Origin: Strigops habroptila
Lineage: Eukaryota > Chordata > Aves > Psittaciformes > Psittacidae
Reading direction: 5' to 3'
Assembly: GCF_004027225.2 (NCBI RefSeq)
Contig: NC_044296.2
Location: 3,268,796 to 3,332,795 of the forward strand
DNA: 64,000 nucleotides
Below the pieces are notes generated by a model. That model was not told the DNA's origin, searched no databases, and worked only from the letters and a program-made list of their open reading frames with translations. The translations under genes were made by a program, and so were the position numbers. The stretch's first letter is position 1. Each line of letters opens with the position of its first letter. Positions 1 to 64,000 of the stretch are shown piece by piece.

Positions 1-851
1 TAGCCATAATGGTTTTCCAAGGAAAATGAACTCTGTTACTTCCCAGTGTCCTTCGTCTCGTTATTGAAGGCACGAGCTGGTGCCGGTTGGGCTGAAGGCT
101 TTCAGAGCAGTTGGAGAGGTGGTGGAGCTGAGGTCAGGACGCGGCTCTTCAGCTCTCCCTTGGTGTGAAAGGGCAGAAGAGGGGTCAGGGCATGTTCCTG
201 GTGTCTTGGTCTGCGCGTGTGTTGAGCCCTGAGGCTTTGGTTACTGACGTGATGGATTGCAGCGGCCGAGCGGTGCCCATGGATCCATGGAAGTGCAATC
301 AGTGCTTTGGCCACCAGTTCTTCTGTTGCCGCGCGCGGTGGTAGCATCAGGACCAGCAAAGCGATTGATGCCACAATCCAGAAGCGGTTTTTTTGTCCCA
401 TCTTGAATGGATTTGATGGCAGGAGAGGTTTAAACTTCCCTTTTGGAGCTTGCCACCAGCAGAGAGCCGGGTCGCTGGTTCCGTGTTACTTCTAAAGCCC
501 GGGATCGATGGGTCCTGGTTTGCTGGGGCAGTGAATAGCCATCAAAAACTGCCGAGACGAGTTTGCACTCCTAAAGAAAAATGTAAGTACTTCACCTTCT
601 AGATGATTTTTAATTGTATTTCTGCCTAGAGCCGAGGTATTAAATACCTTGTCACTTGAGGATGGTCAAAGTTGTGTTGGGAAACGGAATTCTTCACTCG
701 GCTGTAAGAAATTCAGCTGGCCCAAGACTAACTTCAAGATTAAAAAAAAATCATGTTTGTAATAACGGTCCAGGATTGTTTGTCCTGAATTTTAAACTTT
801 TTGTTAAATTTGTGGAACTATGGAGGAATTTTCTAGAAAAAGTGAAATAAA
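1..851 (+). other. Probable 3' end (3'UTR) of a plus-strand gene, possibly MLLT1
   Basis: No convincing coding exon is seen here. The stretch ends in a good plus-strand polyadenylation arrangement: AATAAA at 846-851 followed about 30 bp later by a GT-rich tract (tgttttttgtttgttgtgtt). In human, MLLT1 lies tail-to-tail with ACSBG2, so the MLLT1 3'UTR is the expected neighbour. That identity is inferred from synteny only; nothing in the sequence itself names the gene. It could also be plain intergenic DNA. Confidence 0.4.
846..851 (+). terminator. Candidate poly(A) signal, plus strand
   Basis: AATAAA with a GT-rich downstream element beginning near 877. It would end a transcript entering from the left edge. 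It faces the ACSBG2 poly(A) signal on the other strand about 750 bp away. Confidence 0.45.
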
Positions 852-926
852 GTAAGATGGAAAAGTAAAACTTCTCAGTGTTTTTTGTTTGTTGTGTTGC
901 TTCTCTGTGGGCAGCAATTATGGAGT

Positions 927-1163
927 CATAGAATCCCAGCCTGGTTTGGGGTGGAAGAGACCTTAAAGCTCCTCCAGCTCCAACCCCCTGCCACGGGCAG
1001 GGACACCTTCCACTAGAGCAGGTTGCTCCAAGCCCCTGTGTCCAACCTGGCCTTGAACACTGCCAGGGATGGGGCAGCCACAGCTTCTCTGGGCACCCTG
1101 TGCCAGCGCCTCAGCACCCTCACAGGGAAGAGCTGCTGCCTCAGAACTCATCTCAGTCTCCCC
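927..1163 (-). repeat. CR1 LINE 3' fragment
   Basis: On the plus strand it reads catagaatccc, then the CR1 3'UTR in reverse, so the element points to the minus strand. It is 5'-truncated after the segment ending in ctcatctcagtctcccc. It sits between the two convergent candidate poly(A) sites. Confidence 0.93.
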
Positions 1164-1596
1164 AGCGCAGCTTTCCCAAAGCACCTTGGCAGTGGGAGGG
1201 GTTTTCCATGAGGAACTCAGGAGCTGGTGCCACAGCTGGTGGCTCTGGCAGCCCCTGGAGATGAACAGCACAGGAAGGGAAACTCCCTTTAAGCACAGTG
1301 TGTTGGGGGGGACTCTGATGTTTGTTAACAGATCAGAGTTTTTAAGTCTGTTGCTTAAATCCTGCTGCCGGCACAGCTTTGGGTTGGGGTTCCCTGTACT
1401 TTCAAGGGCTTTGCAGTGGTTTTCCACTGCTCCCAAGCCCCCTCAGAGCTTGTCACCACCCCAGAGCATCCAGCAGAGCTCCAGCACAGGGGCTGGCAGC
1501 GGAGGCTTTTTGCTGCTCCCCATCCCCTTAGACCCTGACCCAAGCCAGGGCTGAGCATGACTTTGCAGCAGGGTTAAGGACACACACAGAGCAGCG

Positions 1597-1602
1597 TTTA
1601 TT
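1597..1602 (-). terminator. Candidate distal poly(A) signal of ACSBG2
   Basis: TTTATT on the plus strand is AATAAA on the minus strand. On the minus strand it is followed within about 10 nt by a GT-rich stretch (ctctgtgtgtgtcc), the classical arrangement. It would give ACSBG2 a 3'UTR of about 1.2 kb. Confidence 0.5.
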
Positions 1603-2781
1603 GGGGGGTGCTCTGGATGCCAGAGCCCCTTTGGGTTCAGAGAGAGGGAACAAACACCCCTGCAGGAGCTCACAGCGGTTACAGACGTGTCACCCGCCTG
1701 TCACAGCGCCCAGAGCAGACACTTGTACCCCTGTGGTCCAAGTAGTGCTGCAGCCCCAGAGCTGTTCCTAGTGCTCTGCAGCCCCTTCAAGCCACCACCT
1801 GCTCCTGCTGCTCCTCCTTTGCCCACGGGAAACATTGCTCGGAATCAGAGAGTATTTGGTTCAGGAATGGTTTCTAATTTGACATAAGGCATGTTCCAAG
1901 GGATCCTTCATTCCTGGTGGGAGCAGGAGTCCTGCCAGGCACTGGGCAGGCTCCAATGAGCCTTGTAGAACCATTTAGAAGAGAGCTCCCGGTACTGGGT
2001 GCTTCCCCCAGCTCTGAAGCTGCTCTCATGTGTCCTACACTCTGTATTCAGTGCAAATGCCTCTGCCAGGACCTTGGGAAGAACAAAACCTCTGGAGTTC
2101 TGCCCACTCCAGGCAGCATTTCTACAACTATAAGACCACAGCCAGACTTCACACATAATTGTACACAGACTTGTGAGCAGTCCCCGGTGTAAAATAGTCC
2201 CCGGGTTGCTCCTTTAACAATACAACTTACAGCTTCATGATAAAACAGACTCCAAATATTGCACAGACAAAGCCAGGAACCATGAGGTTCCACACAGTCC
2301 TTCACTAGCAGTCACCCAACATCCACCCTCCTTGATGGAGGACATGGTGTGGGTAAAGAGATTGAAAACAACTCAGGTACCATCAGCATGCAGTTAGACA
2401 TGCACAGACATAGAGGGAAGGAGGGGGGACAAAAAGAGAAATGGGAAGGAAAACTGCAGCTCTTGGTGGGTTTACATTCAGCTCAGGAAAAGAAAACTTT
2501 GGTGAAAACAGAACATGGGTTTAAGGTAAAGGTTGGATTTGCCCTTGTAAAAATGGAAGGGCGAGGATGGGGGAGCAGAGGTGTTTGGGGGTGTCCAAGC
2601 ATGAGACCAGCCCCAGAGAAGCACAGGGTGTGAACACACTCACCCCACTGTGCTGTAGGGGCAGGACACGTACAGGGAAGCGAGTGGGAAGGGGGCTGTG
2701 TGCTGCCTGAGCCTCCTTTATTTCAAGGGACCCCAGGGAATCCTTCCCAGCCTCTTCCAGTCCACAGCCGCAGCCTTTGTC
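1603..2781 (-). other. ACSBG2: Putative ACSBG2 3'UTR
   Basis: This unique, non-repetitive sequence lies between the ACSBG2 stop codon and the distal minus-strand AATAAA. I see no coding exon in it. A second, nearer AATAAA on the minus strand (2717-2722) lies only about 60 nt after the stop. Short and long 3'UTR forms are therefore both possible. Confidence 0.45.
2717..2722 (-). terminator. Candidate proximal poly(A) signal of ACSBG2
   Basis: AATAAA on the minus strand about 60 nt after the stop codon, within cttgaaataaaggagg. The downstream GT-rich element is weaker than that of the distal site at 1597-1602. Confidence 0.3.
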
Positions 2782-2897
2782 CTACTGCCGGAGGCTGTTC
2801 CCTGCCGGGCCCGGCCCGTCCAGATCCGCGTAGAACTGAGCGATTTGGTCCTTGTACTTCTCCACCACCACTGGTCGCTTCAGCTTCATCGTTGGGC
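2782..2897 (-). CDS. ACSBG2: ACSBG2 last coding exon (C-terminus)
   Basis: The acceptor tttcctccag precedes GCCCAACG; the stop TAG is at 2784-2782. It encodes P-T-M-K-L-K-R and the tail ending in NSLRQ. The two Lys residues in MKLKR lie where ANL enzymes carry the Lys needed for adenylation. The first base completes the Gly codon begun in the previous exon. Confidence 0.94.
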
Positions 2898-5800
2898 CTG
2901 GAGGAAACACAGCACAGGGGGTGAGGGAGGGTCTCACCTGGGTCTCACCCTCACGAATGGGTGCTGGAGGGACGCAAACCTTGAGGAATCATAAAATGGT
3001 TTGGATTGGAAAGGACCCTAAAGCTCATCCAGTTCTAACCCCCTGCCACAGGCAGGGACACCTTCCACTAGAGCAGGTTGCTCCAAGCCCCTGTGTCCAA
3101 CCTGGCCTTGAACACTGCCAGGGATGGGGCAGCCACAGCTTCTCTGGGCACCCTGTGCCAGCGCCTCAGCACCCTCACAGGGAAGAGCTTCTGCCTCAGA
3201 GCTCATCTCAATCTCCCCTCTGGCAGGTTAAAGCCATTCCCCTTGTCCTGTCACTATAGTCCCTGATGAAGGTCCCTCTCCAGCACCCTTGTAGCCCCCT
3301 TCAAGCACTGGAAGCTGCTCTGAGGTCTCCACGCAGCTTCTCTTCTCCAGGCTGAACAGCCCCAATGTTCTCAGCCTGTCTCCATACGGGAGGTGCTCCA
3401 GCCCCTGATCATCCCCGTGGCTTCCTCTGGACTTGCTCCAACAAAGGAAGACTCAGAACACGTGCGCAGACACTGACTTCAACTGCCTCTGTGCTCAGTA
3501 AAATCTCTCTCCCTTCCCCTGGGAACAGAAGCAGCAGGACCAGCCTCAAGGGGCAACACAGAACCACGCCTGAGCACTGCTCTGCTCCCTCCTGCTGGTG
3601 GAAGCAAGGATTCATCCCACCCTCCCCAAACCATGACATGGAAAGTCCACAGGCAGCTCTATGGATCAGGGGTCCGTTCAGGACCCAAGAGGGGGTGATG
3701 TGGTGACCCCAGTGCCCACCCACCACACACCAAGCTCTCCACCGAAGAGAGAGAAGTCCTTCTCCAGCAGGGTCCACTTCTGGATTTTCTGGGCGTTGGA
3801 GGTTGCTCTCTCGTTGACTGCTGAAATCCCATTCTGGATAGCAGCGTAGACAGCCTTGTCCTTGCTGCGGATGATCTCCGAGACCTTGGTGGCCTTGCTG
3901 CCCAGCCTCTGACAGTATTCAATAGCTTCTGGAGCGAGATCGTCTCTTGGCTCACCAGTGTCTATGTTTACGTTGCACTGCAGAACAATACACAGGTAAC
4001 TTGTCTGACACACACACAATTCCCTTTGAACCAGCCACTGCTGCAGCCCCGGGGCCTGCCCCATTCATCAGCCATTGCCCTTCTCCTGTGCTGGATGCAA
4101 ACCACTGCTTCAAATGACAACTCACTGGTGCAAAATGCAGCTGAATCCCCCTGCCCAGAGCTGTGCCTGCCCCCCAGGAGCAAGCTGGGTACGGAGCTCC
4201 TCTTCCAAACTCTGCCTGTGCTGCCCCAAGCTGATCCCTCTTTTTGGGACCACACTCGGCTTCCCTACATCCCACAGCAGCGTAACAGGCCGGTGGAAGT
4301 CAAGACATGCAGCACCCAACTAAGCCAAGCCCAGTACCCCCACCTCCAGGGCCTGGCGTGGTGGCTTTTGCGCAAGGGGAAGGAGGTTGTCGCCCATAAG
4401 TGACCACCACCGTCCTGGCAGGTCTCTAAACACAGTCAGTGCACTTGTGTCACTGGGGAGTTTAAAGCCAGGGTCTTAAAAAGAAATCCCTGACAGGTTG
4501 TTACTGCCCAGACTGCTCCAGGAGATGCTACAAAGGGGTAAGAAAAGCAGCAGGGTTTCTTTTCTCAGTCTCTCTTTTAGGTCTTTTACTTCTGTCACAG
4601 AAACCCTGGTCCTAAACAACAGAACCAGCCGACTGTTTGCAGCTCAGCTGTAACAAGTCATACTCCACAATGCCTCCCATCTCTCCAGGAGGCTGTAAAA
4701 ATGTGGCACAATCCTCTTCCTCACTGGAATTAAACCCATTCAGCGACACAGGTGGATTCCCATCCTGTTTTCCATTACCTTTAGTGTTAGAAGCATAGCA
4801 ACGAACTTGGCTTTGTCTCCAACCAACATTGCATTGCTGATGATGGGCACAGCAGCTTTCACAGCATCCTCGATCGGAACGGGAGGGATGTTCTCACCTC
4901 CTGCAGTGATGATGAGCTCTGGAAAACAGTCAAATCTTGACTAATGCTCAAAGCTTTTCCCCCTTCCTCCAATCTGAAACAACTTCATTGCTCCTTTGTG
5001 TCTACCAGATCAAAGAGCGAACCCGTGTCCCACCATCTGGAGAAGGCAGCAAGCCAGGAGGACTCCAGTCAGGCTGAGAGGCGAGGCTGAGGTGTGCACA
5101 CAGCATTGCAAGAGCTGCTTTAATGCTCCAGAGATGGTTGTGGTTTGGGCATAGGGATGCAGATTATGAGCAGCTCAGCACCCTGCTACTGTCACCTTTA
5201 AGCCCTGAGGCGTGGATGTTGGCACCAAAGCTGTTCAGAAACTGAAGTGAAACACTTGCCGAAGGCAATGCAGGGTGATGCAGAGCAGAGCCTGTCCTTC
5301 TCAGCTGCCTTTAATTTCCTAACGCAGCCCCTTTGCACAACTATTATCTCTTTTTGATGACTGAAGTCTTGCATGAAATTGGATTTGTTGGGGGCGGGTC
5401 AAAGTGGTGGCCCAAGAACCACGTTGCTGCTCACCACTTTCACAACCCCACTAAGCTCTTATTTTCTCTCAGAGGCAACCAGCAAAACCAGCTGGAACGG
5501 GAGGGAGCTGATGGCACACAACGAGAACCTGGGCAGGTCCAGCACCATGAAACAGGACAACAAGAGTTAACTGCTGCTTCTGAAATCAGAAGATTTATTC
5601 CTCGCTCTGGAAACACACCCTGGTTACAGGTGTGAAAAAAACCCCTCTGCTCCCACCACATGCTATGGCACACGCTCAGTGGTAGGACACACTGGAGTTT
5701 GCTCGAACTAAAAACTTCTGAAAGAGAAGTATTTAGAATCAGACTGGTTTGGGTTGGAAGGGACCTTAAAGCTCCTCCAGTTCCAACCCCCTGCCATGGG

Positions 5801-8800
5801 CAGGGACACCTTCCACTAGAGCAGGTTGCTCCAAGCCCCTGTGTCCAACCTGGCCTTGAACACTGCCAGGGATGGGGCAGCCACAGCTTCTCTGGGCACC
5901 CTGTGCCAGCGCCTCAGCACCCTCACAGGGAAGAACTTCTTCCTTGTATCTAACCTGAACTTCCCCTGTTTCTGTTTGAACCCATCACCCCTTGTCCTAT
6001 CGCTACAGTCCCTGATGAAGAGTCCCTCTCCAGCATCCTTGTAGCCCCCTTCAGATACTGGAAGCTGCTCTGAGGTCTCCACACAGCCGACTTCTGCCCA
6101 AGCCACAACTACACCACTAGCAGGGGCTGAACACAGCTTATCACGGTACTGTGTAACCTCAAGACAACCACATCAGGGGATGTTACCTTTAATTCTGCCA
6201 GTGATGTAGAGGAATCCATGTGCATCCAGCTTGCCAAGGTCACCTGAATGCAGCCAGCCTTCTTCATCAATTGCCTCTTTGGTTTTGTCCTCCATGTTCA
6301 AGTAGCCCATGAAAATGTGTCTTCCCAAGTAGCAGACCTCTCCAATGCCGTATTGATCCGCGTTATGGATGCGTGTCTGGCAGCCTGAAATACTCCTTCC
6401 ACAGCTGAAAGAGAACACAAACACAAACCCAGGGCTTGGCTTGGCTTTAGTTCAGTAGCTGAGCAGCAGAGTGAGATCACAGCAGCCCCCTCTCAAGCTG
6501 AAGTGTTTGAACAAAGCCAGGCAGCTTTTTATTACAAGTGCTTCAGTGAGAAGCTTTGAACTTAAAAGGCATCTGCTTGTATAAGGGGAACTCCAGAGAA
6601 AGTTGTTATTGCAGAGAGATGGGTGCTCACACACCTGGTGGTTTCCACGCATTGTTCTCAAACACCTGAGCTTTGAATGAGAAGGTCGGTGGCCTTGGCA
6701 GCAAACTTTTACCATGGTGGTGTTTACTTGGCAGCCTGAACCCCTGGGGACCGAAAGAGCCATTCAGAGCAGCAGCACAATCTTACTGCCTTTATTCATT
6801 CAACACTGAGGTGAACTGCGGGCTCAAGTTACTAATTTTTCCTTCTCTCCATCAATCCCTTGCTTCCTCCTCAGTTCCTAGAGGATCCAGGCCAAGTTAA
6901 ATTGAAGTAACACCACTGCTGCCCTTGGCAGACCTCTTTATCTGCAAGATGCAGCCAAAGGAACTGGCTCTCTGGTGACTTTTTCCTGACAGCAAGACTC
7001 TGGGGATGAGCTGCATCAGGCGAGATGCACATGGCAGATGTAGGAGAAACCTTCGAGCAACTCCTCCTCATGGGCAGCAGTGCTCTGCTCACCGAAAGGC
7101 CTTTCTTTACCTGGTAAGCCTGAACATGTGAGGTGAAGAGACGGTGTGAGGCCCAGTGCTCTCACTCATGCCATACAGCTCAAGCACAGGGATGTCCAGA
7201 CTTAAAAAGAATTCCAGTGTCTCTCTGGAGATGGGAGCAGCTCCTGTGTAGCACCTGGTGCACCGGTCCAGCCCAATGGCCTTTTGCACTTTCTTGTACA
7301 CCAAGTGCTTGGCTATGCGGAAGTTCATTGGGATATCATAATACCTGTAGGAGAAGAATGGTTACAAGATCTCAGTCACAAGTAGAACTTCTCCCAGTTC
7401 CTCCTTTCATCTTCATCCTATTTTAGTTTACTCAGTAAAAAAGTTGTTTCCCCCCCTCCAGCCCTTACTGCTCACCCTCTGGTCCAAGCACAAACAGTAG
7501 AAGCCAAATGGAGTTAGTCTGGCTTGTTCCATGGGATATAATCCCTGACCTGATAGTAAAGTTTTCCCAGTATTCCTAACACCCCTTCCTGTAGTTCAGA
7601 ATTACCCATTCATCCGGTCCAGGTTTGTCTGCAACCCGATTTCCTTGGCCCACGCGGCCACTTTTCTTCGGAGTGCTGAGGATTTTGCACCTATGGATTT
7701 CATTCTTTCTTCCATTTTTTCCCAGACACGAGGAACTCCCAAAAAACTAGTTGGCCTCACTTCCCGCAGGGTCTCCACCAAACTGCCCTGAGCAAAGCAG
7801 AATCCAATACAGCTTTCAGAAGTGCTTCAGCACAGAGTTCCAGGCAGCTCTTCACTACACAAAGCTTAGGACTCTACCATCAATGTTGAGGGATTTCTCC
7901 TTTTCAGCTAAAGTGCCACCAAGAAAAAGGAACCCCAGGAGCATTGAGAAGCCACAGTGGTCTTGAGAAGACAGCAAGAGTCAATGCTTTCAGTGCCAGC
8001 GCTGACACAGTGCCAAGAGAAGACTTGTTCTCAGGACAGATTTAACACTGGGGGCATTTTGCAATGTGGACAGAGCAAATACAAAGCCATTGCTTAACCA
8101 AGCTGTTGGGGTGAAGAAGTGCTGTCAGGTGAGAAACCAAGAAGCTCCTAGTTGTGAAGAGCTTGCTCAGCTTATCCCAGTTTGGAATACAGAGTCAAAA
8201 GGCAAAGGTCAGTGGCTGCATTTGTCAACACAACAGACCCTTAAAGAGGAGCACTTGGTCACTATGCAAATAAGTAGAGTTAGCACAGCTTTTAGAATCA
8301 TGAGATAAGTCAAGCTATGTTGGTTTTAAGTCAAGTTATGTTGGTTTTAAAGCACCCACCCCAGCTACAAGCAGGTGGATGCGGATGAGGATTTAATTAT
8401 GTTTTTACCTTTAATGCATCTGGTTGAGCAAAGAAGACTTGTGCTCCGAATATCATTGGCAACCAAATATCTGTCATCTGTGCAGCAACGTGACTGAGGG
8501 GCAGGTAGCTGATCACCAGCTCCTGCTTTGCTTTAGCATCTGTCAGCAACAGGGAGCATCCTGCTGCCATTGCCGTCCAGGTCAGCTGCAACAAGAACCC
8601 ACATGAGCGTGGAGTGGCAGCTCTTCCAAGCAGGCACAGCTCACAAAACACAGCTCACAAAACAAGTCTACAACATCCCACAGTTTTAACACCAGGGATG
8701 GTTTTCAGCCCATCTCTACCCTCTCTCAGCACATACCCGAGTACTTAGAGTGGGCAGATACACAGAGACTTACATTGTCATGACTGAGCATCACCCCCTT

Positions 8801-11800
8801 TGGCTGTCCGGTGGTCCCTGAGGTGTAGATCAGTGTACAGCACTGGTTCGGCTTCTGTGAGTCGATGATTTCCTGGAGCTGAGAGTCTGGAACATCTCTG
8901 CCAAGCTCCATGAACTCACTCCACTGTATGCAGAAGAGCAGAGCTCCATCACTTTGTAGGCTATCATTCCCATGCAAAATTAAACCCTTTGCTACACATG
9001 AAAAGAAGGAAACTATTTTCTACGTCCAAACCTCTGGCACAATCTGGAAGAGGCTGTAAATATGCACTGTCAGCTCCACAACGTTTTCTGGCTGCCATGA
9101 GAGACATGGCAAGAAGCAGAAAAGGAGATGGTTCCACCCACCACTAGTGCTGCAGCAACCCTGATATTAACTGGGTGTGCCAAGTGCTTCAGTGGGCCCT
9201 GAGGCTGCCTTGCAGAGGGCAGTACACTGATAACCTCCCTCATAACGTGGATTATGGAGGTTTGAACTACAGCAGACACCCACTGCTCCAGCAAGGCAAG
9301 CAATCCTTCACTAGAGCTCATCTGATGACAGTCCCATGGAAGGCGATGGCTGCTCACAAGCCATCAGCTCAACACAGCCAGTATTTGCAAGCCACCAAAA
9401 TGCCCACTACTTACAAAGTACAGATTTGGTCTCTTCTCTTTTAGTGCTTCCCCATACTGGACAATAGCTTTCAGGTGAGGTAGTTTATGCTGAATCTGTG
9501 TTAAGAAGTGAGATTTCGTGAGAAGGAGGAAATCCTGCTTGTCCCTTTCAAGCCTAAGTAACCCTCCGCTTAACATGCTACTGCTACTTGCAATTTTACA
9601 TAAAGCTAAGAGAATCTCATCTGTATTACAGAAGCAGAATGGGGAAGCCTCACTAAAGACAGTCATTTTGACTGGGATGTTGCCAGACAACCAGGGGATG
9701 CTCAGTTGTTCTTTTTGGCTTCTCATATTTTAAGCTCAAGGCTTCGTTAAGCTGTGAAACCACCGTTTAACCTCTCGTGAGAGTGACTATTCATGTGGCT
9801 TGAACAGGGAGCACACCAACAAGGCTCCATCAGTACACCTCTGCTTTCAGATCCAGCATTTCCCTTGGGTACCACCCTCCCACATCTGTCAATAGGAAGC
9901 TGTAGCCCCCAGCCATTTAGAAAGTGTATTTACTTCTAAGATCTTCTGCAGCTGTTTATGGTTTTCCACAATCACCACGTTAGCACTACAGTTCTCTGCT
10001 ACATAATGACAGGCCTCAGGAGAGTTTGTAGTGTAGATACCAACAGCAAATCCACTACAAAAGAAAAGGAAAGAATATGAAAAAGCAGAAAAGCAGAACA
10101 CAATTAGAGGATTATCAGAGTTGATGGCAAAACTGACATCATTTCCAACTTTTAAGAGAGGAAAAAACTTAGGAAGAATATTCCATAAAACAACGATAAA
10201 AAGCAGAGGGCTTAACCCCAAGAGCAAAGGCTCTGTTCTGGGGTATGAGGCATGTCAGAGTGGTGTAAGGGACCAAAGTGTCTCAGGTGGAAGGCAGCTA
10301 CCAAAGTCCAGTGCTGTGATTCCCTGGCATTTCCCATCATATTTTTAATCACAGTGTAAATAAACCTGCTTCTGGATTAACCTTTTGTTCAGATCTTCTT
10401 TTGAGAGAAGTACCTGGCTAAAAAAAGCAACATTAATTTTTGTCTCATTAACTTATAATGAAGTAAACAGAGAGTTAGGTTTTAAGCCATCTTCAGTACC
10501 TTCAAATAGAAGCAGTTGGTTTTGTTGTGGGACTATTCACTGCTCAGTATCCTCACAGGAATACTGAAGTTACTATCTGAATGCTAAAGGAAAATGCATG
10601 TCAAGAGAACACTCACTCTTACCCCGCAAAGATAGCTGCAATGTCAGCAATAATCCACTCAGCAGCATTAAATCCCAAGATGCACACTCCATGGAAACGC
10701 TCTAGTCCCAGCTGCAAACAAGAGAGGAGATTACAGCAATCCTGGTTTTCCTTCAAAGAATGCTTAATTTATGGATCTCTGCTGTGAGCACATCCAGGAA
10801 AAAGTTCATGCTATTATATACAGTAATTCTGTATAGAGAAGAACTACCCAAGACCGAGTATGGAACCAGTTAAGTTTCACATCAAACACTGCCCCACTTT
10901 ATCAGTAGGCAGAGGAAAAGAAAGGATTTTCCTTAGGGTGCACACAGTGTGAGGAGCTCACTGATGCTAATGGTGGTGTAACAACTGCAATCCAGGCAGT
11001 TAATCATCCCTTTGGGCTGGGAAGGAGAAGGTAAGAGGTTAAGTAAGTTAGACAACATCTATTGAGACATTCGGTCCGTTAGTACAGGTTAGCTTTGAGA
11101 CATTCAGTCCTTTAGAGTACAGATTAGCTACGTCAGATGTCAATAATGACAAGAGCAACAAGCTCCAGTGACAGTCAGAGACACTTTGCTATGAAATTCC
11201 AGCTGTTAAACTCCAGGTCTTTAAAACTCCTTCAGCCCTTCTCTGGTTTTATCCCAGAGTGGAACTACGTAGACTGAAAGATCCCACCACAGGAGTGAAA
11301 ACAGAATGGCCTTAACTTCAAGAAATAAGACTTCATAATGATAACAGTTAGTACACGTAATGTTGTTTCTCCCTCCAAGTGTCTTAAATCCCAGCAGTAC
11401 AGGCAACAGGCTCAGCCAGTTTGGACATTTAAGTCTGATTCATAATTATCCCTTCAAGTTTTTTCTGAGAAAGATTAAAATGTACATGCCTCATGTACAT
11501 TAGGGTATTGTCCAGGTTTGCCATCCACCTCAAACACTTCCCTTGCACTGTTTCCTTACCCACTTTTTTCAGTTGGATGTGGAAGCAACTTGCAAGAAAT
11601 TCAAGCAAAACCACTGTGGTAATTCCTAAGTAAGTTGTTCATGGGATGTTCAGGTCTTTCTCTGTCACTTTAAGGCTCTCCTACACTCAAGAGTCAGTAA
11701 GTTGACTACAGGCATTTCAGCAGTTAAACCAATTGACCATTAACAAGGAGAAGTCAACAAAAGCTTACCTTCAGGAAGCTTTTTGCTGCTTTCCAGCACT

Positions 11801-14800
11801 CATTATAGTACATCTGATACGTTAGTTTTATCCAGTTGCCATTCTTTTTGGATGCAAGGGCATAATAATTAGAGTATTTCTTCACAGTTTCCTGGAATAG
11901 TTCATGCACGGTCTTTGGTGCCTTGCTGCCTAGGCCCTTCTCAGCTATCCTCAGTTTGACTTCTCCATCTCGTTGTGTTGTCCACAAACCGGACGTAGGT
12001 GAAGAGGCTGGTTTGAAAGAGAAGTGTTCAGCATCTTATATTTATCAACTGCTTGCAGCCGTAACAGAAATATAAATACAAGTATCAAACATAAGAAAGG
12101 AAATGCTGTTATACGCCCTCCCCCACCCCTTTGACTTTCTATTCTTGGCAAGTTTGCCATAAAGTTCCCTGCACTTTAGATCAGGACTAATAGAGGAATC
12201 CTCTAAAGCACTTTGAAAGTTTTCTTAAACATTTCCCATTTACATCCCCCTCTAACCTGCCCTAAGGCTCTTGAACCAGTAAAGTGGCAGCTTCCCACAA
12301 CAGTCATATACACTCTGCTTTTGCTTTCCTTTCCTTTCAAGGAGGACTGAAAGTAGCACATTACTACCTGGTGGATAAGCATTAGGCAGTGACACTACCT
12401 ATTTTACTCCTTGAAGTCCAAGTTCAAGACACTTGTGGACAGACCATCTGGCAATTTCAGTTTCTTCTTCCATTGCAGTGGTTTGATAAATTTCCCTCTC
12501 ATTTCAATAAGAAGTTTATGCACACCAGAGTAACTGAAAACTGTCTCCACTTACCTTTGCAACTAACCTGAGATCTCTCCATCTTAGTATTTTCAGCTGT
12601 CTCACTGTTGTGGACCTCAACAGTTCTGCAAGACAAAAGCAATGAGCCCTGGAGAGGCTTCAGCACCCTGGCTGAAGAACGCCTTAGGCGTGCTTGCTCC
12701 ATCACAGAATTATATTAGTCCTTGGGTGTGCGTCAAAGCGGTTCCTGATGTTCTGCAGGGGACTTTACTGATTTTACTAGCCTGCATGGCTACAGCAACA
12801 CAACAGCTCTCTCTCAGAGTGCATGCAAGCTCTGCCTGCACTGCTTTTAAACACATGTATGTTGTCTGAACTGTAGCTATTGTTTCAGACAAGCTGCAGA
12901 AGAAGCCATAAACACATCAGCCAGAAACCAGCAATGATTTCATACCAGAGCTCTGCTCTGGGTGCCTGAAACTGAGAGTCTCCAGCAGTGAGGAGGCGAG
13001 AGGCAGGAAGGGGCCCATGATCTGGTGCTTATCTCCTGTCTGCAATACATGCAGCTCACAAAGGGGAGGCCCCAGCAGCCTCTCTCCTGAGCAGTGCAGC
13101 AATCCCCCAGCCTGCAGGGAAACCCACAGAGATTTCCTGCAGAAGCCAAGCCAGCTGAGGAGCAGGAAATTGATTTAACAGGAAAGCTTGTTCTTAGGTA
13201 TTCCCAATAAACTTGGTGCACCAGGCTCCCACCAGATGTTTGTAAAGAAATAGATGGGGGATGTGCCTGTTTCTACTCCAGTCACGCTCCTCACCAGGAA
13301 CTTGTCCTGAGGTGCCCGCTGAAAGTTGCCCTTTTTACTTTCAACCTTGCAAGATCTGGTGAAGTGCCCCCTGCCTGCGGTTGTAGAACAGTGTTTTTCC
13401 TCTGTCCCCTTCCAACACAGACTCTCACAGCTGTGAGTGATGAGGGTAAGGAATAATCAAGTCCACGTCCCACTTCAGCCTGGGGGGAAAGCCAGAAAAC
13501 TGAAAGCCAGACCCTGTGGGATTTGGTATTCAAGTCCCTAGAAGGACATCCCACCCTCCAACCTACAGGCAGACAGGTTCCCCTACCATGGGCAATACCC
13601 CACAGGGACCATGGCACAGCAGTAACAACCAAGCATATTCCAGAGAACCAAAGTTTCCATCTTGCCTTCCCAAACAGCCCTGGGGCCCTTCGCTCCAGGC
13701 GATCACGAAGGTGCTTCTTCCTTCATGTCAGTGCTAGGTGTTTAGTCTCCCCCATGGCAACGTTTGGTGCAAGGTTTCTCTCTAGCACTCGGGTGTTCTA
13801 GAAGGGCTGGGGGCCCCTGGTATCACAACAGTGCCAGCCCTTCGCAGGGACAGCTTTGGGGCAAAGAGAAGCCCTGACATTTCTGCCTGTCATGCTCCTC
13901 AGTTCCATGCAAACTCCTCAGCCTACCCCAGTCAGGGTCCCCACTGAGCCCCACATCTTCCCTTTCTGCTAGACCAAAGAGAAGACAAGTCAGCACAAGG
14001 CACTGTGTGAATTTTAGTCTAAGGGGTAAATCCCTTCCTTTTGGTCAAAGTTTTCTCTGAATTTCTAGGGGATAATCAACTGTTATTGCTTTGGGCCTTA
14101 TGATAGGGTTTTAAAGCATAGAGAAGATTTGACAAGGCTACTTCCATGTACTGTCCAAAGTGGAACTGCTTCTCCTAAGCGATCTGCAAGCCAGAAACCA
14201 GAGGGAAGTAAATATTTTTTCTTGATTTCCCCAAAGGGATTACGAGATGTTCCCTACCACGCATTTCCTCCTTGACACCGAGAACATTTTTCAGGGCACA
14301 TCAATCCTCAGTTGCAATAGTTCTGCACCATTTCTCCACCAGCTTTTATGATCAAAGCATGCAAATGACCCAGTCATATGGGGGGGGGAGGAAGCCCCAG
14401 TTATTTCCCTTCACTGAATCAAGTCACCTTTTTCTCCCCCTTCACATGTAATCCAAATGCAGCCTGAAGAAAATTAGGTAAAGAGGGTTTTTTGTGAGCT
14501 ACTTCCCATGACACTGTGGTGAGGTGCAGACCCTTACACACTAACCTGCTCTTCAGTAAGAGGCTGCTTAGATTTATAGAGAGACTAATAGGAGTTTGAT
14601 GAAGATCAGCACAGGTACTAAACATGGGCTATCCCCTACCACTGAGACACACCTCTGGTTACAGCAACACTTCACAACGTACTCACTGAGTATTCTATTT
14701 GATCAGTGCCCTCCCAACTACACTCCCTAACTAACAACTCCACAAGGTTCCTTTAGAAGATGTGATCTTTCTGACTGTGAAGAATATTCTACCATTCCTG

Positions 14801-15188
14801 TGCTTTAAGTTGATATTAAATCCACGCTACTTTAAGCTCCAGCCTCTGTATGGTAGCTGTGTACAGCAAATTTAATTCTGTTCCTCTTCTTTTGAGAGAG
14901 TGAGGTCGTAGATTCAGCTTCTGGATTTTGGAATAGTTACAAATGTTTGAAACTCCTTCCAAAATCTAATCTGAATTAAGTCGAAGCAAACATGATAAAA
15001 TACAAACTGTTTCCTATGCATGCAGGTCACTACAGAGAAAATAGAATCTGAGCTAAGACAAACCTAGCTGATGAGTTGAGCAGTACATCATCCAGTGACA
15101 CCTCACAGCTCCCTTGAGGATCCGAATTAGAGCAAGCCACAGGGACTGGTTCCGCAACTGCCACGGGTGCATCTGCCTCACACAGCAT
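2782..15188 (-). CDS. ACSBG2: ACSBG2, acyl-CoA synthetase bubblegum family member 2 (14 coding exons, spliced)
   Basis: The enzyme activates long-chain fatty acids to acyl-CoA using ATP, through an acyl-adenylate, and belongs to the ANL superfamily. The coding exons, minus strand in order, are 15188-15064, 12625-12555, 12007-11769, 10711-10623, 10054-9934, 9495-9415, 8923-8774, 8585-8409, 7787-7606, 7344-7111, 6404-6187, 4918-4779, 3977-3731 and 2897-2782. All junctions have GT/AG and compatible phase, and the total is 2190 nt (729 residues plus stop). Visible motifs are the ATP P-loop [11 protein letters not shown] at about 275-285, YGMSEST at about 469-475, SGDLG with Asp about 545, the hinge TGRIKE with Arg about 560, and a C-terminal GPTMKLKR carrying the likely catalytic Lys. 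The length is close to mammalian ACSBG1 (about 724) and longer than human ACSBG2 (666) because of a low-similarity N-terminus. ACSBG2 is chosen over ACSBG1 from the residue pattern and from linkage to RFX2. Mammalian ACSBG2 is mostly testis and brainstem expressed. Confidence 0.95.
2986..3443 (-). repeat. CR1 LINE 3' fragment in last ACSBG2 intron
   Basis: The reverse-oriented CR1 3' end starts at gaatcataaaatgg and extends inward to gcctcctctggacttgctccaa-type sequence. It lies in the same orientation as ACSBG2. It fills most of the intron 2898-3730. Confidence 0.93.
3731..3977 (-). CDS. ACSBG2: ACSBG2 coding exon, C-terminal subdomain
   Basis: The acceptor ttgttctgcag precedes TGC AAC; the donor is GAGCTTG|gtgtgt. 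The translation begins [14 protein letters not shown] and ends [11 protein letters not shown], matching the ACSBG C-terminal region closely (human CEMNQMSGEPLDKL and ILEKDFSIYGGELG). Confidence 0.95.
3978..4778. other. ACSBG2 intron without recognised features
   Basis: No CR1, RNA gene or coding exon is recognised in this 0.8-kb intron. Short open frames on both strands overlap one another and have no family resemblance. Confidence 0.7.
4779..4918 (-). CDS. ACSBG2: ACSBG2 coding exon, [10 protein letters not shown] segment
   Basis: The acceptor ttttccag precedes AGCTCATC; the donor is CTAAAG|gtaatg. It encodes [16 protein letters not shown], then [12 protein letters not shown] and LLTLK. The sequence around ITAGGEN is the conserved loop after the hinge in acyl-CoA synthetases. 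Confidence 0.95.
5734..6087 (-). repeat. CR1 LINE 3' fragment in ACSBG2 intron
   Basis: Reverse-oriented CR1 3' end, from agaatcagactggtttggg to ctctgaggtctccacacag. It is in the same orientation as the host gene. The remainder of the intron (4919-6186) is unique sequence with no recognised feature. Confidence 0.93.
6187..6404 (-). CDS. ACSBG2: ACSBG2 coding exon, SGDLG and hinge motif
   Basis: The acceptor tctctttcag precedes CTGTGG; the donor is ATTAAAG|gtaaca. It contains [27 protein letters not shown] (the Asp binds the ribose in the family) and YITGRIK. The hinge Arg is the canonical residue. Human ACSBG2 has His at this place (TGHIKE). Confidence 0.95.
7111..7344 (-). CDS. ACSBG2: ACSBG2 coding exon, YGMSEST motif
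   Basis: The acceptor cttctcctacag precedes GTATTATG; the donor is CTTACCAG|gtaaag. The translation includes a segment corresponding to the human [18 protein letters not shown] region (here [19 protein letters not shown]). It also includes the adenine-binding motif [11 protein letters not shown]. Confidence 0.95.
7606..7787 (-). CDS. ACSBG2: ACSBG2 coding exon, [18 protein letters not shown] segment
   Basis: The acceptor ctttgctcag precedes GGCAGT; the donor is AATGG|gtaatt. It encodes the conserved GVPRVWEKM stretch of very-long and long-chain acyl-CoA synthetases, followed by basic residues. Confidence 0.95.
8409..8585 (-). CDS. ACSBG2: ACSBG2 coding exon, [11 protein letters not shown] segment
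   Basis: The acceptor cttgttgcag precedes CTGACC; the donor is TTAAAG|gtaaaa. It encodes LTWTAMAAG, then [18 protein letters not shown] and [16 protein letters not shown] is a conserved family motif near the fatty-acid tunnel. Confidence 0.95.
8774..8923 (-). CDS. ACSBG2: ACSBG2 coding exon with AMP-binding P-loop
   Basis: The acceptor ttctgcatacag precedes TGGAGT; the donor is GACAAT|gtaagt. It contains the signature [18 protein letters not shown], which binds the ATP phosphates. [13 protein letters not shown] upstream matches human FMELGRSIPDTQL. Confidence 0.97.
9415..9495 (-). CDS. ACSBG2: ACSBG2 coding exon ([10 protein letters not shown])
   Basis: A small 81-bp exon. The acceptor cttaacacag precedes ATTCAG; the donor is TACTTT|gtaagt. 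It encodes [18 protein letters not shown] and NLYF, joining in phase 0 on both sides. Confidence 0.92.
9934..10054 (-). CDS. ACSBG2: ACSBG2 coding exon ([11 protein letters not shown])
   Basis: The acceptor ttcttttgtag precedes TGGATTTG; the donor is TTAGAA|gtaaat. It encodes [20 protein letters not shown] and ends in KQLQKILE. It aligns with human VGIYATNSAEVCQYV and QQLQKIL. Confidence 0.94.
10623..10711 (-). CDS. ACSBG2: ACSBG2 coding exon ([19 protein letters not shown])
   Basis: The acceptor cttgtttgcag precedes CTGGGA; the donor is GCGGG|gtaaga. It encodes the highly conserved stretch LGLERFHGV and [17 protein letters not shown] of the synthetase N-terminal domain. Confidence 0.95.
10712..11768. 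other. ACSBG2 intron without recognised features
   Basis: This 1.06-kb intron has unique sequence and no CR1. It holds a short local duplication: gagacattcggtccgttagtacag at about 11061 is echoed as gagacattcagtcctttagagtacag at about 11097. No coding exon is recognised. Confidence 0.6.
11769..12007 (-). CDS. ACSBG2: ACSBG2 coding exon, start of the synthetase fold
   Basis: The acceptor tttcaaaccag precedes CCTCTTC; the donor is CTGAAG|gtaagc. The reading frame is fixed by the two bases completing Ala from the previous exon. It encodes [16 protein letters not shown], then [19 protein letters not shown] and [11 protein letters not shown], typical of ACSBG proteins. Confidence 0.94.
12555..12625 (-). 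CDS. ACSBG2: ACSBG2 second coding exon (variable N-terminus)
   Basis: The acceptor tttgtcttgcag precedes AACTGT; the donor TTGCAAAG|gtaagt is near-perfect. A weaker GT 13 nt earlier (CAG|gttagt) would shift the frame into an early stop, so the gtaagt site is used here. It encodes a hydrophilic stretch including [18 protein letters not shown] without clear family similarity. Confidence 0.85.
12626..15063. other. ACSBG2 intron 2 without recognised features
   Basis: This 2.4-kb intron contains unique sequence. A poly-G run (about 14381-14389) is the only simple-sequence element noted. No CR1 copy and no coding exon are recognised on either strand. Confidence 0.6.
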
Positions 15189-15193
15189 TGTCC
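15064..15193 (-). CDS. ACSBG2: ACSBG2 exon 2 with start codon at 15188-15186
   Basis: The acceptor ctgtttttacag precedes GGACA, then ATG; the donor is CAGCTAG|gtttgt. The coding part is 15188-15064. It begins [18 protein letters not shown] and is acidic and poorly conserved. This ATG is preferred because the frame upstream of it, read back across the junction into exon 1, hits TGA within a few bases. The family fold begins only about 70 residues later, so a downstream start is a weaker alternative. Confidence 0.82.
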
Positions 15194-18100
15194 CTGTAAA
15201 AACAGGTTTGAAAATTGAAATACAATCAAACGCAACAGTAAAATCAGCTGCCATTGATGTAGCTGTCTGACCAGGGCAATCTCAACATAGGCGTGACTCC
15301 AGAGTGCTGGATTTGCATGGAATACAGCGGATTCTAAACAGCGGACGCAGCACACTCCACACTTGGTTCATTTAAAACCCCCACCAGTGGTAGGTGATAC
15401 ACCCACCCCCTATCCCAACACGAGTGCGACACCACCACCTTTGACCGAAAGAGCACCACAAGCCTGACAACTCAAGTTTTACACTCCCTTTCCCCCAAAC
15501 ATTCCCACCCAGCTCTCAGACCCCCCCCAAACCCACCTCCCAGGGCACCGGCTCCAGCCTCACAACGCATGGCCTTTGTGCAGCCTCAGCCTCTCCTCCC
15601 TCAAGCTCCAGCCCAGCGCTGAGGAGCAGGATGTGCAATAGCCTTTAGTTTTAAACTAGCGCCCAGGAGGCAGGTCTGGAGCATCTTATGTCATGTGCTG
15701 CCTGCCTCGCAATTGGAAGCGGCTCCTCACCCCACACCGCTGCCTCTTAAGTAAGCTCTGGCTCCGTGCCTGCCCGCCAGCCTCGGCACAAGGGGACTTT
15801 GGGGTCCCTCTCAGGAGACACAGCCCCAGAACAGCACAGAGATTTAACCTGTTCTCATAACAATCCACCCCTTTGCAGCCTTTGCTTTCAGCGGCTCTTA
15901 CAGCGTTTTCAGTACTTTCTCACGAGGGGTTTTAATCACCTAAACAAAGTGGTTTAGAACGTTGATTTTATTTAAGGTTTACATTCATCAAAAGCTTTTG
16001 ATGCTCGCGCTTGACAGGCTGAGCTTTAATTGTTTCAAGGGATTTCTAATTGATTGGAGAGGAATCTTATTATCCTTGATCTTTGTACAAAGTGGATTTT
16101 AGCGTGCTATTTTGTACCTGCATTAGACAGATGCAGTTTCAACTGGGCAATGCGAAGAACATCTTTGTCTCAACGATGAGAGACAGGAGCAAAAGGAAAA
16201 AGCCTTTTTATCTTACGAATGTGACACAGCCAGGCTGCAGCCTTCAGCCTCTAATGGGTGACGAAAGCCAGGGCAGGCATAATTCCCAGCAGGCAGAGCT
16301 GCCTTCCCCCCAGGAAAGCAGATCCCCCCCCACTTCCCTTTACTCATCTACAAAAGGACATGTTGCTGCTCACATCACATTCTGTTATGGGCTACAATTC
16401 ACAACACAAAAAGTAGTTTCAGTCACCAGCAGCTGAGAAAGAGATATCATCTCCAAAACTCCCACCTCTGAAGCTCTGAGATAACTGGCAGACGTCACCC
16501 AGCACCTCATTCTAGGGTGGAACGCCACAGTGGTTTATTCTTTTGGGTTTTTTTGCAGTAAGACAGCTGTGAGAAAAGGGGCGTTATCTTTACAGAGGAA
16601 ACCCTGAGACCTGTGACCCAGGTTTAGCTCCCTCCCCAGCCTGGACGAAATCACTCCCACATCTAGAGGAACATGTTGATTACCAGCCGGCTCCATGCCT
16701 GCTGGAGGTGTCAGCACAACCTCTCTTGCTCAAACAGAGCCCAAGGCACACAGCGAGGAGGGACGTACTGTAGAAGCTGTCATCAGCCTGACCCCCTTTC
16801 ACAGTGCTGCACCCACGTTTCTTCCCAGCACCCCGCAACAAGGAGTTTAAGGCTCCCCTGCATCCCTGGAGAAAGCTTTTCTCCCTGCACTAATTACAGC
16901 ATCTCTCTTGCCATCTGCTCTTCAATGCAGCAAGAAAGTCTGCAGGGAGAGTGTGGCAGTGTCCCCACACCAGCTATGTTGCAGCACAGCCCGGTGGAGG
17001 TTGGTTAGAAACCTGTTGGGCAAAGAGAGGCAGAAGTCTCACCTCCCACAGAGGCATTTCAGCTGCTGGGCTGCAGGTTTCTGCATCAGCCACAGTCACC
17101 CAAGAGGAAAAAGCACTTCACGCTGGAGAATGTAACTGTGCTCTGCCCTCGCTGCACATGTGCCCTTCTCCGAGACACCCTGTATGGGGCATTGCCCTGA
17201 CAGGAGGGTCTCCTGCTGATGGGGGCTCACTTCCCAAGTGTGGGCACACCAGGTACAGCACAACTTGATAGTCTGGGGAGACACAGCAGGACATCACTGT
17301 CTCCATCACATCCAGTGGGATGGGATCTTCAGGGAGAACCTAGATGTTAATGCCCCATGGCCCACAGCACCTGGAGAGCAGCAGCACCCCCCTGCATAAG
17401 CAGCAGCAGAACTTCTGGAGCACCCAGGTACACTCACACTGTGAAACAAAGCTGAAACGCATCCCGGTTGTGCAAGGTTCCTTGTGAACGCAGGCCACTG
17501 GAAAGTCAGGGCTTTGTACATGCAAATTTAGGTTAGAAACAAGTATTTGGCAATGTATATGCTCTCACTAGCTCTGCTAAGCACTGCAGCCAGCCCCTTC
17601 CTTCTCTGAGGCTTAGTTACAGACACAGCTATGCCACTGGAAAACACACACAAGCTCACCAGAGCCAGGCAGTAGCTCACTGGGATGAATGTGATCACAA
17701 ATGGGATCAGGAACGATCCCGTCCTGCCCCACACTGTTTCCACAGGAGCTAACACACAAATGGTCAGGAACACGAAGAAGACACACCCAAACAAAAGCCT
17801 GCTGAAAGAAACCTCCCTTTTAATTATCCTGCATGGCAATTGAAGTCATTTCAATACAAAGCATCCTCTGCTTTGCGGGAATGCTGCGCCCAAGAAGACC
17901 TGGACATTGGTGAAGGATTTCATTGGAGCTTCACCAGCAAAACAAAATGAAACGTGCAAACCCATGACAGTCAATGGGACAGGATTGCCAGCTTATAAGT
18001 AAAGGGGTGTTCAGAGGTTATTAAGGCAGAGCTTCCAAAAGGTCAGTTCAAATTCAGACTGCTGCAGATGTTCATTGGCCACCTTGACATTTTCCAGCAC

Positions 18101-19429
18101 AGCCCACTTTGCTTCCTGTTAATGATTTAGTTTCTTTTTACTGGTAAAGACACCACATCTGATCTGATGCAATTTCCACTGTGCAGATCAGCTTTAGGAG
18201 TTGCTATGTTATCTCGCTGCCTTTCCACACTTCCACCAAAACTGAAACTTGGCCTTTTTGCTCGTTTTCCTCACAGATTTATTAAGTGAGGAGAGAGCAG
18301 CTGAGCAACCCACTCTTCCTCTTTTAGATAAACCCCAGTTTTTAAAAGAGCAGTGCGAAAAACTTCTGAAGCACTAAAGGTTTTCTCCTCGGCAGTACCA
18401 CTGCCCATGGGTTGGCATACGGCTGTGCTGGGAAACGATCTGATGCTGAAGCTAAGAGAACACGAGGAAAAGCAACTCCAACCTCTGTAAGGATGATACC
18501 ACGCCAAAGATCTTGAGTGAATGAAGCCACTGCAGACAGACCCTTGACTCCATCGCAACACTGAACGTTGACTGGACAAAGCCGCTGCAGAGCATCACTT
18601 TGTCACGTAAAACCAGGGCTTGCCCACCCGGAGCAGGGTGCCACTTTGGCGCTGGAGGCATCAGCACCATGTGGTTCCTCAGCCACGCAGAGCACTGCAG
18701 AACTCATTTTACACTGTGTGCAGATTGCTTCTCCAGGACACAGAGATTTTAGGTGAATTCCCCAGCAACGTGACTCATCAAGAGGCTTTTTTTAAGTTCC
18801 TATTTCCTAAACTGCTATTTGCTTTACTACACCATCTGCACTTGCCTGCGGGTGGGAAACCCCCTTGTACAGAGTAAGAAAGCACTAGAGTATGTGCTTA
18901 GAGACACGTTACCCGTGTTTCTGCCAGCTTCCACACCACCCAAGGCTTCATCTTGGCTCAGAGCCGCCAGTGCCAGAGCATCCCTAGACAGTCAAGTCCC
19001 TCCATGCTCCTTCACCGCCCATGGCAGGGCAGGAATGGCAACAGCCTCTCCCAGGAGGGGATGTGCCTTGTGAAGAAACAAGTCAGCACTGCAGCAGGGT
19101 TAGCTTTACAGCGACAGAGAGAAGACCCCCGCGACACGCCTGGCCCGGATCCAACACCCACCCCAGCCCCACAGCCACCCACTCGGGACACCTACAGAGC
19201 TGCGACCCCCGCGAAGGCTCCCGGCGGCACCGCCACCTCCTCCTCCTCACAGCGGTCAGGGCGGGACGGGCCCTGTCACGGCTCGCGTGGACGCAGACGG
19301 GGCTCCTGTGCCAGGAGGGAATGATGAACAGAAACCGGCCGCAAGCGGAAGACGGGACGGGACGGGACGGGACGGGACGGGACGGGACGGGACGGGACGG
19401 GACGGGACGGGACGGGACGGGCACCGTTA
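15194..19429. other. ACSBG2 intron 1 (downstream of the promoter exon)
   Basis: This 4.2-kb intron is mostly unique sequence with no CR1. It contains a hydrophobic 103-codon minus-strand open frame at 17528-17839, which I do not recognise. On the minus strand it begins with a 10-bp unique stretch and then the GACGG pentamer array. Confidence 0.6.
19351..19420. repeat. (GACGG)14 pentamer microsatellite
   Basis: Fourteen perfect tandem copies of GACGG on the plus strand, read equally as GGGAC. The plus strand has GGG runs with 2-nt loops, a G-quadruplex pattern; the minus strand has the matching CCC runs. It lies in ACSBG2 intron 1, starting 10 bp inside the intron. Confidence 0.98.
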
Positions 19430-19430
19430 C

Positions 19431-19560
19431 CTCAGGAGCCGGCAGGCACGCGGCGACCACCACGCGGCGCGACAGCCACGCGGGGCCCTTTAGGGCGCGC
19501 CTGGACTGGGGGGGCGTGGCCACGGCCCAGAGTGGGCGGGTCCTTCCCCATAAACCCCGC
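19431..19560 (-). other. ACSBG2: ACSBG2 non-coding exon 1 (5' boundary uncertain)
   Basis: On the minus strand the sequence ends CTCCTGAG|gtaacg, a good donor inside a GC-rich promoter. It is the only plausible first exon upstream of the ATG exon at 15193. The transcription start is not visible; 19560 is an estimate from the positions of the GC boxes and CCAAT box. Confidence 0.6.
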
Positions 19561-19700
19561 CCCGTCGGCGCTCGAAAGACCCGCGCGGCCCCGCCATTGG
19601 GCGAGGCGGGTGTCGGAAGGCGGCGAGGCCCCGCCCCTGCTCCGCTCCCTCGGGCGGAGGTCACCCGCGGTCGTTGCCCTGCGCCGCTGTCGGGCTCCGG
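19490..19700 (-). promoter_or_regulatory. ACSBG2: ACSBG2 CpG-rich promoter
   Basis: The GC- and CpG-rich sequence contains several GC boxes (gggcgg and ccgccc types near 19510-19560 and 19603-19640). It also has an inverted CCAAT box (ATTGG at 19596-19600), which reads CCAAT in the direction of ACSBG2. A lone RFX half-site GTTGCC lies at 19673-19678. No convincing TATA box is seen. Confidence 0.65.
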
Positions 19701-19876
19701 TCGCCGCGTCCGGGCACCGCTCCAGGGGTCCTGGCCTTGGCGTGGCGGTACATTGGATCCGAGGCCGCTGTACTATGGGGGGGGGGGAGCGGTGTGGGGG
19801 CTGCTGGAGCGCGGCCCCAAACAAAGCAGCCCCGAACAAACCGCCCCCGTGGTTGGTGTTTTCTGACCACAGCATA

Positions 19877-20230
19877 AGGATGGGGAGCTGTTGGAGCAAG
19901 TCCAGAGGAGGACACGAGGATGATCAGGTGCTGGAGCACCTCCCGTGTGGAGCCAGGCTGAGAACATTGAGGCTGTTCAGCCTGGAGTAGAGAAGCTGCA
20001 TGGAGCCCTCAGAGCAGCTTCCAATGTCTGAAGGGGGCTACAAGGATGCTGGAGAGGGACCGTCATCAGGGACTGTAGCGATAGGACAAGGGATGGTGGG
20101 TTTAAAGTGAAACAGGGGAAGTTCAGGTTAGATATAAGGCAGAAGTTCTTCCCTGTGAGGGTGCTGAGGCGCTGGCACAGGGTGCCCAAAGAAGCTGTGG
20201 CTGCCCCATCCCTGGCAATGTTCAAGGCCA
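19877..20230 (+). repeat. CR1 LINE fragment, plus orientation (left half of an inverted composite)
   Basis: It reads in the sense direction from gagctgttggagcaag to ccctggcaatgttcaaggcc and stops before the CR1 3' end. It is followed without a gap by a CR1 3' end in the opposite orientation. It begins about 180 bp upstream of the ACSBG2 promoter. Confidence 0.92.
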
Positions 20231-20371
20231 CCAAATGGTTTGGGTTGGAAAGGACCTTAAAGCTCATCCAGTTCCAACCCCCTGCCACAGGCAGGGACAC
20301 CTTCCACTAGAGCAGGTTGGTCCAAGCCCCTGTGTCCAACCTGGCCTTGAACACTGCCACGGATGGGGCAT
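20231..20371 (-). repeat. CR1 LINE 3' fragment, minus orientation (right half of the composite)
   Basis: It starts at ccaaatggtttgggttgg and runs inward to gaacactgccacggatgggg. The last part is complementary to the end of the preceding plus copy, so a short hairpin is possible. Confidence 0.92.
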
Positions 20372-20428
20372 GCCATGAGAGAAGCTCCTGCCAGAGGACA
20401 CAACAGCACCGAGGATGTTGCAGCTTCA

Positions 20429-20478
20429 ATGACTCGATGATCTTAAGGGTCTTTTCAAGCCTAAATGATTCTGATGCC
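20429..20478 (+). repeat. Older CR1 3'-end fragment
   Basis: It reads gactcgatgatcttaagggt, then cttttcaagcctaaatgattct. This resembles the 3' end of an older CR1 subfamily, different from the common one in this window. Confidence 0.6.
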
Positions 20479-22039
20479 TTCATGTTTCTATCCTGCCATG
20501 ACAATTGCAGGTATTCAACATGCTGCAGCGTAAGACTAAGGTGGAGGAAGATGCCATCAAGGACAGAGGTGTCCCTCGGAGGATAAGAGCGGAAAGATAG
20601 GCGCCGTGACAAGGGTTGGGATAAATGCATATTGGGGCCATGGTTCTTTAGTCTTGTGCATGTCAAATTACCCAAGTGTGGTTAGAAATGCTGGTGTGCA
20701 GACTGCACACTTCTTCCTGTCAGGGGTTATTTTGTCGGTGAGGCACAGGCTGGCTGCTGCCATGAGCTGCAGTCTTCATCTTGGCCACACGTTTCCTGTG
20801 ACCTCCAGAACATCACCCCCCTTTCTGGTGAAACAAAAAAATTCCGTTGGCAAGTTCTTTGTTACCTCAAGCAACGAATCATCTCTTCATACAGCTGTGG
20901 ACACAGGAAGAGTGGAAATAAGTTTCTTCTTCAGCTTAATCATTCCCCATATGGCACAAGTCATATCTGCCCACATAAATAACACAAGACAGTTACACAA
21001 CTTTTATCACCCTTCCCATCAAGCCCAGGCGCTGGGTCTGTAAGCTATTTTGGGCTAGCATTCCCCTGATAACACTCACAATTTTCCAATTCCAGAGTCA
21101 CTGGTAGCAAGTGTAGTTGCACCTCAGGACATTGACTTGAAAGATAATGGAGAGTCATGGTGGGGGCAATACACTATTTTAGTAATCACCATGTGAAGCT
21201 CCACAAGAGGAGGATAAATGCACTGAGAAAATATGCTGCTAAACGCGTGGTCCCAGGGAAGGAAGGAAGGGAGGCAGAAGAGTCTGTTTATTGCATAGCA
21301 ATGTCTAAACTCAAACAGGTCATGTTATCTTTCCCACCAAGGACTTGCAACATCTTTGTGGTCATGTGAAAGGGTCTACAGCAAATAGGTGTAGGTCTCT
21401 CTGGAAAAAAAAACCCCAACAAAGCAAAACCCAAAGCACACACACACCACTACCACCACCACCACCAAGAAAGATGCAGACTAAAATCCCCCATTAAATG
21501 AAGTCCTGGATTCACATCCAGCTCTCAGCTGTCACAGATCAACATAGCTTCAACAAAGCTGAAGAATATCCACCAGAACACACGAGCTGAGAACTGACCT
21601 TTATCTGCCTCTGTCTGTAATGACAGGACTTTTCTGCAGGTTTGTTCTCATAAGTATACCTGAAGCAAGAAGTATTTGCCCTGTCTGTCATGGGCCCAAA
21701 CACCTTCTTCTTTTTGTTAATACTCATTAAAACCTGCACACTGGTGGGTTTTGAAACAACACAGCACAGGTAAAGGCTGCCTGTTGTTTTATGCACATGC
21801 AAAGTACAGGATGAGGCATGGCACATTTATAAAGGCAGTGGAGAATTAGAATCTCTAGTCTATATCATAATTTAGTTTGATATTAGGTATCACCTCTTTT
21901 TGGAGGTCTTGCTTAGATCCTCTGGACATTAAAGCTAAAACCAAATTGCAATGCTATTTATGCTCACACATAACTTCACTTTTGACAAAGAATTGGATGG
22001 AAAGCCATTTGCTCCAAAATAAGATGCATGCATAAGTTA
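20479..22039. other. Intergenic, no recognised gene
   Basis: Unique sequence upstream of both genes. It holds a short CA/ACC microsatellite near 21438-21469. No promoter-like CpG cluster, coding exon or RNA gene is recognised. Confidence 0.6.
21438..21469. repeat. CA and ACC microsatellite
   Basis: A short CA run passes into (ACC)n on the plus strand. Confidence 0.85.
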
Positions 22040-22447
22040 CATAGAATCATAGAATGGTTTGGCTTGGAAAGGACCTTAAGATCATCCAGTCCCAACCCCC
22101 TGCCACGGGCAGGGACACCTTCCACTAGAGCAGGTTGCTCCAAGCCCCTGTGTCCAACCTGGCCTTGAACACTGCCAGGGATGGGGCAGCCACAGCTTCT
22201 CTGGGCACCCTGTGCCAGCGCCTCAGCACCCTCACAGGGAAGAACTTCTTCCTTGTATGTAACCTGAACTTCCCCTGTTTCAGTTTGAACCTAGCACCCC
22301 TTGTCCTATCAATCACTACAGTCCCTGATGAAGAGTCCCTCTCCATCATCCTCGTAGCCCCCTTCAGACTCTGGAAGCTGCTCTGAGGGCTCCACGCAGC
22401 TTCTCTTCTCCAGGCTGAACAGCCCCAAATTTCTCAGCCTGTCTTCA
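22040..22447 (-). repeat. CR1 LINE 3' fragment
   Basis: It starts catagaatcatagaatgg, preserving the tail microsatellite in reverse. It extends through the reverse CR1 3'UTR to the cagcctgtcttcatat segment. Confidence 0.94.
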
Positions 22448-25271
22448 TATGGAAGAGTTGTTTCCAACAGCTCAGAAAAACTCCAATTGCATTTCTGGCA
22501 ATAATGAAAGTTATTGCCAAAATAACAAAGGAATTGTGGTTTTCCTTCTGCTGCTGTAGGGTGAGAGCAATGGGTTTGCTTCCCCACTCCCAAGCCAAGG
22601 GACTTTGGTGCCGTGGTGTCACAATGTTTACCAGGCAGGTTTACCAAAGCAGAACAAGGCTGTTCCATGTTTGTCCTCCCTGTTTAAGTTGTGTTATAAC
22701 CAGGAAAGGGATGAATTAGTAAACAGAGTAGCAGTTAGTAACACAGAAACATGCGCTATTGCTTGGTTACACAGAGTCCAGATACTAGTGTGTGCTGGAG
22801 TCAACACAAGCAGAGGGGTTGCTGCTGATAGTTGACTGTGGTTGGGGTGTGGAACAAGCCCTGTGCACCTGTAATTCACACAGAAATGTTAATAATCCAC
22901 AGGGCTACTTAATATTTTTCTGTGTTTTTTAAACACAAACTCACCCTAGTAAAAAAGTGACAGAATTTGAAAATCCTCGCAGTCGGGAGCGTGTTGAACT
23001 TCCATAGGAACAAGTTGAACCTTTCTGTTTAATATTCAGGTTCCAAATTTCTGAAAGACTTCAGATTTTGTCCCTGTTCAGAATGGAAGTGACCTGAAAC
23101 ATTGCAAACATTCACAAGGTGGGCAAACAGAGAGGGGTTGTCCTCCCGCAGTCTGGTTTTCAGAGGAATTCTGCCCCAGCTTACCTGGCCAGCACATGAG
23201 TTTCCCTGTATCTCTGTCAACGGAGTGGGGAACACTCATTTAAAGTCACTGCACCAGGAAAGATATTCTGCAGTGGACAGAAATTTCACTAAAACCTTAT
23301 GCCAGGGCTACTCAGTGATTGAGAGAGAGTTGAACTACACAGATGTTGCCTCCGTACAAAAGTTGTGTTGACAAAAGCCAGATTGATTTAGTTATATCGA
23401 TATGTTTATCTTTGATTACATCCGAGTTGTGGATACATCCTCCTCTAGCTTCTGTGAGCTGAGGAGGCTCCAGCTCCCTGCAGGGAGTGGCACACAGAAA
23501 CCCACAAACACTGTTTTTTCCATGACTGAACCCAACGTTTTTTACAGAATTTCCAAGCAGCTACAGCCAAAGCAAACAGATAACACGCCAGATAAATGCT
23601 TAGTCCTTTAATCCTGCTGAAAGAAAAGAGAGCATTTGGGTTTCTAGCTGTGCTAAAAAGATGTTAGGGGGAAGACACAAGGTCAGGACGAGTAACCTCT
23701 TTCAAAGTCCACATCATCAAAACATCGAGCCAGGCAGCCTGTGCCAGAGACTGTTGTGGTACCTCCTGCCACCCAAGGGAGATGGAGGAAAGGGCAAGGG
23801 AAGGGCTGAACTCCCCTTCTTCTTTCTCCCATCTTCAGCACTTCAGCCCTGGTTGCTTTCAGGCTGGGTAAGGCTGGAAGGACAGCACACAGCATCCTGT
23901 AACTCTGAGCAGCGACGGCCTGGATTTCAGTTTCCTGCTGAAGACGTGTGCAGGGGATGATGTGCTCTGGTGCCACTGGGAAATTCCAGCATGGCTTTGG
24001 CACAAGCACACTCAACAGATTTATCCTCTTAAGCCCAGGCAAAAGCACTGAAGAGGGTTGTTGTCTGACCAGCAGCAAATTCAGAAGTTTAGGATGCAGA
24101 AGACAACACTCCTGGGGCTGTGGTTGGAGCAGGCTCTCACCCGGCATTGTCAATACACTGTGGTGCTTGAGGGATGTGCAGCTCCATGCAGGAAAAGCCA
24201 TTGCTTCAGTTTGCTTCAGTCCCTCTGAAGATGTTTCCTGAGGAGTAGGTGATATGAAGATTAACTCTGTTCTCAAGTGCTTCCCTTGAGCAACTACCTG
24301 CCTACAAAACCAGAACCTACCCCATCTCCCATCTAAAATGACTGAAGTTAAATTTTATCACTGATAAAAGAAAATCCTTTATGTTGGTTTAGACAATCTT
24401 GCTTGGGGTGATGCTGTTTATACTGTGGTAGAGCAGACTCAAAGGGCCACAGGTTTAGGCTCCTGATGTTTTGCAACCGAATGCACTGAGGTCACTCAGA
24501 TACAGCACAGATGGGGGAACCCGACACACAAAGCTTTTAGGTAGTAAAGTACCTATACAAAAATGGGGATTCTCCCCATTAAAACTAGCTGAATACAAGC
24601 ACACTATTATTTTAAGCAAGAAAACCCCCAAAGGCAATGTTTTGGTTTGGTTTGGTTTTAATCATCTGGGAATCTTTTCATTTCTTCAGTAAAGCAATTC
24701 AAGGGAACAGCTTCATTTAAGGTTTCATCACCAGCAACCAAAACAACAGCATTTTTCACAGATAAGCATGAGGTTTCAAAGGACCCTACCACCTTTACAG
24801 GGCTTTTGCTTCAATCAAACGATGAGATTTTGTCAAAACCTCGCTTTAGTGAAATGAAGTTGCACAGAGCCTTTGAGCAGGGTTGGATTTGAGCTGGATT
24901 CCAGTTTGCTTTGAGGAATGTGCCCTCCTGTGGGTATGTGTTATAGCTGCAGCAAACCTATGCCTTTGAGCAGGCTCAGTTCTTTCTCTTTCCATACCAC
25001 CGAATGCTTTCAGTAAGGTTCTTTCCCCCACGCCCAGCCCGATACTGCACTGAGAGGGACGAGGTCTGGCTTATGCAGACAAGGAAACAAGGAAAAATTA
25101 ATTCCAGTGATCAGCCTGACACAAGAGGTGACAGACAGGTCCCTCATGAGAAGTAACAGCCCTGTGATCACTCCCCAAATTCCAAGGAGTGAACTGGTGA
25201 ACTTTCAAGGTTTGTAGGGCTTTATCATAGCTTATGTGCTGGGCATTTCAGGGTATTGCTGGCAGGGTACA
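22448..25271. other. Intergenic, no recognised gene
   Basis: No CR1 and no recognisable coding exon in 2.8 kb. A minus-strand open frame of 197 codons at 23683-24276 has no family resemblance that I know. A short GGTTT repeat lies near 24642-24657. Confidence 0.55.
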
Positions 25272-25756
25272 AGAAGGGACCTTAAACCTCATCCAGTCCC
25301 AACCCCCTGCCACGGGCAGGGACACCTTCCACTAGAGCAGGTTGCTCCAAGCCCCTGTGTCCAACCTGGCCTTGAACACTGCCAGGGATGGGGCAGCCAC
25401 AGCTTCTCTGGGCACCCTGTGCCAGTGCCTCAGCACCCTCACAGGGAAGAGCTTCTGCCTAAGAGCTCATCTCAATCTCCCCTCTGGCAGGTTAAAGCCA
25501 TTCCCCTTGGCCTGTCCCTACAGGCCCTTGTCCAAAGCCCCTCCCCCAGTTTCCTGGAGCCCCTTTAGGCACTGGAGCTGCTCTAAGGTCTCCCCTTCAG
25601 GAGCCTTCTCTTCTCCAGGCTGCCCCAGCCCAGCTCTCTCAGCCTGGCTCCAGAGCAGAGCTGCTCCAGCCCTCGCAGCAGCTCCGTGGCCTCCTCTGGA
25701 CTTGCTCCAAGAGCTCCACATCCTTCTTGTGCTGTTGCCCGAGAGCTGGACACAGG
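25272..25756 (-). repeat. CR1 LINE 3' fragment, long copy
   Basis: Reverse-oriented CR1 from the aagggaccttaaacctcatc segment to gagagctggacacagg. It lacks the terminal ATTCTATG repeats. This is one of the longer copies in the window, at nearly 0.5 kb. Confidence 0.93.
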
Positions 25757-27718
25757 TTTTTTGCAGAGATACAGATGCTGTGTGGTGGAGAATGTGATAT
25801 GAAGTGATAACAGAGCTGCAACAACGTGTTGCAGGTGATCAGCTAAACTGGGCAGGACTGCAGGCACTTCTGGAGGATTTCTTTAAGCTCTTAGTAAATT
25901 TGAGTAATGACTCAAAATAAACATGATGCAATTCAATATGGGCAAATGCAAAGTATGGTGCTGAAGCAGGAATAAGTGACCACAGTATTGCAGGATCAAA
26001 AATAACTATTTACATAGCACTTCTGTGGGAAAGGCCTGGATTTTTCTTACAGTAAAACCAGAGGGTTGTTCAATTTAGGAAACAAGAGATTGAGGGAAGA
26101 AATAAGAACTGCCTTCAAACACGTTAGAAGGAGCTACTAAGAAAAAGATTAATCTGGTCTCCATTTCCCATAGTAAAGGTGGATGTTTATGTGCATTAGA
26201 TGACTTTTTAAAAACCATTCCATCTCTATGTCCTATTTTACTGTTTATTAAGCAATGCCACCCTCACCTAAAAGTCGATCTTTTTAAATATCCTTGACTT
26301 AAGGCTCTACAGCCCTTTGAGAGACTTTGCAACTTCTTAAAACCTCACCTGACATGTCTTGGGTGCTCAGACACACACTCTGGGGATGCTTCCAGTGAAC
26401 TCTCCTAGTGACCTTCCAAAAGCAGATATACCAACCCCAAACCTGCAGACAGACCAAGTACTACCTAACCAGCAAGACCAGTCTCTCCAATTTGCATTGC
26501 CTCATTCCTCACTCAGGCACTTTCTCTCCGTCCCTCTCCTTCCCACTTACTCCTTTCCTAATATGTTAGGTAAGAAAACTAATAATCCTGCGGCGATTGG
26601 AGCTGGCTGTGTTATTGGAGTCTCCATGGGTACAAATTCCACACACTTCCTTGGCTTAGGCTGGGACATACTTTTCAGAAAACATTACAGAAAAGTACAT
26701 CATCAAAGCTTTTTATTGCATGTCAATAAGGCGATCCTTGAAATCCTGGAATGGCTGATGGGGAGTTTTCAAGGCACTTGAAAAGCACATGGTGATTCTG
26801 GGGGGTGTCCTGGGTTCAGCTGTAACAGTAGTTATTTTTCTCCTTAGTAGCTGGTGCAGTGCTATGTTTTTGACTTTAGCCTGAGCACAACGCTGATAAC
26901 ACACTGATGTTTTAGTTGTTGCTCAGTAGCACTTACCCCGGTCAAGGACTTTCAAGTCTCATGCTCTGCCAGTGAGGAGGGGCACAAGAAGCCAGGAGGA
27001 AACAGAGACAGGGGAAACAACAAAACCACCAGAGGCAAAAGTATTCCATAAAGCTTTATAAAAAGTGCTGCTTTCCTTGGCAGCACCTGCCTTCAAAAAC
27101 CATGGAGAAGAGCTGAGGCCAACCCAGAGCACATATTGGTTTTCATTATGCAGTAAGGGCTGAATTAAATGAAACTGGAGCGGATGTGGGAGCAAAGCAC
27201 CTCCCTCTCCCGTGGTTAAAGTAAGTGTCTTGGCCGCTGCAGATCTATCAGTCACTTCAACTTCAGAGAAATGCCCTGGACATAGGACTGGTTTTAATCT
27301 GCATGGCTCAGGCCGGCTCCGAAGCAGCAAAGTTTATGTGTGTTGGTGGGAGTGGAGGAAGGACACATCCCTCCTGCTTTCTAAAGCTCTCCTCCGTTCA
27401 TAATTAATTCTTTAGGAGCAAAACTTAACCACAAAGCCATGTGGTTCATCATCACCATAATACTATCAAGACCTTTTGATTGCAGAAAGAACTCTTGGAA
27501 TTTGAACAACAGAAACTTCTTAACTTTCAAATATGTTGAAATTTGCACCAGTTGCAAATGCAAGGTGAAAAAGAGAAAAATCACATTAATAGTGTCAGTG
27601 TTTCCTTCACGGGCTCTTACTTAGGGGCAGATATAAAACTCAGCCTGTGTTAAATGCCAGAAAACAAGAGGATTTTGCTGTTCTTTGCAAAAAGACCAGG
27701 ACAAGTTCCTCATCACAC
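25757..27718. other. Intergenic, no recognised gene
   Basis: Unique AT-rich sequence upstream of the RFX2 promoter. No repeat family, RNA gene or coding exon is recognised. A run of small overlapping open frames gives no consistent protein. Confidence 0.55.
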
Positions 27719-28092
27719 TTGTGCTCCAGGCCCTGCACCAGCTCCATTCCCTTCTCTGGCCCCGCTCCAGCACCTCAATACCTCTCTTGTCGTGAGGGGC
27801 CCAGAACTGACACAGGATTTGAGGTGCAGCCTCGCCAGTGCCCAGTGCAGGGGGACAGTCACTGCCCTGGCCCTGGCTATGCTGTTTCTGGTCCAGGCCA
27901 GGATGCTGGTGGCTTCTTGGCTGCCTGGGCACAATCTGCTCATGTTCAGCTCCATCAATCAGCACCCCCAGCTCCTTTCCCATGAGCTGTTTCCAGCCGC
28001 TCTTCCCCAAGCCTGGAGCATTGTGTGGGGTTGTTGTGGCCCAAACGCAGGACCCAGCACTTTGCCTTGTTGAACCCCATCCCATTGGCCAC
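27719..28092 (-). repeat. CR1 LINE fragment (more 5' part of the 3' region), next to the RFX2 island
   Basis: The reverse-oriented sequence contains gcccagaactgacacaggat, then ccagtgcagggggacagtcact and ccaggccaggatgctggtggc. This part of CR1 lies upstream of the segment found in the other copies. It ends about 70 bp before the CRE of the RFX2 promoter. Confidence 0.85.
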
Positions 28093-28163
28093 ATTCGCCC
28101 TAAAGCAGGACCCCGGCCCCTGCTTCTCCATCAGCTCCATCCGTCCCCGCGTTTTGATGGCTG

Positions 28164-28171
28164 TGACGTCA
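28164..28171. promoter_or_regulatory. Palindromic CRE
   Basis: TGACGTCA inside the 12-bp palindrome TGTGACGTCACA (28162-28173). The centre CpG is intact. It lies 6 bp from the X-box at 28178. Confidence 0.75.
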
Positions 28172-28177
28172 CAGCTG

Positions 28178-28191
28178 GTCGCTATGGAAAC
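28178..28191. promoter_or_regulatory. RFX X-box-like site in RFX2 promoter
   Basis: GTCGCTATGGAAAC fits the two half-site X-box pattern GTNRCY-(1-3 nt)-RGNAAC, with spacer AT. It suggests autoregulation or cross-regulation by RFX factors. Confidence 0.6.
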
Positions 28192-28589
28192 GGTTTGATG
28201 TCATGGGGAGCATCAGAGCCCTCATCACCCCGCCCCGCCCCCCCCGGCCCCCCGCGTTCGGGCCGTTCCCCGGGATCCAGCGGGAGCTTTTTAACGCTGA
28301 ACGCGGGGGACAAACTAACTTTTCCCCGGTCAGCGCGGGCCGCCGCGCGCCCGCCCCGCCCCGCGCCGGAGCGCCAAAGCGCGCGCCAACTCTCCGCCCC
28401 GCCCCTCCTCCCCATCGCCATTGGCCCAACCCTCTTCTCGGCCCGCCTCTCTCATGACAGACAATCCATTAGCCAATGGAAGGCGGCACCTCCTCCGGCC
28501 ACGCCTACTCGCCCCTCGGCGCGGATTGGGCTGGGCCGGGCGGTGACGTGAAGGGAGAGGGTAGCAACAGTTGCCTCGAGACCCGGCGG

Positions 28590-28700
28590 CAGGCGCCATA
28601 GTGACCGTAGCCCTGGAGACTGTTACTTGCCAACGGGAGCAACGCGCGGCCCCGGCGGCCGGAGCCCAGCGCAGCCCGCGGCGCCCGGCGGGGAGGGCAG
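28590..28700 (+). other. RFX2: RFX2 non-coding exon 1 (start approximate)
   Basis: The exon ends in the donor GGGAGGGCAG|gtgagc at 28700, inside the CpG island, and contains no ATG. It would splice over about 30 kb to the coding exon near 58856. The transcription start is not determined; 28590 is an estimate. Confidence 0.55.
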
Positions 28701-29044
28701 GTGAGCGGGGGCGCGGCGCCCCGCCGGCACTGGGGGGGGGTCCCACCCGCTGAGGGGTCCCGCCCGCTGGAGGGGGCCCGCGGCGGGGTGACGGGGGTGT
28801 GGGGGGGGCGAGTCGCTTCGTGGCTTCCGCGGGGGTCGGAGAGGGGGGGACACGCGGGGCCCCCTCCCCTACTGCATCTCCCTACTCCGTCCGTCCCACC
28901 CCGGCCTCGGAGCGTTTCCCCGGGTCTCAGTGCCGCCGGGGCTCAGGGCGCTGCCCCCGGAAAGTTGGGAGCGGCGCAGCGATACTCCCCCCCCGCTGCG
29001 GTGCTGCTGCCCGGGGCTCTGCGCGCTGCCCGGGACCGGAGTGC

Positions 29045-29074
29045 GCGCACACACACCCCACACACACACACCCC
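29045..29074. repeat. CA-rich simple repeat in RFX2 island
   Basis: A CA tract interrupted by CCC, just downstream of the exon 1 donor. Confidence 0.85.
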
Positions 29075-29250
29075 GCCTCCGGGGGGGGCCGCCACCGGCT
29101 TCTGCCCGGCTCGTCCCTTCCCGTAACTCCGAGCGCCGCGTTGAGCGAAGCGCGGCGGGTGCCCGGAGGCGCGGCTCCCTGCGAGCCTCCGCTCTGGAGC
29201 CGGGGCAAGCTGGGAGGGGACGCGGCCGGCAGCAGCTCTGCCTCCGCTCG

Positions 29251-32200
29251 CCTTCCCTCCGCTTCCCCCGCGCACTCCTCCCAGCCCCTCTGGGGGCTCC
29301 AGCTCATCCCTCTAGTTTGCCAGAGCTCTCACATCCCAGCGCTTGCTTTCTTGTTAGTCTTAGAGACGAGCGAAAATTGCATTAAGACCTATTCTTAAGC
29401 CTCTGCCGTCTGTTCCTGACTTGGTTTCTCGTGTTTGTTTTGAATAAAGTGTGTTGTGAAACAAGACTCATCTCCTGTTAAAGCAGGATTTTGTGTATGT
29501 GCCTATTTCAAGTGTGAGTTCCTGCAGTCTGATTAAATCTTTCCATTCTTTTTACTTAGGTATTACTCTGAAGTCTCTATTTTGGGTTTTGCTATTGAAA
29601 GAAGCAAAACTTACTAATTAAAGAGCAAGGTGGAGTAAATAGTAATTTTATTAAATCTACTTCATGGGGGGTTTTGCACCTGGAATATCCTTAAACTGAC
29701 CATCCTCAGCTTGAGATCCGTTTGCTAGTCAGGGATTTATTCACCTGCTTCTGGCCAAACTTTTCAACTCAATCTCGGTACAAATCATTTGAGAATAGAG
29801 AGAAATTGCTGGCTAAGAAAAAAGATCAGTCTCAAAATACAAACTTTAATCTCCCAAAGCTTGGGGGTCCTTCTCTGCCTCTGCTGTTTGCAGTGTGAGT
29901 TTGCCTGAGTCACTTTAAGATGCATTCAGCCTTATCTTAGGTTTTATTTTCAAGTTACATGTCTGGTGGAAGGCGTTTTGGGAGGCCTTCTCGTGGTTAC
30001 GTGGTTCAGGATGGAGGTTTCTGTTTCAGTTCTAGATGTCTGAATTCAGGTGAGGAAAACCACACTTGCAGGACCATCGGTGTGCACCGACGTGCTGTTT
30101 TTTGTAGGTTTAAGCCTATGTTCTCAAAGCTGTTCCCATAACGGTGAGGTTTGGAAATGCCTTTTTAAACAGAATCTGGGTTCTCAGGTAGCTGCAGGAT
30201 CTCAGCCTTAAGGGTGAAGGCGCACACAAAAGCAGGCGAGAGGTTGACAAGTGGAATTTCTTTGTCCCTGCTGGCTTTCTGCAAAACAGGAATGATCCCA
30301 GTGCGTTTGTGGTGGTGAGAGCATCCTCTGGCACAGAGGAACGTGAGGACCAGGTCCCTCAGACTTCGCAGGGGACTCCCCCAGACAGTCCCTGCTTTGC
30401 ATTTCCCTGCTGTGTCATTTGCATCTCATGAATTCCTCTCATAGCACCGTGTCCCTGTCCTGGGGCCCAGCTGCCAGCTCCGCTTGCTCCGGAAGGCTCT
30501 GCGCAAGCGTGAAATCCCAGCGCTGTGCTACAGCAACCAGAGAGGGTGCAAGACACTGGGGGCCATAGCCCAGTGCCGCAAATCCTCCCTTAGCATCAGA
30601 TCTGCCCTCTCAGAGAGCAGTTTGGAGGTTTGGTGTATAGATTTGGAGGTCTGGTGTTTAAGTTTGGAGATTTGATGTATAAATGCCCATGTTCATCAAG
30701 GGACTTGGCATCATGCGTCCTGTTGAGTCCCCCAAAGCAGAGGTGAGAGGGAGGGACAGGGTTGCCCATCTCAAGGCTTGAGGCTGAGTGTGGTCTAGTG
30801 AGAGTCACATGTGAAGTATGTGAAGGTACCTTAGAAAACCACTTTCTCCAGACTTTTGCATGTGTAAATCTGAACTGGTAATTTAAGGCCATAATCATTG
30901 AAGCTGTGAGCAGCCTCCGATGACATTGACTGACGTGTGTCCTGTATTTGTCTGGGTAAATTCTCCACTTGGGAGTACTCATTGCCGCTAAAAGTCACCT
31001 CTGGACTTGTTACCCTCTTCGTCACAAAACATCTTCAGGGCTGCCGTGAATGTAAAGCCTCAGTCAGTGGTTAATAACTGTGGCTTTTCCTTGCTCGAGC
31101 GCAGTGAAATAGATGGCGCCAGTCATTGTCTTTAAATAGTCTCATGCTTGTAACACCTCGGAGCACTGACAGCTGTTATGTTTAATCACAACATGTTTTC
31201 ACTTTAATAGCGGCCGGTAAACAGAGCTGCTTTAACGCATTCCAGCAGATTTTCCTTGTTCAGTTTTAGCACTCCAGAGCTAAAAGCATCTTGCGGAGTC
31301 ACAGCGCGGGGAGGGCTCTGCTGATTCAACAGGCGGATCTCACCCGCTCCGCTTTGCAGCCAAAGTTGCTGCTGGAGGCTGCCGAGTTATATTTAAACCA
31401 AGTTTTCCCTCTTTCCCTCCCTCGGAACAAATGCCAGCGCAGTTCCCGCCGGGCACCCGCCAGCTGGAACACAAGGCTTGCTGTGGGTGCCAGGGCTTGC
31501 CGTGGGTGCTGCGCGAGGAGCACCCAACCTCCCCCTGCGCCCGTGCCTGCGGCTCCCTGATCCCGGGGTATGTTTCTGCTGTTTGAAGCATATGCAAAGC
31601 TTCTGTCTGTGATCTGCGCTTCGAGACGTGGGGTTTTGTCTTATTTGGCCTGGCAGTTCTTTATTTCTTTGTTCAAACACAAATCCACCTTATTGTCTAA
31701 GAATGTGCTGGCTTTCTCACGTTATAGGCTATCTCTGTCTAGGTAGTGTATGAACTAATTATGCTATAAATACATAGATAGACAACAAAAGGTTTCTTTA
31801 ACACAAGCTACATACCCCTTAATACACTAAACAAAGAGAAATCCTTCCATTTGGGGCCCTACCTACAGACAGTCACTTTTTTAACATAGAAAGCACAGGG
31901 GAAATTATTTCAGTGCACAAACTGTTTGCACTTAGGGGGACAGTTAAAAAACCAAACCCACCTCCAGCTTTGGGTGGTGTTTTCCTGATGTCTCTATTTC
32001 CCCCAGCTAAACCAGAAGGACTAGAAAAGTTTAAATGTCCTTAATTCAGGTGGCTTGTTCCGGCAATATGTAGTTATGTGTAGACATGTGATTTCATGTC
32101 AAATGAATGCAAAAATCTTCCTCTTCCAATGATGCTCCTCTTGCTTACAGCACTCTGGGGTTAGGCAGTACACATCCAGCATTCAATTTACAAAGAGTAT

Positions 32201-33610
32201 TTTAAATTGCAACAGAAACCAGAGTCTTCCCAACCAGAACTTTATGAACAGTTTTGTTGTGTTGATCTGGTGTTACGCAGGAGTTAAGGAGCTGTAGAAA
32301 TGCCAAATGAAGGCGTTTGAAAGGTAACATAAAGGCGATTGATAAGTTGCTTTTTTGCTAAATGAGATTTCTGTTAAGAATTTATTTTCCTGAGCTTAAT
32401 AAAGTCTCAGCATAGAGACACAGACAAATGTGTTATAGCGATGAAGCTTTGAAAGAGATTAGCAACTGAACGTTGCAGCTGCTTTCAAGGAAACAGAGGT
32501 CACCTCGTGCCATGCCAGTGGTGACTTTGATAGAAAGTGAATGGGAAAAACCAAACCCCAGATTCTTTCTTTTCTTGTCACCAATCACTACTGTGCTGAA
32601 GGAAATCCTCAATGTCTCTAGCAAGAAGCTGACAGAGGTAGTAATCGCGTTGGGTGCAGCGATGCTCCTCGCTGATGGGTCATTTAGTTCATTGGTGCAT
32701 ATTGCGACCGTCTGGTTCCACAAATGGCTTTTTTCTGTTTGAGGTGGTTCCTTTCTGGCTTTATGGGGAGAATGTTTGAACGTGCAGAAGGACAAACAAC
32801 AGCAGGTACCTGCTGTGGTGAAGGTATGGCTCTGATGAAGACCAGCAGCTTGAGACACGTCCCTGTCTTCTGTGGCAGAGCGACTTCATGCTCAGAGTTC
32901 ATCAGAGTACCTGCTCTCCAGCAGTTGTCCTGTGTGTCGGGGCAGCCTGTGCTGAGCTGACACAGGCACTTCTCTGTTACTCGCTGCATCTGCGCTGTGA
33001 GTTTTGTCCCACACGTAGTGCTGAGGGGGTGTGTTTCCTCCCTGTGCCTCTGCCAACTGACATATTCTGCTGGGAGAAGCTCACAGCGTGGGTCAGGGCT
33101 TCCAAACCATCGCCTGCTCAGGTGTCCTCCTTAGGAAAGGATTTGCCTTGTACTGTGGTACGTGGCAGCAAGCTCCAGGGTTTGGGACAGGCAACCTGCC
33201 TCCTCCCTTAGCCACCAAGTTGCTCTTGGTGCTGCACACAGGTGAAGGTGGTTGCATGTGAAACTTTATTTTCCCCATCCCTCCTAGAGAAGAGGTTCGT
33301 GGCTGGATTTACTCTTCTCCCATGCAGCTTTGGAGTTTGTTTTGCCTTTCCCACTGGGAACTGAACCCATCCTTGTGTGCACCAGCAGACGTGTGCTGCA
33401 AACCTGTGTGCATCTCCTTTGCAGGTGTGTTATGGAGGAGTGAATCCTTGTGAAGTCCGCGGAGCACTGAGTGAATCTGTGTTTGAAGTAAGGTGGTTTT
33501 GTCTCCATAGCTGGGTTTTATAAGCACCCAACTCATTTGGAAGTGCTAGGGTGAAATCAATACTGGATCTATGTGGTGATGCACCAGTTCAGGAGTTTGG
33601 GATTAAATAA
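29251..33610. other. RFX2 intron 1, proximal part without recognised features
   Basis: 4.3 kb of unique sequence after the CpG island. No CR1 copy, coding exon or RNA gene is recognised. Small open frames on both strands overlap and lack any family signature. Confidence 0.55.
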
Positions 33611-33655
33611 AGAATTTCTTCCTTCTATCTAATCTAAATCTACCCTATTTTAGAT
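33611..33655 (-). repeat. CR1 fragment of an older subfamily, minus orientation
   Basis: agaatttcttccttctatct followed by aatctaaatctaccctatttt is the reverse of a CR1 segment typical of other subfamilies. It is joined to a plus-oriented copy of the common subfamily six bases later. Confidence 0.7.
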
Positions 33656-33661
33656 TAACTG

Positions 33662-33880
33662 TTAGGCAGAAGTTCTTCCCTGTGAGGGTGCTGAGGCGCT
33701 GGCACAGGGTGCCCAGAGAAGCTGTGGCTGCCCCATCCCTGGCAGTGTTCAAGGCCAGGTTGGACACAGGGGCTTGGAGCGACCTGCTCTAGTGGAAGGT
33801 GTCCCTGCCCGTGGAAGGGGGTTGGGACTGGATGAGCTTTAAGGTCCCTTCAGCCCAAACCAGTCTGGGATTCTGTGATT
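33662..33880 (+). repeat. CR1 LINE 3' fragment, plus orientation
   Basis: It runs from ttaggcagaagttcttccct to the normal 3' end (ggtcccttcagcccaaacca, then gattctgtgatt). It forms an inverted pair with the fragment at 33611. Confidence 0.93.
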
Positions 33881-34571
33881 ATGTGGCTGCAGGTTCTTTG
33901 AGGTTAATGCAGAGCAAAGGGCCCCACTGAACTGAGCCTGTAATTAAGGATGCTCCTTCTTTTAGAGATGTCACTAGTTAAGACTGACAAGAAACATCAG
34001 GGGAAGAAGAGAGAAAGGAAACGGCCCGAATGGAATGATTATAAGCAAACAACCTCAGCATAATAAAGCAATTTCCTTAGCTGCCACCAGTCAGTCATTG
34101 TGAGACTATTCTTTAGTATCAGCCTAAGATCCCACTGCCACCATGACAACCCTGGAACTACCCTGGATAATTTCTGGCTTAACACACAGCTGATCAAACA
34201 TTCACCTTGTCTGGGGAATTAGCTTAGTTATTCTATTTCTTCTAATCTCTGGTGGAGGGTGTTCAGCAGGTTTTAGGAAAAGGAACCTCATGCTGAGAGG
34301 TAAAACCCCCAGACTGGCTCTGTGTAGCTGATCAGGGAGACACTGGGACACAAGGACTTGGTTTTTTTTCCCTACAACTATAGTGATGAGAGAAATCAGG
34401 GCACTGAGCATTTAATTTTTATTATGATCATGTACAGTCATCCAGCAGCCCTACACTGTGATGCAGCAGTGACAGCCTCGCTACGATGCTGGTTGAAGTT
34501 ATTCTCTTCACTTGATTAGGAAAGGTTCTTTATGGTGGATGTGTTTGTCTTCCAGGCGGCACAGCCTAGAT

Positions 34572-34814
34572 GTCAAGCTGCTCCAGGGGAGGTTTAGATG
34601 GAGATGGAGGAACAATCCCTTCCCTAAAGGGTGCTCAGGCATTGGAACGGGCTGCCCAGGGCAGTGCTGGAGTCACCGTCCCTGCAAGTGTTCACACACC
34701 GTGTAGATGAGGCCACCAGTGACATGGGTTAGTGGTGGCCTTGGCAGTGCTGGGGGATGGTTGGACTTGGTGGTCTTGAAGGTATTTTCCAACCCAGTTG
34801 GATTCTAAGATTCA
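34572..34814 (+). repeat. Older CR1 LINE 3' fragment
   Basis: It has features of a diverged CR1: aagctgctccaggggaggtt, cattggaacgggctgcccag and tggttggacttggtggtctt, then gattctaagattc. It is clearly a different, older subfamily than most copies here. Confidence 0.85.
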
Positions 34815-35934
34815 TTGACCTGAGCATGCTGCATCCCGTGATAGCTTTTGCACGGAGCTTTTCCCATGGTTTGTTGCTCGCGGGACTGGGTGCTCGTGTG
34901 GTGGAGCTCTAAGCAGCTTGTGTGAAAAGGCCTTTTTCTTTTCCCTGCTTGGCTTTCTCCAAGACCTGATCCTGAGCTGAACCAGTGCTTGATGGTGTGT
35001 TGGCTGGATGAGTGCTTCATGTGCCTGGGAGGGGTTCAGAGGCCTTCACTGCCTGGTAATGGGCAGTTGGTTAAATATCCTTGACTGTGGTTACCAAGGC
35101 ACAGGGACACTAACTCTGAATGCAGATGGCATTCCTGTCCCTGTCTCCTCCTGGCCATGGTGGGAGAAGGTTTCACCAGTGTCCAAGGACAGAACTGTGC
35201 CTCCAGCTGGACAATGCAGGGCTTTGCTAGGAAGGGTGGAGAAGGCAGCCTGGCCTTACCAACCAGTGTATGAGCGTGCCTGGTCACCACTGCTCAGCCG
35301 AGCCTTCCCCATCTGCTGCAGCCCAGGCTGCATTTGGATTTGGGAAGCAAGAGGTGATGTGTGCAGGGGACAAATGCCCCATCCCAATGCAGGTTGGGGA
35401 TGCCCATGGGAAGCAAGGACAGGTTCTGCACAGAACCAACTCCAGTTGGTTCAGCCACATCAGGCACAGTCTCATGTTTTCTCTTACCCAGAAAGAGTGT
35501 TCTTGTTTGGACAGTGAAGAGAATTTGTGCATAGCCTCTGATGAGGTGAAGCTTGCAGTAAGCTGGGAGGAACCAAGTTCTGAGAGAAGACCAACTTCTT
35601 GGCCAGTTGTAGGTCCGCTGGTCATCAGGCTGATCTTCAGAGCTTCCTTCTTCCTAGCAAATTTTTATTCTTCTTAATATGATAGATGTGCACCATTGTT
35701 CAACAGACTTGAGCCCGCCAGGAAGTGAAATATCCTCCACGCAGGGCCTAAAACCCTTGAAGGAAACTGGGGCTGGTCTGCAGGCACCAGTCCCCCGCAG
35801 CTGAACTCAGAATGCAGACTTTCTATGTTAATTACCTTCCCCAAACCATAAATATAAAATTCACCCTTTGTGTCTCAGGCACCAGCTCCATTTCATTTGC
35901 CTGCTGAGGCTGTAAACCTGCAGCGTTCTGACTT

Positions 35935-36472
35935 AGAATCATAGAATGGTTTGGGTTGGAAAGGACCTCAAGATCATCTGGTTCCAACCCCCTGCCGCGG
36001 GCAGGGACACCTCACACTAGACCATGTTGCCCAAGCCCCGTCCAGCCTGGCCTTGAACACTGCCAGGGATGGGGCAGCCACAGCTTCTCTGGGCACCCTG
36101 TGCCAGTGTCTCACCACCCTCACAGGAAAGAACTTCTTCCTTATATCTAACCTGAACTTCCCCTGTTTCAGTTTGAACCCATCACCCCTTGTCCTATCAC
36201 TGCAGTCCCTGATGAAGGTCCCTCTCCAGCATCCTTGTAGCCCCCTTCAGACACTGGAAGCTGCTCTGAGGTCTCCACGCAGCTTCTCTTCTCCAGGCTG
36301 AACAGCCCCAATGTTCTCAGCCTGTCTCCATACGGGAGGTGCTTCAGACCCTGATCATCCTCGTGGCCTCCTCTGGACTTGCTCCAACAGCTCCATGTCC
36401 TTCTTATGTTGAGGACACCAGCACTGCACACAGTGCTGCAAGTGGGGTCTCATGAGAGCAGAGTAGAGGGTC
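35935..36472 (-). repeat. CR1 LINE 3' fragment, longest copy
   Basis: It starts agaatcatagaatggtttgg and runs to ggggtctcatgagagcagag. At about 0.54 kb this is the longest CR1 copy in the window. It is antisense to RFX2. Confidence 0.95.
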
Positions 36473-39195
36473 AGGGGCATTGCAAAGCAAAGGTTGATGC
36501 TCCTCATGGCTTAGCCTAGAAATCCACTGGTGTCCTTTTCCCTTAGGAATAGCCTTTGGGGTGGTGGTTTCCCTAAGATTGATCCCAACACTGTAATCAG
36601 ATAATATTCACCAGATAGGAGGCACTTATCTGGAAAGCACTTAGATGGTAGAACTGCTGCTTGCCTTGTTAATAAATGACTGCCTTACATTTCAGAGCAT
36701 TGCCTTGTACGCTGCAACCATTAGAGACAACTGTGGAAGGTGAGGGGTTGTGAGCCACATAATTCATGTTTCAAATTATACTGGAGCACAAAAGTGCTTT
36801 TTGGTTTTTACTACTGCTGTTTTCTACATTTTCATTCTTCCCAATCGAGATGCTGCTCAGAAGTTAAAAATAGTTAAAACCAACCAAAAAACCCATCAAA
36901 ACCCCCCACCTTGTTTGTAGATTAAAAAGTGCAGTCAGCATTTCTGTGACACTAAACTGTGTGTTCCCAGGGGTTTACCTGGCTACTGCAATTCTGAGTC
37001 AGTTCATTACTTAATCATTCTTGAGTTAAACCCCATAAATGCTGGAGCTGTTCCAGTGCTGGGATGCCCCAATGTACCCTGACACCCTGTTGTCCTGGTG
37101 AAGTACAGCAGGACATTGGGGCTGGTCTCTGCCCCAGAGTACTCACAGAGGTTTCAGGGCAGAGGCAGAGCAAAGGTTGTCTTACAGCAAAGACGGGGGT
37201 TAATGACTTTGTGTTGGCAGCGGGTTTTATCCGTCACAGAAACCTCCTCTGCACTCTCCATCCAAGACATTCCAGTGCGATGCCTCATCGGCTGCTGCTG
37301 CGTCATCCCTGTACTGTTGGGAAGCGCCGTCGCCACAGCCTTTGGTTACTAGGGAAGAGCCAGCTCCAGGTAGAGGATCATTAGGCAGTTTAAGATAGAT
37401 AACTCTCTTAGAGATTACCTCCACTGAGAGCAAACGCCCCCTGTGCTGTCATGGAGGGAATGTGTGACGCATGAGCTGTTGTGTTGGTGCTCAATACACA
37501 AACTACAAACACCTAGTTTTTAGGGTTGGTTTGGGGAATCAGCCTTTTGATTCTTAACAGGGTGTGAGGACAGAGAGACGCAAGGATAGGCCAGGCAATG
37601 CCTTTCTGTTTATCCCATGGTATCCATTGTCATGGTAGATTACAGCTGAGCCAGGTAGTGGATTGCAGTGTAAGTCTCTCCTAAATATGAACTGTGGACC
37701 AGCTACTTTTCTTCATCTTTTTCATGGATGCAATCACTCAAAACCATGATTCACCATATTATAATTCTCAGGAATTAAGTCCCCTACTGCTGTCCTGTAG
37801 GGAAATGTGCTTTGTCTGTAGCTCCACAGGTACCCTGCAAGCTCTGGTTTCATATCTCGTTTGTAAAAAGCATTAATCATCACTTCCTTGAGGGGGACTG
37901 AAAGGAGAAAGTTTAATATCAAAACATCTGAGGGTGTGTTTGTCACAATAAGGTCTGTATGTTTATGCAGGCCCTGGGGCTGTATCTGTATATACACAGA
38001 TGTGTGTATGCGTACATATATACATATATATACATCATGATGAAGTGTAGTTCCAAGAGCACACCACACTGAAGGATGATTATTCCACACTTCCAGTGCA
38101 CCTCCTTGCCTCCAGGCCCAGTCCTCGCTGGCATTATTTGCTCAGTGCTTTCGCTTCCATTTTCCATTAAGGAAAAATTCAACCCCTGCCTTTTTTCCAG
38201 GAGCCAGAAAGTTGAGCTGGGGAGGCTTGTAAACATTCATGTATATAAAGTGCTTTGAAATCCTCAATGGCTGCTTTACTGATCCAAGTCACACATGTAT
38301 TGTTGTGGCTGGTGTCATTCTTGCTCTGCTTCGTGCCTTCTCACACCGCCTTGTGCAGAGGCACTTGCCTGTTCCCCTCTGGACACTGAGATTTTACCCT
38401 CCCTTCTGCAGAAGGGCTGCAGTCTGGCAGGGGGAAGATGTGGAGACCGTGCTCAGAGCTACGTTTTGGTCCTGAAAACTTGAAAGACAGCAACCAAGCA
38501 AGCAACCAACCCCTGCAGAAATGACTTCATTAGAGAAATTCCTTGGGGGAGTAAAGTGATTGGGGGTTTTCTTGCTGAAGTGGGGTCATTCTTCAGGCTG
38601 TTTTACAGTCCAAATGAACACACACGTAGAGTGCTCTCTACAAGTGAATTCTAGAACAAAACTATTTGGGAAGATGAACTGTAGCTGAGCTGAACTCTGC
38701 TGTTCGTCTTGCTCTGTTTGCAGTCCCCGATGAGAAACACAGGCTAGTTTCAGTGACACTCCCTCTCTTTGCACATTTCCAGAGACAATTTATGGCTTGG
38801 ATTGAATTTTTCCAGCTGTATGCTAACCTCATGTCCTTAAAACTCAAGCTTTTTCTTAAATGCCACCAAATAACTAAAGTAATAGCTCATACATTGCAAT
38901 TCTTATTCATGTTCCCCAAAGAATTTCCAATACTTTGGTGATGTGTCTCTTATTAGTCTATCATTAAGGAATTTTTTTGATAGCTTTCGTTTTGGCTGCT
39001 ATTTGGATGAATTTACATTGTGATGTTGGACAACAAAATGTTCCACAGTGAACATTTTGAATGCATCTCCTGATTTCTAAATGCTATCTTCATATATCAG
39101 GATTGAATTACAGAACATTATACAGTTATTTCTGCTGGAGAAAAGCAAATTGGCTCTGGATGAATTCTGCACTGCTGGCTTGCGGCCATTCTAGG
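36473..39195. other. RFX2 intron 1, no recognised gene
   Basis: Unique sequence apart from a TA/CA simple repeat near 37981-38035. No coding exon is recognised. Confidence 0.55.
37981..38035. repeat. TA/CA-rich simple repeat
   Basis: Alternating purine-pyrimidine tract: tatacacagatgtgtgtatg, then acatatatacatatatatac. Confidence 0.8.
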
Positions 39196-39834
39196 CTAGC
39201 AGGGAACTGGAAGTTGGACCTGTGGCCTCTTTAAACCTTCCTCAGCTCGGTATAGCAGGTTGATTGTGTTATTCCTTTGAGACAAGAGTGTGTTGAAAAG
39301 CTGTTTGGAAGGTAAAATCTTTGTCCTGATGCCATGTGCTGGGTTTATAACGTCAGTGGGTGTTTTCCCACTGCAGAAGCACAAACACCATTCTCCTGTG
39401 GACACACAGGAGCACACACTTGCAGAACTGGAGGTCAAGGATGTAAACACAGTCTTCCTGAGTTCTATTCTTTTTCTTTTTGCCAGTGGCTTCTGGCACC
39501 ATTGCTGGACCTGCCTCTTTCCTAGAGAAGCCAGTGTCTCTTGTGAACTCAATATAAACTGCTTGTGGTACTCCTTTGAGTCCATGTCTTGACTTGGATC
39601 TTTGCAAGGTCCCTCTGTAGCTTCATCTCCGTGTTCAGGATGAGCTGACTTTTGGCATGTAGTGAAGATGGGAGGAAAAACAACCTGATGTGAATGCTCA
39701 GTTGAACAATGTGCATTATTGCTACTGGAGCGCTTTTTCTCTGAGCAACCTAAGTGCAGATGCAGAGAAGATGATGTTTTCTTTTTCCCCTTCAGCCACA
39801 GAAAGAACTTCTCCAGTAAGAAAATGAATGTCAT
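39196..39834 (-). other. Long antisense open reading frame in RFX2 intron 1, status unknown
   Basis: A 212-codon ATG frame on the minus strand; the frame stays open further upstream to a TAG near 39901, about 235 codons in all. The surrounding GC content is moderate, so an open frame of this length is less expected by chance than those in the CpG islands. The predicted protein is Ser/Lys-rich with a cysteine-rich stretch and a basic segment LAKRKRIELRK. I recognise no domain. Flanking splice sites are weak. It could be a lineage-specific exon, an old retrocopy or chance. Confidence 0.25.
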
Positions 39835-39903
39835 ACTTGATTTTTGAAAGCTGCTGTTAATGGCTTGATTGTATGTACTCCTCTGACCTGTACCACTGAA
39901 CTA

Positions 39904-41946
39904 AACCTATTTGCTTTTGATTTACAACATGCTAAATAAGAACAGAAACTGACCCTTCTGTTTTGGAAGACTCAACTGGAAATTCAGGAGTAACAAAATC
40001 CACTTTTTTGCCTTTGAAACAGGCAGATGGGACCATTTAACATCTCATTTGCTAAAGCTTATTTTCACTGAAGTCTGATGTCAAGTAGCATCACAAGCAA
40101 ATATTTAAGAATAAAATACCATATTGCTGACTTACAACTCTGTTGCTGTTGGTTTGAACTTACTATGGTTATAAAATCACTCGTATTGGCAAAGGTTCTG
40201 TTAGCAGCACTGGAATTGTTTGTATATAGCATTTTAAAGCAGTTGTGTTTGCTGCTATTACGTTAATGGAAAGCATGTTTTGACATCTTCCCCTTAACTC
40301 CCTGACTGAACTCTGGGTTTTGGAATTCCATCTGGCTGCACTGAAGAAACTCTTCCCTCGATTCCTCACTCAAACCTCTTCTCAGTAACTAAAGGAGCCA
40401 CTGAAAAGGTTTAAGTGGTTTTTAAGAGAACAAATCATTCTGCTTTGAAAACTGGCAGAGCAATGGTTTCTGCTGGCTACCTGCTGAATGAGGCTCTTCA
40501 GAGGTACTGGAAGCTTTTTCTAAGATGCTTCAAGTTGTTTGAAGCACGTTTGGCTCATAAATACCTTCAAATCAGAGCCCAGGAGTGGGTAGGAGTCGGG
40601 GAGTAGAAAAGGGTCGAGTATGGATGTGGTAGAAACCTCAGTCCCAATACTTCAAGTAACAGAATAAACGGATGTTTCATTTGACAGTGCCGGAACCCAT
40701 CTGTAATTAATGCTCCTCTACCTGTCCTTTCCCCTTCATAAATGTCTCTTTATTTTGCTTCTCTGTCTATGTGGGGAAGAATGCTGCAAACAGGGGGTTG
40801 ACCCTGTGGAATGGTGAGTTTAGCAGTAGCTTGTATCTTCTGGTTTGCCTTTTAAAGACAGGTTTATGCAATTCAGTCAATGAAAGGAAAATGAGGAGAG
40901 AGCAGTCGTGGGTCGAGAGCTAAACAGTTCATCGTTTAAAGAGAACAAAAATAAAGTGAATGCTCAGCAGCAGTGGAAGGTATGGATGCTGACTGGTTCC
41001 TCTGCTGCTTTTGAAGCTGCACAGCTCAGACGGGAGAATCAGGCTGAGGTGGTTTAATCAGCCACTCGTGCAATCTCTCTTATGGAAAAAACCTATTGAA
41101 AGCTTCACAGCCCACACAGAGGAGCAGGGTCTCGGCTCTTAAATATCTCACACTGATCTCCCTCTGCTTCACATAATGACAAAGCTTCATTGCTTTTTGC
41201 AGCAGAACAAGGAGGAAAAGTTGCTGCTGATGGCTCAGAGCAATTCAGTGTTTCCAGCACTGTGCTTTTTGCAAAGATCAGACCAGGTCGATGCTTCAGG
41301 TGGCTCTGGAAGATGTTTAAGGCCGCAGGGTTCAGTGGTGCTGCTGGAGGCACTCATGGAGCTACAGCTCCAACAGCATCCTCACACCTCCTTAGTTGTT
41401 CCAGAGAGAAAATATCTGTTCCTGTTTTTTGTAGCTTTGATACAAGAGTCCTTTAAGTTAGCTGTGGTGTCACTGCAAGGGAGGCTGACCTTGCTTAGAA
41501 CAATAACAACTTTCGTGCTTAGAACAGTAGCAACTAATCTTTGCTCTGTTTAGGCTCTATGTGTGAATTTGCAACCATCAGGGTGGCCAAGAGAGTTCCA
41601 CCTTCCTCCAGGAGCCTGGCAGAAGAGCCCCAATTCCTCCGCCATCACCACCATTGCATGCATATGCTTTAAGAATTACAGTTCGTGCAACTGTTGGTAA
41701 GGAGGAGCTGGAATGTGCAGGTCATGGTGAGATGAACACAAGAGCGCAGCGTGGGCCAGTTTGGTGATGGAATGGCACCGGAGACACCCTTCACCCTGTC
41801 TGGGGTGCTCTCACCATTTAAACTCAGCCTGACCAAATAAGCACAACAGGCTCTTGCCATGTAAAATATCCGTGGAAAAAAGCAGATGTCCCAGCCACGG
41901 AGCCCCGTGGTGTCTGGCTTTGTCAGGTTGATCCATTCTCCTGTGC
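39904..41946. other. RFX2 intron 1, no recognised gene
   Basis: 2 kb of unique, AT-rich intronic sequence. No repeat family or exon is recognised. Confidence 0.55.
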
Positions 41947-42227
41947 AATCATAGAATCATGGAATCATGGAATGGTTTTAGTTGAATGGACCTTACAGCT
42001 CATCCAGTTCCAACCGCCTGCCATGGGCAGGGACACCTTCCACTAGAGCAGGTTGCTCCAAGCCCCTGTGTCCAACCTGGCCTTGAACACTGCCAGGGAT
42101 GGGGCAGCCACAGCTTCTCTGGGCACCCTCTGCCAGCGCCTCAGCACCCTCACAGGGAAGAGCTTCTGCCTCAGAGCTCATCTCAATCTCCCCTCTGGCA
42201 GGTTAAAGCCATTCCCCCTGGTCCTGC
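41947..42227 (-). repeat. CR1 LINE 3' fragment
   Basis: The tail reads aatcatagaatcatggaatc in reverse, three copies of the 8-bp unit. The fragment ends in the gttaaagccattccccctgg segment. It is antisense to RFX2. Confidence 0.94.
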
Positions 42228-43046
42228 CTTCACCCAGAAGAACATGGTGATGCACAGGGTATTGCTTCTCACTCTGCCTGTTTCACTGTGGTGTAAATGT
42301 TGTATCATCTAAAGTGAGCTTCATTACAACACACTTTTTGACTGGACTATTCCTAGAAAACTTTTCTCTTTGCTAATGGTGCTGCATCTTTCTACTAGTA
42401 TTTGCTTTGCTGATTATTTGGCCTTAGGAGAATAGCTGTGCTGTTCTTAGCACTGGTGGCTTTCCTTTCTAAAGGAGATGCATTTGTTTTTTCCATCTTT
42501 GAATAATTTAGATAGTGTTGATAGCTTAAAATACTATTTTTCAGAGTAACTGGTACTTGAGTTAGGCTGCAAATGAATGCTCTTCTGGATTTCCACCTGC
42601 GAATTACAAAGCTGCTGCATGAAGTTTGCTATTACAAAGCTTTAGGGACTCCGATTTAGTTTGCATTTAATCAATTTGTTTTGTGGAGGAAAACTAATAT
42701 CAAATCTGGCAGTGCTTTTAATAGCCGTGTTTCAGAAATGAAATGATGCCTGATTCTGGTTCCACATGTGCTGTGACATTAGCGTTAAGAAAAACCAAAA
42801 AAAAAAACCCAAACCAAAACCTACAATTATTGCTTCTCTTAATTGTGAAATGGGTAGAGTCGTTGTGTGTAGAGAGATTTGTTTCAATTTGAAAACATTT
42901 GTCATCCTCAGCTGTAGCCCGCTATTGTTGCTCACCAGTGTAGCCCCAACCCAGGAAACATAACATGAAAAACAAATGTTTTCTGGCTGGCCTGTATTAG
43001 AGACAGCATTTAGCCTGAAAACTTGAATTAAGATGGTGACATAACT

Positions 43047-43215
43047 CATAGAACCCTGGAATGGTTTGGGATGGAAGGGACCTTAAAGCTCATCCAGTTC
43101 CAACCCCCTGCCATGGGCAGGGACACCTTCCACTAGAGCAGGTTGCTCCAAGCCCCTGTGTCCAACCTGGCCTTGAACACTGCCAGGGATGGGGCAGCCA
43201 CAGCTTCTCAGGGCA
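43047..43215 (-). repeat. CR1 LINE 3' fragment, short
   Basis: From catagaaccctggaatgg to cagccacagcttctcagggc. It is 5'-truncated and antisense to RFX2. Confidence 0.93.
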
Positions 43216-45836
43216 AAAGTCTAGAGGATGCTCTCACTTGAGGCAAACACTGATTTCTTTGCTTGAATATGGCAGTGAGGTGTGATACTTCTCATCCCTG
43301 ACCTGAGGCACGTGTAAAGGAGGAGCGTGTGAAGATGTAAAGCAAAGCCCAGCCTTCTCACTCCTTGCTAGTGGCATCTGGGCTGAGCTGCCACTGCTTG
43401 GCAGCTCATGTTTGGGTTGCAGTGGGGCATCTGAAGAGGGGGTTCTGACACCAGGACCTGCTTCATACCTGAGCTCCTTCCCAGGCTCCAGAGGTGTGTG
43501 GATGCTCTTCTTTGCTTCAGCTCCTGCTCTTCCCAGTGTTGCTCAGTTTGCAAGTGGAGGGATTCTTAGCATTCCTTCCAGTCTGCATCTTAGCTACACA
43601 ACATCTAATTACACTGCTCCACAACAGCTAGCCAGCAAATTAACATTAGAATGGATCTCGAGGTTTGTAATTACTCATGAATGTCACTGGGCTGGAAGAG
43701 TCTGGGCTCTGCCTGTCACCAGCCTTTCCTCCCAGGGCTGCCACCTTCTTCTCCTGCTCTGGAGTCTTCCTACAGGTGAAAAATTCCTTGTCCTGAGGCC
43801 TTATTGTCCTTAGCAGCACCTTCCTCCTCTATTGTGAAGGGTTGTTCTGGTAATTACTTGGGATACAAAAATGTCACCAGACTTCGGTGAGACCAGGCTA
43901 TTAAGGGGAACTGAATATGTGTCTTGGTTAAACCACAAATGAATTTCTTTGCTGAGCAGAAGTATCCCAGCCATTTCTACACACTGACAGCTGCTGCTTC
44001 CTTCTGTCCTGTCCCAGATTTGATTTTTGTTTCTTCAGGCAAAATATCTACTGAAACTGCTGGAAGAGTTGCCTTTGGCAATGATGGGGATGCTACTTAG
44101 AGACCTGGCTCACCTGAGGGAGGGGAGTAGGAAGCCTCACACACTGTGTAGTGTCACAAATTCTACCTTAGTGCTTGTCCTTGGGCAGGGCAATGGCCTC
44201 AGCATCCTTTCTGCTGCTCATCTCCCCTGCTTTACAGCAAAAGCAGGGGTTATTATCACAGGAGTCACCACCTCTGAAGGGATGGCTCTCACTGTTGAGG
44301 GGCTGGATGCAGCAGGAGCAGTGGCGATGTTTGCACTGTTACCCTCTGGGCTCCAAACTTAAAGCAGGATCTTAGGCTCCCTGCATAGACAGCACAGAGG
44401 CAGTTACCTCCAGAATTTGCCTCAGAGTAGCTGCATCTCCTGGTACACCAAAAACGAGCTCTTCAGCCCCTAACAAGAGCATTTGGGGGTAGGTGGCTAA
44501 TGCTGGGTGCTGGAAATCCTCTACATCTCATAACGCCTGCATCAAGAGCATCCTCTAACTACACAGGGTCTATTAAACCCTTACCCGTCTTTAACTCTGT
44601 TTTCCAGCTTAGTTTAACCAGCATTTGCTTTTGGGAGAAGAATTGTGTGCCGTGAATTGAGGTTGCTGCCTTTTTGTAGAGAGGGGGGAAGGAATGAAAT
44701 AATAGTTAATACTTAATGCATATGAGCAGCAATGCTGCTGGGGTTGCCTAGCAGCCACTTAGACAAGCAAGGGAATAAAAAGGGCTGTCTGAATGTGGCT
44801 GGAGCTGCTTTCTGGGTTTGTGGGTGGAATCTGACCCATGCAGTCCGGGTTGGGTTTTTTTTTTGGGAGGGGGAGGAGATGGTGGAATTTACAACTAATG
44901 GATATTTTAGCTCTGCCGGATCATCTCCATCCGCTCCCTCACCCCCATCTGGTTTTCCTTTTCGCTTTTTCAAGTGTAACTTGGAAAGCTTGAGCCAAAG
45001 GGAGGTGTTAAAAGTTTTGTATGATTTCTGGAGCTGGAATGGGCAAAAAAACCTTTCAGAGAGACTTTTTCCTTCTCTTTAGGACTGCATCTCACAGTCT
45101 GGAGAGCATTAGCATTTCACGGCCTCTTCAGTGTGCTGCTCAGCACATGCAGTAGATGCTGTGTAGCCTGGAAATAGCTCCTGCAGTCACACTTGACGCT
45201 TCTACCATTGCTCTCATGCTTGCAAGAAGTGGATGTACATTTAATTTTCTGGAAAGCAAAGGCAGAAAGATACTTTGGGAAACAAAAAAAGAGGGGAGGA
45301 GGGAGTTGCTGTATGATGGTGAATAAATGCTCCCCCTCATGGGACCAGAAAATCCCAAAAGGATAAGGTTGGATTAAAACCCACTAGGAGATAAAATGAA
45401 AGAAGGCTGTTTAAATAGTGACTTTTTGAAATTGGGTTCTTCTTTTTACTATCTTAATAAAGGTTGGAAAGCTGGAAACCCTTTTTCTTGTCAGGCATAG
45501 CTCAGTGGGAGCAACAGGACTCCAGCAGCTGAAACGCTAAACCCCCGCCAGCATCCACACTCCAGAGGAGAGGTGTCAGCTCTCCATTTCAATGTGTTTG
45601 CCTTATCTCAGCGGTAACTTTTTAGCATATTAAAGCAGGAATGATGGCACTTAGCAGAAAGAAACGGGATAGGAAGACTCTTGGACTTAATGTGCCCATC
45701 TTAATAAGGTATAAGAATTAGGGCAGCCAAACTCCTTTACACACTGAAATGAGTTGATAGGTTTTGGGTCAATGCCAGCAAAGAGATCACTTTAGTAATT
45801 TTGGTGGAAGGAACAAGCTTGAGTTGGGGCTGCTTT
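43216..45836. other. RFX2 intron 1, no recognised gene
   Basis: 2.6 kb of unique sequence. A stretch near 45494 (tagctcagtggg) matches a tRNA A-box but has no partner B-box. No exon is recognised. Confidence 0.55.
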
Positions 45837-46006
45837 CATAGAATCCCAGCCTGGTTTGTGTTGGAAGGGACCTTAAAGCTCATCCAGTTCCAACCCCCTG
45901 CCACGGGCAGGGACACCTTCCACTAGAGCAGGTTGCTCCAAGCCCCTGTGTCCAACCTGGCCTTGAACACTGCCAGGGATGGGGCAGCCACAGCTTCTCT
46001 GGGCAA
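45837..46006 (-). repeat. CR1 LINE 3' fragment, short
   Basis: From catagaatcccagcctgg to ccacagcttctctgggcaac. It is antisense to RFX2. Confidence 0.94.
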
Positions 46007-47064
46007 CCGTATTCCACACAGCTTCAAGACTTCAGTGCTGGAGTCTGCCATAAGGCAACAGGCAGGATGGGCAAAGGAACCATTAAGTAAAGGAGCTTGT
46101 TTTGAGTTTAATTTTCTCTGCAGTGAATGCAAATGCTACTGGATCACCTCAACCAACTGCACGTGGTGTGGGGTTTATCCCTTTGCGGGGGAGATTCTTC
46201 AAGTTATGCCAGTTCTTAATTCTCAGTTGTCACTTTTAAGTTGCCAAGATGTGCCCCAGTCTTGGCTGTCTTGCAGGAGTATCTGCTCTCTGTTGAATGT
46301 ACCCAGTGCTATGACTTCTTATTTTTTATCCAGTGGGCGAGTGATGCCTGCTTTCCGTGACATGTGCCTCAGAGAAGCAAATACCTCGCTGCAATTTGTG
46401 CTGTGCCCTGGGGGCCTGTGCCATTAGCAGAGAAACACCCAAAACTGTGGCAAAGGCAGTGCTAAAAGCACATCCACATCTGGAAATCAGCAACCTCGGT
46501 GAAAGCTCTGTCAGTAATCACTGTGTAAGTGAACTGATGGGATGCTGGTGCCTAAGCTTGGATTTAAAAGTTGGAGGAATAAATTCTGCCTAAATTCTGC
46601 TCCTATTGAATTGGGGAACCTGTGACAGCAGCTTGTGGCCTTAATGATGATTAGCAAACACAGCAGAACTTTTCTGTTTCAGATCATACCACTGAGCTCA
46701 GGACAATGATCTGTTTCCACTACCCCAGCAAAAGCCTGTCTCTAGGCTTGATTTCTACCGAGAGCAACTTCTCCCTTAACATTCTCTGACTGTTTGTAGG
46801 TTTTTGATTATGATTAATTGCCTCAAATTTTAACGTAAAAAATGCAAAGTAGAGAATTTAAATTAGTTTCCTACGTTCGTGGAATTAGAAGAAAGCATCT
46901 TTCTGGTGAGTTTCTCCTCTTCATCAAATCAGAGGACACTCACAAACCACACCCCCCCTCTCCCAACAGCTCATTTCGCAGCCTACCTTCCCCCAGCTCA
47001 CACATACCACTAAGGAAAGCAAACCTGTTTTATGTAAGCTAAATCCTACTTTAAAGGGATCTAA
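46007..47064. other. RFX2 intron 1, no recognised gene
   Basis: Unique sequence between two CR1 copies. No exon or regulatory cluster is recognised. Confidence 0.55.
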
Positions 47065-47297
47065 ATTGAATCCCAGCCTGGTTTGTGTTGGAAGAGATCT
47101 TAAAGCTCATCCAGCCCCAACCCCCTGCCACGGGCAGGGACACCTTCCACTAGAGCAGGTTGCTCCAAGCCCCTGTGTCCAACCTGGCCTTGAACACTGC
47201 CAGGGATGGGGCAGCCACAGCTTCTCTGGGCACCCTGTGCCAGCGCCTCAGCACCCTCACAGGGAAGAACTTCTGCCTGAGAGCTCATCTCAATCTG
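47065..47297 (-). repeat. CR1 LINE 3' fragment upstream of the internal island
   Basis: From attgaatcccagcctgg to gagctcatctcaatctg. It lies about 350 bp before the CpG-rich internal island. Confidence 0.94.
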
Positions 47298-47684
47298 TTG
47301 GGAAACCTCTAGGAATCTGCACATAGGTGGTGGTGGTGGGGGAATAAAGTTGCAAGAGGACTTGCTCAGGGACTCGTGTTTGCAGAGAGCTACTGCTGGT
47401 GCTTTCCCTGGGCAGCAAACTGCAGACACAGCATGGGGGGGTGGTGGGGTGTGTGTGTGTGCTTGCATAATGACCAGTTACAACCAAAAGAGGTTAACTC
47501 CTTAATAATGTTTGTAAAACCAAACAAACTAAAGACGGTTCCTTTCCTGGGCATCTGCTTTAGAGCAGATTGAACTGCCCAGCCTGGTAATCCGTTTATT
47601 CTGAAATAACAATTAAATAAAATAAAGCCCAAACAAAGCCCCGGAGCCCGCGGTCCCATCCCCGTCCCTCGTCCCCCCCTCGCA

Positions 47685-47698
47685 GTTACTATAGCAAA
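47685..47698. promoter_or_regulatory. RFX X-box-like site
   Basis: GTTACTATAGCAAA has half-sites GTTACT and AGCAAA with spacer AT, close to the X-box consensus. Confidence 0.55.
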
Positions 47699-47813
47699 GA
47701 AATTATTTGTCAGTCCTCCCGGGCTGCTGAAAATACCCGCTGACATATTTAGTGAGCGCTCGCGGCGGGGAGGGCGGGCGGGGATGGGGATGTTTGGTTT
47801 GGGAAGCGCTCCC

Positions 47814-47832
47814 CGCGTTGCCGAGCAACGCG
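47814..47832. promoter_or_regulatory. Palindromic X-box, perfect 8+8 inverted repeat
   Basis: CGCGTTGC-CGA-GCAACGCG. The core GTTGCC-G-AGCAAC consists of two perfect RFX half-sites with a 1-bp spacer, so both strands read nearly the same. Confidence 0.7.
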
Positions 47833-48093
47833 CCCTGGACACGGGAGGGGACCGCGTCGCCCCTGGCAACCGCTGTTGCTCCCCAAACAGCGCTGGCCGC
47901 GCATCCTCCCCCTGCATCGGCGGCTTCCTCCGCCTGCGCCGCGCTTCCGAGGGGCTGGGGGGGGGGGGGTGTCCGTCCCTGGAACCCCTCAAAGTAGTGT
48001 CAGGCTTAGGATTCAAGTCAACTTCCCCCTCCGTGAGTTTAGGATTCAAAAGGGCTTAAATCTTCCCTCTCGGTTTCACAGACTGCGAGCACA

Positions 48094-48178
48094 ATGAGCA
48101 CAGCACTGGAGGATGAGCTGTTAAACTGCGGCTTTGCCTTGCCCACTCAGTGGATGGAGAATATCGAGTGGTTTGTGG
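48094..48178 (+). CDS. Candidate alternative RFX2 first coding exon, or first exon of a small nested gene
   Basis: The ATG at 48094 has A at -3. The frame is open for 28 codons, beginning MSTALEDELLNCGFALP, to a donor-like GTTTGTGG|gtgaca at 48178. Upstream, the frame is closed by TAG at 48040. Joined to the RFX2 acceptor at 58856, the leftover G gives GTG-GCA-GTG-AGC-ATG, in frame with the RFX2 start. That would add about 31 residues. A competing model splices to a nearby acceptor-like tttag at 48371 and ends at 48586. I do not recognise the peptide, and neither model has transcript support here. Confidence 0.35.
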
Positions 48179-50284
48179 GTGACATCTGAACCCCTCCCTG
48201 GCCAGGCTGAGGACAGAAGGGGCAATGGGCTGAGACGCTGGTCAGAAGGAGCCACCCCCCTCCTCCTCATGTCTCCAAGCCAAACCCACTGCCCACAGGA
48301 ATTTATTGCCTGGATAAAAGGCATAATTCACTTCTAGTTCAGTAACAGAACAGTCAATTCTCTTTCTTTAGGAGAGTGGGAGCTATCAGAGCAGTTGTTG
48401 CAAGCTCTTCTCTTCTCCCATTCATCTAGAATACGGTCTGTCCTATTACTTTCCTCACCAAAAATACAGCAGGGCTTTTCTCCAAGAGCAGAATATTCAA
48501 ATACATATTCCCAAACTGCGTTTCTAGGGCATCTGAAGCAGCCTTCTCATTTCTTTGCCTTTCCAGGAAGAATTGTGTGTCTCTAGATAGTTTGTGTCTT
48601 CTGTCTGGGGTGGTGTTAGTGCCAGAGTCTGCCGTACCAGTCATCAAGAGCTGTATGAACCCTCAGTTTCTACAGGGAAATACCCAGCTCCTTGCACCTC
48701 TTCTCTGTGCACTCTTACCACTGCACTGGTCTGGGAAGCAATTGCTCCTGTGCCATGACTTGCTGAAACATTCACTGAATACTGTGGTGGAACAGTCGAA
48801 GAACAACCATGAGTTTAGTTTTGGTCCCCCCATGCCAACCTGTGACTGATGAGCACATTTGGACAAGTGGATTTTGAACTCGGGGCCATTGTACTGCGCA
48901 TGTAGGAGTAGAATCATCAACAAGGAAATCCCAAACTCTTGTGAGAAGAGTCTGCATGTCCCCATGAGGATGTTTTGGCACCGTCACAGGAAGGGTAAGA
49001 CTCTCTTTTCTGGGCAGTACAGGAGCAGAGCCCAGACCTCTGTGGTGGTTCTTCCCGAGTAACACATTGGTCAGGGCAATGCTCCCAGGAGTAAGCCAAG
49101 AGCACCTTGGTGGGGTCAGAGCTCATGCAGATGTTTGAGAGAGGCAAAGAAACTTGCCCTTAGTGTCAGGAGAAAGCAAAGAAGCCCTCTTCTTCCTCCT
49201 CCTCTTCCTCCTCCTCCTCGTGCCTGCCCAGGCACTACCTGCCTTTCAGAGGGGAACAGTGACCACTTCTTCTTTCTCTCCTTGCTCCAAGTCTCCTTTC
49301 GGGCTTCTCAAACTCCCTAGTACATACCCACAGCAACAACAATGCTCATGACCACTTGCTCATCCCCTAGAGCCACGTTTCGGTCTGTGCCATGATGGAG
49401 CCTCCAGAGCACTGACTCAGCTGAGGCTGTAAAATCTGAGACAAAGTTGTCTCTTCTCTGAATGGCCACAGATGATGTTTGTGGCTTGTTCTGCTTAACT
49501 TTGTTAAGCCCCACAATGCTTGTGAATGGTGCTGTATAAATAAATAACGACATACTGGGCTCTGTTGGCAGCAGTTGCTTCTGTATTTGCTGGTCACTGG
49601 AGAGGCATGATGGAAACAGCCACATCTAAATGAAATCCTGCAGCAAATCTACTTCACACTTAAAGTGACATATTCCATAGTTTTCTGCCATAGGACAAGC
49701 TATAAAAGCTGGTCTTGCAAAACCACAGTCGAGTACCAAGGTTTGCAGTTCCTTGTCCCAAAACGAGCCCAGCTCAGTGCATGTGTGTGGGGGGAATTAG
49801 CTGTACCCAAGTACCTGGGATCATCCTGAGAGCACACAGAAGCAGAGCTACAGACCACAGGGCTCAAATAACCAGATATTCTGGTCTGGTTGACTAAGAT
49901 TTGGCCTACACAGAAAGCTTTGTAATGCTTTTGTGCCAGGTTTTCGCTTGATGTGCTGTATTTCCCCCGGTGAATCACAGCTTGGGAAAACCCTGCAGTG
50001 CACCCGTTAAAAATGTGGGAAAATGATTAATTTGAGCCCAGAAGTTGTGCTTGGTTTTGCCAGATAGCACCAAGGCTTATGCTGGAGCTGGTATCTGAAG
50101 GGCCTGGACATGGAGTACAGTGTGGTGTGTGACTTGTAATTCCTGTAATTCCTTCTTCCAGAAGCTTCCTTACTGCTCATCAGATATCAAGATGTTGTTT
50201 CTTGAGTGACATTATTTGCCATCATTGTAGCAAACCTTTTCTGAAGTCAAAATTCAGCTAGTTAAGAGGAAGGAAGCAAGTCTT
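48179..50284. other. RFX2 intron 1 after the internal island, no recognised gene
   Basis: Unique sequence with a CT-rich tract at 49186-49219. An open frame follows an acceptor-like site at 48371 and runs to 48586. An AATAAA lies near 49537. No recognised family. Confidence 0.5.
49186..49219. repeat. Polypyrimidine (CTT/CTC) tract
   Basis: 34 bp of only C and T on the plus strand, with CCT and CTT triplets. Confidence 0.9.
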
Positions 50285-50429
50285 CCACCCCTGGCAGTGT
50301 TCAAGGCCAGGTTAGATGGGGCTTGGAGCAACCTGCTCTAGTGGAAGGTGTCCCTGCCCGTGGCAGAGGGTTGGAACTGGGTGAGCTTCAAGGTCCTTTC
50401 AACCCAAACCAGGCTGGGATTCTATGAGT
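50285..50429 (+). repeat. CR1 LINE 3' fragment, plus orientation
   Basis: From ccacccctggcagtgttc to ccaggctgggattctatgag, with an intact 3' end. Confidence 0.94.
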
Positions 50430-52389
50430 TTCAAGCACTTGTTGGACCTTTTCTTTAGGACAAACAGCTGGGACTCCCAGGTAAGTCTATTGGGAGCTTG
50501 AGGGTGAAACGCACCCAGCAGTGAATAGGCTGCAGGCTGGCCCCTGCATTTCTGAGCACCAGAAGGGATGCATTCAGATCTGAAGGAACCCAGTCCTGGC
50601 TTTGACACTTATAGAGTATTCCTCTTATTAACCCAGAAGGAAAACAGGACAGGTTTTTGTGTGGGAGGGAGGTTCACAGCATTACATTGCCCGTGTTCGG
50701 GTCTGAGATCCGTGCACGTGGGATTTGTCCACAGGCTGCTGCCAGCAACATTAAACCATCACAGCTTCTGCTCTTCAGTCTCAGCTGGCTCTTAAGGAAA
50801 CTCCACATTACACAGCCAGCACGGACACATTCCTCCCTCTCTTCTGCCTCTCTGAAAGTTACTTTTAAAGACACAGCAAAGATTAGTGAACTGCTGTTAC
50901 ACAACAGTTACGTGTGTCCGTGTGTGTATATATATTGCTTGATTTGAGTCCATAAAATCTAATTAAAGACTGAGTGTATATTTGTATTTTGGTATATTAT
51001 TAACTTGCTAATAAAAGCCGTTTCCAAACTTGTATTTTTCCATGAGGACCAGGTTGCTGAAAAAAGAAAAAACGAGAAACCAACCAACCAACCAAGCCCC
51101 AAAGCAGCTCTACACTGCCTGCTGCCCTTGAGATGTGTGCTTTGGGTTTATCTGTGTTTCCAGGGAACTAGAACTCTTGGACAAGCAACGTTTGCTTCTG
51201 GTTTAAATTCATTTAACCTCATCAGTGGAAGGGTCTGGTGCCTTCTCTGTTTATAACATTTCACAGCAATATAATAAGCAGCCTCTCCAGAATCAGCTTC
51301 TTATCAGGTTCTTTGTCATGTTTGCTTCCCCCTTCCATCTCCTCCACTTCCTGCCACTTACTAAAAGGCTAAAGGTTGTGACATGAGGTTCAGGACACCC
51401 TTGAGATGCAGAGGCTCAAGTGCCAGCCCCTGCTCACCTGGCAGAGCTCGCTTTCAGCTGCGATGGGCACGAGGGCACCTTCACCCTGCCCAGAGCCCAG
51501 AGCTGGCCCAAACCTCTTCTCTGTCCTCTGCAGGAAAGGGGGTGCTGGTTTAGGAGGGGCTGGTTGTGAAAGGTGAAAGCTGCTCCAGCCCTTGGGATGC
51601 AGGTGGTACATGAGTGCTTGTGTCTGCTGGTGGGGATGCCCAGCACCATCCTCGGTGTTGCTGCAGGCATTCTGGGCTGTCCTCGGTATGCAATGAGGGG
51701 TTTGGATGGAGGTCAAGGTTTTGATGAGCCAAGATCTGTCCTGTCTTAACCTGCTCCAGCATTTCCTGGCTCCCTCTAAAAGCCAGAACAGCAGGTTCTT
51801 CTTCCAGGGCTTTTAGAGCCGCTTTAAACCCAGGAAATATGCAGCTCTCCTAAGTCCAGCTGGTATTGTGACTGTGCCAGTTGTACAACATTCTGGACAA
51901 GGATTGAGTTGAGGTGCTCAACAACCAGACTTCCAGATGCTTTGAGTTGCACCCGTCGCTAACAGGGCATCCCCATTATGGTCGGAAGGAAGAGGGAATT
52001 CCTAAACAGGGGTGCTGGTAGAGCAGGTTCTCTTTGGTTCAGCCATCCAAAAGGGAAGAGTTTCTCTTGGTTTCGTGGATGGATGAGCTGGAATCATGTT
52101 TTTCCATGAGCTGCCAAGCTGCAAGTGCCTGCTCGCATGCTCCTCCAGCTTTCGAGGGGTTGGGGCAATGTTAAAAAAAAATCATTAATATTTTCCTGAT
52201 TTGGAATTTCAGGGGAACACCTGGTGTTTATTCTAGATGTCAGGCTTTGGAGACACACGCAGCGGGGATGAAGGATGTGTGTGGAGGCAGGAGGCAAGCT
52301 GGGGCTGATACAAGTGTTTGCCTCAGTTCTGCTCTGAGGTGGTGTAATTCACTTGGTCTCATTTTCATTCACATCCAATAAAAAGATTT
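50430..52389. other. RFX2 intron 1, no recognised gene
   Basis: Unique sequence with a short TG/TA repeat near 50917-50936 and an (ACCA)n stretch near 51078. No exon is recognised. Confidence 0.55.
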
Positions 52390-52497
52390 CATAGAATCAT
52401 AGAATCATGGAATGCTTTGGGTCAAAGAGACCTTAAAGCTCATTCAGTTCCAACCCCCTGCCACAGGCAGGGACACCTTCCACTAGACCAGGTTGCA
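52390..52497 (-). repeat. CR1 LINE 3' fragment, shortest copy
   Basis: catagaatcatagaatcatg through to cactagaccaggttgca; only about 0.1 kb. Confidence 0.93.
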
Positions 52498-54034
52498 TTT
52501 CCTCTTCCAAGGTATTAAACACTTCCTTTCTATGCCCTGGTTAAAACACAGCTAATCCCTTTTCAGGGCAAATTACTAAATAGAGACTAAGCCAAAAATG
52601 TTGAATGAACTGGAAAATAGTGAAGTTTTTCTTTAGTAAAAGAAATGGGGCATAGAGGGTGGTGGATATACTGATGGATAGTGTGCATCTGCTGGAAAAG
52701 AAAGTAAAAATCTGCTATTCCCTGCATTCCTTTGATTATTTTCAGTCACTTTTGAGAGCACTGAGGGTTCTCAGAAGTGAATCTATGAAATGTAAAAAGC
52801 CTCATTCCTCTTTTAGAGCCCATATAAGAACGTGATGCTCAAATAGCATTTTTATTTCTTCTGAATTCAGTTAGTCCTGTTCTGGTTTTCCTATTTATGC
52901 AAGCTCCACGCCAACTAAACCTGAATAAAAGTGCCAGAAACCAAAGAACTCTTTTTAAATGTAAGCCCTTCTTTTGAAGTATGCAAAAAATGCACAAAAC
53001 CAAACAAAAAGAAAGCAAGCAAACCCCTGGGTTTGAATTTTCATCCCAGGAGTATTCTGGATGAGAAATAACTATTAGGGGGGGTTGAAATTAAACTATA
53101 ACATCCCCAGTATTTTCAGTAAAATACCAGATATCAGGAGATTTCTATACAAAAGGAATGGCTGTATTCTGAACTTGCAGATGGAAATGGGACCGTATGT
53201 GATTCCCTGGTTGTTTCACCCCCTGCTCAGCCCAAGAGCCATTTGACAGGAAGAAACTGTGGAGCTCAAACTGTGCACAGCTGAGCACCCCGGTGTTGGG
53301 TCTCCTACATGTCATTAGCTCCTGCTAATATTAAAGATGTCCAAAGGTTACCTCCTGCATTGATTCAAGGTAAAGTTTCCTCTAAAACGCCCTTAGCAAT
53401 CACATCCAGCTCTTGAGGTTTCCTGCAGTCCTGGTGCATCCACCCTTTTTAGTTCTGTATCTGGATGGAACGAAGCTTCTCTCTGTCCCTGTGACAGATT
53501 TATCTTGGATTCGTTCTATGGGATGTGGCTGACAACGTGTGTAGGTGATGATTAAAAGTTCAGGATACCTCCTTTTAGCTGGAGAGCTAATGCACTTGGC
53601 ATGTGCTTCCTGTTTGAAGAAAACCCTCAGAAATAAAAAGCAAGTGTAATTAGAGCAAGTTCACCTGGAAAAAGACACTTTTTCCACCTTTTTATAGCTT
53701 AATTTGAGATGAAAACCATGATGTACATCCTTCAAATCTGATTTCCCATCAAGTCCTGTACTTCAAGGCAGGCATTTTCCTGGCAGATTTTGATGCCCCA
53801 CACTTAAATTCCCATTGAGGAAAAGTTGTTGAGCCCATTTACAAACAGCAAATGGAGGGGCAGTGGAGTTCCATTCCCGGGAAAGGTGATAACACCCACC
53901 CAGTTTACTGAGAAGCTTAAATAGAAGAGAAACTTTGTCCCAGACGTAGAATAATTGATAGTTCTTAAAAAGAAAAAGAAACTCATCAAAGATATTTTCC
54001 TTTCCCTCATTTATGTCCCAGTATTACATAGCAG
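52498..54034. other. RFX2 intron 1, no recognised gene
   Basis: 1.5 kb of unique AT-rich sequence; nothing recognised. Confidence 0.6.
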
Positions 54035-54227
54035 CCCCTTGAAGGGGGCTACAAGGGTGATGGAGAGGGACTCTTCATCAGGGACTGTAGTGATAGGACA
54101 AGGGGTGATGGGTTTAAACTGAAACAGGGGAAGTTCAGGTTAGATATGAGGAAGAAGTTCTTCCCTGTGAGGGTGGTGAGGCACTGGCTTTTTTTCAACC
54201 CAAAGCATTCTGTGATTCTATGATTTT
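54035..54227 (+). repeat. CR1 LINE fragment with internal deletion
   Basis: The sense-oriented copy runs normally from ccccttgaagggggctacaa to gtgaggcactggc at 54188. It then jumps to the 3' tail tttttttcaacccaaagcat and gattctatgatttt. The usual segment of about 150-200 bp between these is missing. Confidence 0.9.
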
Positions 54228-56143
54228 AACAGTTCTGCCAGGAGAAAAAGGTTATAATAAAGGAATTTTAAGAGTTGAAATAAGACCAAAGGATGACCAA
54301 GTAAGCTTTGAAAAGCAAATTAAATACAATACTTCATGATACATTTTGTCTTCAACTAAGCAAGTGATTCACTGAAACAGTGTTAGTGGTTTGAAAGCAG
54401 CACTAGGATGATTGTATGATCATTCTGGATGAAGCAAACACTGGTTGCTGGTGTAAGGTAGCTCATGTTTTACACTTTTGCCTTCGAAAAAGAAAGATAT
54501 ATAAATACAAGACCTAAATACCCCACGAGAGCCAAGACTGTGCCAGTCCCACCCCTGCTTTCTGTAAGGCTGCTCTTCAAATATAAAAATGAGGCAGGGG
54601 AGGATTATATTCACTTCAAATGGTGACATCTTCGAGTATAAAAACACCGAGGAGTTGGGCTGCAGTTCCAACAGAAGCAACCCTGGGCCTGAGGAAGTCA
54701 AGGACTTAAATCCTCTTTTATTTGAAGACTCAGGGCCGCCTGGGATGCTGCTGGTCCTTACATGTCCCACGGAGCAAGGACCGGAGCACCAAAGGAAAAT
54801 AAACCAAATACCTCCCTGGGGCAGGCTCGTGCTCTGGCTCTGCTCAGCAGCAGGTACTGGACGTTTGGGGTGTTGGCATTTAGCTCTGAAATGGTTTTGT
54901 TTGAGTGCTCACGAGCTGATAGTTTATATGAAACCATTCTGTGGAAAAACATTTGCAGTTCCTCCTCATCTCCTGGCTGGCAGCACAGCCCCAGCACCCT
55001 TCCAGCTCCTTCCTTTCCTGAGCTCTTTTGGGGACCTTGGGAACCGGTGCAGAGGATGCTGCTGCTTTCCCTTCTCGGCGCTCGGGAGCTGTGGGATGTT
55101 CTCCTGCTGTCCGCTCCTTTTCTTCCCACTCCGGCTGCAAATTTGAACATGGAAATATTTCGCCTCTCTTATCTCTGTTTCCCCAGCATTTGGCAGCTGG
55201 TTTAGGCAGGAGAGATTAACAAAGGCAAGGCCATCTACACGAAGGCAACGCGGCTTATGAATGAAACGGTGAGAACTGGAGTTTTTATCAACCCTCAAGG
55301 CTAGTGATAGTACTACTTGTCTTTCTCAAATACATTCAGACTTTGAGGCCAGTGCTCAACAAATCCCTTACCTGGGGGAGTATCGTGGCTTTTTTAGGAG
55401 TGGGAAACTTGAAGCCCAGGGAAGGGGAAGCATCCGTTCAAGGTCATGGAGCAAGTTGGTGGCAGAACCAGAAATAGCACCCAGAAATTCTTAGTTGTTT
55501 TCTGTATTTTCTTTCCTGTTTGCTTGCATACCCAAATAGCCGTGTGTAAACAGCAGCTTTGTTATCTGCCTGATTCATTCAGGGATGATGCAACCTGGAA
55601 TCCAGATTTCTGCAATGCCTTCCACAGTATTGGTGCTGCCCCTGGCATCACCAGCCCCATTGAGCAACCAGAGTTTTAAACTTGTCTCTACCTGAATCGC
55701 TGATGTCTTCAGCAAGGCACTTTTCACAGCAATTTCATTCCTGATGCATGGTCAGGTCCCATCTGCTCTTTTCCCTGGCATAACAACTGACTTGTCTTAT
55801 TGCTCTTCTTAACCCAGCAAGGAGCCCTGGATGGGGATGCTGATCCTCTCTGTGACCCACCAGCAGCACTGCTGACTACTAATAAGCTTCTCAGTTTGTG
55901 CCAGCTCCCCAGTGCCGAGGGCTGCCAAGCTGCCAGGCTTTGACCCGCTGCCAAACGCCACGAGACACCTTCTAATAGCTTCTGTTGGTCACTCCTGCTG
56001 TGAGAGAGCTACAGCGTCCTTCCCCAGCCAGGAGTGGAAGCAAGCGTGGCTGGGATGAACCTCTCTTTCTTAGACCACATCTAAGAGCAAGGCAGCAAAT
56101 CTTCAATCTTTGGGAAACAGGAGGGCTTGCTTTTGAGCCAAGT
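54228..56143. other. RFX2 intron 1, no recognised gene
   Basis: Contains overlapping open frames on both strands around 54.4-55.3 kb, the longest with 185 codons on the plus strand. None shows family features. Nothing else is recognised. Confidence 0.5.
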
Positions 56144-56577
56144 CATGGAATCATAGAATGGTTTGGGTTGAAGAGACCTTAAAGCTCATCCAGCTCCAAC
56201 CCCCTGCCACGGGCAGGGACACCTTCCACTAGAGCAGGTTGCTCCAAGCCCCTGTGTCCAACCTGGCCTTGAACACTGCCAGGGATGGGGCAGCCACAGC
56301 TTCTCTGGGCACCCTGTGCCAGCGCCTCAGCACCCTCACAGGGAAGAGCTTCTGCCTCAGAGCTCATCTCAATCTCCCCTCTGGCAGGTTAAAGCCATTC
56401 CCCTTGGCCTGTCCCTGTAGGCCCTTGTCCAAAGCCCCTCTCTAGCTTTCTTGTAGCCCCTTTAGGCACTGGAGCTGCTCTAAGGTCTCTCCTTAAGGAG
56501 CCTTCTCTTCTCCAGGCTGAACCAGCCCAGCTCTCTCAGCCTGGCTCCAGAGCAGAGCTGCTCCAGCCCTCGCAGCA
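56144..56577 (-). repeat. CR1 LINE 3' fragment
   Basis: From catggaatcatagaatgg to ctgctccagccctcgcagc; antisense to RFX2. Confidence 0.94.
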
Positions 56578-58855
56578 TCTTCTATGATTCATCTGCGTCT
56601 CTGTTAGGAGAGGATGATCAGAAACACTGTAAAACTTCCTCCCCTGTGGGAGGTGATAAATGAGATGGAAGCAGAGAAGCGAGGCCTTTCATGGGCATTT
56701 GCTTTAGGGATGTGGCAGAACTGCCAAAGAGCTGCACAAGCAGACAGCCGAGCTCCAGCAGCTGATGTCCATAAAGGAGCTACAAGGATGTTCCTTGCTC
56801 CACACACACACTTCCCAAGAAGAGGGAAGAGCAAGACTTTGGATGCCGCATTTCCTCTTCTGGAAAGATGATGCTTACCCATCCTCTGGAGCCTGCTCAC
56901 TCTGTAGCTGTGCTCCCAGGACATCAGCAAAGCTCTGGAGCACCTTGCGATGGTTTCTCAGAGCATAGGAGTTCTGTTTACGTTGTCAGCTTTTCATCAC
57001 TGCAAATTAACATTAGCAGATGGCACACACGTGTGTGTCTCTCCAGTCCTCAGGAAGCACAGGATGGCTTTAATGGAAATGAATTATTCTTTCTCCAGGA
57101 TGTTGCACTGATAAACAAAATCATAAGAAGTCTTGTACATGTGCCTTGGTGGCTCCAGTACTTCTGTGTCTGTCTACCTTGTCTGGAAGAACCAGATTTC
57201 ATCAGTCTCTGTGTCTGGCTTGGTTGTCATCAGTAGCAGAGCCTGTGTTTTGTAACAAAACTGAGAAACACATTGATGATTTATTTTGGCAGCCGACAGT
57301 TCAGCTTCCACTCTTTGGGTCACTGAGGGAAACCAGAAGATGAAATTCACCAGCAGGGATGAATAGGTGGTAATTTGGAGATAGCATCTCTTCTGAGTGT
57401 CCTTTTCTGATTAGAACTACACTTGAAAGGAGATCTTTCTGTAGACTTGAAATGCCAAGATCTGACCCCACCAGAACCATTCTCAAACAGACCATTAAAA
57501 TATATTGGGCAACTTACCCAGCTTTCTTCTATAACCTCTCCATGCTAGATGCTGCCACTTGCAAAACCCTCGAAAGCTGTGAACCAGAGCCCTTCACCTC
57601 CCCGTTGCATTGCTTTTTACCACAAGGAGCTATCAGATGATAGGCCAGTGTCCCTCTGTTTCTCATTTTCCCTTTTGCCTCTTAACATGCACAAAGTTGA
57701 GGAAGAAGTTTAAATATTGGATATAGAAAGGAAACAAAATGGAAAAGATTTCCTGCTGTTATTTGGAGGCTGTGTTACGCTCAGCAGCGAGGCTGGGAGA
57801 GGAGAGATGACACTGCTCCAAATCGGGATGTTTCTGAAGCGTTTGGTTTTGAAGTGGTGGCAGAAAAGCTCCTAAAATAGTTTTTTTAACAGGAACTTTC
57901 ACAAGAAATTGAGAAATAAAAGGTCCCCCCCCTTCATATTACATCAAAACCCCCCAAATGACACTGTCTGCTCTTGGGAAGCACCATTGCAGCAAGCTTG
58001 GTGTCCCTCGGGTGGCGATGGACACAGGGAGCCGGGGCAGTGCCATGTGGGAGCGAGGAGTCCCAAGGGGTAAAGAACCCTGCCCTCGTGCCATCTCTCT
58101 ATCCCCAGGATGTTCCCATGTTGCCCTTGGGATGCTTCCAAAGGTGCCTGAGCAGTGCTGGCCGGGATGGGGGGACCCGGGTAGCATGAAGATGCTGAGG
58201 GCATCACCTCTGTAGGGTTGCAGCGTAGGAGCAGGACTGGAGGATGATGGTGTGTCAGTGTTTGGGGATCTGGGTGAGGCTGGTGGGGTTCTGGGGCAAG
58301 GACATGGGTGGGAGTGGGGAGGTGTTTCTTTGTGGGGGTGATTTGGGGGTGTTAAAAAGATGGTGAATCACTGTTCTTCTGCTCTTCATGTTTGATTATT
58401 GGTTGTGGCTATAAATGCATACTGACCACCCCACTTTCCTGACAGCATTAGCTAAGCTCCAGGCATATATTTGTTCACTTTTGTTTTTGCAGTAGTTAAA
58501 GATGATAAGGAGAAAAAATTATTTTAGAAGTATGCTTTTAATCTTCCAGATCTGGAGCTGTCCTCACTGTGACACACTAATTTTCCAGCGCTACTTTTTG
58601 GTTATATTTAGAAATGCATTTTCTGTTCCTTCCCTCTCCTTTCTGTGGAACAATTGTGCAACTTTCTTTTTTCTTAATATAATCCTCTATTAAAATTAGC
58701 TCCAAGACTAAAAAGAGTCCTCTGTGTAGGAAGGTAGCTACCTTCCTTCCTAGCACTTCCCTTGGATCTTCCAGTGGGACTTTGTGCTGTTCGGCCGCGG
58801 GTTCCTGGGGTGTAGCTCTGCTTTCCCTGCCTGACCTCCCCTCCTCTCTCCCCAG
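56578..58855. other. RFX2 intron 1, distal part without recognised features
   Basis: 2.3 kb of unique sequence ending in the polypyrimidine tract of the acceptor (cctcccctcctctctcccca). No exon or repeat family is recognised. Confidence 0.6.
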
Positions 58856-58858
58856 CAG
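58850..58858 (+). promoter_or_regulatory. RFX2: NAGNAG tandem splice acceptor of the RFX2 start-codon exon
   Basis: The sequence ccccagcag gives two acceptors three bases apart, just before tgagcATG. Either choice changes only the 5'UTR in the usual transcript. Confidence 0.6.
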
Positions 58859-58863
58859 TGAGC

Positions 58864-58968
58864 ATGCAGAGTTCAGAGGGTGGATCAGACTCAGCAGCTT
58901 CTGTGGCACTTCACACCTCAGCATCAGCCCAAGCTCCGGTGGTGCAGCTGGTGCCATCATCTCAGCAG
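58864..58968 (+). CDS. RFX2: RFX2 first coding exon
   Basis: The start ATG is at 58864; the donor is TCTCAGCAG|gtaacg. It encodes 35 residues, MQSSEGGSDSAASVALHT to VPSSQQ, in phase 0. The N-terminus MQ.SE.G.D is shared by RFX2 and RFX3. Confidence 0.96.
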
Positions 58969-61900
58969 GTAACGTTTGCACAGCTGGGAATGGGGTTTCC
59001 ATGCAGAAGAGACTGGTTTTACTGGCAGATGTATTTTAATCCAGGGGATTTATATAGGGGAGAGGCCAGGTTGGACAGGGCTTGGAGCAACCTGGTCTAG
59101 TGGAAGGTTTCCCTTATGTGGCAGGGCGTTGGAACTGGACGAGCTTTAAGGTCCCTTCCAACCCAAACCAAAATCCCAAACCTGGGATTTTAGGATTGTT
59201 ACTCAGCTCCTTGAGGTAGTGGGGAGAACCTATTGCTGGACTGTGATAAAGGCCACAGATATTTCCTGTGTTAGCCCTACAAATGGGCAAGCTATAAAAC
59301 ATGGGATTTAGATCTTAACTTGACTACCTGAGGAAGCTACTTCATGCAGTCTGGTGTTTGCTTCAGTGTAAGATCCTGTGGTCATTATTTGATGTGTCAA
59401 TAAAAGCAGGAGAAAACGAAACAGTCCTTAAAGGCATCTCTGCAAATGAGGTACTACACTCAACAGAGAAGAGGTGAGGGAAGTGCTAAGGCAGGGAGAG
59501 GGTGGAGAAGCCACATGCTGGTCTCTTCCTTTGGTAGGTGGATCCTGACATTTTCAGTTGTGGGGGGGGGATGTTCATGACTGATACATGAGTGTGATGC
59601 ACTTGGGAGGTCTCTTGATGGGAGAGAAATGATAGCTTCCACTGATGAATGAAACTGCCTAGTTGAAAATGGGAAGGGTTAAGTAAAACTGGTTCCTTTT
59701 TGTGCCTTCTGGGGAACTATCAAAAGAAGTTTTTGTCGCAGGAAGCTGGAAGGATAAGAGGATGGGTGGGTGTAACTTAGCTACACCCTTTCCAACTCCC
59801 AAGTGAACAGAAGTAGCTGCCATTGGATGCTGATGAAAAGGAACAATTAGAAGTTGTGAATTGGTAGGAGCATCTCCCCAGCAGACGTGGACATTCACGT
59901 CGCTGCCCAGCTCGCTGTCAGCTCTCAAACTTCCCATCTTGGATTTCTCTGGGCAACGTTTCTTGTTCGTGTTGGAATGATGTGGATACCACTGAGCAAT
60001 AGTGTCAAGTATTTTAGGGATCGTCAGTCATTTGTGCGAATTTGACTGTGGCAACATGTTAAAGAAGTTTAGAAACCCCATTGGCTTTGGATTATGAAAT
60101 TAGCCATCCAGCCTGTGCCGGTGCTGTCATCATGACACGGAGTATGGAGTGGAACTCCATGGATTAAGGAAGACCCAGAGGATCACGGAAAATTACTGAA
60201 GAGGAGAAGCATCCAGAGCCTTCCCTTCTCACCAGCAGGACAAAGAAAACCCTAGGGATGAACTGCTGGCAGCATGACTGGTGTGATGCTGAAGCCTTTG
60301 GTGATGTTGATCACTGGTCTACCTTTCAGTGTGAGCAAAGGCTGTACGAACAGGACGGCCTCATCTTACAGGTTGGGGATGAATAATTCCAGCCAGAGGG
60401 CTAAAAATCAGAAGCTTATGTGTATAAGGTAGCCAGTAATTGTCAAGGTCTCTTCTAGGATTCATGTGGGATTCTTTGGCAGCTTTTTGTTCTGTTGGCC
60501 CAATCTGTTGGGTATTTTTAAAGCCTCAACCCACAGAGGATGACTATCTCCTTGGAGAAGGTCCTCATTGGTTTAAAAGACCATACTGATACTTGGCTTT
60601 GGGCCTCACTGAATCGTTTCTTTCCATCCACCACATCCCCATGCTTGTTTTGTTGGATCTGCAAGGTGCTGAGCACTCTACGAGGTGTGTGTCCAACCTC
60701 AAACTGAATGCCAGCACAAAGAGCAGGGGGACGATGGAAATGACAGTGAAAAGGTAGAAGACAGTGACCACCACAAGGGGAGGCAACTCAGTTTTGTGCC
60801 CTTGGTGGCACTGAAGGGAGATGCTTCATGGTAGCTTTGGTGCTGGTAGAAACTGTAAGGGCTGTGGCACTTGGAGAGTGGGATTTCTTGTTGCAGGAGG
60901 CAGAGGGTGGTTTGGAATAGCAGCCCTAAGAGAAGAAACTTTGCAGCCACAGGAGGAAAATGCAAATGTGTGAGGAGTGGTTCTCGTTTAGCTGCGACTG
61001 AACCTCATGTTGAGCTGTTAGTTGTTATTTCCTTGTGTGAAGACTTCAAGATGATCCATGTCAGAAAATGTTGATCCATCTTTTCCCAAGTTTGGGGTAC
61101 TGGGTTAAGGTGGGTGTCTGGTGCAGATTGCATTGGAAGGATGGGAACTGCAGGGATGCTAAGTAAGGGGTACTAGTGCTACTGGAGTAAGAGGCAAGCT
61201 TTCCATGAGAGTTTGAAAGAGAATACCTAACTCACCTGTGTTACGCACTGAGAGTAAGTGTCTGTTACTGTATCTTCTTCTTTCAGAGGGTTTTGGTCCA
61301 AGCCACAGGCTCTGCTCCCAAAGGAGCGCAGATGCAGCAAATCTCTGTTCCCAGAGTTCAGCAGGCTGCACAACAGGTAATACCTCTGGGGCAAGACACC
61401 ACGCAGGGCCCCCTGTGTTCCCAGGACCCCACATCCCACACGATATCTGAAACAGTGCCAGATAGCTGCTTAGGAAAATCCATGCTTTTGATTAGAGAGC
61501 CCTGGAGATCACTGTGAGAACAGCTTTCACCATCTCTCTTCCTTTCTTAGACTGAGGGCAAAAGAACCTCTCAAGATATTTAAAGTTTAGAAAGAACCTT
61601 CAGTGTCCCAGTTGTCTTTCATATATCTGAAGATTTGATGGATGCTTTTCATTGCCATTTAAAAGCAGTCCTCCTCTGTAAAGACTTTTTTAGAGGCAGA
61701 GTGTTTGGAATTCTTTTTTAATGCCACAAATAAATGTACTGACTGCGTGTGGCTTCATAGAAAGGTGAGGTGACAGAGAGCCATGCAAGTGTTCTTATTT
61801 ATTTGAACTTTGCCTTTTGCAGTCCTTGTTTCCTAAGAAACCAGGCACATGTGGTGCTGCTTCATGTGGACAGTAAGCCTGACTCTCTTGGCTTTTCCCT

Positions 61901-63328
61901 CTAGCAAGTCTTTCTTTGGTTGCTCAGTTTCAGCAAAGAAAACCCCCAACTTGACTGAGGACAACTGTGTCCCTCGCAGATGGACACTGCACCCTCCTCT
62001 CTGAAGGAAAGGCTGCAGCATGATCTCACCCTTATTAGTCAGCGGAGAACCAGCCCTGAGACATGTGTGCAGAGGAAACCCAGCTCCATTGTTTCCACTG
62101 CTCATGGAGCAAGGACTTATTTATTCATTTTAATTTGACCTTTAAAAATAAATATGTCCTTTGGGATTCCTAAGCAGGAGGTGGGGGGGGAGTGGTGGTT
62201 TGGTTTGGTTTTCCTTCTCTTTTAAAAAGAAAACCTAAATGTCAACATAAGGTTGACAAATTTCAAGGTTGAAAGTTGTTTAAGGCTGTAATATGCAATT
62301 TCTCCCGCTGTTCCCAAGCAATCCCTAACTCAAGTTTCTGATGCTTGTTTCAGGTGCAAGCCGTGCAGCACGTATATCCATCCCAGGTCCAGTATGTGGA
62401 AGGAGGAGAAGTTGTTTATACCAATGGAACCATGTAAGAGTCCCTTGTTAGCAGTAGCAGAGCCCTGTTCCCCTCACAGCTGGGTTGAGCCCTTTAGTCC
62501 TCCCAGGCTCTTTCCACCCTGGCACTGCTGGCACTTTAAAAGGACGAAGAGGAGGAACAGTTGTTTCTCATGCCATGTTACAGGGGTAGTTTCAGCCAGA
62601 CTCCAGCCTTGGAAGAGAAGTTCTCATGGAGGGACTATTCTCCAGGGAATCATACCACCTTAAAGTGTCAGGTATTCTCCTCTGCCCAGCCCATTGTGTG
62701 GTGATATGGAGCGGCTTTAGGAACCAGAGCAGAACTGCTAGGGAAAGAAGAGGGGGTTGTAAGGTTCCCTCTTCCTCCTGCTGCCCTCAGGGATGCTCTC
62801 AGCCTTCCTCACTGAAATTACCTCAAGTGGCTGCAGAGCTGCTCCTGGGCTCTGCTCTCACTGTGGCCATGGGCCTTTGCTCCAGGGCAGTCAGAGGACT
62901 GATCACCATTGTCAGGACTGATGCCTACAGCACAGGTTTCAAATTCAATGGAACAAATCCAACCTTTTTCCAAAGGTGTTCCTGATTTCAGAAACTGTTG
63001 TCCATGAGACTAGATCTTGGAGCTCCTCTCCACCTCCTGACCCTATTGTTCCTTTGACAGACGAGCTGCCTACTCCTACAACACGGAAGCTCAGATTTAC
63101 GCCCCCAGCAGCGCAGCATCCTACTTCGAACCGCAGGGAGGTGGAGCTCAGGTGACTACAGCGGCATCCTCCTCTCCTACAGCCATTCCCTCTCACAACA
63201 TGGTGGGCATCACCATGGACATTGGGGGAAGTCAGATCCTCTCCGGCTCGGGAGCCTATCTCATTCATGGGGGGATGGAAAACACTAGACATTCTCTGTC
63301 ACATACTTCACGCTCCTCTCCAGCAACG
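58864..63328 (+). CDS. RFX2: RFX2, regulatory factor X2 (first four coding exons; 3' part outside the window)
   Basis: RFX2 is a nuclear transcription factor that binds X-box motifs and drives ciliary and spermatid genes. Exons 58864-58968, 61287-61376, 62354-62433 and 63061-63328 join in phase to 543 nt, 181 codons. The protein begins MQSSEGGSDSAASVAL. It continues with RVLVQATGSAPKGAQMQ, then VQHVYPSQVQYVEGGEVVYT and YAPSSAASYFEPQGGG. After MVGITMDIGGS comes AYLIHGGMENTRHSL, ending SHTSRSSPAT. This matches RFX2 rather than RFX1 or RFX3: the GSAPKGAQMQ segment is RFX2-like and the RFX3 counterpart is a Gln/Val-rich run. The region is the glutamine-rich activation domain. The DNA-binding domain follows beyond the right edge. 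Confidence 0.96.
59062..59198 (+). repeat. CR1 LINE 3' fragment in RFX2 intron 2
   Basis: From gaggccaggttggacaggg to the 3' end aaacctgggattttaggatt. It begins about 90 bp after the exon donor. Confidence 0.92.
59199..61286. other. RFX2 intron 2, no recognised gene
   Basis: Unique sequence; a minus-strand frame near 60565-60965 is hydrophobic but has no recognisable domain. Nothing else is recognised. Confidence 0.6.
61287..61376 (+). CDS. RFX2: RFX2 second coding exon
   Basis: The acceptor cttctttcag precedes AGGGTT; the donor is CAACAG|gtaata. It encodes 30 residues beginning RVLVQATGS and ending RVQQAAQQ, in phase 0. It corresponds to human QRVLVQAAGSNPKGAQMQ. Confidence 0.96.
61377..62353. 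other. RFX2 intron 3, no recognised features
   Basis: About 1 kb of unique sequence with no repeat or exon recognised. Confidence 0.65.
62354..62433 (+). CDS. RFX2: RFX2 third coding exon
   Basis: The acceptor cttgtttcag precedes GTGCAA; the donor is GGAACCAT|gtaaga. It encodes VQHVYPSQVQYVEGGEVVYT, almost invariant among RFX1-3. It ends two bases into a codon completed as Ile in the next exon. Confidence 0.97.
62434..63060. other. RFX2 intron 4, no recognised features
   Basis: 0.6 kb, unique; nothing recognised. Confidence 0.65.
63061..63328 (+). CDS. RFX2: RFX2 fourth coding exon
   Basis: The acceptor ttcctttgacag precedes ACGAGC; the donor is CAGCAACG|gtatgt. It encodes RAAYSYNTEAQIYAPSS, then MVGITMDIGGS and AYLIHGGM, and ends SRSSPAT in phase 0. 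The next exon, starting near the conserved LEMAIENL in human, is not in this window. Confidence 0.96.
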
Positions 63329-64000
63329 GTATGTAGCCCTGCAGATATTGCAGCTCAGGGGCCAGGATTTATTCCAAGGGAAGTGAAAAGCCTTCAGAAA
63401 ATAAAACTTCCACTTGTTAGTTAGCACTGTGTATATGCCTGTATAACATGCCATGCAAATGCAAGGGGGAGAATAGACACTGGTGTACTACAGATCTTTT
63501 TCAAGGAGAGTTTGCAATGTCTCTCTTGGTGGTGGGCAGAGGCTTGGCAAACTTTCAGTGCATCACTGAAATGATGCAGCATGGAGGTAAGAATAAATTC
63601 TTGGGGGTTCTGTGTTTCCTCCCTCTCCCCCTCCAAGCAAAATGTTTTGGCTTTCCAATTCACAAGAATTGTCTATATTAACATTTTCTGATAACATCCA
63701 AACGTGGGGCTTGGCTTACCCAAAATAAAGAAATAGATGTTTTTAATTATGAAGAGACCTGAAAAATCCATTATTAACACAGTGGATAACTAGCATGAAA
63801 GGGATGTCAAGCTGATCATGCCAAATGCACAGTGATCAAAAAGTCTTTATATGTATCTCCTACACCATTGTGTATTCTGTCCATGCCATGTTGAAGAAAA
63901 TGTATTTTAGAGATAATCCTGATCAAACAGAAATGTCTTAAAGCTCTCATTTGCTTTAATCATGTCAGTCGAGGTGCCAGGATGCTGGAAGCACAGCTGT
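63329..64000. other. RFX2 intron 5 (left part), no recognised features
   Basis: Intronic sequence up to the right edge, with no recognised exon or repeat. Confidence 0.65.

Follow-up and report, generated by a model that had tools for sequence, protein, structure and literature searches.

A gene that looks like a bird RFX2 occupies the + strand of the window, the whole 64-kb stretch of DNA analysed here, which is part of a 5.6-Mb contig in a genome of 1.15 Gb. The gene was located by tblastn with the human RFX2 protein as query. This search placed the start codon of the first coding exon at 58864 and further exons near 61284, 62351 and 63062. The acceptor of the first coding exon, exon 2, ranks 13th among the 4958 AG sites on the + strand. 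In a comparison of the other three exons than that near 62351 with the Pfam family RFX1_trans_act, the match was strong for the exon near 63062 (E 3.5e-23), clear for the exon near 61284 (E 3e-7) and weak, under the curated cut-off, for the first coding exon (E 0.0018). Donors were scored with a human matrix, and the four candidate donors at RFX2 exon ends reached 7.3-11.0 bits. In the 46 bases examined for the end of the exon near 61284, every donor scored 4 bits or less.

In a search for a neighbouring gene to the left, ten frames were chosen by hand from a list of 314, and none of them matched a Pfam family at E 0.01. Another strong CpG island, with 93 CpG and a GGGAC tandem run near 19355-19421, lies at 19061-19900 and is perhaps the promoter of a leftward gene. 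Pieces that we take, by eye, to be CR1-like repeats are found at about 47050-47290, 20140-20380 and 59060 onward, and repeats of this kind point to a bird.

The island that is likely the ordinary RFX2 promoter lies upstream of exon 2 and would contain a non-coding exon 1 (Table 1). It holds eight GC boxes, four CCAAT boxes, RFX half-sites at 28563, 28570 and 28638, and MYB-type sites at 28631 and at 28568, the latter overlapping the half-sites at 28563 and 28570. A donor at 28701 (10.98 bits, rank 13 when the 6672 GT sites of the two strands are taken together) would close exon 1.

Table 1. Features of the RFX2 locus, in coordinates of the window
Feature	Position	Strand	Details
CpG island, likely the canonical RFX2 promoter, with a non-coding exon 1	28041..29440	+	GC 0.70, CpG o/e 0.86, 147 CpG
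Intron-1 CpG island	47611..48130	.	520 bp, GC 0.61, CpG o/e 0.84, 40 CpG
Two overlapping GC boxes (GGGCGG)	47772..47781	+	starts 47772 and 47776
RFX half-site cluster	47817..47880	.	four half-sites in 64 bases
Alternative weak donor TCC/GTGAGT	48033..48038	+	4.37 bits, rank 300/3352
Putative 28-codon exon, not supported as coding	48094..48178	+
Donor AGG/GTAAGA, first of at least 6 bits downstream of 47640	48995..49000	+	8.53 bits, rank 58/6672 (both strands)
RFX2 exon 2, usual start codon 58864	58856..58968	+	tblastn with human RFX2

The CpG island in intron 1 and its RFX-type sites

The original prediction described a compact CpG-rich island standing alone within an AT-rich intron. The island is indeed there, between the likely exon 1 and exon 2, and it is an intragenic CpG island as defined by minimum values for length (200 bp), GC content (0.55) and CpG o/e (0.6) and by a position within a gene. 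The intron was wrongly called AT-rich, since its GC content (0.474) is about equal to that of the window (0.483), and the island does not stand entirely by itself, since the same intron has a second, weaker CpG island at 31261-31690. The CpG o/e of intron 1 is 0.26 compared with 0.84 in the island, which suggests that the island lacks methylation in the germ line.

When the DNA from 47640 to 48586 was searched against the 1.15-Gb genome, in a search that passes over simple repeats and words of very high frequency, the single match was the query itself. The stretches that the island has in common with the canonical island are short, up to 19 bases among the matches listed. A repeat or a duplicated promoter was rejected on these two grounds, and a structured RNA by an Rfam search of the whole window that gave no matches at gathering thresholds. 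An antisense frame of 221 residues (47390-48055) has no Pfam family.

The GC boxes and RFX-type sites that had been reported for the island are also present (Table 1). Within the half-site cluster, the X-box GTTGCCGAGCAAC at 47817-47829 is followed by GGCAAC (47865) and GTTGCT (47875), and a looser second X-box lies at 47856. With strict X-boxes defined as inverted GTTRCY / RGYAAC half-sites 0-3 bp apart, GTTGCCGAGCAAC is one of two in the window. The window contains 102 GTTGCY/RGCAAC half-sites in all, and the cluster is their densest group. In 2000 islands simulated with a first-order Markov model, four half-sites were reached in 0.25%, a full X-box in 0.1%, and four half-sites within 80 bp in none. 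Because of this X-box group, RFX-family proteins (RFX2, RFX3) probably bind the island, through the X-box and the two nearby half-sites.

A passive CpG-rich patch that carries RFX-like sites by chance and has no function would gain some room from the simplicity of the Markov null and from the fact that the motif had been flagged before the simulation was run. However, we consider it unlikely, as CpG has been retained here against the background of a depleted intron and the half-sites are clustered.

The CpG content and the RFX-site cluster support a promoter- or enhancer-like element, and to this extent the earlier proposal of a hidden second promoter in RFX2 intron 1 is supported; the coding extension that was attached to it is not supported. 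Our favoured reading, which we hold to be likely on the sequence, is that 47611-48130 is an RFX-responsive intragenic CpG island that serves either as an intronic enhancer or as an alternative promoter whose transcript has a non-coding leader, the two being about evenly split. RFX proteins, once present in ciliated cells or testis, would occupy the island, in a form of auto- or cross-regulation. As a promoter, the island would start an RFX2 transcript whose non-coding leader is spliced to exon 2, and the usual protein would be made. As an enhancer, it would work on the promoter at 28 kb. The promoter version is not favoured further over the enhancer, since there is no strong donor nearby. What the sequence shows is the CpG island, the site cluster, the one genome match and the separate likely canonical promoter; that RFX proteins bind the island, that it is active and which of the two roles it would play are inferred.

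The paralogue RFX3 in this genome counts against the RFX-responsive reading. Of the seven matches in a genome search with the PF04589 profile, three fall on contig C21 (RFX2) and two each on C26 and C25. The C26 copy resembles RFX3, since one stretch of it is 97.7% identical to the human protein. For the 170 kb around this gene, three CpG islands of at least 300 bp are listed, each with at most one half-site and without an X-box. Two strict X-boxes are found in the same 170 kb, and one of them precedes the largest island by about 750 bp. Because both lie outside these islands, no RFX3 counterpart of the intronic X-box island of RFX2 is seen in this region.

The two RFX3-like copies lie on contigs of 101.9 Mb and 37.4 Mb and are 82% alike over 498 aligned bases that cover one exon and its flanks. 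Judging by the sizes of these contigs and by bird karyotypes, they may be the Z and W copies. The PF04589 search returned only RFX2 and the two RFX3-like copies and gave no match for RFX1, which may have diverged, may have escaped the search or may be lacking from the assembly.

Splice sites and reading frames near the island

All donors from 47640 to 48599 on the + strand are weak, scoring below 5 bits, and none of at least 6 bits occurs on this strand between 47640 and 48994, which counts against the promoter version of our reading. For the alternative weak donor at 48033, no ATG lies in 47951-48032. Thus RFX2 would keep its usual start codon if a leader beginning after 47950 were spliced at 48033, since such a leader contains no ATG.

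Just past the island are two acceptor-like sites, at 48371 and 48566, that rank 24th and 1st of the 4958 AG sites on the + strand and have no strong donor nearby. Farther into intron 1, an acceptor/donor pair at 50162-50480 scores 11.6 and 12.7 bits, and an unrecognised exon is possible there.

The original prediction offered a small nested gene as a competing model. Its second-exon frame is open as described, running from 48374 for 70 codons to a stop at 48586, and a nested gene or long non-coding RNA that started at the island could draw on the high-ranking acceptors at 48371 or 48566. However, the first exon of the gene would share the weak donor at 48179, no Pfam match was found, and the codon score of the second exon is -0.18, where the background averages -0.09 (sd 0.13), on a score that separates poorly, as RFX2's own exons range from -0.12 to 0.13. 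The nested gene was rejected on the absent Pfam domain together with the low value of this poorly separating score, and it fares no better than the coding extension because it has the same weak donor and a low second-exon codon score. We regard transcription of this kind, whether coding or not, as quite improbable.

In the coding extension, an alternative promoter would be followed by a first exon at 48094-48178 that adds about 31 residues to the N-terminus of RFX2. The ATG at 48094 has an A at -3, and the frame that it opens, MSTALEDELLNCGFALPTQWMENIEWFVGDI*, covers the 28 codons of the putative exon and is open for 31 codons before a stop. The arithmetic of the join is also right, as 48178 joined to 58856 places 31 codons in frame ahead of the RFX2 start. 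The absence of any ATG from 47791 to 48093 is favourable as well, whereas a transcription start before 47784 would leave two upstream ATGs in the leader. The codon score of the 28-codon frame is mildly favourable. It is reached by 36 of the 674 open 28-codon ATG frames on both strands of the window (itself counted) and by 7 of 165 within the intron on the + strand. Of the four RFX2 exons that were scored, three fall below it.

At 48179 there is a GT site, as claimed, but its strength is low. It scores 2.87 bits and ranks 530th of the 3352 GT sites on the + strand, well below the four candidate donors of RFX2 exons. The in-frame join had been taken as suggestive, but it is not special. Of the 491 ATGs on the + strand of the intron, 28 (candidate counted) begin a frame that stays open for 28 codons or more up to a donor of the same phase with an equal or higher score, and the chance of a qualifying ATG is 19% for intron stretches of 300 bp and 30% for those of 500 bp. 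Furthermore, seven ATG/donor pairs make an in-frame join when all donors of at least 2.5 bits from 47640 to 49000 are considered. One is the proposed pair, and two of the six others use the far better donor at 48995.

The 28-codon peptide has no Pfam family. Its only match in the PDB was a T-cell-receptor chain (E 0.76), and four weak matches were found in the 170 kb around RFX3 (best E 0.10); we take all of these as chance. Searched against the genome, the peptide had no second match at E up to 10, which speaks against an ancient exon common to the paralogues. A text search of the literature with the peptide gave no matches. Additionally, the passage of a survey of human RFX genes that concerns differing protein isoforms names RFX1, RFX4 and RFX8 and not RFX2 (PMC5838959).

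A frame beyond chance joined to a good donor, as expected of a coding first exon, is not found here, and the coding exon is not supported. The weak donor, the chance-level frame match, the other joining frames and the lack of a peptide relative in Pfam, the PDB and the genome all lead to this conclusion, and as a main reading the extension is rejected on donor strength and on the chance rate of such frames. We therefore think it very improbable that the island adds residues to RFX2. Equally improbable is an RFX-autoregulated second promoter in birds through which RFX2, as RFX proteins build up, would come to be made with an additional acidic-hydrophobic segment at its N-terminus that serves as a further activation domain.

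Comparison with known RFX2 promoters and intragenic islands

RFX2 is a regulator of ciliated cells. It is also a regulator of sperm formation (PMC4498915), and if the intron island is active, feedback on the gene would act directly at this element. In the titles and abstract openings among the matches listed by a literature search, an RFX2 intron-1 promoter was not named.

In mouse, the Rfx2 promoter is reported to be a CpG island of 0.5 kb that contains GC boxes and an NFY box together with three RFX half-sites and the same number of MYB sites; one MYB site sits inside the two upstream half-sites (Horvath et al. 2009, PMC2797782). The first exon of the mouse gene is non-coding, and a figure legend in the same paper has exon 2 drawn up to the translational start. 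The canonical island here is similar in layout, with two MYB-type sites where mouse has three. The intron island also resembles the mouse promoter in being a CpG island of about 0.5 kb with GC boxes and several RFX half-sites. However, it lacks a CCAAT box and contains a single MYB-type site (47683), and the mouse element is the main promoter, whose counterpart here is the island at 28 kb and not the intron island.

Autoregulation has been suggested for mouse Rfx2 (PMC2797782). In the human survey, RFX profiles were not over-represented among the regulators of RFX genes, and its authors judged autoregulation not to be common (PMC5838959), which counts against an autoregulatory reading of the island. 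As a distinct intronic X-box island, the element provides a concrete site for examining RFX2 autoregulation, suggested in mouse and judged uncommon in human.

For human RFX2, the same survey describes three start-site clusters, pA, pB and pC, with several starts in one gene and a tissue bias toward testis and brain. All three match one transcript, so several starts with a single protein have a precedent (PMC5838959). The parallel to the intron island is one of kind and implies no equivalence of position.

The intron island also resembles the orphan or intragenic CpG islands that lie within genes and far from the main promoter (PMC2944787, PMC8873577). Of human orphan islands, 42% have promoter evidence, or 60% when H3K4me3 is counted (Illingworth et al. 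2010, PMC2944787), and intragenic CpG islands are able to act as enhancers (Cain et al. 2022, PMC8873577). What sets the intron island apart from these is its dense group of predicted RFX sites within a gene that itself encodes an RFX protein.
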